Shown piece after piece: positions 1-64,000 of a stretch of DNA of 64,000 bases. Origin of the DNA: Sphingomonas sp. LaA6.9 (GTDB taxonomy: Bacteria; Pseudomonadota; Alphaproteobacteria; Sphingomonadales; Sphingomonadaceae). Made by a program: the position numbers and the translations under genes. The notes under the pieces are model-generated. The model worked only from the letters and a program-made list of their open reading frames with translations, was not told the origin of the DNA and ran no database searches. The first letter of the stretch is position 1, and every line of letters begins with the position of its first letter. The DNA lies in the NCBI RefSeq assembly GCF_022601895.1, contig NZ_JAKVIO010000008.1, positions 1 to 64,000 on the forward strand, written 5' to 3'.

Positions 1-973
1 GGTTGGCGACGATGCCGACGGTGCGCCCCTCGATCCGGCCAAAGCCGATGATGATATTGCCGGCATGCGCGGGCTGGAGCTCGAAGAAATCGCCTTCGTC
101 GACGGTCTTCCGGATGAGCTCGTGCATGTCATAGGGCTGGTTCGCGTTCGCGGGGATCAGCGTGTCGAGGCTTTCCTCAATACGATCATAGGGATCGGCG
201 GTCGGGCGCTCGGGCACTTCCTCGCGGTTGGACAGCGGCAGATAATCGATGAAGGTCCGCGCCGCCCACAGCGCCTCGATATCATTCTCGAACGCCACGT
301 CGGCAACGCCCGATTTGGTCGTATGCGTCACCGCCCCGCCGAGTTCCTCTTGTGTGACCACTTCGTTGGTAACGGTCTTCACCACATCGGGGCCGGTGAC
401 GAACATGTAGGATGAGTCCTTCACCATGAAGATGAAGTCGGTCATCGCGGGCGAATAGACCGCGCCGCCCGCGCAGGGCCCCATGATGAGGCTGAGCTGC
501 GGCACGACGCCGCTGGCGAGCACGTTGCGCTGGAACACTTCGGCATAGCCGCCGAGCGAGGCCACGCCCTCCTGGATGCGCGCGCCCCCCGAGTCATTGA
601 GCCCGATCACGGGCGCGCCGACCTTGAGCGCGGTGTCCATGATCTTGCAGATCTTCTGCGCATGGCGCTCCGAAAGCGAGCCGCCGAAAACGGTGAAGTC
701 CTGCGAAAAGACATAGACGAGGCGGCCGTTGATCGTGCCCGATCCTGTGACGACGCCGTCGCCCGGGATCACCTGCTCGGGCATGCCGAAATCGACGCAG
801 TTGTGCTCGACATACATGTCGACTTCCTCGAAGCTGCCCTCGTCGAGCAGCACGTCGATGCGCTCGCGCGCGGTCAGCTTGCCCTTGGCATGCTGCGCCG
901 CGATCCGCTTTTCACCGCCGCCGAGCCGCGCCGCCGAGCGCTTCGCTTCGAGTTTTTCGACATTTGCCTGCAT
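1..973 (-). CDS. pccB: Propionyl-CoA (acyl-CoA) carboxylase, carboxyltransferase beta subunit, C-terminus cut by window edge
   Basis: Reverse-strand reading from the ATG at 973 gives 324 residues starting [11 protein letters not shown] and still open at the window edge. The family is about 510 residues, so the last third is missing. Visible motifs are the carboxyltransferase signatures [24 protein letters not shown] and [13 protein letters not shown] (acyl-CoA and carboxybiotin binding loops), then [11 protein letters not shown]. The enzyme carboxylates propionyl-CoA to methylmalonyl-CoA together with a biotin-carrying alpha subunit, which is not in this window. It is divergent from an ScfR/PccR-type regulator, the usual partner of this gene in alphaproteobacteria, which favours propionyl-CoA over acetyl-CoA as substrate. 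Other acyl-CoA carboxylases of the family cannot be excluded. Confidence 0.93.
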
Positions 974-1024
974 GAGTCCCTCGATCCTTAACGAACCTGC
1001 CCCTTTTCAGGCTTTGCCTGGCGA

Positions 1025-1067
1025 CGCAAATGTGAATTTGCGAAGTTGCGAAAGGTGATTTTGCAAA
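1025..1067. promoter_or_regulatory. Probable operator of the short-chain acyl-CoA regulator between pccB and its regulator
   Basis: The region holds a perfect inverted repeat CGCAAAT-N4-ATTTGCG (1025-1042), then TTTGCGAA (1037-1044), TTGCGAAA (1046-1053) and TTTGCAAA (1060-1067). As I recall, the binding site of the Rhodobacter PccR regulator is built from TTTGCAAA elements, so this cluster fits the divergent regulator. Seen: the repeats. Inferred: binding by the neighbouring protein. Confidence 0.6.
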
Positions 1068-1088
1068 GTATGGTTCGCGCCCATCCCC

Positions 1089-1176
1089 CGTCATTCCAGC
1101 GGAGCTGGAATCCTGGCACACGGAATGTGCCGGGCGGGGCGGTGTTCATGGATTCCGGCTTTCGCTGGAATGACGG
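1089..1176. repeat. REP-like palindromic repeat element
   Basis: Two arms, 1089-1113 and 1150-1176, are near-perfect reverse complements built on CCGTCATTCCAGCG. Between them lies a small hairpin, GGCACA-CGGAA-TGTGCC (1115-1131). The outer arms translate to the VIPAKAGIH and WIPAFAGMT strings that mark a dispersed repeat common in sphingomonads and other proteobacteria. The right arm ends 8 bp before the start codon of the pccR-like gene, so its GGAG ribosome-binding site (1174-1177) is partly donated by the repeat. Confidence 0.75.
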
Positions 1177-1184
1177 AGTGGTGG

Positions 1185-2579
1185 ATGCGCAAGAGACTCT
1201 TCGCGGGCGAACGCCTGCGCGCGCTTCGCCAGCGCTCGGGGCTGGGACAGGCGGCGATGGCGACGCGGCTGGGCATTTCGGTCAGCTATCTCAGCCAGCT
1301 GGAGAATGACGACCGGCCGATGACCTCGGCGGTGCTTGCCGCGCTCGGCCGGCACTACCCGCGCGATCTCGATGCGTTCGAGGGTGACGAACCCGCGCGC
1401 CGCTTCGCCGCGACACGCACCGCGCTCGACGATCCGCTCTTCGCCGACGCGCCGATCGCGGCCGACATGCTCGCGCGCCTCGTCGAACAGCAGCCGCATT
1501 TCGCGGATCGCTTCATCGCGCTCCACACGGCCTATCGCCGCGCCGAGGAACGGCTGCAGATGGTCGAGGAAACCATGTCGAGCGGGGTTGCGGGCGACAC
1601 GCGGCTTCCCTGGGAGGAGGTTCGCGACTGGTTTCACGAAGCGGGCAATTATGTCGACCTGCTCGACCGCCGCGCGGAGGCGCTGGCCGAAGCGATCGGC
1701 CCGGGCGAGCCCGCGATGATCGGTCGGCTGCGTACCGCGCATGGCATCGGAATCGACGCGGTTCCCGACGCAATGAGCGCGCCGCTCCGCGCGCTTGACC
1801 GCCGCACGCGCCGCCTCAGCCTTTCGCCGGCGCTGCCGCCGGAAAGCCGGCGTTTCATGCTCGCGCACCAGCTCGTCGCCTTCGAGATGGAGGAGGAGAT
1901 CGCGGCGATCGCCGACAACGCCGCGCTGCGTTCGGCCGAGGCGCGCCGCCTGCTCGCGATCGGGCTCGCCAACTATGCCGCGGGTGCGCTGCTCATGCCC
2001 TATGAGCGCTTTCGCGCTGCCGCGCGGTCGCTGCGCCACGATATCGACCGTCTGGGCCAGCAATTCAGCGTCAGCTTCGAACAGGCGTGCCACCGGCTCT
2101 CGACGCTTCAGCGCCAGGGCGCGCGGGGCATCCCCTTCTTTTTCTGCCGCGTCGATATGGCGGGCAACATCACCAAACGCCACTCGGCCACGCGCCTCCA
2201 GTTCGCGCGCTTCGGCGGGGCGTGCCCGTTATGGATCGTGCACGAGGCGGTCGCGATCCCCGACCGCATCCTCGTCCAGCTCGCCGAGACGCCCGATGGC
2301 CTGCGCTATGTGCAGATGGCCAAGGGGCTGGTAAAGCCGAGCGGCAGCTATGCCCGCACCCCGCGCCGTTACGCGGTAGCGCTTGGCTGCGAGGTCCAGC
2401 ACGCGGGGGACTTCATTTACGCTGACGGCCTCGATGTTGCGGGGGGCGCGACCCCCATCGGCATCTCGTGTCGCCTGTGCCCCCGCACCGATTGCGACCA
2501 GCGCGCCTTTCCTCCGGCGGACCGTGCCATCCGCATCGACCCCGACCGCCGCGACGTCGTGCCGTACCGGGTGACGTAG
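1185..2579 (+). CDS. pccR: Short-chain fatty acyl-CoA transcriptional regulator (PccR/ScfR family)
   Basis: 464 residues. Residues ~5-60 are an XRE-type helix-turn-helix (LRALRQRSGLGQAAMATRLGI, then SYLSQLENDDRP). The middle is an IrrE/ImmA-like peptidase-type region that senses acyl-CoA in this family. The C-terminal ~150 residues contain paired cysteines (FFCRVD, GACPLW, ISCRLCPRTDC) typical of the DUF2083 domain. The ATG at 1185 is chosen because GGAG lies 8 bp upstream; an earlier in-frame ATG at 1125 lies inside a repeat. The gene is divergent from pccB with TTTGCAAA-type sites between them, so it most likely activates pccB in response to propionyl-CoA. The family is clear; the exact ligand is inferred. 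Confidence 0.85.
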   Translation: MRKRLFAGERLRALRQRSGLGQAAMATRLGISVSYLSQLENDDRPMTSAVLAALGRHYPRDLDAFEGDEPARRFAATRTALDDPLFADAPIAADMLARLVEQQPHFADRFIALHTAYRRAEERLQMVEETMSSGVAGDTRLPWEEVRDWFHEAGNYVDLLDRRAEALAEAIGPGEPAMIGRLRTAHGIGIDAVPDAMSAPLRALDRRTRRLSLSPALPPESRRFMLAHQLVAFEMEEEIAAIADNAALRSAEARRLLAIGLANYAAGALLMPYERFRAAARSLRHDIDRLGQQFSVSFEQACHRLSTLQRQGARGIPFFFCRVDMAGNITKRHSATRLQFARFGGACPLWIVHEAVAIPDRILVQLAETPDGLRYVQMAKGLVKPSGSYARTPRRYAVALGCEVQHAGDFIYADGLDVAGGATPIGISCRLCPRTDCDQRAFPPADRAIRIDPDRRDVVPYRVT

Positions 2580-2634
2580 CGGGGAGGGGGCAGCAAGCTG
2601 GCCGCTGACCGCGCCCGCGCCGCAAAAGCCGCGT

Positions 2635-3609
2635 TTATGAAGGGTGGGCGCCAATCGCCCAGGCGGCGGCGGCACCGTAGAGGCCGGGCTCAGGGTGCGT
2701 GATCTGCTTGACCGGGATCGCTGCCATCATCGACTCGAAGCGACCCTTGGCGCGGAAGCGTTCGGCAAAGCCTGAACGGTGGATCGTATCGGCAATTCTG
2801 AGGCCAAGCCCGCCCGCGATCACGACACCCTGCGCGCCCTGCGCCAGCGCGAAGTCGCCCGCTGCCGCGCCCAGGCACTGGCAGAAACGGTCGAGCGCGG
2901 CGCTGGCGAGGCTGTCGGTGCCCGCGAGTGCGGTGGTCCACAGCGTCTTGTCGTCGGGCACATGAACCGCCTTGCCCTCGATCTCGGCGAGCGCCTCATA
3001 GATATTGACCAGGCCCGGGCCCGAGACGATGCGTTCCACCGACACGCGGCGATAGCGCTTGCGCAACCGATCGAGGATCGCGTCCTCGATCCGGTCGAGC
3101 GGCGCGAAGTCGATGTGCCCGCCCTCGGTCTCGCTCACGAAATAATGGCCGTCGCGGCGCAGCACCTGCGCGACGCCAAGCCCCGTCCCGGGACCCACAA
3201 CCGATATGACACCGTTATCAGGCAGCGAGACTTCGGGGCCGCTGAGGTGGCGGAAATGCTCGGACCCCATCTGCGCGACGGCATGACCCACCGCGCCGAA
3301 ATCGTTGACCAAAGCATAGCTCGATACGCCCAGCCGTTCGCCGATCAGCGACGGGCGAATGATCCACGGATTGTTGGTGAGCTTGATGACCTCGCCACCT
3401 ACAGGGCTCGCCACCGCGATGCCCGCCTTGTCGGGAAGCGGGCGGCCGACTTCGGCGGCGAAATGCTCCCAGGCGAGTTGCAGGCTTGGATGCTCGGCGG
3501 TCTTGAGCGTGACGGGTTCGCTCAGATGGAGGACACGTCCTCCGTCAACCTCGGCGAGTGCGAAACGGGCATGCGTGCCCCCAATATCTACGGCAACGAT
3601 CTCGGTCAT
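2635..3609 (-). CDS. glk: Glucokinase
   Basis: 324 residues, the usual length for proteobacterial Glk. The N-terminus MTEIVAVDIGGTHARFAL is the phosphate-1 (ATP) loop of the ASKHA fold. VVGPGTGLGVAQV and ETEGGHIDFAPLD are the glucose-binding and catalytic segments, and VIAGGLGLRI is the adenosine motif. It phosphorylates glucose to glucose-6-phosphate in the cytoplasm, feeding the Entner-Doudoroff pathway used by sphingomonads. It is divergent from a FucP-family sugar permease (start 3819), so import and phosphorylation are probably co-regulated from the 209-bp gap. Confidence 0.93.
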   Translation of the reverse strand: MTEIVAVDIGGTHARFALAEVDGGRVLHLSEPVTLKTAEHPSLQLAWEHFAAEVGRPLPDKAGIAVASPVGGEVIKLTNNPWIIRPSLIGERLGVSSYALVNDFGAVGHAVAQMGSEHFRHLSGPEVSLPDNGVISVVGPGTGLGVAQVLRRDGHYFVSETEGGHIDFAPLDRIEDAILDRLRKRYRRVSVERIVSGPGLVNIYEALAEIEGKAVHVPDDKTLWTTALAGTDSLASAALDRFCQCLGAAAGDFALAQGAQGVVIAGGLGLRIADTIHRSGFAERFRAKGRFESMMAAIPVKQITHPEPGLYGAAAAWAIGAHPS

Positions 3610-3818
3610 GGCGTGCTCATGTATGGCAATTGCGCGAAAGGCAATGGTGCATCAAACGCATCATCGTTTCGTGCGAGGGGGGATATTGGGTGCGATGCCA
3701 TCGGGATGCCGCGACCGACATCCCTCTTGCAAATTGTCGCATCTTGCCGTCATTACTGCGCACGACTGCCCCCGGCGCTGGTGGTCTGGTTTCCGATAAG
3801 AACGAGAGGATCGAAGAT

Positions 3819-5102
3819 ATGGCCCTGGCCTCGACGGCAGATAAGACAACGCTATCATATACAGATGCCCCCGCGGACCTGCGCTGGTTCGTCTTTGCGC
3901 TGTTCTTCATCTTCGGCGGAATCACCAGCCTCAACGACATCCTGATTCCCAAGCTGAAGCACCTGTTCGAGCTGAGCCATACCGAGGCGATGCTGATCCA
4001 GTTCGCCTTCTTCATCGCCTATCTGCTGATCTCCATCCCCGGCGCGATGCTGGTGAAACGGCTGGGCTATATGCGCGCCGCGTCGTTCGGTTTGCTGACG
4101 ATGACCGTGGGCTGCCTGATCTTCATTCCCGCATCCTGGTCGGGGCTGTTCGTGCCCTTCCTGCTCGCGCTGTTCGTGCTCGCGGCGGGGATCACGATCG
4201 TTCAGGTCGTCGCCAATCCGCTGATTTCGGTGCTCGGCAAGCCCGAGACCGCGCATAGCCGGCTGACCTTCGCGCAGGCATTCAACTCGCTCGGCACCAC
4301 CGTATTCCCGTTTGTCGGGGCACGGCTGATCCTCGGCTCGCTCGAAAAGGTCGACGAAAGTGCGCTCGACGCCGCCGGGCTCGCGGCGTACCGTGCGCAG
4401 GAAAGCCAGGTGATCACCAACACCTATATCGGACTTGCGATCGCGCTCGTGATTGTCGCGCTCGCCGTCTGGACGCGTCGCAAGCGCATGCCCGAAATGC
4501 CGCAGGAACCGATGCGGCTCTTCCAGTCGTTCGACCTGCTCAAGCAGCCCCGCGTCGCCTTTGGCGCGCTCGGCATCTTCCTCTATGTCGGCGCCGAGGT
4601 CGCGATCGGCAGCCTCATCGTCGCCTATCTCGTCCAGCCGCATGTGCTGGCGCTGCCCGAGCGCAGCGCGGGCGAACTGGTCGCCTTCTACTGGGGCGGC
4701 GCGATGGTCGGCCGCTTCATCGGATCCTGGCTGTTGCAGCGCTTCGCACCGGGGCTGGTGCTCGCCTGCGCCGCGCTCGGTGCCTGTGCGCTGCTCGCGA
4801 TTTCGGGACTCTCGACGGGCACCGTCGCGGGCTGGGCGCTGCTGGCGGTCGGTCTGATGAACTCGATCATGTTCCCGACGATCTTCTCGCTGGCGTGCGA
4901 GGGGCTGGGCGAACGCGCGCCCGATGGCTCGGGACTGATGAGCACCGCGATCGTCGGTGGCGCGATCGTCCCGCTGCTGACGGGCGTCATCGCCGATGGT
5001 GCGACGCTCGCGCTCGCGCTCGCCATGCCTGCGGCCTGCTATCTCGGAATCGCGCTGTTCGCGCGCTACTGCCTGCGCAACCCGGTGCTGCCGCTCGGTT
5101 AG
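3819..5102 (+). CDS. Sugar MFS permease, FucP/glucose-galactose transporter family
   Basis: 427 residues with about 12 hydrophobic segments. The N-terminal FFIFGGITSLNDILIPKLK followed by FAYL/IPGAML-type helices is typical of the FucP/GluP proton-sugar symporters. NSLGTTVFPFVG is another family landmark. The start at 3819 is favoured by a GAGAGGA ribosome-binding site 8 bp upstream; earlier in-frame codons give an unlikely hydrophilic leader. It probably imports glucose or a related hexose for the divergent glucokinase. Its stop overlaps that of the convergent ACT-like gene by 3-4 bases. Confidence 0.88.
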   Translation: MALASTADKTTLSYTDAPADLRWFVFALFFIFGGITSLNDILIPKLKHLFELSHTEAMLIQFAFFIAYLLISIPGAMLVKRLGYMRAASFGLLTMTVGCLIFIPASWSGLFVPFLLALFVLAAGITIVQVVANPLISVLGKPETAHSRLTFAQAFNSLGTTVFPFVGARLILGSLEKVDESALDAAGLAAYRAQESQVITNTYIGLAIALVIVALAVWTRRKRMPEMPQEPMRLFQSFDLLKQPRVAFGALGIFLYVGAEVAIGSLIVAYLVQPHVLALPERSAGELVAFYWGGAMVGRFIGSWLLQRFAPGLVLACAALGACALLAISGLSTGTVAGWALLAVGLMNSIMFPTIFSLACEGLGERAPDGSGLMSTAIVGGAIVPLLTGVIADGATLALALAMPAACYLGIALFARYCLRNPVLPLG

Positions 5103-5347
5103 GTCGAGAAGGCGAGCGAGACGTTCTCGACGAGGCACGATGCGCGCATCTTTTCCGCGATGATGTGCGCATTGGCGAGCGGCAGATGGTGCTGCGTGAT
5201 CTCGACCGCGAGACCGTCATCGTCGGCCTGCATCGCGACTGATGCGGGAACGAGCCCGAGCTGCGCGAAATAGTTGAGCAGCCGGGGCACGGTTTGCGGA
5301 TCGGATGCGGCGCGGATCGCGAAATGCGCGCGCGATGCGGGTGTCAT
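5099..5347 (-). CDS. Small ACT-like domain protein
   Basis: 82 residues: an HFAIRAASDPQTVPRLLNYF helix-strand pair, then glycine/leucine-rich beta segments and VENVSLAFST. This resembles the ACT fold of IlvM-type regulatory subunits, which bind amino acids. Its ATG lies one base after the TGA of leucine dehydrogenase, so the two are translationally coupled. A branched-chain amino acid sensing or regulatory role beside the dehydrogenase is inference. No catalytic motif is visible. Confidence 0.7.
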   Translation of the reverse strand: MTPASRAHFAIRAASDPQTVPRLLNYFAQLGLVPASVAMQADDDGLAVEITQHHLPLANAHIIAEKMRASCLVENVSLAFST

Positions 5348-5348
5348 C

Positions 5349-6425
5349 TCACGCAGCCTTTACAAGGTCTGCGTGCTTGGCGCCCGCCGCATTCGCGATG
5401 ATATGCCGCGCCATCCGGTCTGCCACGATATTCGTCGGCAGTTTCTCGCGCACCGCGCGTTCGAAGAGCGCGCGCATCCGCGGCCCTATCGCGCGCACGC
5501 GACCTTCGACCTCGCCCGCGGTCTCGCCCAGATATTCGGCGGCGACGTTGATGATGCCACCCGCATTGGCGACATAGTCCGGGGCGTAGAGAATGTCGCG
5601 CGCGTGGAGCAGTGCGCCATCCTCGGCGGTCGCGAGCTGGTTGTTGGCCGCGCCCGCGATCACCGAGGCGCGCAGCCGCGGGATGCTGTTGCGATCGAGC
5701 ACCGCGCCGAGCGCGCAGGGCGCGAAGACTTCGGCATCGGCCTCAAGGATCGAGGCCGCGGGAAAGACGCGTGCACCCGTTTCGGCCGCAAGCGCCTGCG
5801 CACGGCGTTCATCGGCATCGGCGACCATCAGCCGGGCGCCCTCGGCCGCGAGCATGCGGCAGAGATGGCCGCCGACATTGCCCGCGCCCTGAACCGCGAC
5901 CGCGACATCGGCCAGATCCTTGCCGAGCCGCGCCTGCACCGCGACGCGCATCGCCTCGAGCACGCCGAGCGCGGTCCAGGGTGAGGGATCGCCGCCGGCC
6001 ATGCCATCGACGGCGTGGAGCCCGGCGACGTGGTTGGTGCGCGTACGGACGCGTTCCATGTCGGTCACGGCGGTGCCGACATCCTCGGCCGTGACATACG
6101 CGCCGCCGAGTGCTTCGACGGCTTCGGCGAAGCGCTCGAACAACGCCGCGCGATCGAAATCGCCGTCAGGGCACTGGAGCACTGCCTTGCCACCACCAAA
6201 GGGAAGGCCCGCCATCGCGTTCTTGTAGCTCATCCCGCGCGCCAGCCGGATCGCGTCGATCGTCAGCGCCTCGCGATTGTCATAGTTCCATAGCCGGCAT
6301 CCGCCCGCAGCGGGGCCGAGCACGGTCGAATGGAGCACAATCGCACCAATGAACGCGCCCTTTGCATCCTCGATCAGATGGATCTCTTCGGGGGGCGTGT
6401 CGCCGATGGGATGAAACTGGGTCAT
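5349..6425 (-). CDS. ldh: Glu/Leu/Phe/Val dehydrogenase (leucine dehydrogenase type)
   Basis: 358 residues. AAGGCRLWNY and RLARGMSYKNAMAGLPFGGGKAV carry the catalytic lysine and the substrate glycine-rich loop. VAVQGAGNVGGHLCRML is the NAD-binding Rossmann motif, and YAPDYVANAGGIINVA is the family C-terminal signature. It oxidatively deaminates branched-chain amino acids to 2-oxo acids. The start at 6425 is preceded by AAGGAG on the reverse strand. It is divergent from an Lrp/AsnC regulator and coupled to a downstream ACT-like gene, which favours leucine/valine over glutamate. Confidence 0.9.
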   Translation of the reverse strand: MTQFHPIGDTPPEEIHLIEDAKGAFIGAIVLHSTVLGPAAGGCRLWNYDNREALTIDAIRLARGMSYKNAMAGLPFGGGKAVLQCPDGDFDRAALFERFAEAVEALGGAYVTAEDVGTAVTDMERVRTRTNHVAGLHAVDGMAGGDPSPWTALGVLEAMRVAVQARLGKDLADVAVAVQGAGNVGGHLCRMLAAEGARLMVADADERRAQALAAETGARVFPAASILEADAEVFAPCALGAVLDRNSIPRLRASVIAGAANNQLATAEDGALLHARDILYAPDYVANAGGIINVAAEYLGETAGEVEGRVRAIGPRMRALFERAVREKLPTNIVADRMARHIIANAAGAKHADLVKAA

Positions 6426-6468
6426 TCTATGCTCCTTCAGGGGAAGGATTATCACGAGGCCGCCCGAA

Positions 6469-6526
6469 AGAAATTTCTAAATCTGCGAGAAATATGCGAT
6501 ATGGGAATTATAAATTCATGGAATTT
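6469..6526. promoter_or_regulatory. AT-rich control region with two palindromes between ldh and the Lrp gene
   Basis: AGAAATTTCT (6469-6478) is a perfect palindrome, and AAATTC-ATG-GAATTT (6512-6526) is a perfect inverted repeat. They lie in a markedly AT-rich stretch inside otherwise GC-rich DNA. Lrp-family regulators bind such AT-rich degenerate palindromes, so these are probable sites for the divergently encoded Lrp protein. Confidence 0.5.
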
Positions 6527-6544
6527 GAGATTACGGGATAAAAA

Positions 6545-7000
6545 ATGCTCGATTCGTCCGATCGCAAGATTCTCACCATCATGCAGCGCGACGCGACGCT
6601 GTCGACCGCGGAGATCGCCGAGCGCGTCGGCATGTCGCAATCGCCGTGCTGGCGGCGCATTCAGCGGTTGCGCGAGGGGGGCTATATCCGCGGCGAGGTC
6701 GCGCTGCTCGATCGCAGCAAGGTCGGGCTCAACGCGCAGATCTTCGCGCAGGTGAAGCTCTCCGCACACGGCCGCACGCACCTCGACGAATTCTCGGCGG
6801 CAATCCGCGGCTTTCCCGAGGTACTCGAATGCTTCGTGCTGATGGGGCCGGTCGACTTCCTGCTGCGCATCGTCGCCGAGGACATCAACGCCTATGAGCG
6901 CTTCTTCTTCGAGAAACTTTCGCGCGTGCCCGGCGTGCAGGAGGTCAATTCGGTGGTCGCGCTGTCCGAGATAAAGGCGACCACCGAACTTCCACTGTAA
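6545..7000 (+). CDS. Lrp/AsnC family transcriptional regulator
   Basis: 151 residues, standard Lrp length. The N-terminal winged helix-turn-helix spans residues 1-60 (LDSSDRKILTIMQRDATLSTAEIAERVGMS followed by SPCWRRIQRL). The C-terminal RAM ligand-binding domain includes FVLMGPVDFLLRIV. Its position opposite leucine dehydrogenase suggests it controls that gene in response to branched-chain amino acids, like Bkd/Ldh regulators. Ligand and target are inferred. Confidence 0.93.
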   Translation: MLDSSDRKILTIMQRDATLSTAEIAERVGMSQSPCWRRIQRLREGGYIRGEVALLDRSKVGLNAQIFAQVKLSAHGRTHLDEFSAAIRGFPEVLECFVLMGPVDFLLRIVAEDINAYERFFFEKLSRVPGVQEVNSVVALSEIKATTELPL

Positions 7001-7004
7001 CGCC

Positions 7005-8174
7005 TCAGACCCGCAGCGCCACCGGCGCGCGCCGGTCGAGCCGCGCGCTCCAGAGCGCGATGGCAAGCCCGCCCAGCGTGATCGCGGCGGCGACCCAGGT
7101 GACGGCACCGAGGCCGGGGCCGCGATCGATGGTGACGCCCCCCGCCCAGGCGCCGAGCGCATTGCCGAGGTTGAAGGCGGCGATGTTGAGGCTGGAAGCA
7201 AGCCCTTGGCCCGCGCCGCCCGCCTGTTCGAGCACGCGCATCTGCAAGGGCGCGACCGTGGCGAAGGCGGCGATGCCGAGCAGCCCGGTGAAGACGATCG
7301 CGGCGACCTGGCCGTGGATCGCGAAGCTCATCAGCCCGAGCACGCCGGCGAGCGCTGCGAGCGTCACGATCACCGCGGGCATAAGCCGCTTGTCGGCGAA
7401 GCGGCCGCCGAGCAGGTTGCCGATTGCGAGCCCGCCGCCGAAGACGAGCAGAATCGGCGAGACCGCGGCTTCCGAAAAGCCCGTGATGCGGGTGAGGATC
7501 GGCTGGATATAGGTAAACACCGCAAACACGCCCGCAAAGCCGAGCACGGTCATGGCGAGGCCGAGCAGCACCTGCGGGCGCGCGAGTACCGCGAACTCTT
7601 CGCTCAGCGGTGCTGCTTCGTGACGCTCATCCGCGCTCGGCACGAACACCGCCAGGATCAGCGTGGCGACGATGCCGATGGCGGCCACAACCCAGAAGGT
7701 CGCGCGCCAGCCCGCGGCGAGACCGAGCCACGCGCCAAAGGGCACGCCGAGCAAGGTTGCCGCGGTAAGGCCGGTGAACATGATCGCGATCGCCGAAGCA
7801 CGGCGGTCGGGCGCGACGAGACTGGTCGCGACGACCGAGCCGACGCCGAAGAACGTGCCGTGAGCGAGCGAGGTCAGCACGCGCGCCGCCATTAGCGTGG
7901 CATAGTCGGGCGCGACCGCGCACGCGATATTGCCCGCGGTGAAGATCAGCATCAGTGCGATCAGCACGGTCTTGCGCGGGAGGCTGCGCGTGGCGATCGT
8001 CAGCAGCGGCGCGCCGACGAAGACGCCGAGCGCATAGCCCGAGATGAGCAGCCCCGCAGCGGAGATCGAGACGCCGAGATCGGCGGATATCTGGAGCAAC
8101 AGCCCCATGATGACGAATTCGGTGGTGCCGATGCCAAAGGCTCCGGCGGTGAGGGCATAGACGGCAATGGGCAT
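7005..8174 (-). CDS. MFS transporter, AraJ/drug-sugar exporter (DHA1) type
   Basis: 389 residues with 12 predicted membrane helices. GTTEFVIMGLLLQISADLGVS near the N-terminus and GYALGVFVGAPLLT followed by RK are the classic motif-A region of the AraJ/YdhP exporter group. The ATG at 8174 has AGGGGAAA just upstream on the reverse strand. It is divergent from a LysR-type regulator sharing a 99-bp control region. The substrate is not readable from sequence; efflux of a sugar, dye or antibiotic is likely. Confidence 0.87.
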   Translation of the reverse strand: MPIAVYALTAGAFGIGTTEFVIMGLLLQISADLGVSISAAGLLISGYALGVFVGAPLLTIATRSLPRKTVLIALMLIFTAGNIACAVAPDYATLMAARVLTSLAHGTFFGVGSVVATSLVAPDRRASAIAIMFTGLTAATLLGVPFGAWLGLAAGWRATFWVVAAIGIVATLILAVFVPSADERHEAAPLSEEFAVLARPQVLLGLAMTVLGFAGVFAVFTYIQPILTRITGFSEAAVSPILLVFGGGLAIGNLLGGRFADKRLMPAVIVTLAALAGVLGLMSFAIHGQVAAIVFTGLLGIAAFATVAPLQMRVLEQAGGAGQGLASSLNIAAFNLGNALGAWAGGVTIDRGPGLGAVTWVAAAITLGGLAIALWSARLDRRAPVALRV

Positions 8175-8223
8175 GGCGTTTCCCCTGAAGCGCGATTCAG
8201 CCGGAGACATAGCGCGCGCACCG

Positions 8224-8275
8224 ATGATGAATTAGAAGGCGCAAAGGCACATCATCTGTGAGGTGAATTCATCAT
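8224..8275. promoter_or_regulatory. Probable LysR operator between the exporter and its regulator
   Basis: ATGATGAATT (8224-8233) and AATTCATCAT (8266-8275) form a perfect 10-bp inverted repeat with a 32-bp spacer. The right half overlaps the ATG of the lysR gene (8274), suggesting autorepression by the encoded protein. Binding is inferred. Confidence 0.5.
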
Positions 8276-9212
8276 GAGCAGGCAGGACACCAATCGCTCG
8301 GGCGAGATGGAAGTCTTTGCGCGCGTCGTCGAGGAGGCTGGCTTTTCGGCGGCGGCGCGAACGCTCGGCATGACCCCCTCGGCGGTGAGCAAACTCGTCG
8401 CGCGGCTGGAGGCGCGACTGGGAATACGGCTGGTCAATCGTTCGACGCGACAGCTCCGCCTGACCGCTGAAGGGGCGGCCTTCTACGACCGCGCGGTACA
8501 GGTGCTCGCCGATATCGACGAGGCCGAGCGCGAGGCGTCGGCGGGAAGCGTGCCGCGCGGACGCGTTCGCGTGAATTCGAGCCTGCCCTTCGGTTATGCC
8601 TATCTGCTCCCGCTCGTGCCGCGCTTCACCGCACTGCATTCCGAAGTGACGCTCGATATCTCGCTGACCGATCAGGTGATCGACCTGTTCGAGGAGCGCA
8701 CCGATGTGGCCATCCGGGTGGGGCCGCTGCGCTCGTCGCAGCTCATCGCGCGCAAGCTCTGCGAAAGCGGCACGGCGGTGGTCGCCGCGCCCGACTATCT
8801 GGCGCGATGTGGCGTGCCGAAGACGCCCGACGATCTCGATGGGCACAACCGCATCGGTTTCAACTTCACGCGCAGCTTCGAAGGCTGGCCTTTCCTGATA
8901 GACGGCGCAGTGCGCACCGTGCCCGCCTGCGGCAACGTGCTGGTGGGCGATGGCGAATCCTCACACCGGCTTGCGCTCGCGGGTGCCGGGATCGCGCGTC
9001 ACGGGCGCTTCCACGTGCAGGACGATATCGATGCCGGCCGGCTCGTCCCCATCCTTGAGGACTATAATCCAGGCGACCGCGAGGACGTTTATGCGGTCTA
9101 TGTCGGCCAGCCGGGGCAACTTCCCGCACGCGTCCGCGTCTTCCTCGATTTTCTGGTCGAGCAGATCCGCTTCGGCACCCGTTTCACCGATCCGCTCGCG
9201 CTTGTGAGCTGA
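8274..9212 (+). CDS. LysR family transcriptional regulator
   Basis: 312 residues. The winged helix-turn-helix covers residues ~10-65 (FARVVEEAGFSAAARTLGMTPSAVS, then KLVARLEARLGI and LVNRSTRQLRLT). The rest is a periplasmic-binding-protein-like effector domain with the DVAIRVGPL and GHNRIGFNF segments typical of the CrgA/DsdC-like LysR branch. It probably controls the divergent MFS exporter. Its 3' end overlaps the convergent beta-lactamase gene by 29 bp. Confidence 0.93.
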   Translation: MSRQDTNRSGEMEVFARVVEEAGFSAAARTLGMTPSAVSKLVARLEARLGIRLVNRSTRQLRLTAEGAAFYDRAVQVLADIDEAEREASAGSVPRGRVRVNSSLPFGYAYLLPLVPRFTALHSEVTLDISLTDQVIDLFEERTDVAIRVGPLRSSQLIARKLCESGTAVVAAPDYLARCGVPKTPDDLDGHNRIGFNFTRSFEGWPFLIDGAVRTVPACGNVLVGDGESSHRLALAGAGIARHGRFHVQDDIDAGRLVPILEDYNPGDREDVYAVYVGQPGQLPARVRVFLDFLVEQIRFGTRFTDPLALVS

Positions 9213-10113
9213 TCGCCGTGACAAGCGCGCGGGCGACCTCGGCATGGACGGCGCTGTTGATCTCAAAGGACTTCGGGCTGCCCGTCAGATAGCTCGCGAC
9301 CAGGATCGGCGCGCGTCCCGCGGGCCAGAGGATGCCGATATCGTTGACGGTGCCGCGTTCGCCCGCACCGGTCTTGTCGCCGACACTCCAGTCGGCGGGC
9401 ACGCCCGCGCGCAGCCGTGCATCGCCGGTCGTGTTGGCAACGAGCCAGCCGATCAGCAGATCGCGCGAGGCGGGGGTGAGGGGCGAGCGAACCAGCAGCC
9501 GGTGAAGATTGCCGAGCATCGCCAGCGGGGTGGTCGTGTCGCGCAGGTCGCCGGGCATCGCCTCGTTGAGCCAGGGTTCGATACGGTCGATCCGCGTGTG
9601 CCGATCGCCAAGGCTGCGCGCAAAGGCGTTGAAAGCCTTGAGTCCACCAAGCGCGGTCAGCAACAGATTGGCCGCGGTATTGTCGCTGGTCGTCATCGTC
9701 GCCGCACAGAGTTCGGAGACGGTCATGCCGGGCCCACCGGCATGATCCTTGGTCACGGGCGAGTGCGCCACCAGATCCGAGGTGGCGAAGGCGATGCGCC
9801 GGTCGAGGCGTTCCTGCCCATTGTCGCAGCGCGCGAGCATCGCCGCAGACAATAGAAATTTGAAGGTGCTGCACATCGGGAACCGCTCGTCGCCACGCCA
9901 TGCGAAGCGCGCGCCACGCGCAGTGTCGAGGATCGCGACGCCAAGCCGGCCGCCATTGTCGGCCTCGATTTCGGTGATCCGATTGCGAAAGGCGCTATCA
10001 CCAAAAATGCCACTATTGCTGTTGCCTGCCGCCATGGCTCCGGTTGCGCGAAGCGCCATGAGCGCAATCGCACTCCCACCGAGATGCTGGATTGCCCGTC
10101 GTCTGTCGATCAT
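9184..10113 (-). CDS. bla: Class A beta-lactamase
   Basis: 309 residues. All class A motifs are present: STFK (nucleophile Ser82, Lys85), SDN (Ser143), E179-PWLN183 of the omega loop, and K247-T-G. A Cys precedes the nucleophile, as in KPC/L2-like enzymes, but no partner Cys follows the KTG, so the KPC-type disulfide is absent. The N-terminal ~29 residues, beginning MIDRRRAIQH, form a signal peptide with an arginine pair that may be Tat-dependent. It hydrolyses beta-lactams in the periplasm. AAGGGAGA precedes the ATG at 10113. Divergent ampR implies induction by cell-wall fragments. Confidence 0.93.
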   Translation of the reverse strand: MIDRRRAIQHLGGSAIALMALRATGAMAAGNSNSGIFGDSAFRNRITEIEADNGGRLGVAILDTARGARFAWRGDERFPMCSTFKFLLSAAMLARCDNGQERLDRRIAFATSDLVAHSPVTKDHAGGPGMTVSELCAATMTTSDNTAANLLLTALGGLKAFNAFARSLGDRHTRIDRIEPWLNEAMPGDLRDTTTPLAMLGNLHRLLVRSPLTPASRDLLIGWLVANTTGDARLRAGVPADWSVGDKTGAGERGTVNDIGILWPAGRAPILVASYLTGSPKSFEINSAVHAEVARALVTAISSQARADR

Positions 10114-10209
10114 GCCCGTATCTCCCTTTCCGGCGAGAATGCCGGCTTGGCATCGGCGGCACAAACGACGATAAATCGGCTCTGACCATAATAAATTTTG
10201 GGTATTGTC

Positions 10210-11082
10210 GTGGACAAGCCGCATCTTCCGCTCAATGCGCTGCGTGCCTTCGAGGCTTCGGCGCGCCATCTGAGCTTCACGCGCGCCGCGCTGGAACTGT
10301 GCGTGACACAGGCGGCCGTCAGCCATCATGTGAAGCGGCTCGAGGAGCGACTGGGCACTGCGCTGTTCCGGCGGCTACCGCGCGGGCTGGCGCTGACCGA
10401 TGAGGGTGCGGCGCTCGTCCCCGTGGTCGCGGATTCGTTCGCGCGGATCGGCGACATGCTCGACCGCTTCGCAGACGGGCGCTTCCGCGAGGTGCTGACG
10501 CTGGGCGTGGTCGGCACTTTCGCGGTGGGGTGGCTGATGCCACGCTTGGCGGGTTTCCGCGAGGCGCACCCCGAAATCGACCTGCGGCTGATGACGAACA
10601 ACAACCGCGTCGACCTGGCGGGGGAGGGGCTGGATTTCGCGATCCGCTTCGGCGACGGCGCGTGGCACGGCACCGAGGCGGACAGGCTGTTCGACACGCC
10701 CTTCGCACCGCTGTGCAGTCCGGGTCTTGCGGCACGGATCGCGACCCCCGCCGATCTGGCGCGCGAGACGCTGCTCAGATCCTATCGCGCCGACGAATGG
10801 ACGGACTGGTTTGCGGCGGCGGGGATTCCCGCGCCGACGATCCGTGGTCCGGTGTTCGATTCCTCACTGACCATGGCGCTGGCGGCGGAGGCGGGTGCAG
10901 GAGTTGCGCTGCTTCCCGTCGAGATGTTCGTCCGCCAGCTCGGCGAAGGCAGCCTCGCACGCCCGCTCGACATCGAGGCGGTGACGGGCGGCTACTGGCT
11001 CACGCGGCTCAAGACGCGCGCCTCAAGCCCTGCGATGCTGCAGTTTCGTGACTGGCTGCTCGTCCAGGCCGCGTCCGGCTGA
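10210..11082 (+). CDS. ampR: AmpR-type LysR regulator of the beta-lactamase
   Basis: 290 residues from the GTG at 10210. LPLNALRAFEASARHLSFTR followed by AALELCVTQAAVSHHV is nearly the AmpR/GcvA helix-turn-helix consensus. The effector domain (residues ~90-290) includes NNRVDLAGEGLDFAIRFGDG. The GTG start gives the short leader usual in AmpR; a TTG at 10198 is an alternative. AmpR proteins bind muropeptides and switch divergent beta-lactamase genes, matching the arrangement here (97-bp gap). Confidence 0.88.
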   Translation: MDKPHLPLNALRAFEASARHLSFTRAALELCVTQAAVSHHVKRLEERLGTALFRRLPRGLALTDEGAALVPVVADSFARIGDMLDRFADGRFREVLTLGVVGTFAVGWLMPRLAGFREAHPEIDLRLMTNNNRVDLAGEGLDFAIRFGDGAWHGTEADRLFDTPFAPLCSPGLAARIATPADLARETLLRSYRADEWTDWFAAAGIPAPTIRGPVFDSSLTMALAAEAGAGVALLPVEMFVRQLGEGSLARPLDIEAVTGGYWLTRLKTRASSPAMLQFRDWLLVQAASG

Positions 11083-11084
11083 GA

Positions 11085-11735
11085 TCAGTCGGGAAAATTG
11101 CGCGCGATGACGGGGGCGATCGCGGGGTGCGCCGCCGCGCGATCGGCAATCGCGACGAGCCCGGGTGCGTGAGCTTCGAACCAGGGCCGGTTGGGGCGCC
11201 AGCGGATCATGATCGCGACATAGATGTCGAGCACGCTCATCGTCGCGCCCAGCACCCATGGCGCCCGCGCTTCGCCTTCGAACCACCGCCAGAGCCGCTT
11301 GCGATAGTCGATCACGGTGTCGCGCAGCGTGTCCGCGTCGCCCGGCGCCCAGCGCTCGGGATAATCGGCATAGGTGAAGGTCGCGTAGACATTGGTCACG
11401 AGCCAGACGAGATAGCGCAGAAATCGCGCGCGTTCGGGCGATCCGGGCGGCGGCGCGAGGCCGCTTTCGGGAAAGCGTTCGGACAGCCAGAGCGCGATCG
11501 CCGCGCTTTCGGTCATCACGCCGCCATCCTCGCACACGAGCACCGGGATCTGCGCCAGCGGGTTGAGCGCGAGGATCGTGTCGCGCATCGGGCCCGGCGT
11601 GTCGAACCCCTCGACATCCACGAAGTCGAATTCGACGCCCGCGACGGCGAGCATCGCCTCAACCAGCGTCGATCCCCAGCCGGGGGCGCCATAGAGCGTC
11701 GGGCGCGGCAAGGCGGATATGGTTGCGGATGGCAT
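11085..11735 (-). CDS. Glutathione S-transferase
   Basis: 216 residues. The N-terminal thioredoxin-like domain has LYGAPGWGSTLVEAMLAVAGVEF and the glutathione-binding NPLAQIPVLVCEDGGVMTESAAI, where the cis-Pro and ESAAI are diagnostic. The C-terminal all-helical domain has VLGATMSVLDIYVAIM, the N-capping box. Cytoplasmic glutathione conjugation or peroxide reduction is expected; the substrate is unknown. It is convergent with ampR, with only 2 bp between the stops, and probably monocistronic. Confidence 0.9.
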   Translation of the reverse strand: MPSATISALPRPTLYGAPGWGSTLVEAMLAVAGVEFDFVDVEGFDTPGPMRDTILALNPLAQIPVLVCEDGGVMTESAAIALWLSERFPESGLAPPPGSPERARFLRYLVWLVTNVYATFTYADYPERWAPGDADTLRDTVIDYRKRLWRWFEGEARAPWVLGATMSVLDIYVAIMIRWRPNRPWFEAHAPGLVAIADRAAAHPAIAPVIARNFPD

Positions 11736-11784
11736 GGCGCCTTGCTGCCATAACCTGTGGCGCGTGCCAACGCCCGGCGGACAA

Positions 11785-11822
11785 AAGGGGCCAGGCCCGT
11801 CAAAGGGACGGCAGGCCTGGCC
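11785..11822 (-). terminator. Hairpin terminator downstream of the Omp85-like gene
   Basis: GGCCAGGCC (11789-11797) pairs perfectly with GGCCTGGCC (11814-11822), with further inner pairing (CGTC/GACG). Read on the reverse strand the stem is followed by CCTTTTGT, a short T tract. It lies about 150 bp past the stop of the reverse-strand gene at 11969. Confidence 0.55.
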
Positions 11823-11968
11823 CTCCGGCGCGGACGATTCGCCGGCTGGGTCACATGCCGGGTCGACCGTCGCCTGCTCCCGCTTTGGTTACGGGCGCCG
11901 CGATCGTGCACCGAGGGCGTCAAGCCCGCGCCAGCAAAGCGTCAAACGATCGTCAAAAGATCATCAAT

Positions 11969-13180
11969 TCAGAAAGCTTCGCCGATCCCGAGATAGACGC
12001 CATGCGCGTCCTTTCCGACCGCGAGGTCGAGGCGGAGCTGCACGTCATTGTCCTTGAAGGGCCGGTAGCGCACGCCAATCCCGGCCGCGGGGAGCAGGTT
12101 CCCATGGTCGAGAAGGTCGCCAAGCTGAGGTGCGATGCCACCCACGCCGACAAAGGCGACGCCGCCCCAGCGCTTTGCGATGTGATGGCGCAGCTCGCCC
12201 TGCACCGCCCAGCTCGCGCCATCGCGATAGCGGCCGCTGGGATAGCCGCGCAGCACGCCATTCGAGCCGAACAGGCACAGGTCGTAATAGGGCACGTCGC
12301 CGTTCGCGGAGCAAAGCGCAGCGTTGGTGGCCAAAATGGTCTCGGCGCCGACGGGGAAGTAGGCGCTGCCGTTCAGCTGGAGCTTGTCATGATCATAGCT
12401 GTCGCCCAGCGCCGTGAGCCCGAAGATCCACGAGGCGTTGAGATTGAGGCCGCGACGCGGCTGGTCGTGATTGTCGCGCGTATCATATGCGACGATCGGC
12501 CCTGCCATGGACAATGTGCTGTGCAACTGGTCGGCGGGCGGGGGAGGGGTGGACGAAACGGCATCCGCCTCGGGCCTGGCATCGTTGGAGACAAGCCGAT
12601 AGCGGATGCCGACATAGCCATGGCGGAAGGCGCGCATCTGCGCCCTGACCTGAAGACTGAGCTTCTTGTTGACGAGGTCGAGCGCGTCGCCGCGATCGCC
12701 ATCTTCTTCGCCGATCCCGTAGAAATTCTCGCGCGCGTCGAAATAGGAGGCCGTCGCGCTGACGCGGAATCGATCGTCGGCGGACGACATCTTATGGAAT
12801 AGCCCGATCCCCTTGGAGCCGCGCGATGTCCACACGATCCCGCCGCCGGAGACCCATTGATGCGGGCTGTTATTGGGATTGTAGAAAGCGACGACGCCCC
12901 CCGCGATGCCCGCGCCCGTCGTCGGGCTGGAAAAGGGCACCGGCGCGAACAACAGGTCGGTCTTCTTTTTCTCCTTCTTTTCCGGCGGTGGCGTTTCGGT
13001 TGCTTCAGGCGTGGCGGGCGTCGCCGCCGCAGCTTGTGCGGCCTCGTCCGCTGGACCCATCTGCGCGCGGGCGGGCAGGGCGATAGCGGCCAGTGTCAGG
13101 GCGGCCGATGCTATCAGCGTGGAATGCCGAGCAGGATGCTGCACCGTGTTCCTCCGCACCGTCCATTGGGACGCACTCAC
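11969..13180 (-). CDS. Omp85/BamA-type outer-membrane barrel protein (surface antigen D15 family), no POTRA domain
   Basis: 403 residues. A signal peptide ending near ALPARA is followed by an Ala/Pro/Lys-rich spacer and then a 16-strand-like barrel ending in Phe. GVLRGYPSGRYRDGASW matches the RGY lid-lock motif region of the BamA/TamA barrel, and YDTRDN-x-PRRGL is the family's strand-turn signature. There is no room for POTRA domains, so this belongs to the short solitary-barrel group rather than to BamA itself. The role is unknown. A start at MLHRV-like internal codons cannot be excluded. Confidence 0.82.
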   Translation of the reverse strand: MSASQWTVRRNTVQHPARHSTLIASAALTLAAIALPARAQMGPADEAAQAAAATPATPEATETPPPEKKEKKKTDLLFAPVPFSSPTTGAGIAGGVVAFYNPNNSPHQWVSGGGIVWTSRGSKGIGLFHKMSSADDRFRVSATASYFDARENFYGIGEEDGDRGDALDLVNKKLSLQVRAQMRAFRHGYVGIRYRLVSNDARPEADAVSSTPPPPADQLHSTLSMAGPIVAYDTRDNHDQPRRGLNLNASWIFGLTALGDSYDHDKLQLNGSAYFPVGAETILATNAALCSANGDVPYYDLCLFGSNGVLRGYPSGRYRDGASWAVQGELRHHIAKRWGGVAFVGVGGIAPQLGDLLDHGNLLPAAGIGVRYRPFKDNDVQLRLDLAVGKDAHGVYLGIGEAF

Positions 13181-13254
13181 CGTCTATCAGGCGGGCGCTC
13201 GCCAGGGCATCGGGACAAATCCTGAGGCGTGATCGGGGCTGGCAAGCCGGCCTG

Positions 13255-14583
13255 CTATTTTCCCATAATATCCTTGCTCGAGAAGCTGACCTTGAAGGTA
13301 AACTGGACGCGAAAATCCTTGCCCTTCGTGCCGTCCAGGTTCTTGCGTTCGCCCCATAGCAGTTCCGCGCCGGTCAGAACGCGCTTGATCGGAGACCAGA
13401 GCAGGTTGCCGCTGGCATATTGCGCCTTGTTGAACGTGTCGGGGGTCTGGAAATTGGTGTTGTCGACATCGACGATGCTGTAGCCGACCGAAGATGTCAG
13501 CTGGCTCGTCCAGTTGAAGTCCACATAGGCCGAGACGCCGAGCAGTGGCACCGGCGTCGCCTCGAGAACCAGGAAATCCTGTATGGGAGGCGGGGGAAAG
13601 ATGGGCGGGACCGGGACCGGCAGGGCCGACGGCGCAAGGTCCATGCCGCCATCGTTCATGTAGGTCGCGATGCCTTCGCCATAGACGACGCCCGCGCGAA
13701 TCGTGGCCGTCTTGCCAAAGTTGAACGAGCCCGTTGCATTGACGCCCCATCCGGTCTCGTCGCCCTTGGGCCTCAAATCCGGCTGACCCGGCGTCTCATA
13801 GCCGATCTGGCGCAGAATGCCGCTCAGGCGCACATGGCCCCAGTCGCCACCGTAACGAATTGCGGCGGTGAAGTCGGGCAATTCGTCCTTGCCTCGAATG
13901 CTGCTGCCAAGGCTCTCGTCGATGATGCGGATATTGCCCGTGTCGATGTCGTCGAGAGCATGCTCAAGCGCCACCGCCGCGGAAAAGCCGTTCTTGTCGA
14001 CAAAGGTCACGCGCAATTGCGGCGTGCGCAGGAACACCATGCCGTTCGGTCCCCAATAGTCGACGACGTTCGGAAAAATGTCCCCGTCCATGAACAGCGA
14101 GTTGGTCTGTCCGGCCAGTACCGGGCCCCAACGGCCATAGGCGTGGCGCAGACGGACGGCAGTCTCGCCCGCGTCGTCCTTCACGCCGAAAAAGTCGATC
14201 TCAAGTTTGGCTTCCCAGCTATTGCCGCCAGCTTCGCCGCTGCCCTTCACCCCGAGCCGCGACTGCTTGACCGAGAATGACGTCTCGCCATCCGAGCCGA
14301 ACTGCCCCTCCGGGGTGGCGATGCGCGAGGGACGAAAAGCGTCGACCCAGTCCGGGTTCATCCGTCCGTCGATGTCGGCGATGAGGTCAATCTGCGCAAA
14401 ACCGTAGACTTCAAAATCTGTCTTCGTTTCCTCGGCGTCCTGCGCGAATGCAGGCGCCGATATCGACAATGCCAGCGCGCTCAGAACAAATCCCGTTGTG
14501 CGTTTTCCGCCTGAGCGCGCACCTCGCGATACGGCGCTATGTTGCGCGCGAAAGGTTGAGGCGATCGCTTGAAATGTGGCCAT
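13255..14583 (-). CDS. DcaP-like trimeric outer-membrane porin
   Basis: 442 residues. A long signal peptide ends at SAPAFAQ, then DFEVYGFAQIDLIADIDGR and SFSVKQSRLGVKG, the conserved N-terminal strands of the DcaP family (dicarboxylate/negatively charged solute channel of Acinetobacter). The C-terminus is FRVQFTFKVSFSSKD-like. GGGAGG precedes the ATG at 14583. It lies immediately downstream of the pfl genes on the same strand with a 246-bp gap, so it could supply organic acids or anions to that block. The substrate is not readable. Confidence 0.85.
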   Translation of the reverse strand: MATFQAIASTFRAQHSAVSRGARSGGKRTTGFVLSALALSISAPAFAQDAEETKTDFEVYGFAQIDLIADIDGRMNPDWVDAFRPSRIATPEGQFGSDGETSFSVKQSRLGVKGSGEAGGNSWEAKLEIDFFGVKDDAGETAVRLRHAYGRWGPVLAGQTNSLFMDGDIFPNVVDYWGPNGMVFLRTPQLRVTFVDKNGFSAAVALEHALDDIDTGNIRIIDESLGSSIRGKDELPDFTAAIRYGGDWGHVRLSGILRQIGYETPGQPDLRPKGDETGWGVNATGSFNFGKTATIRAGVVYGEGIATYMNDGGMDLAPSALPVPVPPIFPPPPIQDFLVLEATPVPLLGVSAYVDFNWTSQLTSSVGYSIVDVDNTNFQTPDTFNKAQYASGNLLWSPIKRVLTGAELLWGERKNLDGTKGKDFRVQFTFKVSFSSKDIMGK

Positions 14584-14829
14584 CACTTGCCTCCCTTTTC
14601 TTTCGAAGCGCAATTGTTGCGTTGAATTGCGCCCAGTGATCAGCAGATCGTGCAAGCAAGAAATATGTCCGCTAATATTGGCGACTAAGCCTTACGCGAC
14701 AGCATATTTTACAGGGCGAATGGCGATCAATCGGGCAAACCCTGAACCTTGGTAAAATAAACCCCGAGACAACAAATTAGGTGATCCGGAACAGTTGGTT
14801 CGAAGCCGGATTTCTTATCCAGCCCGCAA

Positions 14830-15684
14830 CTAGTCGGCCTTCAATCCCGCCGCGCGAAATATCTCCACGGCTCGCGATACCTCCGATTTCGATGGGGGCT
14901 CGGTCGTCGACAATGTGTATTCGATCCCGAGCTTGTCCCATTTGTATCGGCCCATCTGGTGGAAGGGGAGGATTTCGGCGCGTTCGACGACGCCAAGCGA
15001 GGCAGCGAAGGCCGCTATCTGCTCCATTTCTTCGACAACGTCGGTAAGGCCCGGCACGAGGACATAGCGAAACCACATCGGCCGCCTGAGCGCGGCAAGC
15101 CGGCGGCAGAAATCGAAGACCGCTGCATTGTCCATTCCGGTCACATGCCGGTGCTGGTCGAGGCTGAAGGCCTTTATGTCGAGGATGACAAGATCGATAT
15201 CGTCGAGTTCTGCATCCGACAGCTTGCTGCCATAAATGCCGTTGGTCTCGATAGCGGTGTGAATGCCGAGGTTCTTGGCCGCGCGAAAGAGTTTCGCGGC
15301 GAAGCGGTGCTGCATCAGCGGCTCCCCCCCTGAGAGGGTGAAGCCGCCTTTCATCGCCTTCAGGCCCCTCTCATATTTTCGCAGTTCTTCGGTCGCGCGC
15401 GCGATCGTCACTGGGATTCCGTTCGAAAGCGTCCAGGTGTCCGGATTGTGGCAATATCTGCAGCGGAACATGCACGCCGTCGTCCATGCGACCAGCCGTA
15501 TCCCCGGACCATCGACCGCCGAGCCGGTGGTGAAGGAGTGCAGGAAACCAACATCGCCCGTTGCCAGCGCGGAGCGGACATCGGTTTCGGGAACGCCCTT
15601 GCCAAGATCGACCCTGAGTTCGAAGGGGCTCGCCGCCTCCAGGGGCGTGGCGTTCGCTTCAAGGCCGGTGGTTTCACTCACCAT
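14830..15684 (-). CDS. pflA: Pyruvate formate-lyase activating enzyme
   Basis: 284 residues. The radical-SAM motif C71-x3-C75-x2-C78 ([14 protein letters not shown]) is complete and followed by [25 protein letters not shown] is the family N-terminal signature. It has about 40 extra N-terminal residues compared with the ~245-residue E. coli enzyme. It cleaves S-adenosylmethionine to install the glycyl radical on PflB. Its start overlaps the 3' end of pflB by 11 bp, so the two are translationally coupled. Confidence 0.94.
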
Positions 15685-17932
15685 GGAAGGTCCGGTTGAT
15701 GACGTCCATCTGCTGGTCGCGGGTGAGCCGGATGAAGTTGACCGCGTAGCCCGAAACCCGGATCGTCAGGTTGGGATATTTTTCCGGGTGATCCATCGCA
15801 TCGAGCAGCGCGTCGCGATTGAGGACGTTCACGTTCATGTGATAGCCGGTCGAACCGAAAAAGGCGTCGAGGATCGCGGTCAGATTGGTGATGCGATCGT
15901 CCTCGGTATTGCCAAGCCCGGTGGGGACGAGCGTCGACGTCAGCGAAATTCCATCGGCCGCGTCGCGATAGGGAATCTTGGCGACCGAGGCCCCCGATGC
16001 GTGGATGCCGTGGGTGTCGCGGCCGTGCATCGGATTGGCGCCGGGGGCGAATGGCTCGCCCTTGCGGCGGCCGTCGGGCGTGTTTCCCGTCGCCTTGCCA
16101 TAGACCACGTTCGACGTGATGGTGAGCACCGACTGGGTGTGCAGCGCGTTGCGGTAGGTCGGATATTTGCGCAGCTTCTGCATGAAGGTGGTGACCAGCC
16201 AGGAGGCGAGGTGGTCGACCCGGTTGTCGTTGTTGCCGAAGAGCGGAAAATCCCCCTCGGTCTCGTAATCGACGATGAGGCCGGTCTCGTCGCGGATGAC
16301 CTTCACCTTGGCATGCTTGATCGCCGAAAGACTGTCCGCGACGACCGACATGCCGGCGATGCCGAACGCCATCGTCCTGAGCGGCGCATAATCGTGAAGC
16401 GCCATCTCGATCCGCTCATAGGCATATTTGTCGTGCATATAGTGGATGACGTTCATGGCGCTGACATAGACGCCCGCGAGCCAGTCCATGATGCGCTGGT
16501 ATTTGTCGAGCACGTCGTCGAAATCGAGATAATCGCCGGTTACGGGCTCGAACTCGGGTGCGACCTGCTTGCCCGAAACTTCGTCCCGCCCGCCGTTGAT
16601 CGCGTAGAGCAGAGCCTTGGCGAGATTGGCGCGCGCGCCGAAGAACTGCATCTGCTTGCCCATCAGCATGGGCGAGACGCAGCAGGCGATCGCCCCGTCG
16701 TCGCCCCAGGCCCGCCGCATGATCTCGTCGCTTTCGAACTGGATCGAACTCGTGTCGATTGCCACCTTGGCCGAGAAGCGGCGGAAGGGCTCCGGGAGCT
16801 GCGGTGTGTACCAGATGGTGAGATTGGGCTCGGGCGCCGGCCCGATATTGTAGAGCGTCTGAAGATAGCGGAAGCTGGTCTTGGTCACCAGCGGGCGGCC
16901 ATCGTCGCCCATGCCGGCGATGGATTCGGTGACCCAGGTAGGGTCGCCGGCAAACAGGTCGTCATATTCGGGCGTGCGCAGGAACCGGACGATGCGGAGC
17001 TTGATGACGAAATCGTCGACCATCTCCTGCGCCTGTTCTTCGGTGATGAGGCCGGCGGCAAGGTCGCGTTCGAAATAGATGTCGAGGAAGGTCGATGTCC
17101 GGCCGAGCGACATGGCCGCGCCATTCTGTTCCTTCACGCCCGCCAGATATCCGAAATAGAGCCATTGCACGGCTTCCCTGGCGCTCACCGCGGGCGTCGA
17201 GATGTCGAAGCCATATTTGGCGGCCATCTCCTTGAGTTCGCCGAGCGCGCGGATCTGCTCGGACAGTTCCTCGCGGTCGCGGATGATGTCGTCGGTGGAC
17301 CATGCATCGTCGAGCGCGTCCTTCTCCTGCTTCTTGCGCTCGATCAGCCGGTCGACGCCGTACAGAGCGACGCGGCGATAGTCGCCGATGATGCGGCCGC
17401 GGCCATAGGCGTCCGGCAGCCCGGTCAGGATGTGCGAGCTGCGGCACCGGCGGATGTCGGCGGTATAGGCGTCGAAGACCGCGTCATTGTGCGTCTTGCG
17501 GTATTTGGTGAAGGTTTCGACCACCGCCGGATCGGGTGTGTAGCCATATGTCTCCAGCGCAGTCTGAACCAGGCGGAATCCGCCATTGGGCATGATCGCG
17601 CGCTTGAGCGGCGCATCGGTCTGCAGGCCGACAATGACCTCATTGTCCTTGTCGATATAGCCGGCGTCATGTGCGGTGATCGAACTGGGGATTTGCGAAA
17701 CATCGAGAACGCTCTTCTTGCGCTCTTCGACGAACAGCGCCTGAAGCTTTGCCCATATGGCCCTGGTGCGATCGGTCGCACCCGCAAGGAACGCCTCGTC
17801 GTCATAATAGGGGGTGACATTCTGCTGGATGAAGTCGCGGACGTCGATGTCCTTGACCCAAAGCCCCGAGCGAAACGCGGCCCGGACTCCACCTTCGGCG
17901 GCTGTGGGCGCTTCCATGACTTGATCCGACAT
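15674..17932 (-). CDS. pflB: Pyruvate formate-lyase (formate C-acetyltransferase)
   Basis: 752 residues, close to the 760 of E. coli PflB. The active-site adjacent cysteines are in [14 protein letters not shown]. The C-terminal glycyl-radical loop RVSGYAVNF puts the radical at Gly728. [17 protein letters not shown] is another family block. It converts pyruvate and CoA to acetyl-CoA and formate under anoxia; oxygen destroys the radical form. It sits in one block with pflA, an MFS carrier and an L-serine ammonia-lyase that can supply pyruvate. pta-ackA nearby completes acetate formation. Confidence 0.96.
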
Positions 17933-17993
17933 CTTGTCCTCCAGTTCAGGCTCGGACGCGTCCCGGGGTCAGCCCGGGGCCCGTCCCGATACG

Positions 17994-19274
17994 TCAGGTC
18001 GCGGGCGCGGCGACCGGCCGCGATGCAGTCCCCGTTTCGCGCAGAAACAGCGTCAGGATGATCGCGAGGCCGACCCCGTAGATGAGCGGCTCGAACGCGA
18101 CCTGATAATCACCGAGTTCGCGTTCTCCGCCGCCGCTCGCCCTCATGAGCAGGCCGCCGAATACCGGCCCGAGCAGCGCGGACAGGGAGAAATTGATGAA
18201 GTTGACGACGCCCGTCGCGGTGCCGCTATATTCGGGCCGATTGGCTTCCTTGATCACGGTATAGGGGATCATCGCCGCCCCCGAGGCGATGCCGGTAAAA
18301 AGACCGAGCAGATAGGGCGGAAGCAGCCCCGGCGGCCCGTAGAGTATCAGGACGAGGCAGATGAGAAGACCGCTCGCGCCCGCGATGATGACCGGTTTGC
18401 GCCGGCCGATCCGGTCGGACACCGCGCCCATCAACGGGCAGCCGATGATCCAGCCGAAGGGGACCGCGGCCGAGCGCATCACAGCGCTTGTGTAGGGCAT
18501 GTCATGCGCTTCCTGCAGGAAGCGCACGCCCCAGACCATGTCGAAAATCGTTGTCGGGATGAACATGAGCCCCGCGATCAGCCCGCACAGTATCGACTGC
18601 GGGTTGGTGGCGACCGAACCGAATGCGACCCCCACATCCTTGAGCCAGCCGCCATGCGCGTGCGCCTGTGGCGCCGCTGGCGCGGGCTCGCGCCGGGGAA
18701 TGAGCGCGAGCAGAAGCGCTGCGATCAGCAGGCCCGCAACACCCATCACAAGCCAGAAATGATCCCACTGGACACCCGACGCAATGGCGGGACCGACCAG
18801 GAACTGGCCCGCCGACCCGCCCGCCATCCCGAACATCTGGGTTACGCCGATCAGCGTCGCAACACGTGACGCGGGGAAATTGGTCGTGACGATATAGGTG
18901 GCGCCAATGAGCGCAAAGACGCCGCCCGCGCCCTGCAGGAAGCGGCCAATGCTCGCTATCGTCGGGTCGCCGGTGGCGAACAGCAGCGCGCCCACGCCCA
19001 CCGTGGCCGCCCCAAGCGGAACCGCGCTGCGCGGGCCGAGCTGATCCATCGCAACGCCCGCGACAAGACTGAACGGCGCGTAGCCAAAATAGAAAAGACC
19101 GACGAGGGAGGCGAGCCCGACCGCCGACACGCCAAAGGCATCGGTCAGCTCAGGCACCATCACCGCCGGAGCCGACCGCATCACATATTGGTAGAAATAA
19201 TAGATGGCCGTGACCAGCCACGCGATGGTGATTGCGCGAAGTGCGCCTTTTCCGTCGCTGCTGGCCAGCGTCAT
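17994..19274 (-). CDS. MFS transporter (probable organic anion carrier)
   Basis: 426 residues with about 12 membrane helices. The first helix, AWLVTAIYYFYQYVMRSAP, and LFYFGYAPFSLVAGVAMDQLGPR are typical of the GlpT/OFA-like MFS branch that moves organic anions. A central hydrophilic His-rich loop (APQAHAHGGW) separates the halves. It is 9 bp downstream of the serine ammonia-lyase and 61 bp upstream of pflB, so an operon is likely. Formate, pyruvate, serine or another carboxylate is a plausible substrate; this is inference from context. Confidence 0.85.
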   Translation of the reverse strand: MTLASSDGKGALRAITIAWLVTAIYYFYQYVMRSAPAVMVPELTDAFGVSAVGLASLVGLFYFGYAPFSLVAGVAMDQLGPRSAVPLGAATVGVGALLFATGDPTIASIGRFLQGAGGVFALIGATYIVTTNFPASRVATLIGVTQMFGMAGGSAGQFLVGPAIASGVQWDHFWLVMGVAGLLIAALLLALIPRREPAPAAPQAHAHGGWLKDVGVAFGSVATNPQSILCGLIAGLMFIPTTIFDMVWGVRFLQEAHDMPYTSAVMRSAAVPFGWIIGCPLMGAVSDRIGRRKPVIIAGASGLLICLVLILYGPPGLLPPYLLGLFTGIASGAAMIPYTVIKEANRPEYSGTATGVVNFINFSLSALLGPVFGGLLMRASGGGERELGDYQVAFEPLIYGVGLAIILTLFLRETGTASRPVAAPAT

Positions 19275-19283
19275 CTATTTCAC

Positions 19284-20870
19284 TCAGCAGAGCGTAACCG
19301 AGACGGCGAGACCGCCTTCGGACGTCTCCTTGTACTTCGAGTTCATCTCCTTGGCGGTGAGCGCCAGGGCCGTGACCACCGAGTCGAAATCGACGCGGCG
19401 GTTGATGGGGATTTCGTTCTTGGCGATCAGGTGCCCCGTCCATGCCTTGACCGCGCCGAAGGCGCAGCGCTCGATGCACGGTACCTGCACGAAGCCCGCG
19501 ACCGGATCGCACGTCATGCCGAGATGGTGTTCGAGCGACGCCGAAGCCCCATTGGCGATGATGCGGTTTTCCATGCCATAGGCCTGGCCGATCAGCGCGG
19601 CCCCCATTGCCGACGCCACGCCGATTTCGGCCTGGCAACCGCCTTCCGCAGCCGACAGGGTGGCGTTGTGCTTGCACAGATAGCCGACGGCGAGCGCCGC
19701 CAGCAGGCCCTGGCGGAGCGCGTCCTCAGAGAGCTTGGCGCCCTCCGGCCCGAGCGAATAGACCACCGCCGGAAGAACCCCCGCCGACCCGCCGGTCGGC
19801 GCCGTGATGACAAGGTGGCCGCGCGCATTCTCTTCCGATCCGGCGAGCGCATAGGCGCTGACGATCCCGATCGCCTGGCGCGCCGTGCCTTCCTGCTTCT
19901 GCGCGTTCTGATAAACGTCATGCGCCTTGGTCTTGAGCTTGATCGGTCCCGGCAATGTCGATGTCGGGGCGGCCAGCCCCGTCTTCACCGTCGCGCGCAT
20001 CGCCCCGATAATCTTGTCGAGAAACGCATAGACGTCGGCCTCGCTCTTGCCCGAGACCGCGACTTCGTTGGCCATCACCAACTGGGCGACGGTCAGCTTG
20101 TCGCGCTCGGCATGCGCGAGCAGCTCCGCCATCGTTGCATAGGGATATTTGGGAGCACCCTTCTTGGGGGGCTGATAGCCCTTCCATTCGATGAAGCCGC
20201 CGCCGACCGAGTAATATTCCTGTTCGAGCAGCACCTTGTCGCCCGCCATCACCTTGCAGGTCATGGTGTTGGGATGGTGGAAATCGCCCTTGGTGGCGTC
20301 GTAGATGATGTCGGCGAGCGAGACATTGATGGTCTTCGACCCGAGCTTGACCGGGAAGACCTGGCTTGGGTCCGCCGCCAGGCCATCGAGGAACGCCGGA
20401 TCGACCGTCGCGGGCTCCTTGCCGACGAGCCCGGCGAGCGCGGCGCGCTCGGTTCCATGGCCCTTGCCGGTCGCGCTCAGGCTGCCGAACAGATTGACCT
20501 TGAGCGCGGTCGCCTGGCCGAGCTGGGCGGCCGGCAGCTTGATCGCGCGCTGATAGAAGTCATAGGTGATCCGCATCGGCCCGATCGTGTGCGATGAGGA
20601 CGGACCAGGGCCGACCTTGTAGAATTCCTCCGCCGTGGTCATCACGGGACCCTTGGACTTCTTCACGACGTTGAGATTGGGGTCGAGCGGCGGATCCTTG
20701 GCGGGTGCCGCCTGCGCGAATGCCGCAATCGGACGGCCGGTAAGAACGGTGATCGCGCTAGCAAGTGCGCTCCGCATCATGAAGGCGCGCCGATCCGAAC
20801 CTTCTGGTGGCTCCGTCAGATCGAGCTCAGGAAGCGCGATCGAACGCTCTTCTTCATCATAGACGTCCAT
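19284..20870 (-). CDS. sdaA: L-serine ammonia-lyase with a Tat-type N-terminal signal
   Basis: 528 residues; single-chain enzymes are usually 450-460. The catalytic part starts near residue 80 with FYKVGPGPSSSHTIGPMR and carries the iron-sulfur cysteines in EGGCQAEIG, MTCDPVAGF and VPCIERC. It ends in Cys (VSVTLC), like enzymes whose terminal Cys reaches into the cluster site. It converts L-serine to pyruvate and ammonia. The extra N-terminus has R27-R28-A-F30, a hydrophobic stretch (ALASAITVLTGRPIAA) and an AFA-QA cleavage-like site. This is a credible twin-arginine export signal and very odd for this cytoplasmic enzyme. It starts a run with the MFS carrier and pflBA. Confidence 0.9.
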   Translation of the reverse strand: MDVYDEEERSIALPELDLTEPPEGSDRRAFMMRSALASAITVLTGRPIAAFAQAAPAKDPPLDPNLNVVKKSKGPVMTTAEEFYKVGPGPSSSHTIGPMRITYDFYQRAIKLPAAQLGQATALKVNLFGSLSATGKGHGTERAALAGLVGKEPATVDPAFLDGLAADPSQVFPVKLGSKTINVSLADIIYDATKGDFHHPNTMTCKVMAGDKVLLEQEYYSVGGGFIEWKGYQPPKKGAPKYPYATMAELLAHAERDKLTVAQLVMANEVAVSGKSEADVYAFLDKIIGAMRATVKTGLAAPTSTLPGPIKLKTKAHDVYQNAQKQEGTARQAIGIVSAYALAGSEENARGHLVITAPTGGSAGVLPAVVYSLGPEGAKLSEDALRQGLLAALAVGYLCKHNATLSAAEGGCQAEIGVASAMGAALIGQAYGMENRIIANGASASLEHHLGMTCDPVAGFVQVPCIERCAFGAVKAWTGHLIAKNEIPINRRVDFDSVVTALALTAKEMNSKYKETSEGGLAVSVTLC

Positions 20871-21661
20871 GACGGAATGCTCCGGATTCGAGTCGGAAAC
20901 GCCGAGATTACTTCATGTTTTTTCTATCGAGTTGCCCGTGGGATGCGTATCGGGGAAAGTACCGAGATACCGTCACAATAAACCCGTATAGTTCAGACCG
21001 CGGGCTTTCCCGTTGTCGAAACTATCTTTGAAGATCATATCTTTGGAGATTATTGCCGCAAAAATGTCATAACATTTTTCATGCGGCGGGTTCTTCCTGC
21101 CGTGCAGTCGTGTGTCTCGACTTCCACCGCGCGTGGACAATGTTGCGGCCTGGTGCCTGCGAGAGCCAAACGACCGGCCTCTGCACGACGCGGCACAATA
21201 TCTCTGCCGCGTTGCCGATATGAAGCTCGAGGATGTCACCCCTACCAAGGGGTCATGTTCGACGATCTTCCCCCCGCCAATCCCAAAAGTAGCTGAATGC
21301 TCTCACGCCACAGCGTCGGCAGCGCCGGTGATTTGGTTGACCAGTCTCGTTCCACTTGTGTCCCCGAGCAAACCAACACTTCAGGCTTCGCAAATTCCTG
21401 ATGCGAACCACGGGCAACTTCCTTTCACAGCGACCTCTGCTTTTCGGATAAACGTCCCCGACGTGCCGATGGTCCGCGGTGGCACATCCCGATTAACACT
21501 TTTGCCTGCGCAGGTCGAATTTCGGGGGGCGGGAAATGAAGCGCGCCGACTGCAGGACCATGGCGAAATTTGTGTTGAAGGTTGCCCGGGAACCAAAGGC
21601 AGTCAGCCTCGTTTGCGGTGGGCGGCAGGGGTGCCTGATTAATTTGAGTTGGGTAATTCCG
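20871..21661. other. 790-bp gene-poor stretch upstream of sdaA
   Basis: No convincing gene was found on either strand. The sequence is less GC-rich than its surroundings and contains the inverted repeat at 21060-21079. The longest open frame (21112-21642, forward) has no recognisable domain and poor codon pattern. The left part must hold the sdaA promoter; the rest may be decayed DNA. Confidence 0.5.
21060..21079. promoter_or_regulatory. Perfect inverted repeat upstream of sdaA, possible operator
   Basis: AAAAATGT and ACATTTTT form a perfect 8-bp inverted repeat around a 4-base CATA spacer, about 190 bp upstream of the sdaA start. It is too short-looped and isolated to be a convincing terminator. 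The cognate regulator is unknown. Confidence 0.4.
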
Positions 21662-22459
21662 ATGCATTCTCATTCGGCTGGCAATGCCAGTCCGGCAGGC
21701 AAAACAGAATACGTCCCCGGACCAGCAATCGGAGCCATGCAGGTCTCGCATGACATGGAGACCATCTTCGGGGGGGCGGATCCTCTCCCGGATGGGGAGG
21801 CTTCAGTCGCAGCCGGGTCAACAATGCTTATTGTCTCGCGCTCCTCCGCCAATCGATTGGGAAAGAGGAGGACTCTGGCCCTCACAGGTGTCGCTATTGC
21901 AGGAGTGCTGGGGATTTCGATTATCCTCGCGCCGCGCGGCATTCCCGACCCTTCTCCAAGGCAAATCGTGACGCCTCCGTCGCAGGTGGATCTGGTCTCT
22001 CGCGGCCCGACCTTCGTCGAGTCAGCGGCCGCTCCCGCCGTGCCGTCGAGCAGGGTGAACGAAGCTGCCACCGAGACCTCCCCTGCCGTAAAATCCCCCA
22101 CCAGACCGCGGTCGACGACCGATAATCCAAAGCGCAAGTCGACACAGCGTCTCGCCACGAAATCCGCGCCCAAGGCTCATCGCTCGCGTGCCAGTACGTC
22201 ATGTAAACGGATGGGCGGCATGGAGCTTGCCAGGTGCATGCGGCCGCAAATCCTTGCTGCCGATCGGCAACTTCGCAATGCCTATAATGACGCTGTTCGC
22301 TCAGGCGTGGATCGGCGCACGCTGGTTGCGTATCACCGCCAATGGTCAAAGTTGCGCCGCCGGGCAAACTCGGACCCCCGCAGTGTCACGGCCGGCTATC
22401 GCCAGATGGCAGAACAGCTCGATGCCACACGAACCGGCGGGCGCGCAGGGGATATCTGA
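21662..22459 (+). CDS. Hypothetical membrane-anchored protein with a C-terminal LprI/DUF1311-like segment
   Basis: About 265 residues from the ATG at 21662; the start is uncertain, with in-frame ATGs also at 21536 and 21737. A basic stretch (NRLGKRRTLAL) leads into one membrane helix (GVAIAGVLGISIIL). A long Ser/Thr/Pro-rich spacer follows, then a compact helical end (CKRMGGMELARCMRPQI to YRQMAEQLD) with two Cys, which resembles the LprI/DUF1311 lysozyme-inhibitor-like repeat. The C-terminal part would be periplasmic. It is one base ahead of the phosphatase start, so they are co-translated. Confidence 0.6.
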   Translation: MHSHSAGNASPAGKTEYVPGPAIGAMQVSHDMETIFGGADPLPDGEASVAAGSTMLIVSRSSANRLGKRRTLALTGVAIAGVLGISIILAPRGIPDPSPRQIVTPPSQVDLVSRGPTFVESAAAPAVPSSRVNEAATETSPAVKSPTRPRSTTDNPKRKSTQRLATKSAPKAHRSRASTSCKRMGGMELARCMRPQILAADRQLRNAYNDAVRSGVDRRTLVAYHRQWSKLRRRANSDPRSVTAGYRQMAEQLDATRTGGRAGDI

Positions 22460-22460
22460 G

Positions 22461-23231
22461 ATGGCGTCGGCGGCTGCTGTCCGGATGGCGGAACCAGACT
22501 GGCCCAGGGGCAAGGTCGACGGCCAGTTGATTTATGCCGTTGGCGACATCCATGGCTGCTACGACCAGCTCCGACGGCTCCTGACGCAGATCGCAAGCGA
22601 TGCCGAAGCCTCTGCCAATGGCAGAACGACCACCATCATCTTCTTAGGGGACTATGTCGATCGCGGTCCTGCCTCGCGCCAGGTGCTTGACGCGCTGTGC
22701 TGGCTCAAGCGCCGGCGCCCGTTCCATCTGCAGTTTCTCAAGGGTAACCACGAGGAGGTGATGCTGGGCTATATAGCGACTCCAGTGCGGGCGAGGGAAT
22801 GGCTGCGCTTCGGTGGTTCCGAAACCCTGCAGTCCTACGGCGTCACGCCGCCAGCGCCAGACGATCCTCCAGAAGCGCACCTCGCCGCGCGCGATGACCT
22901 TCTCGAACGTCTGCCCGTCGCCCATCTGCGCTTTCTTGAAGATCTGGAGCTCATGGTCGGCGTTGGTGACTTTGCATTCGTCCACGCCGGCATCAGACCG
23001 GGCGTGGCGCTGTCCAGGCAAGAGGAAGAAGACTTGCTTTGGATACGCGAAGAATTCATCGGAAGTGAGGAATCGCACGGTCGCATCATCGTTCATGGTC
23101 ACACATGGGACAGCGACCGGCCGCAGGTACGACCACACCGCATCGGCATCGATACCGGTGCGTACGAAACCGGGGTTCTCTCGGCTCTGCGTATCGAGGA
23201 TGACCACCTGAGCATCCTTGCGGCGCGTTGA
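22461..23231 (+). CDS. Serine/threonine protein phosphatase (PrpA-like metallophosphoesterase)
   Basis: 256 residues. The full calcineurin-type metal motif set is visible: GDIHGCYDQL, GDYVDRGP, GNHEEV, VHAG and VHGHTWD. Length and motifs match bacterial PrpA/diadenosine-tetraphosphatase-like Ser/Thr phosphatases. The ATG at 22461 is the second codon start after the TGA of the preceding gene (TGAGATG). Its position next to a membrane protein suggests envelope signalling. The real substrate could also be a dinucleotide. Confidence 0.88.
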   Translation: MASAAAVRMAEPDWPRGKVDGQLIYAVGDIHGCYDQLRRLLTQIASDAEASANGRTTTIIFLGDYVDRGPASRQVLDALCWLKRRRPFHLQFLKGNHEEVMLGYIATPVRAREWLRFGGSETLQSYGVTPPAPDDPPEAHLAARDDLLERLPVAHLRFLEDLELMVGVGDFAFVHAGIRPGVALSRQEEEDLLWIREEFIGSEESHGRIIVHGHTWDSDRPQVRPHRIGIDTGAYETGVLSALRIEDDHLSILAAR

Positions 23232-23255
23232 ACGATCCTGGTTTTTCCACGCGGT

Positions 23256-24434
23256 CTAGTGCGCACCCAGCAGCGAAGCTGCGTGCCGTGCGATCATGCG
23301 TTCTTCGTCGGTGCGAACGACCCATGCGGGTACGCGAGAAGAGGCGCTGCTGATCCGTCCCGTGCCCCCCGCGTTGCTCGCCTCGTCCAGTTCAAGGCCC
23401 AGCCAGCGACATCCCGCGACCACTTCAGCGCGGGTTTTCTTATCGTTCTCGCCGATACCCCCCGTGAAGACCAATGCGTCGAGGCCGCCGAGCGCGGCGG
23501 CAAGCGAGCCGATTTCGCGTATGATCCGATACACGAACAATGATACCGCCTCGGCGGCCGCGGGTTCGGAGGATTCCCGCAGCGTGCGCATGTCCGACGA
23601 GATGCCCGACACCCCGAGCAGGCCGGATTCGCGATAAACCAGCTTTTCAATGGCGCGGGCATCCATGCCGTGCGTGTCCATCAGGTAGATCAAAACGCCG
23701 GGATCGACCGCACCGCAACGCGTGCCCATCATCAGGCCGTCGACGGCCGTGAAGCCCATGGTTGACGCGACGCTGCGCCCCTCATGCACCGCGCAGAGGC
23801 TGGCACCATTGCCGAGATGGGCGATGATGACCCGGGACGCCGCGATGTCGGGCGCAATCTCCGTCAGCCGCGACGCGACATATTCATAGGACAGTCCGTG
23901 AAAGCCATAGCGACGCACGCCGGAGTCGGTGAGCTTGCGCGGCAGCGCGAACATCTGCGCCAGATGTGCCTGGTTTCGATGGAATGCGGTGTCGAAACAG
24001 GCGACCTGCGGCATTTGCGGAATGTGTTCCGCGATCGCCTTGATCGGCGCGAGATTGTGCGGCTGATGCAGCGGCGCCAGCGGTACCAGCTCATCAAGCG
24101 AGGCAATGACCTCCGCATTGATCCGGATCGGCTCGGCATATTGCATCCCGCCATGGACGACGCGGTGCCCGACCGCCGTCACTGGCCTGCCTGCGAGGAG
24201 TTCTCGGGCTTTTCCGATAATTTCGCGCGTTGCAGCCGCGTGGTCGAACCCCTCGTTCGGCCAGTTCTGCTCCGCGACGCGTTCGCCCGATGCATTCGAT
24301 ACGCGCAGACGCGGTTCCACGCCGATCTGCTCGATCTGCCCGCGAAACAGCACGGATTCGCCGGGGCCGTCGTCATAAAGCGCGAATTTGATGCTCGACG
24401 AGCCGGCGTTGAGAACTGCGATGCATCCGCTCAT
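23256..24434 (-). CDS. ackA: Acetate kinase
   Basis: 392 residues. AVLNAGSSSIKFAL, VGHRVVHGG, DTAFH, YGFHGLSYEY, HLGNGASLCAV and FTGGIGEND are the acetate/propionate kinase blocks in order. It forms acetate and ATP from acetyl phosphate. It is 38 bp downstream of pta on the same strand, the classic pta-ackA pair. With pflB nearby it completes pyruvate to formate plus acetate with ATP yield. Confidence 0.95.
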   Translation of the reverse strand: MSGCIAVLNAGSSSIKFALYDDGPGESVLFRGQIEQIGVEPRLRVSNASGERVAEQNWPNEGFDHAAATREIIGKARELLAGRPVTAVGHRVVHGGMQYAEPIRINAEVIASLDELVPLAPLHQPHNLAPIKAIAEHIPQMPQVACFDTAFHRNQAHLAQMFALPRKLTDSGVRRYGFHGLSYEYVASRLTEIAPDIAASRVIIAHLGNGASLCAVHEGRSVASTMGFTAVDGLMMGTRCGAVDPGVLIYLMDTHGMDARAIEKLVYRESGLLGVSGISSDMRTLRESSEPAAAEAVSLFVYRIIREIGSLAAALGGLDALVFTGGIGENDKKTRAEVVAGCRWLGLELDEASNAGGTGRISSASSRVPAWVVRTDEERMIARHAASLLGAH

Positions 24435-24472
24435 TGGTCAATGCCCTCGAACAGAATGAAGGAGGCCGTTCC

Positions 24473-25438
24473 TCAGACGATTGCGGAGTCCGCTTTCGCG
24501 CGGCGTGACGCGGCGACGAGCACTGCGACCGCACAGGAAGCGAGCCGCGTGAGCTGCGCATCCGCACGGCTGGTCAGGATGATCGGCACGCGCGCGCCGA
24601 GCACGATCCCCGCGGCATCGGCGCCGGCAAGGAAGGACAGGCTCTTTGCCAGCATGTTCCCGGCCTCGAGGTCGGGCACGATCAGCGCGTTGGCACGTCC
24701 GGCCACGGGGGAGGCGATTTTCTTGATCGCCGCAGCCTCGGGGCTGATCGCATTGTCGAGGGCGAGGGGACCGTCGAGCACGCCGCCGGTGATCTGCCCG
24801 CGATCGGCCATCTTGCACAGCGCCGCGGCTTCGATGGTCGAAGGCACCTTCGGATTGACGGTTTCCATCGCGCTCAGGATCGCCACGCGGACTTCCGAAA
24901 TGCCCATCGCGTGGCCCAGGTCGATCGCGTTTTGCACGATGTGGATCTTGTCTTCCAGCGTGGGCGCAATGTTGACGGCTGCGTCGGAGATGATCAGCGC
25001 GCTCTCATAGCCCGGCACATCCATGATGAAGCTGTGGCTGATCCGGCGCGCGGTGCGCAGACCGGTTTCGCGCGCCACGACCGCGGCCATCAGCTCGTCG
25101 GTGTGCAGGCTGCCCTTCATCAGCGCGTCGGCGCGACCAGCCCGTACGAGTGCCACCGCCTTGGCGGCGGAATCGTGGCTATGCGCCGCATCGACGATTT
25201 CGAACGCACTGATGTCAAGATCGTTCGCTGCCGCAACCTCGCGAATCTTGCTCTCCGGTCCGACCAGGATGGGCGTAATCAGTTTGAGCCGTGCGGCCTC
25301 GACGGCGCTTTCCAGCGAAACTTCGTCGCAGGGATGGGCGATGGCGGTTGCCGTGGGAGGATGACGCTGGGCCGCTTCGACCAGGCGCTTGAATTTCTCG
25401 TGCCGGCTGCCGCTGGCTGCAACTTCTGTTTCAGACAT
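24473..25438 (-). CDS. pta: Phosphate acetyl/butyryltransferase
   Basis: 321 residues, the short form of the family. VLDGPLALDNAISPEAA, VPDLEAGNMLAKSLSF and the LMKGSLHTDELMAAVV block are typical of the PTA/PTB group. It swaps CoA for phosphate on acetyl-CoA (or butyryl-CoA). The ATG at 25438 has GAAGG upstream. Acetyl substrate is favoured by the adjacent ackA and nearby pfl genes; butyryl use is possible. Confidence 0.9.
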   Translation of the reverse strand: MSETEVAASGSRHEKFKRLVEAAQRHPPTATAIAHPCDEVSLESAVEAARLKLITPILVGPESKIREVAAANDLDISAFEIVDAAHSHDSAAKAVALVRAGRADALMKGSLHTDELMAAVVARETGLRTARRISHSFIMDVPGYESALIISDAAVNIAPTLEDKIHIVQNAIDLGHAMGISEVRVAILSAMETVNPKVPSTIEAAALCKMADRGQITGGVLDGPLALDNAISPEAAAIKKIASPVAGRANALIVPDLEAGNMLAKSLSFLAGADAAGIVLGARVPIILTSRADAQLTRLASCAVAVLVAASRRAKADSAIV

Positions 25439-25779
25439 GTGCGCCTTCCGCTTTTGATGGCCTCGCGGCCCGTGTGGGAACAGTGTCAGCGACGCGATGG
25501 ATTCATCTGGCGGGCTTCGCATTCGCCCGCCGCCCGGTATCTCTCAGAGGTTGACCACGGCCTGAGGCCGAACTCGCTTGTTTGAGCCTGCGGCAATAAG
25601 TGGGCTGTTCACGCGCCCCGGATCACGCCCGACGGAGATATCGGCATCTCCTTAAACCCGGTATCCGGATAATTACTGAGAAGCTGAGCGGGTAATGCGG
25701 ACCCCGTGACGCTCCGGTTACAGCACCGCAATCTCCGGCATTTGCCCGGCTTCGGCGAGATCGGCGAGCGGGTGCACCG
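25439..25779. other. Non-coding gap between pta and the PQQ dehydrogenase
   Basis: 341 bp without a credible gene. It contains a perfect 6-bp stem GGAGAT/ATCTCC (25634-25639 and 25646-25651) without a T tract on either side. It should include the pta promoter and the 3' untranslated region of the PQQ dehydrogenase gene. Confidence 0.5.
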
Positions 25780-28197
25780 TCAGCGGCGCGTGCCCGTCAC
25801 CGGGAAGGTCCCGAAGGGGCCGGTTTCCACGGTGCCGGAGAAGCTGTCACCGTCCAGCGTGACATCGTATTTCAGCGCGACGGGGAAGGGCATATAGGCC
25901 TTGCCCGACATGGTCGCGCGGTTCCCGCTGACCGTTCCCTTGAGGTCGACCGATCCCTGCGAGGAGGAGGTCTTGCCGGTGATTTCGCTGCCCACGACCT
26001 TGTAAACGCCCTTGGCAGGTTGCTTGCCGATGGGGGAGTCGGTGACCACCTCCCAGGTTCCCGAGAAGCTGGCATCGGTCGCGCCCGCCCCGGCCTTGGG
26101 GCCGGCTTTGCGGGTTGCGGCCTCTTCGGTCAATTGCCGCCCGCGTCCGCGCAGATATTGCCGGATTGCCTCGATTTCATCGGACGACAATTCGGGGAAG
26201 GCGGGCATCCCGGCGCCAGTGAGCGCGCCATTTACCGCTGCGTGGAACGAGTCGCGATTGGTGGGATAGGGCGAGATGCGCAGATCGGGGGCCGCGCCGC
26301 CGCCGACGGCATTGAAGCCGTGGCAAACCAGGCAGCCAGACATCGCGAAGGCCATGCCGCCACGCGACTCCAGCGCGAGATTCGGGCGATAGTCCGGATC
26401 GTTCGGCGCGGTCAGCGGCGCGGGCTCGGTCACCGGCAGCTTGTCCTTGCCGTCCAGCACGAAGGTCAGCACGCGGCGCGGCATGCGATAGTCTGTCCGG
26501 TATTTGGCGAGGCCGGGCGAGAGGATGCCGCCGCCCGACGCACCGCTGCCGGTGATCACCGTGACATATTGCTTGCCGCCGACGCTGTAGGAAATGGGAG
26601 GCGCGACGACGGGCGCGCCCGTCTGGTAACTCCACACTTCCTTGCCGTCGCGCGCGTCATAGGCGACGAGCTTGCCGTCGATCCGTCCCTGGAACACCAG
26701 GTTGCCTGCGGTCGCCATCGTTCCGCCGGGCCAGTTGCCGGGAAGCTCGACGCTCCAGCGCGCCTTGCGGGCCACGGGATCCCATGCCTTGAGGAAGCTG
26801 CGACGCGCGCCCGGCAGGTCGGGATCGGGGATGGCGTTGATCGCCATGCCGCCGAGTTTCGGCTGCTTTGCGAAATCCACGCCTTCGTCGCCGACGAACG
26901 ACGCGCCTTCGATCACGGGAATATAGACCAGCCCGGTGCGCGGGCTGTAGGATTGCGGCAGCCAGCTATGCGCGCCGCGCAGGCCCGGCCATAATTCGAA
27001 CAGGCCGGGTTTTCCGTTGTAGCGGATACCCGGATTTTCGATCGGGCGGCCGGTCTTCTGGTCGATGCCCTTGGCCCATGTGACCTTCGCATAGGGATCG
27101 CCCGAGAGGAACTCGCCGGTGGCGCGGTCGAGCACATAGAAGAACCCGTTTTTGGGCGCCTGCATCAGCACCTTGCGTTCCTTGCCGCCGATTTTCAGCG
27201 TGGCGAGCGTCATGTCCTGCGTCGCGGTGCAGTCCCATTGTTCGCCCGGGCAGACTTGATAATGCCAGGCATATTCGCCGGTATCGGCCTTCACCGCGAC
27301 GACCGAGGCGAGGAACAGATTGTCGCCGCCGCCGGGGCTGCGCAGCGACTGGTTGTAGGGAAAGCCGTTGCCTACGCCGATATAGACAAGTTTGAGTTCG
27401 GGATCATAGGCAAACGCATTCCAGGCGGTGCCGCCGCCGCCCTGCTTCCACCATTCCCCCTTCCACGTCTTCGCCGCCATCCGCATGGCTTCGTTCTCGA
27501 AGCCGTCGGCGGGGTTTCCGGGCACGGTGTGGAAACGCCAGAGTTGTTTCCCGCTCATCGCGTCATAGGCGGTGACATAGCCCCGGATCGGGCTGACATC
27601 GGCGCCGCCATGCCCGATCACGAGCTTGCCGTCGAACACGCGCGGCGGGCCGTTGATGTAGCGCATCTCTTTCGGATCGAAGTCGCGCTGTTCCCACAGA
27701 GGTTTGCCGGTATTGGCGTCGAGCGCGATGATCCGGCCGTCCTGGGTCGCGAGGAACAGGCGGCCGTTCCACCAAGCGATGCCCTTTGGCCCCCATCCCA
27801 TGCGCAGGGCAAGGCCGCCGAGTTCGCGCGTTTTGGAATCATATTCCCAGAGCAGCTTTCCGGTGGCGGCCTCGAACGCGCGAATGAAGGAATGGCCGGT
27901 GGTGACGAAGAGCTTGCCGTCGGCCTCCACCGGGCCGGTCAGCGTGTTTTCGGAAGGCAGGTCGTAGTGCCATGCAAGGCCCAGCGTGGAGACTGTATCG
28001 GTATTGATCTGGTCGAGCGGGCTGTAATGCTGTTCGCCGCCGGTCCGTCCGAAGGAAGGCCAGTTCTCGGGATCGACAAGCGCGGTGGGTTCGGGGGGAG
28101 CTGCCGAATCGCTGCAGAAATTCAACGCCAAACCGCCCGCGATCGCCAGCGCAAGCCAGGCGAACATGCGGGTCGTCCTGCCCCCAAATACAGTCAT
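25780..28197 (-). CDS. PQQ-dependent quinohemoprotein dehydrogenase with extra C-terminal domain
   Basis: 805 residues. An N-terminal signal/anchor is followed by an eight-bladed beta-propeller (repeats such as AFEAATGKLLWEY, ALDANTGKPLWEQ, AYDARDGKEVWSY) with FYVLDRATGEFLSG carrying the catalytic Asp region. A cytochrome c domain has CLVCH (about residue 621). Beyond it are ~97 residues not part of the family (from about 708: FSGTWEVVTDSPIGK). The vicinal Cys-Cys of alcohol dehydrogenases is absent; Leu-Arg is at the aligned place. It would oxidise an alcohol or sugar in the periplasm and pass electrons to haem. It is divergent from the molybdenum hydroxylase operon. The ATG at 28197 lies 6 bp from GGGAGG. 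Confidence 0.9.
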   Translation of the reverse strand: MTVFGGRTTRMFAWLALAIAGGLALNFCSDSAAPPEPTALVDPENWPSFGRTGGEQHYSPLDQINTDTVSTLGLAWHYDLPSENTLTGPVEADGKLFVTTGHSFIRAFEAATGKLLWEYDSKTRELGGLALRMGWGPKGIAWWNGRLFLATQDGRIIALDANTGKPLWEQRDFDPKEMRYINGPPRVFDGKLVIGHGGADVSPIRGYVTAYDAMSGKQLWRFHTVPGNPADGFENEAMRMAAKTWKGEWWKQGGGGTAWNAFAYDPELKLVYIGVGNGFPYNQSLRSPGGGDNLFLASVVAVKADTGEYAWHYQVCPGEQWDCTATQDMTLATLKIGGKERKVLMQAPKNGFFYVLDRATGEFLSGDPYAKVTWAKGIDQKTGRPIENPGIRYNGKPGLFELWPGLRGAHSWLPQSYSPRTGLVYIPVIEGASFVGDEGVDFAKQPKLGGMAINAIPDPDLPGARRSFLKAWDPVARKARWSVELPGNWPGGTMATAGNLVFQGRIDGKLVAYDARDGKEVWSYQTGAPVVAPPISYSVGGKQYVTVITGSGASGGGILSPGLAKYRTDYRMPRRVLTFVLDGKDKLPVTEPAPLTAPNDPDYRPNLALESRGGMAFAMSGCLVCHGFNAVGGGAAPDLRISPYPTNRDSFHAAVNGALTGAGMPAFPELSSDEIEAIRQYLRGRGRQLTEEAATRKAGPKAGAGATDASFSGTWEVVTDSPIGKQPAKGVYKVVGSEITGKTSSSQGSVDLKGTVSGNRATMSGKAYMPFPVALKYDVTLDGDSFSGTVETGPFGTFPVTGTRR

Positions 28198-28351
28198 CCA
28201 CACCCTCCCTTATGCGGCACCACAGGCATATGATGTCGCGGCCCGGTGCAGCCATCGCCCGTGCGTCAAGCTGCACGAGACGGTTGCCACCGTCCCGATC
28301 CCAAGGCAAGTTATAAGCCACTGTGTCTCATAACGTCGGGAGCGAAGCAAT

Positions 28352-29107
28352 ATGCAGATGGCCGGAGAGCAGCGGATCGCCGCTTCCCGTCAGCGTGTCT
28401 GGGAGGCGCTGAACGATCCCGAGATACTCAGGACCTGCATTCCCGGCTGCCAGTCGCTGGAGAAGGAATCGGACGAGCGCCTGAAGGCGACGGTCGAGAT
28501 CAGGATCGGCCCGATCGGCGCGCGCTTCAACGGCGCGGTGACGCTGTCCGACCTCGATCCGCCCAATGGCTACACGATTTCGGGCGAAGGGCAGGGCGGC
28601 ACGGTCGGCTTTGCCAAGGGCGGCGCGAAGGTGTGCCTCGCCGAGGATCGCGGCGATACCGTGCTGACCTATCGGGTCGACGCCGAGGTCGGTGGTCGAC
28701 TGGCGCAACTGGGCGGCCCGATCATCGATGCAACCGCCAGGCAGCTTGCGGGCAAGTTCTTCAAGCGTTTCGGCGAAGTGGTCGGCGCGCCCGTGGTGGC
28801 GCAGGCGCAACCGGCGCGCGCGGTCGAACCGGCGACGACCGGCGCCATCCCATCCGCCACAGGCATCGCGGCTGGTCGCAATGCGTCGATCGTATGGATT
28901 CTCGTGCTGGTTGCGGCGCTTGTGACGGGCTTCCTGATCGGTCGTGGGGTTGGTGGCGCGCCGTCCGACTGGATGGGGCTGGCGATCGGCCTGCTCGTCG
29001 TGATCGTCGCGGCCGCGGCCTTCGAATTCGGAAGACGATCGGCGGCGCCCGTGGTCGTGCTGGACGCTGCGCTGCTCGCGCGGTTGACCGAAGGAGCCAG
29101 GTCTTGA
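28352..29107 (+). CDS. CoxG-like SRPBCC membrane-recruitment protein
   Basis: 251 residues. Residues 1-150 are a CoxG/SRPBCC fold (RVWEALNDPEILRTCIPGCQSL, VGGRLAQLGGPIID, FFKRFGEVV). A Pro/Ala linker and two hydrophobic segments near the C-terminus follow (SIVWILVLVAALVTGFLIG and GLAIGLLVVIVAAAAF). CoxG proteins tether molybdenum hydroxylases to the inner membrane and link them to quinone. It is the first gene of a four-gene run; its TGA overlaps the next start. Confidence 0.88.
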   Translation: MQMAGEQRIAASRQRVWEALNDPEILRTCIPGCQSLEKESDERLKATVEIRIGPIGARFNGAVTLSDLDPPNGYTISGEGQGGTVGFAKGGAKVCLAEDRGDTVLTYRVDAEVGGRLAQLGGPIIDATARQLAGKFFKRFGEVVGAPVVAQAQPARAVEPATTGAIPSATGIAAGRNASIVWILVLVAALVTGFLIGRGVGGAPSDWMGLAIGLLVVIVAAAAFEFGRRSAAPVVVLDAALLARLTEGARS

Positions 29108-29973
29108 AGCCGGCACCGTTCGACTATTTGGCGCCCGAAACGATCGAGGAGGCGTGTGCCCATCTCGCCGGGGCTGGCGGCGGGGCGACCGTTCTCGCAG
29201 GCGGGCAGACGCTGATGCCGTTGCTCGCGCTGCGGATGAGCCAACCCTTCATTCTCGTCGACATAAACCGCATCGCGGCACTGAAGGGTGTCGCCCGGGT
29301 CGATGGGGGTACGCGGATCGGCCCCGTAGTTCGCCAATGCGAGGTGATCGCGGACACGACGATCGATCGTGCGCTTCCCGCTCTTGCCGTCGCAACGCGC
29401 CATGTTGGACACCACCAGACGCGCAATCGGGGTACGATCGGCGGATCGATCGCGCTTGGCGAACCAGCGGCCGAATTGCCCGCCACCGCGCTGGCGCTCG
29501 GCGCGTCAATTGAAGCGCGGTCGACACGCGGGGTACGCCGCATCGCCGCCGAAGAATTCTATTTCGGACCCTATATGACCGCGCTCGAGCCAGACGAACT
29601 CGTCACCGCGATCGATTTCCCGGACTGGCCGACGGGCAGCATCACGTTGTTTCGCGAGGTGGCGCAGCGGCCGGGAGATTTCGCGCTGGTCGGTCTGGTC
29701 GGCGCGCTGGCGGTCGAGAATGGCAGGGTCGCGCGTGCCGGGATTGCCTGGTTCGGCATGGGGCCGACGCCGATCAAGGCGCGTCAGGCAGAGGCCGCGC
29801 TCATCGGCCAACCGGTGTCCGGCCTCGATGCGCGCGGGATCGCCGAGCTTGCCATCGCCGACACCGATCCGTTCGACGATCACCACGCGACCGCCGAATA
29901 TCGGCGCACCGTTGGCAGGCGCATTTTGGCGCGCACTCTGGAAGTTGCTTTGGACGAGAGGCGGGCGGCATGA
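29104..29973 (+). CDS. Molybdenum hydroxylase FAD-binding subunit (CoxM-like)
   Basis: 289 residues from a TTG start at 29104 that overlaps the upstream TGA (TTGA). AAGGAG at 29091-29096 is correctly spaced, which decides this start. TVLAGGQTLMPLLALRM and RNRGTIGGSIALGEPAAELP are the two FAD pyrophosphate-binding motifs. It carries electrons between the iron-sulfur subunit and the acceptor. It overlaps the next gene by 4 bp. Confidence 0.92.
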   Translation: MKPAPFDYLAPETIEEACAHLAGAGGGATVLAGGQTLMPLLALRMSQPFILVDINRIAALKGVARVDGGTRIGPVVRQCEVIADTTIDRALPALAVATRHVGHHQTRNRGTIGGSIALGEPAAELPATALALGASIEARSTRGVRRIAAEEFYFGPYMTALEPDELVTAIDFPDWPTGSITLFREVAQRPGDFALVGLVGALAVENGRVARAGIAWFGMGPTPIKARQAEAALIGQPVSGLDARGIAELAIADTDPFDDHHATAEYRRTVGRRILARTLEVALDERRAA

Positions 29974-30455
29974 GCGAGCATCGGATCGAGGTCAGCATCA
30001 ATGGCCGCAATCACAAGGCGATCGTCGAAGGGCGCAAGTCTCTGTGCGACTTTCTGCGCACCGATGCGGGCTGCACCGGCGTGCATGTCGGCTGCGAGCA
30101 TGGCGTGTGCGGCGCCTGCACCGTCATCGTCGACGGGGCTGCGGTGCGTTCCTGCCTGATGCTTGCGGTCCAGGCCGACGGATGTTCGGTCACGACCGTC
30201 GAGGGGCTCGCCGCGCCCGACGGCACGCTGCACCGCGTGCAGCAGGCGATGCGCGAGGAGCACGGGCTGCAATGCGGCTTCTGCACGCCGGGGGTGGTGA
30301 TGACGCTCGCCGCGCTCACCGAGGGCACGGATAGGCCCGATGCCGAGGCGTTGCTTGCCGCCATGTCGGGGCATATCTGCCGCTGTACGGGCTATCAGGG
30401 CATCAGGCGGGCGGCGCTGCGGCTTGCGGGCGAAGCCGCGGGCGACGCTGCGTGA
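29970..30455 (+). CDS. Molybdenum hydroxylase 2Fe-2S subunit (CoxS-like)
   Basis: 161 residues. The plant-type cluster motif C-x4-C-x2-C (GCEHGVCGACTVIVDG) with a downstream C (RSCLM), and the proximal cluster motif (CGFCTPG and CRCTGYQGI), are complete. No Tat leader is visible, so the complex is expected in the cytoplasm. Overlaps of 4 bp on both sides show a tight operon. Confidence 0.95.
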   Translation: MSEHRIEVSINGRNHKAIVEGRKSLCDFLRTDAGCTGVHVGCEHGVCGACTVIVDGAAVRSCLMLAVQADGCSVTTVEGLAAPDGTLHRVQQAMREEHGLQCGFCTPGVVMTLAALTEGTDRPDAEALLAAMSGHICRCTGYQGIRRAALRLAGEAAGDAA

Positions 30456-33181
30456 GCGCCGCGCAGATCACCGCCGCGCGCTTCATCGGCGAGCGCATGC
30501 CGCGCAAGGAGGACCCGCGGCTGCTGACGGGCAAGGGGACTTTCGTCGACGATATCGTCCTGCCCGGCATGCTCCACTGCGCGTTCGTCCGCAGCCCGAT
30601 CGCGCGCGGGCGGATCCGTGCGATCGACGTCTCGGTCGCGCGCGAGATGCCCGGGGTGCATGCCGTCCTGACCGCCGGGGATCTTGCGGCAATCAAGATC
30701 ACGCCGCTCAGCTTCTACCTTGCGCCGACCGAGGTGCCGACGCCGCTGCTCGCGACCGACCGCGTTGCCTATGTCGGCGATCCCGTCGTCCTCGTCATCG
30801 CCGACGACCGCTATCTGGCCGAGGATGCGGCGAGCCTCGTGACAGTCGACTATGAGGAGGAACAGGCCGTCGTCACGATCGGCGACGCGCGGAACGGGCC
30901 GCTCGTCCACCCGGGCACGGAGTCCAACGTCGCGGCCGTCATGGGAATGGACGAGGACGAAGATTGCGAGGAACTGCTCGCCGGCGCGCGGCATTTGCTC
31001 AGCCGCACGGTCACCCATCAGCGCATATCGCAATCGCCGATGGAGACGCGCGGCGTGGTCGTGACGCGGCAGGGCGAGGAGGAACTGCTCGTCCATATCA
31101 CCTGCCAGAGCCCGCACATGGTCGCGCGCTACCTGACGCAGGCTCTGGGCATGCCGAGCATGAGCATCCGCGTGATCGCCAAGGATGTGGGCGGCTCGTT
31201 CGGCCTCAAGAACCATCCATGGCGCGAGGAACTGTCGGTCATCGCGGCGGCCATGCTGCTCGGCCAGCCGCTCAAATGGATCGAGGACAGGCTCGAAAAC
31301 CTGACGTCCGCCAACCAGGCGCGCGAACAGGAACTGACGCTGCGCATCGCCTTTGACGGCGACGGAAAGCTTCTTGCCTCGCACGGCGACTATAGCCTCA
31401 ACAACGGCGCGTATCCGCAAGGGGCGGACGCCAATATCGCGGTGCACATGTTCATGTGGGCCGCGTACAAAATGCCCTATTACGGCTTCTACACGCGCGG
31501 CTGGTATTCCAACACCGTGGGGCTTGCGGCCTATCGCGGTCCGTGGGCGATGGAAACGCTCGCGCGCGAGACGATGCTCGACATCGCCGCGCGGCAGATC
31601 GGCATCGACCCCATCGAGATCCGGCGCCGCAATCTCGTGACCAGCGCAGACCAGCCCTGCACGACGCCGCTCGGCATAATGCTCGAGGACATCACGCCCG
31701 CCGAATGCCTCGACAAGTTGCTTGAGGTTGTCGACGTCGCCGCCTTTCGCGCCGAGCAGGCTGCGGCGCGCAAGGAGGGTCGCTATCTCGGCCTTGGCGT
31801 TGCGACCTATATCGAGCCGACGGGCTCGGCGGGGAGCATCGGCGTGATGACGGGCGAGCTGGCGCAGGTCCGGGTGGAGCCAACGGGCAAGGTTACCGCG
31901 GTGATGAGCACGCATTCGCAGGGCCATGGCACGGCGACGACGATGGCGCAGATCATCGCGGAGCAGCTTGGGGTGCCCTATGAAGATGTAACGGTGTTCG
32001 AGGGCGACAGCGCGCGCGGCGGCTTCGGGCCGGGCGCGGCGGGCAGTCGTCAGGGCGTGATCGGCGGGGGCGCGTCGATGAAGGCGGCCGCGCTGCTCAG
32101 GGGCAAGGTCAAGCGTATTGCCGCGTACCTGCTCAACGCCAATCCCGACGATGTCGAGATTGCGGGCGGCATGATCCGTGTCGCGGGCGCCGAGGAGATG
32201 ACGCGCACCCTGCGCGAGATCGCCGAGATCGCCTATGGCGAGCCCGACCGCCTGCCGCCGGGCGTGGAAACGGGACTTGAGGCGCAATATCGCTACACGC
32301 CACCGCCGATCACCTTTACCAGCGCGGCGCATGCCTGCATCGTCGAGGTCGATGCCGAGACGGGCTTCGTCAGGATCAGGCGCTGGGTGTCGAGCGAGGA
32401 TTGCGGCGTCATCATCAATCCCGCGGTGGTCGAAGGACAGATCGCGGGCGGGCTGGCGCAGGCGATCGGCACCGTGCTTCTCGAGGAGTTCGCCTATGAC
32501 GCACGCGGAAATCCCACCACCGTCACCTACAAGGACTATCTGCTGCCCGCGATCTCCGACGTGCCCGATATCGAATATGTCCACGCGTCGACACCGTCGA
32601 AATCCGAGGGCGGGTTCCGCGGTGTTGGCGAGGGTGGCGCGATCATCGGACCGCCGACGCTGGTCAACGCGATTGCCGATGCCTTGTCCCCCTTTGGCGA
32701 AGTCCCGCTCGCACTGCCGCTGACGCCATCAAAAATCCTCGAGGTGATCGAGGGACGCCCGATCGCAACGAAGGTTGCGGTTCCGCCGACGCAACCCGCG
32801 ACCGCGGTGGCGGAAGCCGTCGAGGATCAGCGCGCGCCGGAAATCGCGACGCAGCCCGCCGATATACTTGCCGAGGCATCGGCACCGGCCAGTATCGACG
32901 GCAAATGGAAGATGATCCTCGCCTCGCCGGTGGGGCCGCAGCCGATGGTCGGCCATTTCACGACCGAGGGTTCAACGCTCAGGGGCAAGCTCGAAAGCGA
33001 TCAGGGCTCGATGGACTTCGCGGGGATAGTCCAAGGCAACCGGCTCACATGGGATCTGAAGGTGACCAAGCCGATGCCGTTGACGCTCAAATACGATGTC
33101 CAGATCGACGGCGACGTGCTTACCGGCAAGGTGAAGATGGGCTTTTTCGGCACTGCGAAGCTGACGGGCGAGCGAAGTTAG
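30452..33181 (+). CDS. Molybdopterin-binding large subunit of an aldehyde oxidase/CoxL-like hydroxylase, with extra C-terminal domain
   Basis: 909 residues from a GTG that overlaps the upstream TGA. RFIGERMPRKEDPRLLTGKGTFVDDI is the family opening, KDVGGSFGLK a cofactor loop, and RGVGEGGAIIGPP (around 725) carries the catalytic Glu. The active-site loop reads AAYRGPW, not the AYRCSFR of true CO dehydrogenase, so this is probably an aldehyde or aromatic/heterocycle hydroxylase. After an Ala/Pro linker, residues ~811-909 form an extra domain (IDGKWKMILASPVGPQP onwards) that aligns without gaps to the tail of the divergent PQQ dehydrogenase (45 of 98 identical). The substrate is unknown. Confidence 0.92.
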   Translation: MSAAQITAARFIGERMPRKEDPRLLTGKGTFVDDIVLPGMLHCAFVRSPIARGRIRAIDVSVAREMPGVHAVLTAGDLAAIKITPLSFYLAPTEVPTPLLATDRVAYVGDPVVLVIADDRYLAEDAASLVTVDYEEEQAVVTIGDARNGPLVHPGTESNVAAVMGMDEDEDCEELLAGARHLLSRTVTHQRISQSPMETRGVVVTRQGEEELLVHITCQSPHMVARYLTQALGMPSMSIRVIAKDVGGSFGLKNHPWREELSVIAAAMLLGQPLKWIEDRLENLTSANQAREQELTLRIAFDGDGKLLASHGDYSLNNGAYPQGADANIAVHMFMWAAYKMPYYGFYTRGWYSNTVGLAAYRGPWAMETLARETMLDIAARQIGIDPIEIRRRNLVTSADQPCTTPLGIMLEDITPAECLDKLLEVVDVAAFRAEQAAARKEGRYLGLGVATYIEPTGSAGSIGVMTGELAQVRVEPTGKVTAVMSTHSQGHGTATTMAQIIAEQLGVPYEDVTVFEGDSARGGFGPGAAGSRQGVIGGGASMKAAALLRGKVKRIAAYLLNANPDDVEIAGGMIRVAGAEEMTRTLREIAEIAYGEPDRLPPGVETGLEAQYRYTPPPITFTSAAHACIVEVDAETGFVRIRRWVSSEDCGVIINPAVVEGQIAGGLAQAIGTVLLEEFAYDARGNPTTVTYKDYLLPAISDVPDIEYVHASTPSKSEGGFRGVGEGGAIIGPPTLVNAIADALSPFGEVPLALPLTPSKILEVIEGRPIATKVAVPPTQPATAVAEAVEDQRAPEIATQPADILAEASAPASIDGKWKMILASPVGPQPMVGHFTTEGSTLRGKLESDQGSMDFAGIVQGNRLTWDLKVTKPMPLTLKYDVQIDGDVLTGKVKMGFFGTAKLTGERS

Positions 33182-33222
33182 TTTCTGATTTTGGGAGCGC
33201 GCGGCGCTTTCCCTTCAACCAA

Positions 33223-33867
33223 TCAGGCTCCACGGCTGTCCTCACGCCACGCCGCGACAAAGGCCCCGGCATTTTTCGAGACCTGGCTGGCATCCATGCC
33301 CGCGCGGTAGAGTGCCGAGCCAAGCCCGAAACCGCGCGCGCCGGCCTTGCGCCACGTCGCGAGCGTAGCCGGTGTCACGCCGCCCACCGCAAGTACCGGA
33401 ACTTCGGCGGGCAGCACCGCGCGATGCGCTTTCAGGACATCGCTCGACGCCCCCTCCGCCGGGAAGAGTTTGAGCGCATGCGCTCCCGCCTTGAGCGCGG
33501 CAAAGGCCTCGCTAGGCGTGAAATAGCCCGGTAGCGAGGCAAGACCCGCGGATACGGTCGCCGAAATGACGTCCGCGTCGGTATTGGGCGATACGATGAT
33601 GCGTCCGCCCGCCTGTTGCACCGAGCGTACCTGTGCGGGTTCGAGCACCGTACCTGCTCCGACAATCGCGCGTCCGTTCAAGCGTGCCGCCAGTCGTTCG
33701 ATGCTCTTCAGCGGCTCGGGCGAATTGAGCGGAACCTCGATGAGTGTGAAGCCCGCATCCACGAGCGCGTCTCCAACCGCGTCGATTTCATCGGGGCGCA
33801 CGCCGCGCAGAATCGCCACCAGCGGGCATGTCGCAAAGGCATCGGCGAAATCGGCGGGAAGGGTCAT
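33223..33867 (-). CDS. dgoA: 2-dehydro-3-deoxy-6-phosphogalactonate aldolase
   Basis: 214 residues, class I KDPG/KDPGal aldolase fold: PLVAILRGVRPDEI (catalytic Glu region), GAGTVLEPAQV, SPNTDADVI, LKLFPAE with the Schiff-base Lys, and VGGVTPATL. It splits KDPGal into pyruvate and glyceraldehyde-3-phosphate. The ATG at 33867 overlaps the dgoK stop (ATGA). The pair dgoK-dgoA, with no edd nearby, points to galactonate rather than gluconate metabolism. Confidence 0.92.
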   Translation of the reverse strand: MTLPADFADAFATCPLVAILRGVRPDEIDAVGDALVDAGFTLIEVPLNSPEPLKSIERLAARLNGRAIVGAGTVLEPAQVRSVQQAGGRIIVSPNTDADVISATVSAGLASLPGYFTPSEAFAALKAGAHALKLFPAEGASSDVLKAHRAVLPAEVPVLAVGGVTPATLATWRKAGARGFGLGSALYRAGMDASQVSKNAGAFVAAWREDSRGA

Positions 33868-34739
33868 GGCAGGGATCTCCAGATCGAAGTGATGCCAGCA
33901 ACAAAGGCGCCGTGGCTGTCGACATGATGGCATCGTCCGCCGAACGCCTCGATCGCGGCGGCGTACAGGCCCGCCAGTGTCGGGTCGGCGAGCATGTGCA
34001 CGTCGCGCGTGCCGTCGCGTAAACGGGCCTCGACATCGCTTCCGATGAGCAGGCCGCTTACATAGGCAGCGCTCGCCGCGGCATCCCGCTTGCCGAGCAG
34101 CATTGCGGCGCGCGTCCCGAAGAGCGTCGCCAGCAGATCGTGGCGCGCCGCGTCGGCAACGCCCTCCACGAAGGCGGCGCCGGGCACTACTGGTCCGTGG
34201 AGCTGGCTTGAAAGGAGGCCGTGTGACTTGAGCAATGCGAACATCTCGCCGGTCATGGCGGTTGTGAAGCCGTCGATACGGCCCGCTTTCATCCATGCCC
34301 ATTTGCAATGCGTGCCGGGCTGGCAAAGCAGCGCATCGCCGGGCGCGAGGCCACCGGCAACCGCGCCGAACAACTGAACTTCCTCGCCGCGCATGACATC
34401 CGCGCGACCGCCTGCGACCTGACTGACCCCAGGGACGATGCCGATCCGGGCGGGCTCGACCCAGTGCACATTGCGGGCAAGCGTATCGAGATCGGCGGGG
34501 CAGGGGACATAGGCCGTCTCGTGCCATCCGCGATTGGACCCGACCATTCCGGCAAGCAGCATGGGCAATCCGCCATAGCGCGCGCTCAGCGCCGAAGCTT
34601 CGGCGGCAAAGCCGTCGCGGCCAACCGCCAGCGTTCCGCGGCCGTCGCGATCGGTGCGCACCACGTCGCCGGTCTTGTCGATCACATAGGCCCGACGGTT
34701 GGTGGTGCCCCAGTCTATGGCCACGAATTCCCCCGTCAT
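33864..34739 (-). CDS. dgoK: 2-dehydro-3-deoxygalactonokinase
   Basis: 291 residues. FVAIDWGTTNRRAYVID (phosphate loop), GMVGSNRGWHE, CQPGTHCKWAWM and TAMTGEMFALL are DgoK family signatures. It phosphorylates 2-keto-3-deoxygalactonate at C6 for the overlapping dgoA. The dehydratase and transporter of the pathway are not in this window. Confidence 0.93.
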   Translation of the reverse strand: MTGEFVAIDWGTTNRRAYVIDKTGDVVRTDRDGRGTLAVGRDGFAAEASALSARYGGLPMLLAGMVGSNRGWHETAYVPCPADLDTLARNVHWVEPARIGIVPGVSQVAGGRADVMRGEEVQLFGAVAGGLAPGDALLCQPGTHCKWAWMKAGRIDGFTTAMTGEMFALLKSHGLLSSQLHGPVVPGAAFVEGVADAARHDLLATLFGTRAAMLLGKRDAAASAAYVSGLLIGSDVEARLRDGTRDVHMLADPTLAGLYAAAIEAFGGRCHHVDSHGAFVAGITSIWRSLP

Positions 34740-35359
34740 CGCGTCACCACCATGCCATGTAGCGCGCGGATCTACCGGCCATAACGCTGATCGAGGAGCT
34801 GCGGCATGGTGTAGATCTCGTTCCTGAGGAAAATCGCATGGACTGCCTGCGATGACTGGTCCGGTTGCGTCGTTAGTTGATCTGCACCTGCGATGCCAGC
34901 CTGGTCCGGAGGCGGAGCGCGGCGGAGCCGAACCGCGGCGTCATGCGCATGAAGGGCCATGGCCGAGAACACGGCAGGTCGCGTTGTCCAGGGCGAGGTC
35001 GATCAACGGGGCTTAACGCGTCAGTTCGCGCGCACGACCAGACAGCTTGAGTGCCTCGTCGATCAGGGCGGCCGTAGTTTCATCGGTGGATTCGCCAATG
35101 GCAATCCGGATGCAGTTCCGGGCTTCCCGATCCAGCCGCGCGGCGCGAGCGAGACGGCGGTCGAACTTCGCAAGCATACTCATGCACCACACAATGCAGA
35201 TCGCGGAAAAAGTTTCCCGGCCGGCGCCGGGCATCAGGCGCGTTGCGCTCTGCCGGTCAAAATTCAGGATTGGCAGCGACCGGGGATTTCGGCTTCATAC
35301 TGGCTGCGTCGTTACCGCAACGAAGCCGAAATCCCCATTGGATCACTCGTTCAATCTGA
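34740..35359. other. 620-bp gap with at most one small gene and possible gene remnants
   Basis: Apart from the small candidate at 35013-35183, nothing recognisable is present. On the reverse strand an open frame ending at 34772 finishes with VHAIFLRNEIYTMPQLLDQR, which reads like a genuine protein end but has no intact upstream part, so it may be a relic of a lost gene. The dgoK promoter should lie in 34740-34900. Confidence 0.4.
35013..35183 (-). CDS. Small hypothetical protein
   Basis: 56 residues (MSMLAKFDRRLARAARLDRE, then ARNCIRIAIGE and DETTAALIDEALKLSGRAREL). It has a GC-rich third codon position and two amphipathic helices, which argues for a real gene. No Shine-Dalgarno sequence is obvious. 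The function is unknown. Confidence 0.4.
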   Translation of the reverse strand: MSMLAKFDRRLARAARLDREARNCIRIAIGESTDETTAALIDEALKLSGRARELTR

Positions 35360-37333
35360 TCACTTTACCTCGTTGTAGAGATACTCGTGCTGGCTGTCCC
35401 GGATGGTCAGCGTCCGCACACCGTCCCGGTTGCCGACAAGGGCGTCGACGTCGATCCCGCCGGGGCCCACCGAAACAACCGACACGGTGCCATCGGCGTT
35501 CTTGCGCGTGGCCACCGGACCTTCGATGAATCCTGCCGTCACCCATGGCGTGCCGCCTTGGTCGCGGAACGTGATCGTGCTTCCATCGACCGGGTTCCGA
35601 TACGTCTTCGCCAGGCCCGCAAGCACAGCTGCATCGCCGGGAACGGTTAGCTTGGCCCGCCGCACCTTGGCTTGTGCCTTGACCCGGGCCGCTGCCGCAG
35701 CGACGCTTTGGGCCGCTTCGGGCTTACCGTCGTAAACCACCTCAAGCAGGCGGCGGAGGAATGGCGCGAGCATGGCCGCGCCCGGATCCGCGTTGGTAAG
35801 GATCACCGCGCCGATCCCCGTTTCGGGCAGGACAAAGAAGGTGCTGTGATATCCCTGCAGAGTGCCGCCATGGGTGACAACCGTCACGCCCGAGACGACG
35901 CGCTCCATCAGGCCCATCCCATACCATGCATTTTCGCCGATCGGCACGCCGTGCTTGCGACGCTCGAGGATATTGGCTTCGCTTACCAGCCTCTTGCCCT
36001 CAGGGGTCAATCCCTTGCCCAGTTCGAGCTGTGCATAGCGCGCCATGTCCGCCGCCGTCGACCATGCGCCCCCCGCCGGGCGATGCGGCGTGATCAGATG
36101 GTTGAAATGGTTCGACATCTCGACCATCTGGCCGTTCACGTCGAGGCCATGCGGCCGCGCCCAGTTTCCGCTCTCGCCAACGTCAAAGGAAAAGCCAGTG
36201 TCAGGCATTCCGAGCGGGCCGAAGATCCGCGTCTGCATCGCCTTGTCGAAGGCGGCGCCAAGCTCCATGTCCGGATAGGCCAGCGCGCCGCCCAGATAAC
36301 CGGCTGCCGAAGCCATGAGGTTGTTGTACTGGAACAACTCGCCGAACTTGCTGGTGGGCTGTGTCTGCGCGAGCTGCTTGAAGGTGTCGGAAGCCGGTGC
36401 GCCGCCGTCGGCCAGGATGAAAGCGTAATCCTTGCGCGGCAGGCCCGTGCAGGCGCAGACGAGGTGGCGGACCAGCACCGATTTGGTCACCTCGTCGCTG
36501 CCCAGCCGGAACGCCGGGTAGAGATCGGTGACATGCTGGTCCCATTTCAGCTTGCCCTCGTCAGCAAGCACCGAGAGCAGCAGCGTCGCCATCCCCTTGG
36601 TGTTCGAGGCGACCATGAATTTGGTGTGTTCGTCCACGGGCTCACTGGAACCGAGCTCACGCACGCCGACGCCGCCCTGCCACACGACCTTGCCCTGATC
36701 GATCAGCGCAATCCCGACACCCGGCACTTCAAGCGCCTTCGCCGATTCAGCGACGAACTCGCGCAGCGTCTGAATGCGATCGGCCGTCAGCCGATGCGGC
36801 GCCTTGCCAGCAAAGGTTTCGGGGGCGTAGCCGGCGGGGCGGAGGCTCTGCTGAAGGATCGAAGTTGCCCCGGAGCGCTTGTTCGCGGTCGATTCCGCAC
36901 CATCGGCGATCAGGACGGTCCAGGCGTTGCCCGTCCGCATTGCCGTGGCCGAAACGACGGCGTGTTCGATGGGTGACGTTTCATAGGAGATGCTGACGCG
37001 CTGATCCCAGCCATCGCCGCTCGTACCTGCCGTCACGAGCCGGACAGTCCGCTTCGCCTCGGGCTTGTAGAGCGACCATGCCTTGGCGGCGGCGGCGGGC
37101 GCATCCGCCGCGCTCCCCACGTCCACGACAACGATGTTCAGATTCGCTTCGGGCGCGGCAAAGATCGTTGCGGCCCCCTTGCGCGTCAAAGTCCATTCCT
37201 TGGGCTGGACATAGGCGACCCCCGAACCGGTCTTCCCCGGCGTGTCGGCCGCGACAGTGGTCTGGGCTGCCAGCGCCGGTGCAAGGCTCAGCAGGGAAAG
37301 AGCTAGCGTAACTTTCACGGCGAGTTTCTTCAT
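35360..37333 (-). CDS. Secreted serine hydrolase of the beta-lactamase/penicillin-binding-protein fold (class C type)
   Basis: About 657 residues. A signal peptide ending ALAAQ is followed by ~165 residues of unassigned beta-rich domain. The catalytic domain has SNTK (SxxK), YNN (YxN) and HGG (THGGTLQG). The C-terminal ~140 residues (KTYRNPVDGSTITFRD onwards) form a lipocalin-like tail seen in esterase/D-aminopeptidase homologues. Starts at 37333 or 37339 are both possible. Activity could be D-aminopeptidase, esterase or PBP-like. It is divergent from a CocE hydrolase with shared motif sites between them. Confidence 0.85.
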   Translation of the reverse strand: MKKLAVKVTLALSLLSLAPALAAQTTVAADTPGKTGSGVAYVQPKEWTLTRKGAATIFAAPEANLNIVVVDVGSAADAPAAAAKAWSLYKPEAKRTVRLVTAGTSGDGWDQRVSISYETSPIEHAVVSATAMRTGNAWTVLIADGAESTANKRSGATSILQQSLRPAGYAPETFAGKAPHRLTADRIQTLREFVAESAKALEVPGVGIALIDQGKVVWQGGVGVRELGSSEPVDEHTKFMVASNTKGMATLLLSVLADEGKLKWDQHVTDLYPAFRLGSDEVTKSVLVRHLVCACTGLPRKDYAFILADGGAPASDTFKQLAQTQPTSKFGELFQYNNLMASAAGYLGGALAYPDMELGAAFDKAMQTRIFGPLGMPDTGFSFDVGESGNWARPHGLDVNGQMVEMSNHFNHLITPHRPAGGAWSTAADMARYAQLELGKGLTPEGKRLVSEANILERRKHGVPIGENAWYGMGLMERVVSGVTVVTHGGTLQGYHSTFFVLPETGIGAVILTNADPGAAMLAPFLRRLLEVVYDGKPEAAQSVAAAAARVKAQAKVRRAKLTVPGDAAVLAGLAKTYRNPVDGSTITFRDQGGTPWVTAGFIEGPVATRKNADGTVSVVSVGPGGIDVDALVGNRDGVRTLTIRDSQHEYLYNEVK

Positions 37334-37403
37334 GGACATCAACCCCTGTTGGACTTTTTCACCCCGGCAGCTGCCCCAGTGAGAGCGGGAGAGAAATGTT
37401 TCT

Positions 37404-37426
37404 AAATGAACCTAATCGGAAATAAG
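37404..37426. promoter_or_regulatory. Divergent copy of the TGATTGG motif in the 37.3-37.7 kb gap
   Basis: CCTAATCGGAAATA (37411-37424) matches CCTGATTGGAAATA of the dipeptidase site at 46165-46189 in 12 of 14 positions. It lies about 80 bp upstream of the serine hydrolase start, in the AT-richer part of the 335-bp intergenic region. Confidence 0.4.
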
Positions 37427-37593
37427 TAGCCTAATGAGGACGTGTGTCAACACAACAACACGGTTCCTGATTTTAACAAAATGTGGGTCACCTGAATTCA
37501 GTATCTTAGGAGGTCTTCGGACGTGGTCTCTGGAAAAATCAACCGGCAGGGAAGGCCCAAAAGTCCGTCGAGATGCGCGCTCGATCGGAAAAA

Positions 37594-37613
37594 AATGACT
37601 TGATTGGAAAATG
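37594..37613. promoter_or_regulatory. TGATTGG-type motif upstream of the CocE gene
   Basis: The site reads AATGACTTGATTGGAAAATG and lies 56 bp ahead of the CocE start. It shares the TTGATTGGAAA/CTGATTGGAAA core with the sites at 46165-46189 and 48455-48470. A related half (CGATCGGAAAAAAATGA) precedes it at 37582-37598. Confidence 0.5.
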
Positions 37614-37668
37614 AGCTGTCATATTGATTGTCGCGAGATCGATTGATGCGATGACGAGGAGGGTGCGC

Positions 37669-39561
37669 ATGTTCAATTCGGCCACGAAACGACGTGCCGC
37701 GATCCTGGCGTTGTTGATCGCTACCAGCCAGCCCGGCGCCGTCATCTCGCAGGGGGCACCCCCCGCGCCGCTTCCTGCCGAATCCCTCAATGCGGCGGAC
37801 TATGTCAGCGAAGACGTCATGATCGCAATGCGGGACGGTGTCCGTCTGCACGCCCAGATCTGGCGCCCCAGAAACATCACCGAGCCGCTTCCCATCATGA
37901 TGACCCGCTCGCCCTACGGTTTCACCGCCGAGAGGATCGGCAACGGATTGAGCAAGTCGGGCGGCTATGGCGAACTTGCGGCCGACAAGTTCATCTTCGT
38001 CTTTCAGGATATTCGCGGTCGCTTCGGCTCCGAGGGCGAGTTCGTGAACCTGCGCCCCGTCAAAAAGTCCGAAAAGGACATCGACGAGGCGACGGACACC
38101 TATGACACGATCGACTGGCTCGTGAAGAACGTCGCCAGCAACAACGGAAATGTCGGCATTTTCGGCGTGTCCTATGGTGGGTGGACCACCGCCGTCGCAA
38201 CCAAGGACCCGCATCCGGCATTGAAGGCGGTGTCGTCGCAGGCCTCGCCCGAGGACATGTTCATCGGCGACGACTTCCTGCACAATGGCGCATTCCGGCT
38301 CGACTATGCCTGGTCGTGGGTGTCGGCACTGGAAACCGACGGGCGGACGATGAAGGCGTTCGATTTCGGCACCGACGATGGCTATGACTGGTATCTGAAG
38401 CAGACCGACCTCGCCAATCTCGATCGGCAGCGCTTGGGCCGCACCATGCCGAGCTGGCAGAATTTCGTCTCGCACCCGTCCTATGACGCGTTCTGGAAGG
38501 AGCGCCGCACCTCCCACATGATGCCCGCAAGGGTCGCGACACCCAACCTGATCGTCGCCGGGTGGTGGGATCAGGAGGACTTTTACGGTCCGATGCAGAT
38601 CTACGCCAATCAGGAAAAGGGCGACGATCGCAACCTCAATTATCTCGTGGTCGGGCCGTGGAACCATGGTGGATGGCGCCGCGACGGCAACACCTACGGA
38701 CCCTATCAGCTCGGCGGGCCGACCGGCTCGTGGTTCCGGACCAAGGTCGAGCTGCCATGGTTCCGCTACTGGCTGAAGGGCGTCGGCACGCTCGATCAGC
38801 CCGAAGCGCTGGTGTTCCAGTCGGGCAGCAATGTCTGGCAGCGGCTGTCGCGCTGGCCCGCAGCCGAGGCGAGGCAGCGCAAGCTGTATCTGAGGAGCGG
38901 CGGACGGCTGTCTTTCGATCCGCCCTCGGCCGCGGAAGCCGCCGACAGCTTCCGGTCCGATCCGGCCAATCCCGTCCCCTATCGCGACCGGGCCTCGATC
39001 AAGCCCTTCATGCGCAAGGGCTCAACCTGGTCGACATGGCTGGCCGATGATCAGGCGCCCTTCACCAGGCGCAAGGATGTCCTGTTCTGGCAGACCGAGC
39101 CGCTGACCGAAGACGTGACGATCGCGGGGGATATCGCCGCGCAACTGTTCGCAAGCACGACGGGCTCGGATGCCGACTGGGTGGTGAAGCTGATCGACGT
39201 CCATCCCGACGACGCGGCGACCGCGCCCGAACTCAAGGGGCGCCAGCGCATGATTGCCAACGACGTGTTCCGCGGTCGCTTCCGCACCAGCTACGAAAAG
39301 CCGCAGCCGATCGTGCCGGGCAAGGTGCTGGACTACAATATCGATCTCCATTCCGCGTCGCATGTGTTCAAAAAGGGGCACCGCATCGCCGTGCAGGTGC
39401 AGAGCAGCTGGTTTCCGCTGATCGATCGCAACCCGCAGACCTATGTCGCCAATATCCTGAAGGCGAGGCCTTCCGACTACAAGGTGCAGACGCATTCGGT
39501 CTTCCACACCCCGGCCTATCCTTCGGCGATCTCGATCGCGGTGGTCGACGGCGGGCAATAG
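37669..39561 (+). CDS. Secreted CocE/NonD family hydrolase (alpha-amino-acid ester/acyl peptidase S15-like)
   Basis: 630 residues. The start at 37669 is supported by AGGAGGG 5 bp upstream. A signal peptide ends near AVISQG. The alpha/beta-hydrolase domain has the nucleophile elbow GVSYGGW, an Asp in GWWDQEDFYGP and a His in GPWNHGGW. A C-terminal jelly-roll (X-Pro dipeptidyl-peptidase C-terminal domain) carries VQVQSSWFPLIDRNPQT. Family members hydrolyse amino-acid esters, beta-lactam side chains or acylated peptides. Periplasmic peptide processing fits its neighbours. Confidence 0.9.
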   Translation: MFNSATKRRAAILALLIATSQPGAVISQGAPPAPLPAESLNAADYVSEDVMIAMRDGVRLHAQIWRPRNITEPLPIMMTRSPYGFTAERIGNGLSKSGGYGELAADKFIFVFQDIRGRFGSEGEFVNLRPVKKSEKDIDEATDTYDTIDWLVKNVASNNGNVGIFGVSYGGWTTAVATKDPHPALKAVSSQASPEDMFIGDDFLHNGAFRLDYAWSWVSALETDGRTMKAFDFGTDDGYDWYLKQTDLANLDRQRLGRTMPSWQNFVSHPSYDAFWKERRTSHMMPARVATPNLIVAGWWDQEDFYGPMQIYANQEKGDDRNLNYLVVGPWNHGGWRRDGNTYGPYQLGGPTGSWFRTKVELPWFRYWLKGVGTLDQPEALVFQSGSNVWQRLSRWPAAEARQRKLYLRSGGRLSFDPPSAAEAADSFRSDPANPVPYRDRASIKPFMRKGSTWSTWLADDQAPFTRRKDVLFWQTEPLTEDVTIAGDIAAQLFASTTGSDADWVVKLIDVHPDDAATAPELKGRQRMIANDVFRGRFRTSYEKPQPIVPGKVLDYNIDLHSASHVFKKGHRIAVQVQSSWFPLIDRNPQTYVANILKARPSDYKVQTHSVFHTPAYPSAISIAVVDGGQ

Positions 39562-40320
39562 GTGGGGGCGAACGCCGATCTCGCGCACGCTCCTGACGAT
39601 GATCAGCCCCCGTTCCTTGCCGGTGGATGTGTCCAGGGTATCGGTCGCGCGCCAGAGGCGTTCGCTGCTGACCAGAAAAGGTCGATAGGCCGCGTTGACA
39701 TCCCCGACCAGCACGAGGTCGCGGTCTGGAAGATAGCCGAGGATTGGTGAAAAATGCCCATGTCCGCGGCCGAACAAGGGACCGCGGTGAAAGTTCACGA
39801 CATAGCGACGCGTCGGATCATTGGTGCGCAGCATGTGCGCGCGGAATTCCGCCAATGACGGATCGCGGATCACAGCGACAGGTAGGGTCGAGCGCTTTCG
39901 CAACACCTCCGCCAGTTCGTCGAGTGTCATCCCGCCGATCAATATGCCGAACCACGGCTTGTAAGCCGTGCCGTCGAGCACCGATTGTTGCGAGGCCATG
40001 ATGCCCAGCGAGCGCAACAGATTTGCGAGGCTCGCAGGCCCGCAAAAGCTCTGATTCTCCTGAAACTCATAGGGGTGCCGGCGATATTGTGCAGCCACCG
40101 GAAGTCGCCAGGCAGCCGCCATCAGGTCTGCGTTGCGGAAATCTTCGCGCCGTTCGATCGAAGGCACGCCGGCATACAGGTTCCTCTCGAAGACCAGCGG
40201 CCCCAATTTGATCGCGGTGGCCACGAAGACGAGCGCGAGCAATGCTGTCAGGGCGAGGAGCAATCGTCGCGGACGCGACATCCGCACTGCTTTTGATCCG
40301 GGGTTGTCGGGTGCGATCAT
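39022..40320 (-). CDS. Phytochelatin-synthase-like cysteine peptidase with an antisense read-through tail
   Basis: Nominally 432 residues from the ATG at 40320, which has GGAGG 5 bp upstream. The first ~250 residues are a membrane-anchored (LLLALTALLALVFVATAI) papain-like phytochelatin synthase domain. Its Cys is in QSFCGPASLANLLRS, its His in GRGHGHFSPILGY and its Asp in LVLVGDVNAAY. The domain ends about where the convergent CocE gene ends (39561). The remaining ~179 residues are pure antisense of CocE, Arg/Asp/His-rich and without domain character, so a normal stop has probably been lost. Bacterial members usually hydrolyse glutathione to gamma-Glu-Cys rather than make phytochelatin. Confidence 0.75.
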   Translation of the reverse strand: MIAPDNPGSKAVRMSRPRRLLLALTALLALVFVATAIKLGPLVFERNLYAGVPSIERREDFRNADLMAAAWRLPVAAQYRRHPYEFQENQSFCGPASLANLLRSLGIMASQQSVLDGTAYKPWFGILIGGMTLDELAEVLRKRSTLPVAVIRDPSLAEFRAHMLRTNDPTRRYVVNFHRGPLFGRGHGHFSPILGYLPDRDLVLVGDVNAAYRPFLVSSERLWRATDTLDTSTGKERGLIIVRSVREIGVRPHLLPAVDHRDRDRRRIGRGVEDRMRLHLVVGRPRLQDIGDIGLRVAIDQRKPAALHLHGDAVPLFEHMRRGMEIDIVVQHLARHDRLRLFVAGAEATAEHVVGNHALAPLEFGRGRRVVGMDVDQLHHPVGIRARRACEQLRGDIPRDRHVFGQRLGLPEQDILAPGEGRLIIGQPCRPG

Positions 40321-40454
40321 GCCGACCTCCGTCAACATCATCACTGTAGCGTTGAAAGCGCACTGCCGAAACCGCCCGGTTCGGGCCGGGTGGCCATTCG
40401 GCCGCCACGCGCATAGTGAGCAGAGCGCGTGGCGGCCGCGGCTGCGTCCTGCCG

Positions 40455-42332
40455 TTATTGGACGACGGGCAGCTCTATATAGGAGGCGTCATCCCCCGCA
40501 TGGTGGACGGCATTGCGCGCCACCACCCATTTGGTTTCGCGTTCATTGTCGCCGCCCGTGTTGAGGTTGCGGACGAACTTGGGAAAGTTTGACGAGGTCA
40601 CCTCGACGCGGATCCGATGTCCGGGCTGGAAGGTGTTGCTCGTCGTGATCGGCGAGGGCCTGATCGTGTAGACGCGATCCTTCTCCATCATCACGGGTCT
40701 GTCGAAGCCGTCGCGGTAGCGTGCGCGCAGGATCGTATCGCCGAGGATATAGGCGGTGCCGTCGGGCGCGACGTCGACCAGCTTGACCGCGAAATCGGTA
40801 TCCTTCGCGTCGGAGGAGATCTTGAGCACCGCATTCACGAACCCGCTCACTTCCATCGGCTCGGTCAGTGGCTCGCTGGTATAGACGAGGACATCGTTGC
40901 GCGCCTCGATCACGCGCTGGTCGAAGGCACCCGCGGTCACCAGCCCGCCATTGCAGCAATCGCCGCCACCGATGGTCTGGGTTGGGTTCATTGGATCATA
41001 GCTGTAGCGATCGGGTGCCTCGACGGCGGGCGGCGCATCGCGCAGCAGCTTGCCGTCGCCATAGACGCTGTTCGCGGCACCCGAGGAGCGCAGGTACATG
41101 CGCACGGTCTTCGCGGCCTTGGGCGGCCATTGCGAGTCCGCCTTCCAGTGGTTCTCGCCCATCGCGAAATAGCGCACCGCAGGCGTCGAGTCCGGAAAGG
41201 CCTTGGTGTCGCCCTTCAGCCAGCGGTCGAAAAAGCCATAGACCTGGCCGTCGACATCGAAGCTCGCATCGCCGAGCTTGCGATCGCCCGAGCTGTAGTC
41301 GGGGCCGAGCTTGTTGAACTGACAGTGCGGGTTGGGGGCGATCACTGCATATTGATGCGCACTCGCCTCCGCGTCGCTCTTCACCGCGCGGGCGTGGTTG
41401 AACAGCGCCATGTTGGGCCCGATCGAGACGTCGTACCAGCTGTTGAACCACAGCGCCGGCACGCCCCAGCCCATGTCGTCGTGATAGAGTCCACCCTTGC
41501 GCCAGGCAGGATCGGCGGGGGTGCGCGCGATGAAGCGCTCGAAAGTGGCGGGGGGCTCCCCCATGCTCGTCAGGATCTTGTCGACCGGCAGCGTTGCGAT
41601 CTGCTTGGGCCATTTCACCTCGGGCTTCTTGGCGGCGAGGTCGTTATACTGGACCAGCCTCGACCGCATCTCCTGGTCGAGCTCCGAAGGCACCTGCGGG
41701 CGCAGCGGGTTGTCGACGCCGTAGAGCCACACGAAGAACAGCGTGCGGGGCACGCCGCCGGTGTACCAGTTGCCCTGTTCCTGGAAGGGGCCGACCTTGC
41801 CGATGCCCGCACCCGAGGCCATCGGGATCATCGCCTTGTGCGCGGGATGGTTTTGCGCCGCCAGCTGGAGCTGCCATTCTGCCGAGGAGGAGCAGCCGAG
41901 CGTACCGACCTTGCCATTCGACCAGGGCTGCTTTGCGATCCAGTCGAGCGTGTCATAGCCATCGGTCGCGGGATGGCCGAGGATCTCGTACTCGCCTTCC
42001 GAATAATAGCGCCCGCGCTCGTTCTGGACGATGAAGGCATAGCCGCGCTTGACCGCCTCCAGCGCGCGCCGGCTGGTCGCGGCCTTGTACGAGAGCTCGT
42101 TATAGGGGGTCTTCCAAAGGATCGTCGGCAACGGCCCCCTGGTGCCCTTGGGCAGATAGATATTGGTGGCGAGCCCCACCCCATCGCGCATCGGCACCAT
42201 GGCGATCATCGTCGTGTCGGCGCGCTGCGCGAGCTCGCGTGCGAGCGCCTCGTCACTATAGGACGTGTAGTCCTGTGCGAGTGCTGTTGTTGCGAGCCCG
42301 AACGCGACGGCAGCGACGATGAACTTCTTCAT
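40455..42332 (-). CDS. Secreted CocE/NonD family hydrolase, second copy
   Basis: 625 residues. A signal peptide ends ATTALAQ. The fold matches CocE (QNERGRYYSEGEYEI, DGYDTLDWIAKQPWS, C-terminal jelly-roll). The nucleophile elbow reads GCSSSAEW instead of the usual GxSYxG, with Asp in WYDVSIGPN and His in NPHCQF. A CC pair (GGGDCCNGG) is unusual. It is 18 bp downstream of a serine hydrolase and is the last gene of the operon that starts with an M19 dipeptidase at 46150. Substrate range probably differs from the copy at 37.7 kb. Confidence 0.88.
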   Translation of the reverse strand: MKKFIVAAVAFGLATTALAQDYTSYSDEALARELAQRADTTMIAMVPMRDGVGLATNIYLPKGTRGPLPTILWKTPYNELSYKAATSRRALEAVKRGYAFIVQNERGRYYSEGEYEILGHPATDGYDTLDWIAKQPWSNGKVGTLGCSSSAEWQLQLAAQNHPAHKAMIPMASGAGIGKVGPFQEQGNWYTGGVPRTLFFVWLYGVDNPLRPQVPSELDQEMRSRLVQYNDLAAKKPEVKWPKQIATLPVDKILTSMGEPPATFERFIARTPADPAWRKGGLYHDDMGWGVPALWFNSWYDVSIGPNMALFNHARAVKSDAEASAHQYAVIAPNPHCQFNKLGPDYSSGDRKLGDASFDVDGQVYGFFDRWLKGDTKAFPDSTPAVRYFAMGENHWKADSQWPPKAAKTVRMYLRSSGAANSVYGDGKLLRDAPPAVEAPDRYSYDPMNPTQTIGGGDCCNGGLVTAGAFDQRVIEARNDVLVYTSEPLTEPMEVSGFVNAVLKISSDAKDTDFAVKLVDVAPDGTAYILGDTILRARYRDGFDRPVMMEKDRVYTIRPSPITTSNTFQPGHRIRVEVTSSNFPKFVRNLNTGGDNERETKWVVARNAVHHAGDDASYIELPVVQ

Positions 42333-42350
42333 GCTGGATGTCTCTCCGGA

Positions 42351-43844
42351 TCAGGGCACGAGGCGGAAAAGCATATAGGGCTGGTGCTCGAACGAGAAAC
42401 GCGTGTCGGCGCCCTCGCCATAGAACTCCAGCTTGCCGAGCGGGCCGAGCGGGGTCGTGTCCTCGCCGGTCTGACGGAACAGCCGCGGCCCGACCTGCTC
42501 CCAGCGAACCGTTTTGCCGCCGATCTCGGTCGACAGCCCGCGCTCGCCGTCCTTGCGGATGCGGACAAGGCTGGCCGCGGAGATGGTGCCCGGTGCATAA
42601 CCACGGCGGTTGGGTCGATAGAAACCCTCAACCATCGCGGCCGGCGCGCCCGTCCAGAGCGGCAGCGGCTTGGCGGGGAAGAGTCGTTCTGTGACGAGAT
42701 GCATCAGCTCCGAACGCGCGATCGAAGAGCCGTCGCCGCCCGTGAAGGACACGAACACGCCCACGCCCGCTTCGGGCACGATCATCAGATCCGAATGGAA
42801 ATAGCCGGTGTTGCCGCCATGACCCACGATCCGCGGATTGGCAGCGTTGTATTCCAGGAAGCCATAGGCGATGCCGGGAAGCGAAGGGGCATTGGCGAAC
42901 AGGCGCTCGCGCATCCTCCGCGCGGTCTCGGGCTTGAGGATGGTCCCGTTGTCGAGCGTGCCGTCCTGCAGATGTGCCAGCATGAAACGCGCCATGTCGG
43001 CGCCGGTTGCCGAGAGCGAGCCAGCGGGCGCGATGTTGGTGATCAGCTCGCCCGGCTTTTCGACGAAGCGACCTTCGGTGAAGTCGTAGCTCTTCGCCAG
43101 CTCCCATCCCTCGGGCACCGGCTCGCGGAACGTGCTGTGCGTCATCCCCAGCGGCGCGAAGATGTGCTTGTCGATATAATCCGGGAATGCCTCTCCCGAA
43201 ACGCGCTGCACGATATAGCCGGCAAGCGCGGTGCCATAGTTGGAATAGCTCGCCTCCACGCCCGGCTGGCGGACGCGCCCCGGGATATGAGTGGCAAGGA
43301 ACTTGCCCAGCGGCTCGAACTCGGACATCGATTTGGAGAACATGCCGACATAGGTGTCCTCGAAGCCCGGCGTATGGGTGAAGAGGTCACGGATGCGGAT
43401 CGGCTTGTTGAAGGCCGTGGTCGGCACCTTGAAGTCGATATATTTCTCGACCGGATCGTCCAGCCCGACCTTGCCCGCTTCGATCTGCTGCATCAGTGCG
43501 GTCCAGGTGAAAAGCTTGCTGACCGAACCGGGGCGGAACAGCGTCCGCTCAGGATCGACTGCCACTCCCTTGGCGACGTCGGAATAGCCATAGCCCTTGT
43601 TGAACAGCACCTTGCCGTCGGCGACCACCACCACGACGGCGCCCGCAATCTCGCGATTGGCGAGGCCGCTGGCGACCACGCCATCGACGAAGGACTCGAG
43701 ACCCTGAAGCTGCGGCTTTTGTGCTTCGGCGGCGGTCGCTTGCGGCGCTGCATCGCGCGCGACCGCTACCGTCGACAAGCCGCTCGAAAGCATGAGCGCG
43801 AGAAGGGCGGCGCCCACTCTCCGGTTGTTGCGATGACGCGACAT
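42351..43844 (-). CDS. Secreted serine hydrolase of the beta-lactamase fold
   Basis: 497 residues. A signal peptide ends TVAVARDA. Motifs are SVSK in RPGSVSKLFTW (SxxK), YSNYGTALAGY (YxN) and GHGGNTGYFHS (HxG). A C-terminal lipocalin-like tail follows. The ATG at 43844 has GGGAGGA 5 bp upstream. Family members include D-aminopeptidases, esterases and D,D-peptidases. Neighbours that act on D-amino acids make a D-stereospecific peptidase plausible, but this is not shown. Confidence 0.88.
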   Translation of the reverse strand: MSRHRNNRRVGAALLALMLSSGLSTVAVARDAAPQATAAEAQKPQLQGLESFVDGVVASGLANREIAGAVVVVVADGKVLFNKGYGYSDVAKGVAVDPERTLFRPGSVSKLFTWTALMQQIEAGKVGLDDPVEKYIDFKVPTTAFNKPIRIRDLFTHTPGFEDTYVGMFSKSMSEFEPLGKFLATHIPGRVRQPGVEASYSNYGTALAGYIVQRVSGEAFPDYIDKHIFAPLGMTHSTFREPVPEGWELAKSYDFTEGRFVEKPGELITNIAPAGSLSATGADMARFMLAHLQDGTLDNGTILKPETARRMRERLFANAPSLPGIAYGFLEYNAANPRIVGHGGNTGYFHSDLMIVPEAGVGVFVSFTGGDGSSIARSELMHLVTERLFPAKPLPLWTGAPAAMVEGFYRPNRRGYAPGTISAASLVRIRKDGERGLSTEIGGKTVRWEQVGPRLFRQTGEDTTPLGPLGKLEFYGEGADTRFSFEHQPYMLFRLVP

Positions 43845-43927
43845 AACATCCTCCCTATTCACTGTTAGTCCGGGGCTTGTTCGCCCCAATTTGCTTTGGT
43901 CAGCCGACGGCCTGCCGTCGGCGTACG

Positions 43928-44983
43928 TCAATCTTCCGCCTTCAGGCAATTTTTCACCAGCCGGTCGAACGCTTCGCCCCCGCGAACCGGATCGGCGACG
44001 GGAAGCCCAAGCCGCGCGCTCTCGCCAGCGATCAGCGCGGCCGCCTCGGCCTCCCCGAGATTTGAAGTGTTGAGCGATACGCCCGCGCAGCGAATGGCCG
44101 GATTGGTACGCCGTCCAAGCAGCAGCGTCGCCTCGATCGTCTCTTCGATGCTGGGCAGGGTATAGCCCGGAGCACCCAGTACGTCGGTTCGTCCCGGTTC
44201 ATGGCATACGACCACGATGTCAGGCTGGCTGCCATGGAGCAGGCCGAGCGACACCGCGGCATAGGCGGGGTGGAACAGCGAACCCTGTCCTTCGATCACG
44301 TCCCAGTGATCGGGGGCAGCATCGGGAGAGAGCAGTTCCGCGGCGCCGGCTTCGAAATCAGACACGATGGCGTCCATCGGCATGCCGCCGCCCGCGATCA
44401 TGATTCCGGTCTGCCCCGTCGCGCGGAAGTCCGCATTGACGCCAAGTTCGGTAAAGGCGCGCGCGATGGCGATCGCCGTGTATTTCTTGCCGAGCGCGCA
44501 ATCGGTGCCCACGGTGAGAAGCCGCTGGCCGGTGCGCTTGCGGCCGGTTCCCACGGGAATGTTCGGGGGAGGCGAACGGACGTCGATCAATTGCCGCCCC
44601 AGCGCCTGTGCCCTGTCGGCCAGACCGGGAATGTCGGTCAGCCGCGCATGCATCCCGCTGACGACATCGAGCCCCGCCTCGAGTGCCTCGAACAAGGCCG
44701 CGCGCCAATGATCGGGGATCACGCCACCGCTGTTGGCCACGCCAATCACCAATGCCTGCGCACCCCTGGCTGCCGCTTCGCCCGGCGTGAGCGGCTGCAG
44801 GCCGGTCGTAACCGAGGCGCCTTTGAGCGCGAACTCGCCCACACATTTGTCGGCCGCCCAGTCGCGCAACCCGAATGCGGTCTTGGCAAAGGCGCGCTCG
44901 GTCGTATCGCCGAGAAAGAGCAGATAGGGCTGGGGCAACACCATCGCGCTTGCAGCGCAATCAAACACGGAGTCCATCTTCAT
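43928..44983 (-). CDS. dgcN: D-glutamate N-acetyltransferase (DUF1611 family)
   Basis: 351 residues. PYLLFLGDTTERAFAKTA, RLLTVGTDCALGKKYTAIAI (P-loop-like), DFRATGQTGIMIAGGGMPMD and VIEGQGSLFHPAYA are the DgcN blocks. DgcN acetylates D-glutamate in a marine-type D-Glu catabolic route whose second enzyme, the racemase DgcA, is not in the window. It is 33 bp downstream of an M19 dipeptidase and shares an operon with secreted peptidases, so it probably handles D-glutamate released from peptides or muropeptides. Confidence 0.85.
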   Translation of the reverse strand: MKMDSVFDCAASAMVLPQPYLLFLGDTTERAFAKTAFGLRDWAADKCVGEFALKGASVTTGLQPLTPGEAAARGAQALVIGVANSGGVIPDHWRAALFEALEAGLDVVSGMHARLTDIPGLADRAQALGRQLIDVRSPPPNIPVGTGRKRTGQRLLTVGTDCALGKKYTAIAIARAFTELGVNADFRATGQTGIMIAGGGMPMDAIVSDFEAGAAELLSPDAAPDHWDVIEGQGSLFHPAYAAVSLGLLHGSQPDIVVVCHEPGRTDVLGAPGYTLPSIEETIEATLLLGRRTNPAIRCAGVSLNTSNLGEAEAAALIAGESARLGLPVADPVRGGEAFDRLVKNCLKAED

Positions 44984-45016
44984 CTACAGGTCCTGCAAGG
45001 GATTTCAGGATTGAGT

Positions 45017-46150
45017 TCAACCGCCCCAGGTCGAGGCGAGCAGACGCTGGAAATTGCCGCCAAGTACCGCCTTGATATTGGCGTCGGAATATTTACGGCG
45101 GATCAGTTCTTCGGTGAGATCGTAGATCTTGTACGGGTGATCGAACCCGTCGACATCGATCTTTTCGCGGAAGGCGTAGCTGTCCTTGTACGCGCCGCGC
45201 AGCTGCTTGTTCATTTCGGGCGAGACGTCGTCATAGCCGTTGAGGTCGGCGTCCGAGCCGATGCCGACATGGTCGATGCCGACCAGCTTTACCACGTGGT
45301 CGATATGATCGGCGAGCTGCGCGATACCGGTGGGTTCGGTCTTGCTCACGAAATTGCGAACGCCGGTGATGCCCATCACGCCGCCCTTGGCGGCCAGCGC
45401 CTTGATCGCCTCGTCGGTCTTCACCCGCGGGTGATCGATCAGCGCACGACAGTTGCTGTGCGTGATCGCGATCGGCTTCTTGGAAATCGCGATTGCGTCG
45501 AGAGTCGTGCGATCGCCCGAATGCGACACGTCGATCAGCATGCCCACCCCGTTCATCGCTTCGATGATCGAGGCGCCGAAGTCGGTGACGCCACCATCGA
45601 CGCGCTCGGTCGAGCCGGATCCGATGCGGTTCTGCGAGTTGTAGGTGAGCTGCGAGCAACGCTGGCCCAGCTGGTAGAAGAACTTGACGTCGGTGGGGCG
45701 GCGGAAGTGGTCGGCGTTCTGAAGGCCCATGATGACAGCGCATTTGCCGTCGGCCTTCGCACGCGAAAGGTCGGCCGCCTTGTCGACGGCGGTGAAGACA
45801 TGGGAGTTTCGCGCGACGTAATTGCCCCAGATCGCGAAGAAGCTGAGGGCATGTTCGTGCGCGTCCGGCCCGCCAAGGCCGACGGCGTGATGGAAGCCGG
45901 TGATACCGCAATTCCGGAACTCCGCCGCGTCCTTGTCGCTCAGTGGCACCGCGTAGAATTCGGGGCCCATGTCGATCTTGAGTGGCGCAAGCATGTCGAT
46001 GACGAGCGATTGCCGAACGAGATCGATCGCGCGACGCGAATAGCCCTTGGGCGGCGGGGCGAGGCGAGGGGCTGCCGCGCGCGCGAACGGTGCGGTTGCG
46101 GCCACCGCGACGGCAGCTGCGAGCGCCTGGCGGCGAGACAAAACAGACAT
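45017..46150 (-). CDS. M19 dipeptidase paralogue with Tat signal and altered metal site
   Basis: 377 residues. The Tat-type signal is LSRRQALAAAVAVAATAPFA. The M19 barrel is recognisable by MLIDVSHSGDRT, THSNCRALIDHPR and VGIDHVGIGSDADLNG. The usual HxD after LIDG reads IDMLAP, and the bridging Glu motif GVEGG reads GLQNAD. So two key metal ligands visible in the sister gene at 51.4 kb are missing here. It may bind one metal, act on another bond, or be inactive. It heads the operon with dgcN, the serine hydrolase and CocE. The ATG at 46150 follows GAGAGGGG. Confidence 0.85.
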   Translation of the reverse strand: MSVLSRRQALAAAVAVAATAPFARAAAPRLAPPPKGYSRRAIDLVRQSLVIDMLAPLKIDMGPEFYAVPLSDKDAAEFRNCGITGFHHAVGLGGPDAHEHALSFFAIWGNYVARNSHVFTAVDKAADLSRAKADGKCAVIMGLQNADHFRRPTDVKFFYQLGQRCSQLTYNSQNRIGSGSTERVDGGVTDFGASIIEAMNGVGMLIDVSHSGDRTTLDAIAISKKPIAITHSNCRALIDHPRVKTDEAIKALAAKGGVMGITGVRNFVSKTEPTGIAQLADHIDHVVKLVGIDHVGIGSDADLNGYDDVSPEMNKQLRGAYKDSYAFREKIDVDGFDHPYKIYDLTEELIRRKYSDANIKAVLGGNFQRLLASTWGG

Positions 46151-46164
46151 TGCGAAACCCCTCT

Positions 46165-46189
46165 CCAATATTTCCAATCAGGACATTAT
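46165..46189 (-). promoter_or_regulatory. TGATTGG-type motif upstream of the dipeptidase operon
   Basis: On the reverse strand the site contains AATGTCCTGATTGGAAATA, only 15-39 bp before the dipeptidase start codon, where a bound protein would block transcription or its early phase. The core TGTCCTGATTGG is also present before the TonB receptor (48459-48470). Confidence 0.55.
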
Positions 46190-46416
46190 GGTCCCAAAAA
46201 GAAATCGTCAACCTGAATTGGGCCGCTGTCACGGGGCGGGCGTAGGTCGGGACGGCCCAAAAACGCCAGATTTTCTGCGCTTCGCGTGGTTTTGATCTGG
46301 GAGGGGCCGGGCATTCGCTATAATGTGAAAAAAATCGGCATAATCTGAGAATTTTAATCTCAATCTTGACAATATGTTTCAATTAAGCGCGTTGTCCGGC
46401 CAAAGGGAGCGCGTCA

Positions 46417-48363
46417 ATGGCCGTGTCGGATTGGATTTCTGCCCCGGGCAGGGGGCTGGCGTTGTGGAGCGCTGTAGCGCTTGGCGCCGTGGCCGGGCCG
46501 GTCTGCGCGCAAGGCGATGCGCCGCGCTATGACACCATCATTCGCAACGGCACCATCGTCGACGGCAGTGGCCTTGCGCCTTATCGCGGCGACGTCGCCA
46601 TCACGGGCGGCCATATCATGGCGGTGGGCAATATCGGCGAAGCGGCCGCCGGCGCCGAGATCGACGCGACCGGACTGGTCGTCGCGCCGGGGTTCATCAA
46701 CATCCACAGTCATGCCCAGCCGGCAGCCGTGGCCACGGCGGTCAACATGCTCACCCAGGGCGTGACGACCGAGATCACCAATGCCGACGGGCACGGCACC
46801 ATCGACATCGCGAAGCAGCTGGCCGAGTTCAGCGCGAACGGTCTCGCGGAAAATGTCGGCCTGTTCATCGGCTTCAACGCGGCGTGGCGCGATACCGTGG
46901 GGCACGAGGATCGCCGTGCGACCCAGGCGGAGATCGCGGCAATGCGCGATATTCTCGACCGAAATCTCGCGGCAGGCGCTTGGGGCGTTGCGGCGGGCCT
47001 CGATTACAAGCCCGGCTATTTTGCCGACGCGGACGAGGTAATCGAAATCGTCTCGGTCGCCCGCAAGTGGCGCACGATCTTCCCCAATCATGAGCGGCTT
47101 CGGCCCGAGGAGCGGTACAGCTCGTTCAAGGGCATGAAGGAGACCGTGGAGATAGCGGGGCAGGCGGGCGTGCTGCCGATCATCACGCATCTGAAGACGC
47201 AGGGCGCCGAGCAGGGCAATGCACCTGCGGTAATCGATTTCATGAAAAACGCGACCGCACGCGGCCTGTATACCGCTGCGGATGTCTATCCGTACCTCGC
47301 GGGCAGCAGCGGCCTTTCGCTGATGATTCCCGGCTGGGCGCACGAGGGCGGCCGCGAGGCGATGCTCAGGCGGTTCGCCGACCCCGCAACGCGCGCCAAA
47401 ATCATCGTCGAAGCCGAAGAGGCGATGACGCTGCGCTTCGGCGGACCCGAGGGCGTGCGGGTCGTGAGCACCGGGCAGCGGCTCTCGGATGCCATGAAGG
47501 AGATGGGCGCGGGGGCGGGTGAGACGTTGATCCGGTTGCTTGAGCAAAAGGAGCAGAGCGCCATCCTCAGCTTTGGCCGCGAGGACGATCTGGTCGCCTT
47601 TCTTCAATATCCGGACAGTGCGATCGCTTGCGATTGCGGCGCCAATACCGGCGCGCGCGTGCACCCCCGAACCTGGGGAAGCTATCCGCGTGTGCTCGGC
47701 CAATATGTGCGTGAGACCAACGCCCTGACGCTGCCCGACGCGATCCGCAAGATGACGGCCTTGCCCGCGACGATCATCGGCATGACCGACCGCGGATATC
47801 TTGCGCCGGGCATGCGGGCCGACGTCGTGACTTTTGATGCCGGCCGCATCCGCGACCACGCCACCTATGACGCGCCCACGCTGCCCTCCGAGGGCGTTCG
47901 TGACGTCTTCGTCAACGGTCAAGCGGCGTTACGCGATGGAATCGCCACCGGCGCCCTTGGCGGCAAGGTCGTTTTGCGCACGGCTTATATGCCCAGTCGC
48001 CCGATGACGCCTGCAGGCCGTAAGCGCAGCATTTCGGGCAGTGGCGTCGTTGAAGCCAGCGGCGGCCGCTATTCCGTCAGCTTCGCGATCACGCAGAAGC
48101 CGGGCGAGGCCGGCTCCAGCGGGCGATTGACGCTGAAAGACCGCGCATCGGGCATGCAATGGAAGGCGGAACGACTGGGGACGATCCAGACCGCCTCCGA
48201 ATGGGCGAGCGTCACCGCTGTTTTGCGCGACGCGGCGGGAGTGACCCGGCCCGTGACGCTCACGCTCGAGAAGGCGCAAGGCCCGCGGATCGTCGTCAGC
48301 TTCGGGGACCAGGAGTTTGTGAGCGGGCAAGCGCGGGCGCGGATCGGAACGCTCGCGCGCTAG
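46417..48363 (+). CDS. Secreted N-acyl-D-amino-acid deacylase (amidohydrolase) with C-terminal extension
   Basis: 648 residues. A signal peptide ends GPVCAQG. DTIIRNGTIVDGSGLAPYRGDV, VVAPGFINIHSHAQ (metal HxH), ITHLKTQG, YPYLAGSSG and GYLAPGMRADVVTFD are the D-aminoacylase/D-glutamate deacylase landmarks. The last ~125 residues, after the amidohydrolase composite domain, are a beta-rich region I do not recognise. AGGGAG lies ahead of the ATG. It would free D-amino acids from N-acyl forms in the periplasm. It is divergent from the dipeptidase operon. Confidence 0.88.
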   Translation: MAVSDWISAPGRGLALWSAVALGAVAGPVCAQGDAPRYDTIIRNGTIVDGSGLAPYRGDVAITGGHIMAVGNIGEAAAGAEIDATGLVVAPGFINIHSHAQPAAVATAVNMLTQGVTTEITNADGHGTIDIAKQLAEFSANGLAENVGLFIGFNAAWRDTVGHEDRRATQAEIAAMRDILDRNLAAGAWGVAAGLDYKPGYFADADEVIEIVSVARKWRTIFPNHERLRPEERYSSFKGMKETVEIAGQAGVLPIITHLKTQGAEQGNAPAVIDFMKNATARGLYTAADVYPYLAGSSGLSLMIPGWAHEGGREAMLRRFADPATRAKIIVEAEEAMTLRFGGPEGVRVVSTGQRLSDAMKEMGAGAGETLIRLLEQKEQSAILSFGREDDLVAFLQYPDSAIACDCGANTGARVHPRTWGSYPRVLGQYVRETNALTLPDAIRKMTALPATIIGMTDRGYLAPGMRADVVTFDAGRIRDHATYDAPTLPSEGVRDVFVNGQAALRDGIATGALGGKVVLRTAYMPSRPMTPAGRKRSISGSGVVEASGGRYSVSFAITQKPGEAGSSGRLTLKDRASGMQWKAERLGTIQTASEWASVTAVLRDAAGVTRPVTLTLEKAQGPRIVVSFGDQEFVSGQARARIGTLAR

Positions 48364-48454
48364 AAATAAAGCCGCATTTCGTTCGGTTTGAGAGGTTTCA
48401 GCCAAAACGAGTTGGTTGCATCCTGAAAACACAAACAATTTTCTGATAAAATAA

Positions 48455-48470
48455 ATATTGTCCTGATTGG
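48455..48470 (+). promoter_or_regulatory. TGATTGG-type motif upstream of the TonB receptor
   Basis: ATATTGTCCTGATTGG matches the reverse-strand sequence before the dipeptidase operon in 14 of 16 positions. It sits 82 bp ahead of the receptor start in an AT-rich stretch. Confidence 0.55.
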
Positions 48471-48552
48471 GATCATGTGACAGATTGAAGTCTCAGAATT
48501 GCGATCGGTTGGTGGAATCGCGAGCAAAAAAATAGTCAAGGGGGACGACTCG

Positions 48553-51342
48553 ATGCGTGTTAGCGGCAGATTGAATCACAACGTCGGACGGAGCTGTCGC
48601 GCAGCTGCAGTGGCGGTGCTCTTGCTCTCGACCACGAGCGCTTTTGCGCAAGCGGCGGCTGCGGAAGATGCTGAGGCTGCTGATCCCGCGAGTGAAATCA
48701 TCGTGACCGGATCGCGCATCGCCAAGGCCGGTTTCGACCAGCCGACACCCACGACGGTGGTCGGCGAGGTCGAGCTTCGCGAGGGCAACAGGCCCAACAT
48801 CCAGCAGGTGCTGAACGATCAGCCGCAGTTTCGTCAGACCGTCACCCCGCAGGTGTCGAACGGCAACACGTCGACCGGCACTGCACCCGTCGATCTGCGC
48901 GGCCTCGGCATTTCGCGCACCCTGACGCTGGTGAACGGCCGCCGGTTCGTCGGTGAAAACAACCTGAACTTCATTCCCACCAACCTCGTCCAGCGCGTCG
49001 AGGTGGTGACCGGCGGTGCTTCGGCGGCCTGGGGATCGGGCGCGGTCGCGGGCGTGGTCAACATCATCCTCAAGGACGATCTCGAAGGCATCTCGGTCGG
49101 TGGACGGACCGGCATCTCGTCGCGCGGTGACGGCATGCAATACGGCTTCGACGCGAGCTTCGGCACGGATTTCGCGGACGGCAACGGCCATTTCATGATC
49201 GGTGCAGACTATATCAAGGATGAGGGCATCCCTGATCGCAACTCGCGCCGCAACCTGGGCAGCGCCGGTATCGTGCGCACCAATCCGACCAGCACCACCG
49301 ACCTGTCGACGCGCCTGACGCGCGACGTGAACTACGGCAATCTCGCGGCCCAGGGCCTGATCACCAACGGCGTGCTTGCCGGCCAGATCTTCAACCAGGA
49401 TGGCACGCTGCGTGCGTTCCAGGGCGGTACGCGGCTCGATGGCACGCCGCTTGGCACCTCGGCGTTCCCGGCACAGATGATCGGCGGCGTCGACGGCATT
49501 GGCCTTTATGACGACATTGCTGTTTCGACGCCCTTTGACCGGCTGAGCACCTATGCTCGTGCGAGCTACGATGTGGGCGGCGCGACTGTGTGGGCGGATT
49601 TCACCTATGGCCGCTCAACCACCGACGCGCCCTTCCTGCCTGACTTCACCGTCGCACCGCTGACGATCCAGGCGACCAATCCCTATCTGTCCACGACGAT
49701 CCGCAACCAGCTTGCGGCCGCCGGTCAGACGAGCTTCACCATGGGCCGCGTGTTCAACGACATCCTGTTCATGCAGTTCGACACCGTTCGCGAGAACATC
49801 GAAGGCGCGATCGGCATCGATGGCACGTTCGGCAACGGTTTCAAGTACAGCGCGCACTACAGCCACGGCGAAGTAAACAGCAACCAGAAGCTGGAGAATT
49901 CGCGGATCGGGGCCAACTTCACCAAGGCGCTCAACGCTGTGTCAAGCGGCGGGCAGATCGTCTGCGCGGTCAACGCCGATGCAATCGCCACCAATGACGA
50001 CCCCGCATGCCGCCCGCTCAACCCGTTCGGGCTGTTCAACGCCTCGGCGGAAGCGGTCGACTATGTCACGGGCACGCAGCAATCGATAACGGTGAACAAG
50101 CTCGATTCCGCGGGCGTAGAGGTTCAGGGTGACATCTTCTCGCTCTGGGCGGGACCGGTGACACTCGCGGTCGGCGCCGAGGCGCGCTGGGAGGAGCAAT
50201 CCACGCGGCGCAATGCCGATGCGGTTGCGGGCATCTTCGCGCTTCCCGTCTTCACGAGCGACCTTGCGGGCGGATTTGACGTCCAGGAAGGTTTTGCCGA
50301 ACTCGCGGTGCCGCTCGTCGATATCGAGGACGTCAAAGCCGATCTGAACGGCGCTGCACGCTATTCGCACTATAGCAATAGCGGCGGAATCTGGTCGTGG
50401 AAGGTCGGCGGCACGGTGCGCCTGTTTGACAGCGTCCTGCTGCGTGCGACCAACTCGCGCGACATCCGTTCGCCCAGCGTCGCCGATTTGTTCGCGGTCC
50501 GCCGCATCAACGTCGGCCCGCTCGTGGATCAGGATTCGGCCGGACGAACCACGGTCCCAGGCTACAACCCCACACCGCAGACGGTCACGACCTATAGCGG
50601 CGGCAATCCGGATCTCGAGCCCGAGGTGAGCAAGACGCTGACCGTGGGCGCGACCTTCTCGCCCAAGTTCTTCCCCGGCTTCAACCTCTCGGTCGACTAT
50701 TACGACATCGACATCAGCGGGGCGATCACCACGCTTTCGGCCTCCAACCTGACACTTGCCTGCAACAAGGGCAATCAGGCGGCCTGCGATCAGGTGATCC
50801 GTAACCCGACCACCCAGACGGTCGAAACCGTGTTCTCTAACGCGCAGAATATCGCGAGCTTTGCGACGCGCGGTGTCGATATCGAAGCGTCCTATTCGCT
50901 TCCGCTGTCTCAAGTTGCTGACATGCCGGGAACGCTTCGTTTCCGCGCGCTGGCGACCTACATCGACCGGTTCATCTTCGACACCGGCCTGACGCGGGTC
51001 GACAGCGCCGGTGACGTTGGCGACTCCACGGCAAACGGCATGCCCAAGTGGCGCGCGACGCTCAGCGCAGGCTATCAGGGTGAGGATCTCTCGGTGGACG
51101 CACGCGTGCGCTATGTCGATGGCGGTCTCTATAACCACTTGCTGACCACGCTGATCAACAACGAGATCGGATCGCGGACCTATGTCGATCTGGGCGTACG
51201 ATTTAACGTCGACGACAAGTTCGAGTTGTTCGGCAACGTCAACAATGTGTTCGACGTCGCTCCGCCCATCTCGGCCGCAGGTAACCCGCACTATGACGTC
51301 GTGGGTACCTACTTCTCGGCCGGCGCCCGCGTGAAGTTCTAA
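48553..51342 (+). CDS. TonB-dependent outer-membrane receptor
   Basis: 929 residues. A signal peptide ends TSAFAQA. A TonB-box-like SEIIVTGSRI is followed by the plug (LNDQPQFRQTV, VDLRGLGISRTLTLVNGRR, VEVVTGGASAAWGSGAVAGVVNII). A 22-strand barrel ends in the C-terminal Phe motif (GTYFSAGARVKF). The ATG at 48553 has AAGGGGGA upstream. No siderophore gene is near. The surrounding secreted peptidases and deacylase suggest uptake of peptides or N-acyl amino acids. A strong terminator follows. Confidence 0.94.
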   Translation: MRVSGRLNHNVGRSCRAAAVAVLLLSTTSAFAQAAAAEDAEAADPASEIIVTGSRIAKAGFDQPTPTTVVGEVELREGNRPNIQQVLNDQPQFRQTVTPQVSNGNTSTGTAPVDLRGLGISRTLTLVNGRRFVGENNLNFIPTNLVQRVEVVTGGASAAWGSGAVAGVVNIILKDDLEGISVGGRTGISSRGDGMQYGFDASFGTDFADGNGHFMIGADYIKDEGIPDRNSRRNLGSAGIVRTNPTSTTDLSTRLTRDVNYGNLAAQGLITNGVLAGQIFNQDGTLRAFQGGTRLDGTPLGTSAFPAQMIGGVDGIGLYDDIAVSTPFDRLSTYARASYDVGGATVWADFTYGRSTTDAPFLPDFTVAPLTIQATNPYLSTTIRNQLAAAGQTSFTMGRVFNDILFMQFDTVRENIEGAIGIDGTFGNGFKYSAHYSHGEVNSNQKLENSRIGANFTKALNAVSSGGQIVCAVNADAIATNDDPACRPLNPFGLFNASAEAVDYVTGTQQSITVNKLDSAGVEVQGDIFSLWAGPVTLAVGAEARWEEQSTRRNADAVAGIFALPVFTSDLAGGFDVQEGFAELAVPLVDIEDVKADLNGAARYSHYSNSGGIWSWKVGGTVRLFDSVLLRATNSRDIRSPSVADLFAVRRINVGPLVDQDSAGRTTVPGYNPTPQTVTTYSGGNPDLEPEVSKTLTVGATFSPKFFPGFNLSVDYYDIDISGAITTLSASNLTLACNKGNQAACDQVIRNPTTQTVETVFSNAQNIASFATRGVDIEASYSLPLSQVADMPGTLRFRALATYIDRFIFDTGLTRVDSAGDVGDSTANGMPKWRATLSAGYQGEDLSVDARVRYVDGGLYNHLLTTLINNEIGSRTYVDLGVRFNVDDKFELFGNVNNVFDVAPPISAAGNPHYDVVGTYFSAGARVKF

Positions 51343-51387
51343 ACAAACGGTTCGCCGGCTCGCCGGCGCCGAAAGCTGCAAACTGAG

Positions 51388-51422
51388 GGCGGCGTGGCAG
51401 GGGGCCACGCCGCCTTATTTTT
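51388..51422 (+). terminator. Rho-independent terminator of the TonB receptor gene
   Basis: GGCGGCGTGGC (51388-51398) pairs perfectly with GCCACGCCGCC (51404-51414) around a 5-base loop, and TTATTTTT follows. It lies 45 bp past the receptor stop and ends just before the convergent dipeptidase gene. Confidence 0.9.
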
Positions 51423-51431
51423 CGAAATGCG

Positions 51432-52724
51432 CTACTGCTTGGTCGCAGCGGGTGCTGGCGTTCCGATCGGCGGCTCACCCTCCATCGACGCCGCCACCTT
51501 CTCGGCGGTCGCCATCACGCGCAGCACGTTCTCGCCTGCGAGTTTGGCTACATCGGCATCGCTCCATCCCCGCCGCATAAGTTCGGCAAGCAGGGCGGGA
51601 TAGGTCGTCACGTCACTCAACCCCTGTGGCAGAGTGTTGCTGACGCCGTCATAGTCCGATCCCAGCCCGACATGATCGACGCCCGCAACGCGCGCGATAT
51701 GTTCGATGTGGTCGGCGACCTGCGAAAGCGTGACCTTGGGAGCGGGATGCTTGCGTTCCCACGCAGCGAAAGCGGCCTCCGCCTTGTCGGGCTGCCCGAT
51801 GTACAGCCCGCCGAACGGAGGGGCGTTCAGCCGCGTCCTTTCGGCCGCGGCATCGGCTGACCAGCGCCGATAGGCGTCGGACACGTAGCTATTGGCGTAG
51901 TTGACCATGACGACGCCGCCATTGGCCGCCACCAGTTTGAGCACCTCGTCGGACACGTTGCGCGGGTGGTCGTTCAGCGCGCGCGCATTGGAATGCGAAT
52001 AGATGACGGGCGCGCGCGATACGCGCAGCGCGTCCTTCATCGTCGCTTCGCTCACATGGCTGAGGTCGACCAGCATCCCAAGCCGGTTGAGCTCGTGCAC
52101 GACCGTTTCACCGAAAGCCGTCAGCCCGTCATGCTTCGGATTGTCGGTTGCTGAATCGGCCCATGCGATGGTCCTCGAATGGGAGAGCGTCAGATAGCCC
52201 GCCCCCAGATCGTGATAGGTGCGCAGCACCGAAAGACTGCCGTCGATCTGGCCGCCGCCCTCGACACCGATCAGTGATGCGATCTTGCCCGCTGCATGGA
52301 TGCGCCGGACGTCATCCGCTGTGCGTGCAAGCGCGAAATCGTCGGGGTAGCGCGCTGCGAGGCCGTGCACGACGTCGATCTGCTCGAGCGTCTGCTTGAC
52401 CTGTTCGAGCCCGGGAAGGTTAGCGGACACGTAAACCGACCAGAACTGACCGCCCACCCTGCCGCGCCGCAACCGCTCGATATCGGTGTTGTAGGGGACG
52501 GGCTTTCCGGCAAGGCCGCTGCGCAGGTCAAGCGTCCAGAGCCCTTCGCCCTCGCGCTCGCGCAACGCCTCCGGCCAGTCATTATGCCCGTCGATCAGCG
52601 GCGTCGCCTTGAGAACGCGTGCCACCCGCTCCTCGTAATTCTGTGCATGGACGGGTGGGGCGGCGGCGATCAATGCTGTTATCGAGGCAAGTGTTCGAAT
52701 GCTCCTGGCGAATTTTGCGGCCAC
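51432..52724 (-). CDS. Secreted M19 membrane dipeptidase
   Basis: 430 residues. A signal peptide ends PPVHAQ. The complete renal-dipeptidase metal set is visible: LIDGHNDWPEAL (HxD), LIGVEGGGQIDG (bridging Glu), LVDLSHVSEAT and SHSNARALNDHPRN (His ligands), and VGLGSDYDG. These enzymes cleave dipeptides with a D- or dehydro-residue at the C-terminal side. It is the intact counterpart of the altered paralogue at 45 kb. It is convergent with the TonB receptor and probably monocistronic. Confidence 0.93.
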   Translation of the reverse strand: MAAKFARSIRTLASITALIAAAPPVHAQNYEERVARVLKATPLIDGHNDWPEALREREGEGLWTLDLRSGLAGKPVPYNTDIERLRRGRVGGQFWSVYVSANLPGLEQVKQTLEQIDVVHGLAARYPDDFALARTADDVRRIHAAGKIASLIGVEGGGQIDGSLSVLRTYHDLGAGYLTLSHSRTIAWADSATDNPKHDGLTAFGETVVHELNRLGMLVDLSHVSEATMKDALRVSRAPVIYSHSNARALNDHPRNVSDEVLKLVAANGGVVMVNYANSYVSDAYRRWSADAAAERTRLNAPPFGGLYIGQPDKAEAAFAAWERKHPAPKVTLSQVADHIEHIARVAGVDHVGLGSDYDGVSNTLPQGLSDVTTYPALLAELMRRGWSDADVAKLAGENVLRVMATAEKVAASMEGEPPIGTPAPAATKQ

Positions 52725-52853
52725 CCTGATTTCCTTGTCTGTTTTGAACTATCGCGACGATGAATCGTCCGTCGACGAAGCGACGGGCGTGAAGAGCAGA
52801 TCATGATGGTCGCCGCTGAAGTCCGCAAGTGGCGAGGCCGCGCGCCTGGCCGG

Positions 52854-53864
52854 TCAACCCGAAATGCCGGAGAGGAACCGCGCAACATTGTCGCCCAGAT
52901 CGCCGACGGCGTAACCGCCTTCCATGACGATCAGGGTGGGCAGTCCAGTGGTGCCGATCCGCGCTCCGATCCGCGCGAAATCGGCAGCTTCGATCGCAAA
53001 GTGCGAGATCGGATCACCCGAGAATGTGTCGGCGCCGAAGGACACGACCAGGAATTTCGCGCTCCATTCGGATATGCGCGAGATCGCGGCATCAAGCGCG
53101 GTCAGATAGGCGTCGACCCGCGTTCCGCGCGGCAGCGGGATATTGAGGGTCGCACCCGCACCTTCGCCCTCGCCGGTCTCGTCGGCATGCCCCCAATAGA
53201 AGGGATAGTCGGTTGCCGGGTCAGCGTGGATCGAGGCGAAGAAAACGTCCCCGCGCGCATGGAATATGTCCTGCGTGCCATTGCCGTGATGATAGTCGAT
53301 ATCGAGGATCGCGACGGGGCCGACACCCGCATCCTGCGCCGCCTGTGCGGCGATCGCCGCATTGTTGAGATAGCAATAGCCGCCCAGATAGTCGGCACCG
53401 GCATGGTGCCCCGGCGGCCGGCACAATGCGAACGCAGTCTGCGCGCCGCCAAGCAGGGCGTGCAGGCCGCTCAGCGCGGTCTGGGCCGACCAATAGGCGC
53501 TCTCCCAGGTGCCGGGGCCGATCGGCGTGGCGGCGTCGAAGCTGTAGCGACCCAACCGCGCGTCGATCCGGGTCAGCGGAATGCGTCGTCTTGCAACGAT
53601 GGGCCAGGTATAGCCGATCGCATCACCGTCGCGTCCGGCGGCGCGCCAGTCGTCATGGGCCGAGCGCAGAAATGCAAGATATTCCGCGTCATGGATCCGC
53701 GAAATCGGTGCCATGCCGAAATCGCGCGCGGGAGAGAGATCGCCGAGTGCGTCGGCGATATTCGCCGCGCGCGCCGGACATTCGGCATAGCTGGCCCATG
53801 TGCCGTTATGGAGTTCGCGCTCGGGCGCATGGTCAAGCTGGCGGGGATCGAAGAAGCGCAACAT
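52854..53864 (-). CDS. Histone-deacetylase-family amidohydrolase (acetylpolyamine amidohydrolase-like)
   Basis: 336 residues. The zinc deacetylase motifs are complete: CRPPGHHAG (His dyad), ILDIDYHHGNGTQDIF (Asp/His zinc ligands), SFGADTFSGDP and VMEGGYAV. The opening ends with CPARAANI like the acetylpolyamine branch. It probably deacetylates acetylated polyamines in the cytoplasm. The ATG at 53864 has a weak ribosome site; a start at 53906 is possible. Confidence 0.88.
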   Translation of the reverse strand: MLRFFDPRQLDHAPERELHNGTWASYAECPARAANIADALGDLSPARDFGMAPISRIHDAEYLAFLRSAHDDWRAAGRDGDAIGYTWPIVARRRIPLTRIDARLGRYSFDAATPIGPGTWESAYWSAQTALSGLHALLGGAQTAFALCRPPGHHAGADYLGGYCYLNNAAIAAQAAQDAGVGPVAILDIDYHHGNGTQDIFHARGDVFFASIHADPATDYPFYWGHADETGEGEGAGATLNIPLPRGTRVDAYLTALDAAISRISEWSAKFLVVSFGADTFSGDPISHFAIEAADFARIGARIGTTGLPTLIVMEGGYAVGDLGDNVARFLSGISG

Positions 53865-54086
53865 TTTTGACGCTATAGCATCCCGTTTGCCAGCACCGAA
53901 GGTCAATTGCTGTGGTGTTCAGGCCTGGGGAGGGGAGGGCGGAACGTCAGACGCCGAGGTTGCCCCTGACCGAATATGCAGAGTCATGGGGGCGTGCCTC
54001 GCCCCACCGCGTGCTATTACCATCTCGTCGGTTGTAGAGCGGAGTTCACCTGTTGTTCAGGCCATGCGGACTGTTCAAGGAGATCG

Positions 54087-55337
54087 ATGAAGCTTCAGGG
54101 AACACCTCTAATCCGGATTGCAAAGGCGGTGGTTCCGCCGGCGCTCATGCTCGCGCTGCCCGCCCAGGCGCAGACGCCCGGAACTGTAAACGACTTCAGG
54201 CTTCCACCCGGCGACAACGCGCAGAGCGCTCCCATTACCGGGCCGGTGGACCCGACACTGCCCGTGTCGACGAGGGATATTCCAGCGCCATTGCCGCAGT
54301 CCGCCCCGGCCACGCCTCCGGCCACAACCGAGGCCGCGCCCCCGCCGATTGTCATTCCCCTGTCGCCCGCCAGATCGGCGGATGCCAGCCCCCCGTCTCA
54401 ACCGGCAGCGCGTGCGCCAGCGGCGGAAGCCGCTCCGAGCGCGTTGCCCGCGCCGGAACCGTCCCGCCAGCCAGCCGCAGCCGTCCCCCCTGAGCCGCCT
54501 CCGGCCGCTTCCGCTGTACCAATGCGACGCGCCCCGAGCGTAGACCCGGCTCCGGCGCGATCGCCTTCGTGGATTATGTGGCTGCTCGGCGGGGCGCTGC
54601 TCGGGTTGCTCGTGGCTGGCATCGGATTTGGCTGGCTTAGAAGGCGGCGCTCCGGTGCCGGCGGAGATGTCGGGCAAACAGAGGAGGCGCGGTTGCCCGC
54701 GCGAACGGCACGCGTGCCGACGCCCAGGGCCCGCACGTCTCCGCCACCGGTTGCGCCCGGCCAGATCGAGCTTGTGTTCGAGCCCCTGAGCCTGACCATG
54801 GCACTGGTCAACGCGAGGCTTGCCTACCGATTGTCGGTGAAAAATCTCGGCGATACGGTCGTCGGGCCCGTCACCATTGCGTGTGACATTATCTCGGCCC
54901 ATGGCTCGCTCACGCCTGGCGAGCAACTCCTGTTCGAAGGCGAAATGGTTGAGCCGCAGCATCGGCTTGCTTCGCTTGCCCCTGGAGAAGCCGTCTCCGT
55001 CACAAGCGAGCTGCAAACCCCGATCGCCGCCATCCGGCCCATCTGCAGCGGCGACGCAAACCTGTTCGTACCGCTTGCGCGCTTCCACATTACCGCGCTG
55101 GGCACAGGCTCGCGGCCGTTCATCAATACCCGGATTTTCGTGATCGGCGAACGGCCCGAACTGCCCCGCGAGCGGCTCAGACCCATCCGGATCGACGCCG
55201 GGCGGCGGACATTCTCGCCCCTCAGCCATCGCGAGATTGAATCAGCCGCCTATTTGCGCGCCGGGAAGACTGGCAAGACGGGCACGGGCTTGCCCGATCA
55301 TCTCCGTGGCAATCGCTACGCATCGCATCTCAGGTGA
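54087..55337 (+). CDS. Hypothetical membrane-anchored Pro/Ala-rich protein
   Basis: 416 residues from an ATG with AAGGAG 3-4 bp upstream. The order is a signal peptide (ending PAQAQ), ~130 residues of Pro/Ala/Ser-rich low-complexity chain, one membrane helix (WIMWLLGGALLGLLVAGIGF) with an Arg cluster after it, and a compact beta-rich domain of ~160 residues (GQIELVFEPLSLTMALVNAR to TRIFVIGERPE). Topology places the last domain in the cytoplasm if the signal is cleaved. I do not recognise the family. It is convergent with the fusion gene, with 21 bp between stops. Confidence 0.75.
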   Translation: MKLQGTPLIRIAKAVVPPALMLALPAQAQTPGTVNDFRLPPGDNAQSAPITGPVDPTLPVSTRDIPAPLPQSAPATPPATTEAAPPPIVIPLSPARSADASPPSQPAARAPAAEAAPSALPAPEPSRQPAAAVPPEPPPAASAVPMRRAPSVDPAPARSPSWIMWLLGGALLGLLVAGIGFGWLRRRRSGAGGDVGQTEEARLPARTARVPTPRARTSPPPVAPGQIELVFEPLSLTMALVNARLAYRLSVKNLGDTVVGPVTIACDIISAHGSLTPGEQLLFEGEMVEPQHRLASLAPGEAVSVTSELQTPIAAIRPICSGDANLFVPLARFHITALGTGSRPFINTRIFVIGERPELPRERLRPIRIDAGRRTFSPLSHREIESAAYLRAGKTGKTGTGLPDHLRGNRYASHLR

Positions 55338-55358
55338 GCGAACACCCCATCCGCCGCG

Positions 55359-58300
55359 TCACCAGCTGGTGATGCTCGTGTGCCGAAGGTCATGGATGCT
55401 GACATTTGGCAGGCCGGCCTTCGATCGGGCAGCGTCCCAGCTCTTGAAGAACGAACCAAACGGCTTCCTGGTCCGCGGATTGGCGATCACATGGGGGCAC
55501 CCGTCCCAGCGCGGCAACTGTTTGATGACGTCAATCGCGCCCGCCGACAGGGGCACGTGATTGGCCTGACGCGATTTTGACGGCGGAATGCGCCAGAGAC
55601 AGTTTTCGAAGTCGATGTCGTCCCAGTGCGCGTTCAGCAGCTCGTGTATCCTGAGGCTCGTCAGCAAAAGCAACGCGACGATGAATCGGAGCTGGGGATT
55701 GTGGCTGGCAAGGGCGGCTTTTCGCAACCGCTCCACCTCGTCCGGCGACAGGACATGCTCGCGCTCGCTGCCATGCTTGACCAGCGGCAGCCTGTGGATC
55801 GGGTTGATCTCGGCACCGGGCACGCCCCACCGGCTCGCCATGACAAACATGTACCGCAGAATGCCGTGGAGCCGTTTGACAGTGGCCGGTTCGTCAGCCG
55901 CATCCTTGATCGTGGCCCCGAGCCAGGCCGCAACATCCGATTGAGCAACCTCGTCCATGCGAAAGCGGCCGAACTTCGGCAAGATGTGCTTCCGCAGATG
56001 GAGCTCATGGATTTCGCGGGTTCGCTGATGGCGTTTAAGATGATGGAGGTAGCGCCGCGAAAATTGCTCGATCGTCGGAATCGCACGCCGGTCCTCATTG
56101 GCGGGCTTCGGGCCGTCCTCCGGATGTCGGGCCGAGGCAGGATCCTGACCTTCATCGCTCCCGGTCCGGCCGCGCACCACCGCTTCGGCCGAGGGTGGCA
56201 GGGCGTGCGCCGCGAGCGGCAGGCCAAGCTTTTCCGCGAACTGTTCAAATGTGAAGGGATCCGCGTCATCCCACAACTGTGTGGTGCCCGGGTGCCCGGA
56301 CGCAGAGAGGCCGAAGGTGCCGAGCACATAGGGTGACACCCGATGGCTGGTGCATAGTCCGCCATTGCCGTCGCTCACCAACGGCAACCCGAACTCGATA
56401 CCATGCTGCCGCCTGATGGCGCGACGCACCGTGGCCACCGCCAGCTGGCCATCGCCGAAATCCATGACGGTGGGCGTGCCCGGCGGAACATCGAGGAGCC
56501 CTTCGATCAGCGCGCCCGTTTCCGAGAGATTGCGGATCAGCACGGGATGATAATAGTTCCCCAGTATCGCGCCGGCTTTTCGGTACATCGATTGCCGATC
56601 GCTGCGCTGCGTCGCCGGGCCCGAGGGAGGGATGGTCCAATCCTCGCTCCCCAGACGCTGTACGAGGTCATCGGAGCTGATGGCTCCGCTATAAACATAG
56701 CCCTGGACATGGCTGACGCGCAGATTGCGGACCAGCTCCAGCTGGTCGAGCGACTCGATGCCCTCCGCGGTGGTCTCCATGTCGAGCGCGTCCGCGAGCG
56801 CGACGATTGCCGCGATGATCGCCCCGTTCCGCGATCCGGATATGGTGGCACCCCGTACGAAGCTCTGGTCGATCTTGATCTTGTCGAACGGTGCGGTCTT
56901 CAGATAGCCGAGCGAGGAATAGCCCGTCCCGAAATCGTCGAGCGCCAGCCGCACGCCGATATCCTTGAGGACCGAAAACATGGTGTCGGTCTCGGCGGAT
57001 TCGCTGAGGAAGACGCCTTCGGTCAGCTCGAGCTCGAGCCGTTCGGCCGGCAGGCCCGACGCGGCCAGCGCCGACATGACGATCCTGGGCAGCGATTCAT
57101 TCGTGAACTGGATTGGCGAGACGTTTACGGCGACCCTGAGCCGTCCGGGCCATTTCGCCGCGTCTTCGCACGCCTTTCGTAAGACCCATTCGCCGAGTGG
57201 TGCGATCAGGTTCGCTTCTTCGGCGATCGGAATGAACAATGCCGGCGAGATTGGCCCGCGCACGGGGTGATGCCAGCGGATGAGCGCTTCGACCCCGGTG
57301 ACACGGTTGCTGCTGGCGTTGACGATCGGCTGATAGAAAAGCCCGATTTCGCCTTTTGCCAGCGCGTCGCGCAGGTCTTCTTCCAGCAGGCGCTTGTCTT
57401 CGGCGGCCTGCAGCAGATCGCTGGAAAAGAATCGGAAGCGGCTGCGCCCGCTGCCCTTTGCGGCATAAAGGGCCAGATCGACATTGCGGATCAGCTCTTC
57501 GCTCGTGCAGCCATCGATCGGCGCAACCGCCACACCGATCGACGCCCCGATGATGCACCGGCTGCCTTCGATCGAATAAGGCTGCGACAGGCTCGCGATG
57601 ATGTCGTTCGCCAGCGTCCCGAGCACCCCGCGGTCCTCGCAATCGGGCAATATGATCTGGAACTCATCGCCGCCCAGGCGAAAGACCTTCTGCTTGTCTC
57701 CCACGATCTTGAGCAGTCGTTCGCTGACCTGCTTCAACAGCGCATCGCCTGCCGGGTGCCCGAGCGTATCGTTGACCTGCTTGAAGCGGTCGAGATCAAT
57801 GAGGATGACGGCGCATGGCCGCTTTTGCTGCTCGAGGGCCAGAAGGCTGCTCTCGAGCGCCCTTGTCATGCACAGCCGGTTGGGCAGGCCGGTGAGCGAA
57901 TCGTACATCGCCAGTTGCGATGCGTGTTCTGACGTTCGTCGCTGTTCCGTGATGTCGATGCCGGATCCGCGATAGCCGGAGAATTTGCCCGCCTTGTCGA
58001 ACTGGGGATAGCCGGACACCAGCCAGCAGCGGTCGTCGTGTGGCGTCGCAGATTTCAGCGTGAGCTTCTCGAAGCTCGTATGTTTGGTCAGAATGAATGG
58101 CAGCGTCCGGCTTACCCCCGAGCCGTCATCTGCCTGTTCGAAATGGTCGGTAAATGCGGATCCGAGCAGATGCTCCGGTTCATGGCCGAGCATGTGACAG
58201 ATGCTGTCGGTCAGATAGGTCAGGCGCCCTGCGTGATCAGTCGACCAGAACCACCCCTGGCACGATTGTTCGAAGTTGCGGAGAAGCAGCAAGGCTTCGG

Positions 58301-58439
58301 CCGAGTTGTCGAGCAGCCCGGCGGAATCCATCGGCTTGCCGGAACGCAGCGGCAATTTTCCCAGAATGCCGTTCTTGTGGTCAGCGCGCGCGCTGTGGTC
58401 GTTCTGGCTGCCCTGCAAGAAACGAATTCTGGCCATCAT
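55359..58439 (-). CDS. PAS-GGDEF-EAL-PilZ protein fused to a truncated tyrosine recombinase
   Basis: 1026 residues. PAS ~50-165; GGDEF domain ~175-340 with an intact GGDEF (256-260); EAL domain ~345-585 with EAL (384-386), ELTEG and DDFGTGYSSLGYL intact; PilZ ~605-695 with IRNLSETG (the D/NxSxxG motif). After a charged linker, ~785-870 is a SAM-like core-binding domain (FSRRYLHHLKRHQRTREIH) and ~885-1026 a tyrosine recombinase catalytic domain. The latter has box I Arg930 (LTSLRIHELL), strand Lys955 (SKSRQANHVPL) and H1016-DLR1019. It stops 7 residues after that Arg, so the LGH/Tyr segment is missing. It should make and break c-di-GMP and bind it. The recombinase end may bind DNA but cannot cut by the normal mechanism. 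The ATG at 58439 is preceded by GGAAG. Confidence 0.88.
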   Translation of the reverse strand: MMARIRFLQGSQNDHSARADHKNGILGKLPLRSGKPMDSAGLLDNSAEALLLLRNFEQSCQGWFWSTDHAGRLTYLTDSICHMLGHEPEHLLGSAFTDHFEQADDGSGVSRTLPFILTKHTSFEKLTLKSATPHDDRCWLVSGYPQFDKAGKFSGYRGSGIDITEQRRTSEHASQLAMYDSLTGLPNRLCMTRALESSLLALEQQKRPCAVILIDLDRFKQVNDTLGHPAGDALLKQVSERLLKIVGDKQKVFRLGGDEFQIILPDCEDRGVLGTLANDIIASLSQPYSIEGSRCIIGASIGVAVAPIDGCTSEELIRNVDLALYAAKGSGRSRFRFFSSDLLQAAEDKRLLEEDLRDALAKGEIGLFYQPIVNASSNRVTGVEALIRWHHPVRGPISPALFIPIAEEANLIAPLGEWVLRKACEDAAKWPGRLRVAVNVSPIQFTNESLPRIVMSALAASGLPAERLELELTEGVFLSESAETDTMFSVLKDIGVRLALDDFGTGYSSLGYLKTAPFDKIKIDQSFVRGATISGSRNGAIIAAIVALADALDMETTAEGIESLDQLELVRNLRVSHVQGYVYSGAISSDDLVQRLGSEDWTIPPSGPATQRSDRQSMYRKAGAILGNYYHPVLIRNLSETGALIEGLLDVPPGTPTVMDFGDGQLAVATVRRAIRRQHGIEFGLPLVSDGNGGLCTSHRVSPYVLGTFGLSASGHPGTTQLWDDADPFTFEQFAEKLGLPLAAHALPPSAEAVVRGRTGSDEGQDPASARHPEDGPKPANEDRRAIPTIEQFSRRYLHHLKRHQRTREIHELHLRKHILPKFGRFRMDEVAQSDVAAWLGATIKDAADEPATVKRLHGILRYMFVMASRWGVPGAEINPIHRLPLVKHGSEREHVLSPDEVERLRKAALASHNPQLRFIVALLLLTSLRIHELLNAHWDDIDFENCLWRIPPSKSRQANHVPLSAGAIDVIKQLPRWDGCPHVIANPRTRKPFGSFFKSWDAARSKAGLPNVSIHDLRHTSITSW

Positions 58440-58753
58440 GCGCTTCCACTGGTCCCCACCGTCAACGATCAATAACGGATCGTAATTGCGGAAGCGTAAA
58501 TGGATTGATCATTTTGGCTGATGCCAGACATCACCTATATGCTGACCGCTTGTTCACTGTGTCGGTGTCGCAAAGGGACTGGGGCGCAACCTTTATATTA
58601 TGAGGAAATGTCCTCTCCCGGAGCGTGGCTGCCCTGTAACAAAATGTTTCTGTGGGCATCGAAACGCTGGCTGTGACGCGAAATGCGACCTATCTATGCG
58701 GGCAGACGCTTGGCCTTCGCCATAACTCCAGACGAGCCTGCACGCCTTTTCAA
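58440..58753. promoter_or_regulatory. Intergenic control region between the fusion gene and the two-component system
   Basis: 314 bp without a gene. It holds TGTAACAAAATGTTTC (58635-58650), which matches the reverse complement of the repeated box upstream of carbonic anhydrase in 13 of 16 positions. A weaker copy, TATGAGGAAATGT (58599-58611), matches in 10 of 13. These suggest autoregulation of the response regulator gene. Confidence 0.5.
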
Positions 58754-59464
58754 ATGACCGCTCCCGTAATTCTGCTCGTTGAAGACGATCCCGCGCTACG
58801 TACGCTAACGGCCCGAACGTTGCAGCAGAACGGCTATCAGGTCCGTCCTGCCGGGGCAGCGCCCGAGATGTGGGCAGCACTGGACGTGGGGAATGTGGGC
58901 CTGGTGCTGCTCGACATCATGCTGCCCGGCACCAATGGACTGGACCTGTGTCGCCAGCTCCGCCAGATCAGCGACGTTCCCATAATCTTCATCAGCGCCA
59001 AGGGCAGCGAGACCGACCGCGTGGTCGGGCTCGAACTCGGCGCCGACGATTATCTCGCCAAGCCATTCAGCACGCGCGAGCTGATCGCGCGCGTCCGCGC
59101 GGTGCTGCGTCGCGGGCGGCTCGATCGCCAGCACGGGGTGGGCGGCCAGGGCATGGCGCGCTTCGCGGGCTGGACCGTGAATTTCCCCCGCCGTGAGTTG
59201 CACTCGCCGACGGGCGCCGTGGTTGAGCTGACGGGCGCCGAGTTCGATCTGCTGTCCAGCTTCCTTGAAAATCCGCAGCGCGTGATAGCTCGCGAGCGGC
59301 TGATCGAGCTTTCGCGAACGCGGCTTGGCGATGCATCGGACCGCAGCGTAGACGTGCTGGTAAGCCGGCTACGCCGCAAGCTCTCGCACAAGGATTCCAG
59401 CGCGCCGATCGTGACGGTACGGGGTATTGGCTATATGTTCAGCGCGGAGGTGACCCGCCAGTGA
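58754..59464 (+). CDS. OmpR-family response regulator
   Basis: 236 residues. The receiver domain (ILLVEDDPALR, phospho-acceptor Asp in LVLLDIMLPGTNGLD, Lys in DDYLAKPF) is followed by a winged-helix DNA-binding domain (LTGAEFDLLSSFLENPQRV, DVLVSRLRRKL, IVTVRGIGYMF). The ATG at 58754 gives the standard MTAPVILLVEDD opening. It overlaps the histidine kinase gene by 4 bp. A box related to the repeats ahead of carbonic anhydrase lies in its own upstream region. Confidence 0.95.
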   Translation: MTAPVILLVEDDPALRTLTARTLQQNGYQVRPAGAAPEMWAALDVGNVGLVLLDIMLPGTNGLDLCRQLRQISDVPIIFISAKGSETDRVVGLELGADDYLAKPFSTRELIARVRAVLRRGRLDRQHGVGGQGMARFAGWTVNFPRRELHSPTGAVVELTGAEFDLLSSFLENPQRVIARERLIELSRTRLGDASDRSVDVLVSRLRRKLSHKDSSAPIVTVRGIGYMFSAEVTRQ

Positions 59465-60771
59465 CCGCGATGCGTCCGTCGCTCGGGTTGGTTGGCAGAG
59501 TCTTCATCATCCTGCTTCTGACCATCGTGATCGAGTTCACGGTCAGCACGTTGCTGTACGAGCGGGTGGGGCAATTGCGCGTTCGCGAGGAAGAGGCGCA
59601 CCGCGTCGCCGAGCACCTGGCGCTGGCCAGCCGGCTTATGAATTCCCATCCGCGCGATGACCGCGCCGAGCTTGCAGGACGCCTGTCGAGCGAGGCCTTC
59701 ATCGTGAAATGGCACCCCGCGCCCATGCCTTCGGTCCCGCTGGCGGCTGATCTCGAAGAGATGCGGGGACAGATCATCGGCTGGGAACCCACACTGGCGC
59801 GAACGAGTCTGCGGCTGCATCTGAAATCGCCGGGGCGCAACGGTATCGTGACCGGTCAGCTGTCGCTCGACGATGCCAGCTCGCTCGAGTTCAAGGCAAC
59901 CCAGCTGGTCAATCCGTCGAAATTCAGGATCAACCGCTTCCTTCTTGCACTGATACCGGCGGTGGCGCTGATCCTGATCGGTGGATTGCTGATGCGGCGG
60001 GTCCTGTCACCAATGCGCATGCTGGCGAGCGCGGCGGGACGTATCGGCGAAGGGGATCGCGTGGAGATTCCCGAGGTTGGGGTATCGGAGATCCGGCGGG
60101 TCGTGCGCGCCTTCAATGAGATGCAGGCGCGCATTCACCAGCTCATCAGCGATCGCACCGAGGCGCTCGCTTCGGTTGGCCACGATCTGCGTACGCCGCT
60201 CGCCCGGCTGCAATTGCGCACCGAAGCGATCAGCGACGCTTCGGTGCGCCGTGCAATCGAGAAGGACGTCGGCGAGATGGAGGCGATGGTGGCGTCGCTG
60301 CTCGCATATTACGGGGGCGATAGTGACCCCGAAAAGCCGGTGCAGACCGACATCGCGGTACTGGCTGCCACGATCGTCGACGACGCAACGGACATGGGCG
60401 ACCCGGCAGTCTATTCGGGCCCCGACCATCTCGAGACAATTGTCCGCCCGCTTGCCCTGAAGCGCGCCTTGTCCAATCTCGTCGAGAATTCAATCAAATA
60501 TGCGGATGGCGCACAGGTGTCGCTGCGCGTGGAAAACGGTCGGGCAGTGTTGTGTGTGGAGGACAATGGCCCGGGGATTCCCGAGGACGAACTCGACCAT
60601 GTTCTGGAACCCTTTGTCCGGCTTGATCTCGCCCGGAGTCGCGACACGCACGGTCTGGGGTTGGGAATCCCGATCGCGCACCGTGTGGCGCGTCGCGAGG
60701 GCGGTGTGCTTCGGCTCTCCAATCGTCCGACCGGTGGATTGAGAGCCGAGATAGATGTTCGGCTGCGCTGA
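59461..60771 (+). CDS. Sensor histidine kinase
   Basis: 436 residues from a GTG overlapping the regulator's TGA; an ATG at 59470 is an alternative. It has two membrane helices (VFIILLLTIVIEFTVSTLLY and FLLALIPAVALILIGGLLM) enclosing a ~130-residue periplasmic sensor. A HAMP segment, the H-box VGHDLRTPLARLQ, N-box ENSIKYAD and G-boxes DNGPGIP and HGLGLGI follow. The arrangement is EnvZ-like. The signal is unknown; the downstream carbonic anhydrase and anion transporter suggest pH, CO2 or bicarbonate. Confidence 0.94.
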   Translation: MTAMRPSLGLVGRVFIILLLTIVIEFTVSTLLYERVGQLRVREEEAHRVAEHLALASRLMNSHPRDDRAELAGRLSSEAFIVKWHPAPMPSVPLAADLEEMRGQIIGWEPTLARTSLRLHLKSPGRNGIVTGQLSLDDASSLEFKATQLVNPSKFRINRFLLALIPAVALILIGGLLMRRVLSPMRMLASAAGRIGEGDRVEIPEVGVSEIRRVVRAFNEMQARIHQLISDRTEALASVGHDLRTPLARLQLRTEAISDASVRRAIEKDVGEMEAMVASLLAYYGGDSDPEKPVQTDIAVLAATIVDDATDMGDPAVYSGPDHLETIVRPLALKRALSNLVENSIKYADGAQVSLRVENGRAVLCVEDNGPGIPEDELDHVLEPFVRLDLARSRDTHGLGLGIPIAHRVARREGGVLRLSNRPTGGLRAEIDVRLR

Positions 60772-60780
60772 GCCGGCAGC

Positions 60781-60814
60781 AACACTTCCTTACAGCGCGA
60801 AACACTTCCTTACA
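60781..60814. promoter_or_regulatory. Tandem 14-bp direct repeat, probable response-regulator site before carbonic anhydrase
   Basis: AACACTTCCTTACA occurs twice without mismatch (60781-60794 and 60801-60814). The start-to-start distance is 20 bp, about two helical turns, as expected for side-by-side binding of an OmpR-type dimer. It begins 10 bp after the kinase stop and ends 78 bp before the carbonic anhydrase start. Confidence 0.65.
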
Positions 60815-60892
60815 CGGGTGCCGCACCGCAGCAAAGTTCGCGGTCTAGCTTGATCCGGCGTCGTCTCGCGGCGCCAGTCAAGGAGTCCCCCC

Positions 60893-61582
60893 GTGAACGA
60901 ACTCATCGGTCGTATCTTTTCTTTCGAGAAGCAGGTTTTCCCCAATCAGAGTACGCTTTATGCGCGTCTGGCCAGAGACGGGCAGAGCCCGAAGGCATTG
61001 ATGATCTCCTGCGCGGATTCGCGCGTCGTGCCCGAACACATCATGCAGGCAGAGCCTGGTGACCTGTTCGTCTGCCGCAATGCGGGCAATATCGTGCCGC
61101 CCTTCGCCACGCAAAATGGCGGTGTATCCTCGACCGTCGAATATGCGGTCGCGGCGCTTGGCGTGCGTGACATCATTGTCTGCGGTCATTCGGACTGCGG
61201 CGCGATGAAGGCACTGGCGGTCGACCAGGATCTCAGCGCCATGCCCAATGTTGTCGCCTGGCTTCGCCATTCGCACGCCGCGCACAAGGTCGTGACCGAG
61301 AGCTACCCCGCGATGGACGATGGCCAGCGTATTCGCGCGGTCTCGCTTGAAAATGTCGTCATCCAGCTTGCGCATCTGCGTACGCATCCGTCGGTCGCGG
61401 CCGGCATTGCGCGGGGCGAGATCGCGCTTCACGGCTGGTTCGTTGATCTCCATGCCGGCTCGATTCTGGGCCTTGATGGAGAGACCGGCCGCTTCGTGCC
61501 GCTGCGCGAGGGCGAACCGCTGCCCGTGGCGCTGCCGCAGGCCGCGAGACGTGCCGCCGATTTCGCAGAGGCTGCGGAATGA
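60893..61582 (+). CDS. can: Beta-class carbonic anhydrase
   Basis: 229 residues from a GTG with AAGGAG 8-9 bp upstream. Zinc ligands are in SCADSRVVP (Cys, with the Asp-Arg dyad) and VCGHSDCGAMKA (His and Cys). VCRNAGNIVPP is another family block. It interconverts CO2 and bicarbonate in the cytoplasm. It overlaps the SulP transporter start by 4 bp, so bicarbonate handling is probably coordinated. Confidence 0.96.
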   Translation: MNELIGRIFSFEKQVFPNQSTLYARLARDGQSPKALMISCADSRVVPEHIMQAEPGDLFVCRNAGNIVPPFATQNGGVSSTVEYAVAALGVRDIIVCGHSDCGAMKALAVDQDLSAMPNVVAWLRHSHAAHKVVTESYPAMDDGQRIRAVSLENVVIQLAHLRTHPSVAAGIARGEIALHGWFVDLHAGSILGLDGETGRFVPLREGEPLPVALPQAARRAADFAEAAE

Positions 61583-63096
61583 GCATCGCCATGCCAGGGC
61601 TCGGCAAGAGCGCTTCGCGCGACTTCACAGCTTCGATCGTCGTCTTCCTCGTTGCCATGCCGCTGTGCATGGGGATCGCGATCGCCTCGGGCGTGCCGCC
61701 CGAAAAAGGGCTGATCACGGGGATCATCGGCGGCATTGTGGTGGGTGCGCTCGCGGGCTCGCCGCTTCAGGTGAGCGGCCCGGCGGCGGGCCTTGCCGTC
61801 ATCGTGTTCGAGATCGTCCGCGATCAGGGTCTGTCGGCGCTTGGTCCGATCCTCGTTCTCGCCGGACTCATCCAGCTGTTGGCGGGGGTGTTCAGGTTGG
61901 GTGGCTGGTTCCGCGCCATCTCGCCCGCCGTCGTCCACGGAATGCTCGCGGGCATCGGCGTGTTGATCGTTCTTGGCCAGTTCCATGTGCTTTTCGACGC
62001 GAAGCCTTTGCCTGGTGGCATTGATAATCTCATGGCGATGCCCGGCCGCATCCTCGGGCTGTCCCCTCAGGCGGGAAGCGGGGCATCGGCAGCGTTCGCG
62101 ATCGGTATCCTGACGATCCTTGCGATGCTGGGCTGGGAACGCTGGCGCCCGCGTGGCCTGCGCCTCGTGCCAGGTGCATTGATCGGCGTCGTGATCGCTA
62201 CGCTGGTCGCATTCGGATTCGACCTTGCTCTTGTCCGTGTCGATGTCCCGCAGTCGATCATGGGCGCGGTTGCCCTGCCCGATGCCGGCTTCCTGGCCCA
62301 ACTCGCCCAACCCTCGGTGATCACGACCGCGATCGCCATCGCCTTCATCGCAAGCGCGGAAACGCTGCTGTCGGCGGCGGCGGTAGACCGGATGCATGAC
62401 GGTGTGCGCACCAACTATAACAAGGAATTGCGCGCGCAGGGCGTGGGCAATCTGCTGTGCGGCGTTGCGGGCGCACTCCCCATGACGGGCGTTATCGTGC
62501 GGAGCTCCGCCAATGTGCAGGCCGGCGCCCTGACAAGGCTGTCTGCGGTACTTCACGGCGTCTGGATTCTCGGTTTCGTGGCGCTCTTGCCCTGGCTGCT
62601 GCGGGAGATACCCATGGCGGCGCTAGCGGGTGTGCTCGTCGTGACGGGAGCCAAACTCGTCAGCCTCGATCATGTGAAGCATCTGTTTGACCGCTACGGG
62701 CCGCTGCCCGCGTTGATCTGGGCTGGCACCTTCCTGATGGTAGTGACCACCGATCTGCTGACCGGCGTTCTGGTCGGGCTCGCGCTCTCCCTGATCGAAC
62801 TTGTCCCGCATGTCCGCAAGCTCGGGCTCCGCGCCGATCAGCGGCAAGAGGGAGAGACTCATGAAATCGTGCTCGACGGGACCGCTACTTTCGTCGCGTT
62901 GCCGAAGCTCACGGCGGCGCTGGATGACGCGCCTGTGGCGGGCAGGCTCCGGCTCAACGTCGAGCGCCTGAGGCACATTGATCACACCTGCGCCGAAATG
63001 CTCGGTGAATGGATCAGGCGACGGCGTGAATCGGGAATCGCCGTGGAACTGCAGGGCGCAAACGGACGGCTGGAACGCCTGGCAAACGCCGTATGA
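61579..63096 (+). CDS. SulP family inorganic anion (probable bicarbonate) transporter
   Basis: 505 residues. About 12-14 membrane segments open with DFTASIVVFLVAMPLCMGIAIASG and the SulP signature LQVSGPAAGLAV. AVDRMHDG, YNKELRAQGVGNLLCG and TGVIVRSSANVQAG are further conserved loops. The C-terminal ~90 residues are a STAS-like domain (LRLNVERLRHIDHTCAEMLGEWI). Coupling to carbonic anhydrase by overlapping genes favours bicarbonate over sulfate. It overlaps the next gene by 4 bp (ATGA). Confidence 0.92.
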   Translation: MSIAMPGLGKSASRDFTASIVVFLVAMPLCMGIAIASGVPPEKGLITGIIGGIVVGALAGSPLQVSGPAAGLAVIVFEIVRDQGLSALGPILVLAGLIQLLAGVFRLGGWFRAISPAVVHGMLAGIGVLIVLGQFHVLFDAKPLPGGIDNLMAMPGRILGLSPQAGSGASAAFAIGILTILAMLGWERWRPRGLRLVPGALIGVVIATLVAFGFDLALVRVDVPQSIMGAVALPDAGFLAQLAQPSVITTAIAIAFIASAETLLSAAAVDRMHDGVRTNYNKELRAQGVGNLLCGVAGALPMTGVIVRSSANVQAGALTRLSAVLHGVWILGFVALLPWLLREIPMAALAGVLVVTGAKLVSLDHVKHLFDRYGPLPALIWAGTFLMVVTTDLLTGVLVGLALSLIELVPHVRKLGLRADQRQEGETHEIVLDGTATFVALPKLTAALDDAPVAGRLRLNVERLRHIDHTCAEMLGEWIRRRRESGIAVELQGANGRLERLANAV

Positions 63097-64000
63097 ACGC
63101 AGCGCTTCCCGTTCCCGCTGGCCGAACCGCCGCCGCCGAATGGATTTCCTGCGGGAACGGGGGCGACACCTTCCTTTCGCTTCCGGTTCAGGTTGGCGGG
63201 GTGGAAGCGCGGGCGATATTGGACAGCGGTGCGACATGTACCGTGATCGACTCGGCTTTTGCCGCGCGGCGGGAGTTGCGGCTGGCGCAGCAACAGCGCG
63301 TCACCGGGCTTACGGGAGCGATCGCGGGTAGCACCGCCGGTCCGCTGGATATCAGCGCCGGCGCGGAATTCCTGTTCACGGCGCCGGCGCTGGTGATGGA
63401 TCTGGCCCCGATTGCGCGCGCGGCAGCGACGCAGATCGATCTTGTGTTGGGGCATGACCTTTTCCTGCAGCGCGCGATCGATATCGATCCCAGTCGCGCC
63501 GCGCTCAGGTTTCTGGACTATGGCAGCGAAAACATAACGCACTGGCTGCCGGTGGTGCAGATGTCCGACGGACATTTCTGCACCACCATTGAACTGATGC
63601 ACGGCTTGCGCGCCCGCGCGATAATCGACCTGGGCTGTCTGGCGCCGCTCTATGTCAGTCCCGGTTTTGCCGCTCGACATGATCTGTTCAGGGGCCTCCG
63701 GCGCGGATCGAGTGCGAGCGTTGGCGTCGAGGGGGTTGCGATCAGTGAACTGGGTCGCCTGCCACGGCTGCAACTGGGCGATTCCGTGCTCCACGACATT
63801 CCCTTTTCGGTGCCACCCGCCTGGGCTTTTGCAGCGCCCATTGTAATGGGCCTCCCGCTTTTGATGCGCTTTCATGGCATCTTCGATTTCGGACGCTCGC
63901 GCATGCACCTGACGCCCGCAGACGGGCTCGATCGGCCATTCCTGCGCGACCGATCCGGGCTGAGCGTAGTTCACGCGGGCGAGCGGCTCGACGTGCTCCA
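63093..64000 (+). CDS. Retropepsin-like aspartyl protease family protein, cut by window edge
   Basis: At least 302 residues, open at the right edge. The first lobe has ILDSGATCTVID (catalytic Asp44-Ser-Gly-Ala) and DLVLGHDLF. A second, similar lobe has IIDLGCLAPLYV (Asp179-Leu-Gly) and IVMGLPLLMRF. Two retropepsin-like lobes in one chain would make a pepsin-like pair, but the second lobe lacks the canonical DS/TG. No signal peptide is evident. It is translationally coupled to the SulP transporter. Confidence 0.8.
   Translation, partial: MNAALPVPAGRTAAAEWISCGNGGDTFLSLPVQVGGVEARAILDSGATCTVIDSAFAARRELRLAQQQRVTGLTGAIAGSTAGPLDISAGAEFLFTAPALVMDLAPIARAAATQIDLVLGHDLFLQRAIDIDPSRAALRFLDYGSENITHWLPVVQMSDGHFCTTIELMHGLRARAIIDLGCLAPLYVSPGFAARHDLFRGLRRGSSASVGVEGVAISELGRLPRLQLGDSVLHDIPFSVPPAWAFAAPIVMGLPLLMRFHGIFDFGRSRMHLTPADGLDRPFLRDRSGLSVVHAGERLDVL

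Follow-up and report, generated by a model that had tools for sequence, protein, structure and literature searches.

Within the window, a 64,000-nucleotide stretch of a contig from Sphingomonas sp. LaA6.9, a single gene encodes domains for c-di-GMP turnover and sensing together with part of a phage-type tyrosine recombinase, in the order PAS-GGDEF-EAL-PilZ-linker-tyrosine recombinase. The fusion is real and not an assembly error. It is present in at least 14 complete copies from 14 genomes and seven genera that belong to a single family, Sphingomonadaceae or a close neighbour, and every one of them stops short of the catalytic tyrosine. We put the probability at roughly 50% that the C-terminal domain is a disarmed, domesticated pseudo-recombinase that serves a c-di-GMP signalling protein for docking or regulation and carries out no DNA recombination. 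See Table 1 for the coordinates of all features.

Table 1. Features of the fused gene of LaA6.9, in window positions.
Feature	Position	Strand	Residues and evidence
Whole fused gene	55359..58436	minus	1025 aa; start ATG 58436, stop codon 55359-55361
PAS domain	57927..58292	minus	residues 49-170; PAS_4 33.3 bits, cut-off 23.1
GGDEF domain	57438..57911	minus	residues 176-333; Pfam 146 bits, over cut-off
EAL domain	56688..57380	minus	residues 353-583; Pfam 228 bits, over cut-off
PilZ domain	56367..56627	minus	residues 604-690; N-x-S-x-x-G motif, Foldseek match to PlzA
Linker	56067..56366	minus	residues 691-790
Core-binding (SAM-like) part	55758..56066	minus	residues 791-893; weak Pfam match and fold match to integrase core-binding domains
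Truncated catalytic part	55362..55757	minus	residues 894-1025; Phage_integrase 53 bits, over cut-off

The initial annotation had described one uninterrupted frame linking c-di-GMP enzymes and receptor to a recombinase fold, and this was borne out by Pfam, by the predicted fold, and by an open frame of 1037 codons without a stop (55359-58472, minus strand). There is no frameshift at the PilZ-recombinase junction, as had been stated. The start codon was set by comparison with homologues, which favour an ATG one codon downstream of the position 58439 given originally. GC3 is fairly even along the gene, at 0.71 for PAS, 0.82 for GGDEF, 0.81 for EAL, 0.79 for PilZ, 0.75 for the core-binding part, and 0.80 for the catalytic part; the linker, at 0.73, lies within this range, in line with the local codon use claimed for it. 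The convergent gene at 53976-55337 has its 3' end 21 bases from the stop codon of the fused gene, and reading the other frames past that stop by eye showed no continuation of the integrase.

The c-di-GMP half carries intact GGDEF and EAL domains, as originally claimed. The GGDEF signature is found in 13 of the 14 fused copies, including LaA6.9, and reads SGDEF in the other. At what we take to be the R-x-x-D inhibitory site, the arginine is absent from all 14. The EAL domain keeps both its EAL-x-RW motif and the set E383, N438, E473, D500-D501, K521, E558, and Q578, presumably the catalytic positions, in every copy. The best NCBIfam match is DibA, at 422 bits and below that family's cut-off of 980, and the whole model finds its best PDB matches in MorA and PA0575, both GGDEF-EAL proteins.

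The proposed PilZ receptor held up by motif and by family comparison, but not by the score of the LaA6.9 segment, which alone reached 15.3 bits against a cut-off of 22.5. Pfam reported no PilZ domain in the whole LaA6.9 protein at E <= 1. However, all nine aligned segments (LaA6.9 and eight unfused relatives) matched the PilZ profile at E <= 0.1, the best at 2.1e-12, and the N-x-S-x-x-G motif (NLSxxG) is intact in 14/14 fused copies. Eight of eight other fused proteins matched PilZ at E <= 5 (0.0002 to 0.23), with none above the cut-off. The first motif is Q-R-x-x-R and not R-x-x-x-R in all 14 copies, in a provisional register. Foldseek aligned the region to PlzA with c-di-GMP (65 columns, rmsd 2.6, E 0.062), and a PDB sequence search with the PilZ segments returned no PilZ chain. 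The VIA-align list of structural matches was filled by the recombinase part and scarcely probed PilZ.

The C-terminal half is predicted to contain both the core-binding and the catalytic fold of a tyrosine recombinase. A first structure prediction drew on nine of the 14 fused proteins, and a second on all 14 plus 15 stand-alone integrases. The predicted C-terminal half has a mean pLDDT of 83.5 and matches lambda Int with a Z score of 14.5 over 226 residues (rmsd 7.9), the model ending at Int residue 318. The catalytic part alone matches 3nkh with a Z score of 14.1 and an rmsd of 2.4 over 132 residues. The C-terminal domain also matches phrog_1 of PHROG at 135 bits (profile positions 162-404 of 611). 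The two recombinase domains of the initial annotation are thus present as folds, but the core-binding part scores 19.8 bits in Pfam, below the cut-off of 22.6, its identity being supported by the predicted fold, and the catalytic domain is incomplete, its match covering Phage_integrase profile positions 2-136 of 172. The linker at first resembles the end of the unfused proteins beyond PilZ and continues into a short helix region. Its Leu737 is invariant among the nine proteins compared, and residues 743-785 are of low confidence.

The frame ends 4-42 residues past Arg II in all 14 fused copies. Arg I and Arg II are each kept in 14 copies, the hairpin Lys in two, His II in three, and His III and the nucleophile Tyr in none, whereas the R/K/H/R/H/Y set is complete in all 28 distinct stand-alone relatives. 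LaA6.9 has Arg I (R929), the Lys (K954), His II, and Arg II (R1018, in HDLR), and its protein terminates in HDLRHTSITSW. The last residue, a Trp seven residues past Arg II, is far from the usual place of His/Trp III. Tyrosines eight residues past Arg II in the tail of L113, and immediately after Arg II in L081 and L109, are too near to be the nucleophile. Since the third His and the Tyr are absent from all 14 copies, recombination by the known mechanism is impossible, and the data do not support the earlier idea that c-di-GMP controls recombination or the choice of site. The truncation before His III and Tyr is the key fact that the initial annotation missed.

Conservation in related genomes was found, and retention across several related genera indicates that the fusion is real and probably useful. 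The occurrence is patchy, with the fusion in 1/5 of LaA6.9's own genus and 3/7 of genus g111, so its function would be dispensable in many relatives. To look for the fusion outside the family, 385 genomes of the class were covered; among the matches listed, it appeared only in the LaA6.9 genome. The sole other match at E <= 1e-55 was G742, a 459-aa frame with the integrase part only. In a collection of 84,980 species, B12 was the one close locus, and the seven further matches were distant integrases. A viral origin was considered and rejected: IMG/VR gave four integrase matches at 24-29% identity, judged on the matched segments, which start at query residue 142 or later (after PilZ). Two copies are frame-broken, namely B12 (G408/L086) and Novosphingobium sp. 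THN1 (L121). The THN1 copy, on plasmid pTHN, breaks at the PilZ-linker border and is the one partial instance of what had been named as a refutation, separate PilZ and integrase genes in relatives. However, the recombinase part of this copy breaks off in the region shared with the others, lacks His III and Tyr, and has Gln for Arg II; it is therefore no independent integrase. Among the complete copies, L084 has lost most of the core-binding part and retains the catalytic remnant. An all-against-all blastp of nine of the 14 fused loci found no common gene neighbours beyond distant two-component parts (26-33%) and one L080/L085 pair (42-43%), so genomic context gives no clue. A GGDEF-EAL gene lies near the L081 copy.

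Trees were built for the two halves. The recombinase-part tree (14 fused, 28 stand-alone) places the fused copies in one group with UFBoot 93, and the N-terminal tree (14 fused, and 19 of the 29 unfused loci fetched) does so with UFBoot 96. Adding 19 closer unfused proteins, for 52 sequences in total, again gave a fused group (FastTree SH support 0.996), and three identical subclades were recovered in all trees. This agreement is most simply explained by one old fusion event, and a PAS-GGDEF-EAL-PilZ protein probably gained the integrase domain once in the history of the sphingomonad family. Within subclades the halves conflict: the partner of L083 is L111 by the recombinase part (100) and L085 by the N-terminal part (90), and that of L079 is L078 (97) and L080 (69), respectively. 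This may reflect long branches or exchange. The nearest unfused proteins are L124 (G333) and L138 (G229) in the enlarged tree, both of genus g111, which also contains three fused copies; L011 is sister in the smaller tree. The closest unfused relatives terminate just after PilZ, and a recombinase is absent from both unfused sets (19 loci and 19 closer), with L027-L029 in the first set also without PilZ. The frame-broken B12 and THN1 copies were left out of every alignment and tree, and L140, where no frame was found, out of the 52-sequence tree. The 33 stand-alone loci (28 distinct) are the best matches to the fused query, a set that does not include distant integrases, and among those compared the best identity to the fused protein is at most 49%.

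Our preferred reading, a docking or regulatory module, builds on what can be read from the sequences themselves: the fusion and its conservation, the missing nucleophile, a pattern of purifying selection, and the loss of many basic positions. The host would be a PAS-GGDEF-EAL-PilZ protein of c-di-GMP signalling, probably cytosolic, to whose C-terminus were added the core-binding domain and most of the catalytic domain of a tyrosine integrase of the phage type, one that these bacteria commonly carry. This part has been disarmed, with no Tyr, no third His, and Lys and His II mostly replaced, and it retains its predicted fold, hydrophobic core, and both phosphate-clamp arginines. We suggest that the EAL domain hydrolyses c-di-GMP, that PAS and GGDEF tune this activity, and that PilZ senses the c-di-GMP pool. 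The adjacent pseudo-recombinase could then bring the enzyme, in a c-di-GMP-dependent manner, to a partner, which may be a protein or a phosphate-bearing ligand gripped by the two arginines. The unshared neighbours in nine loci and the patchy distribution count against docking, and the basic charge of LaA6.9 favours DNA docking for that copy.

The main rival is that the dead recombinase is a non-cleaving DNA binder, like MrpR, with binding controlled by PilZ or by the state of the enzyme. We consider this possible on a tentative basis, and most plausible for the little-changed LaA6.9 copy, whose core-binding and catalytic parts carry charges of +7 and +5, within the stand-alone range. The core-binding part and most of the catalytic fold appear to be retained, and both phosphate-clamp arginines are present in every copy. 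However, the core-binding part has a net charge that averages -0.8 in 13 fused copies versus +7.8 in 27 stand-alone integrases, and conserved basic columns are 47% retained in fused copies versus 86% in stand-alone ones (leave-one-out), with 15/27 kept in LaA6.9. In L084 the core-binding part is largely gone, and the C-terminal helices, which help form the DNA cleft in known recombinases, are missing throughout. The earlier suggestion that c-di-GMP directly controls DNA binding is thus still possible but weakened, as conserved basic positions and, in most copies, net positive charge have been lost. The C-terminal model matches MrpR/YopR (8a0a) with a Z score of 10.0 and phi3T SroF (9rd5, taken from its PDB title only as another phage repressor of this fold) with 10.4, values that helical folds in general can reach. 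The consulted sections of PMC10516654 provide a precedent, as they present MrpR as a recombination-dead tyrosine-recombinase fold serving as a DNA-binding repressor.

It is also conceivable, though less likely than not, that the old active site continues to bind phosphate in its pocket and that the fold is a PilZ-gated output domain for a second messenger or nucleic acid. This idea is based on the clamp arginines in 14/14 copies and on four further basic positions (959, 976, 991, and 1004) retained in 86-93% of them. If true, it would be a direct physical link from c-di-GMP turnover to nucleic-acid binding of the recombinase type.

It is unlikely that the tail is inert, a selectively neutral leftover from an integrase that long ago inserted at the 3' end of a gene for a PAS-GGDEF-EAL-PilZ protein. 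The catalytic residues are gone, and the linker and core-binding part evolve fast, with pN/pS of 0.49-1.01 and up to 0.73, respectively, in nine of 91 possible pairs (dS 0.6 to saturation). However, in the same pairs the catalytic remnant (0.25-0.58) resembles PilZ (0.23-0.53) and is mostly below the linker, so that the recombinase domain looks to be under purifying selection. Furthermore, all 14 frames are still open despite this divergence, 93% of hydrophobic columns of the recombinase part are retained, and the arginine pair is invariant.

We find it very improbable that the dead domain is a decoy that pairs with incoming integrases of its own family and poisons the synapse under c-di-GMP control. 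The parent integrase family is frequent in the same bacteria and the Tyr-donating part is absent, but identity to the stand-alone integrases is limited, basic positions are eroded, and PADLOC matched the fused protein to no defence system. An active c-di-GMP-controlled site-specific recombinase is rejected, as LaA6.9, despite its four remaining catalytic residues, stops shortly past Arg II with the 3' end of the convergent gene about 20 bases on, and no copy has His III or Tyr. We likewise reject an artefact, including the sequencing error at the junction raised originally: the LaA6.9 assembly is a draft of 95 contigs and two of 16 copies have broken frames, but 14 assemblies share the domain order and the region of truncation, and eight other fused proteins are only 37-58% identical to LaA6.9 in the C-terminal half.

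Here a bacterial signalling protein has captured an enzyme of mobile elements, and each of the 14 complete copies shows the same disarming. Should the domain bind DNA or a nucleotide, c-di-GMP levels could be read out or set at one defined chromosomal site; should its target be a protein, it would be a new means of localising c-di-GMP turnover. We found no description of such a fusion in the titles and abstract openings searched, a scope that excludes subscription journals and preprints.

Among known systems, MrkH-type PilZ transcription factors couple a c-di-GMP receptor to a DNA-related output; to our knowledge they have neither turnover domains nor a recombinase fold. Within the same bacterial family, the unfused PAS-GGDEF-EAL-PilZ proteins share the N-terminal architecture and have no recombinase after PilZ. 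Proteins of the DibA, DosP, and Zymomonas ZMO1055 type share the PAS-GGDEF-EAL core with its intact EAL domain, whereas the fused protein adds PilZ and the pseudo-recombinase after EAL. ZMO1055 is described as PAS-GGDEF-EAL in PMC12900916, the consulted sections of which mention no integrase or recombinase. Phage-type stand-alone tyrosine integrases (phrog_1) are the source of the C-terminal domain and, unlike the fused copies, those compared are complete. Lastly, MrpR of SPbeta is, according to the consulted sections of PMC10516654, a repressor with a tyrosine-recombinase fold and no recombinase function. MrpR keeps Lys and Tyr and has lost Arg I, while the fused family keeps both arginines and has lost Tyr and, in 12 of 14 copies, Lys. 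A tyrosine-recombinase pseudo-enzyme was already known as a phage repressor; in the fused family one is attached to a c-di-GMP enzyme and receptor.

The window's fused protein carries its domains in the order PAS-GGDEF-EAL-PilZ-recombinase, as the initial annotation had read it. PAS_4, GGDEF, EAL and Phage_integrase score over the Pfam cut-offs. PilZ was not called by Pfam in a scan of the whole window protein; its place in the order is supported by PilZ segments of the window protein and eight unfused relatives, all of which match PilZ at E ≤ 0.1 (9/9; best 2.1e-12), by an N-x-S-x-x-G motif in the PilZ part of 14/14 fused copies, and by a Foldseek match between the C-terminal-half model and PlzA with bound c-di-GMP (65 columns, rmsd 2.6, E 0.062). 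GGDEF and EAL are intact, as also claimed, with all EAL residues in 14/14 copies and the GGDEF signature in 13/14. GC3 does not jump over the PilZ-recombinase junction, where the linker had been said to keep the local codon use (PilZ 0.79, linker 0.73, core-binding 0.75, catalytic 0.80). Inspection of the fused protein by eye revealed no transmembrane stretch.

Coordinates of the fused gene, other genes of the window and PilZ-bearing relatives
Feature	Position	Strand	Remarks
Fused gene	55359-58472	-	Coordinates of the frame, open for 1037 codons; the gene starts at ATG 58436 (alignment with homologues), 1025 aa
453-aa frame	53976-55337	+	Convergent with fused gene; holds a stretch rich in Pro and Ala; no Pfam match over cut-off
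Histone-deacetylase-like protein	52854-53906	-	Adjoins the M19 gene
Membrane dipeptidase M19	51432-52724
Carbonic anhydrase, then SulP-family permease with STAS domain	60893-63096	+	4-base overlap; looks like a bicarbonate uptake pair
Relative in G172	C1:310024-310356		Unusually long open frame, 1238 aa; query's PilZ part alone matches
Relative in G316	C1:587975-588313		Unusually long open frame, 1112 aa; query's PilZ part alone matches
Relative in G564	C29:2323-2652		Unusually long open frame, 1036 aa; query's PilZ part alone matches

We searched residues 606–1025 in 397 genomes of the window's family and found the fusion in other genomes; extra copies came from a search of 396 genomes of the order and one genus. 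The fusion is not an artefact, as it recurs in 14 assemblies. The initial annotation had proposed checking conservation in related genomes, and the frames read among the matches listed give at least 14 genomes with a complete fused protein: the window (genus g1), G357, G180 and G117 (g111), G253 (g74), G249 (g64), G327, G490, G554, G649, G625 and G627 (g98), G319 (g71) and G100 (g94). By genus, fused copies occur in 3/7 genomes (g111), 6/71, 1/26 and 1/13, in 1/5 of the window's own genus, and in 2/10 of another, one broken copy included. In a search of 385 genomes from the class, the window's own was the sole carrier. Two further copies have broken frames, one in G408 and one on pTHN, a 1.16 Mb plasmid, typed conjugative, of Novosphingobium sp. 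THN1, which is listed under Sphingomonadaceae. G408 falls in the family of the window, which is taken to be Sphingomonadaceae or close to it. In THN1 the reading frame is broken where PilZ meets the linker, either by decay or by sequencing error; this copy has Gln in place of Arg II. Tandem PAS-GGDEF-EAL(-PilZ) paralogues, two or three, with open frames of varying length, were seen among the matches listed in G006, G012, G018, G019, G020, G022 and G029.

Compared with stand-alone integrases, the recombinase part of the fused copies is incomplete. All six catalytic residues (Arg I, Lys, His II, Arg II, His III and Tyr) are present in 28/28 distinct stand-alone integrases. The fused proteins keep Arg I and Arg II in 14/14, the hairpin Lys in 2/14, and His III and Tyr in none (0/14 each); His II is His in 3/14 and Asp in 11. 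Past Arg II, the 14 complete copies extend by only 4 to 42 residues. The window's copy is one of the least altered, being the only one in which Arg I, Lys, His II and Arg II are all present. The structural alignment is consistent with this loss: the modelled C-terminal half (mean pLDDT 83.5) reaches its end at lambda Int residue 318 (Z 14.5), and the lambda Int Tyr is residue 342. A table in PMC10516654 puts the His III of lambda Int at residue 333. With His III and Tyr missing and the model ending before these positions, the recombinase part is predicted to be dead in the same way throughout, with no known route to strand cleavage.

The recombinase part nevertheless looks, from its sequence, to be kept by selection, with its DNA surface eroding. 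In nine gene pairs, pN/pS is 0.25–0.58 for the catalytic remnant (residues 894–1025), near PilZ (0.23–0.53), with 0.10–0.27 for EAL, 0.49–1.01 for the linker and 0.31–0.73 for the core-binding part, values that are rough because dS starts at about 0.6 and reaches saturation. Fused copies retain a basic residue 47% of the time (window 15/27) at the 27 columns where at least 70% of stand-alone integrases have one, against 86% (lowest 62%) for stand-alone proteins by leave-one-out; at 65 hydrophobic columns fused copies retain 93%. Mean net charge is +7.8 in 27 stand-alone versus -0.8 in 13 fused core-binding domains, and +6.9 in 28 versus +1.4 in 14 catalytic parts (window +7 and +5). An in-frame loss has removed most of the core-binding domain from the G319 copy (L084), which retains the catalytic remnant. 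The best-retained basic positions are Arg I, Arg II, 959, 976, 991 and 1004 (86–100%); the window has Asn at 959.

A single fusion event, after which both halves were inherited jointly, is probable from the trees. Fused copies stand apart from stand-alone integrases in the recombinase-part tree (UFBoot 93; 14 fused and 28 stand-alone, 341 columns) and group in the N-terminal-part tree (UFBoot 96; 14 fused and 19 unfused, 659 columns). Adding 19 closer unfused sequences (52 sequences, 648 columns, FastTree) left them one group (SH support 0.996) with unfused L124 (G333) and L138 (G229) adjacent, which strengthens the single-fusion claim and has no bearing on mechanism. These two loci belong to g111, also home of three fused copies. 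Three subclades are common to all three trees: {window, L082, L084}, {L081, L109, L110, L112, L113} and {L078, L079, L080, L083, L085, L111}. Inside the third, L083 pairs with L111 (100) by its recombinase half and L085 (90) by its N-terminal half, a disagreement that long branches or exchange may account for. Two of the subclades are represented in genus g98, suggesting transfer or an old duplication, for which the THN1 plasmid could be a vehicle. The single-fusion picture may yet shift with unfused paralogues from outside the sample.

The initial annotation knew of no described protein of this kind, and we found none in the titles and abstract openings searched, a search that left subscription journals and preprints outside. 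Among the 25 NCBIfam matches listed for each of three fused proteins, the window's included, no whole-protein model reached its cut-off; the window's best match is DibA (422 bits, cut-off 980). We file the protein as a GGDEF-EAL protein with a new C-terminal module and not as a tyrosine recombinase, because two defining features tested were absent.

We propose that the fused protein is putatively cytosolic and either a c-di-GMP phosphodiesterase or a dual enzyme, with PilZ as its own presumed c-di-GMP receptor and the pseudo-recombinase as a candidate attached docking or regulatory module. Because the fold and the phosphate clamp are retained as the DNA surface erodes, docking of the pseudo-recombinase to a protein or a small phosphate-bearing ligand ranks first, and we would give it roughly an even chance (about 0.5). 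Non-cleaving DNA binding ranks second and seems less likely than not. It does have a precedent in MrpR, which excerpts of PMC10516654 describe as a repressor with a recombinase fold and without recombinase activity. MrpR as given there retains Lys and Tyr but not Arg I, almost the opposite of the fused sphingomonad proteins.
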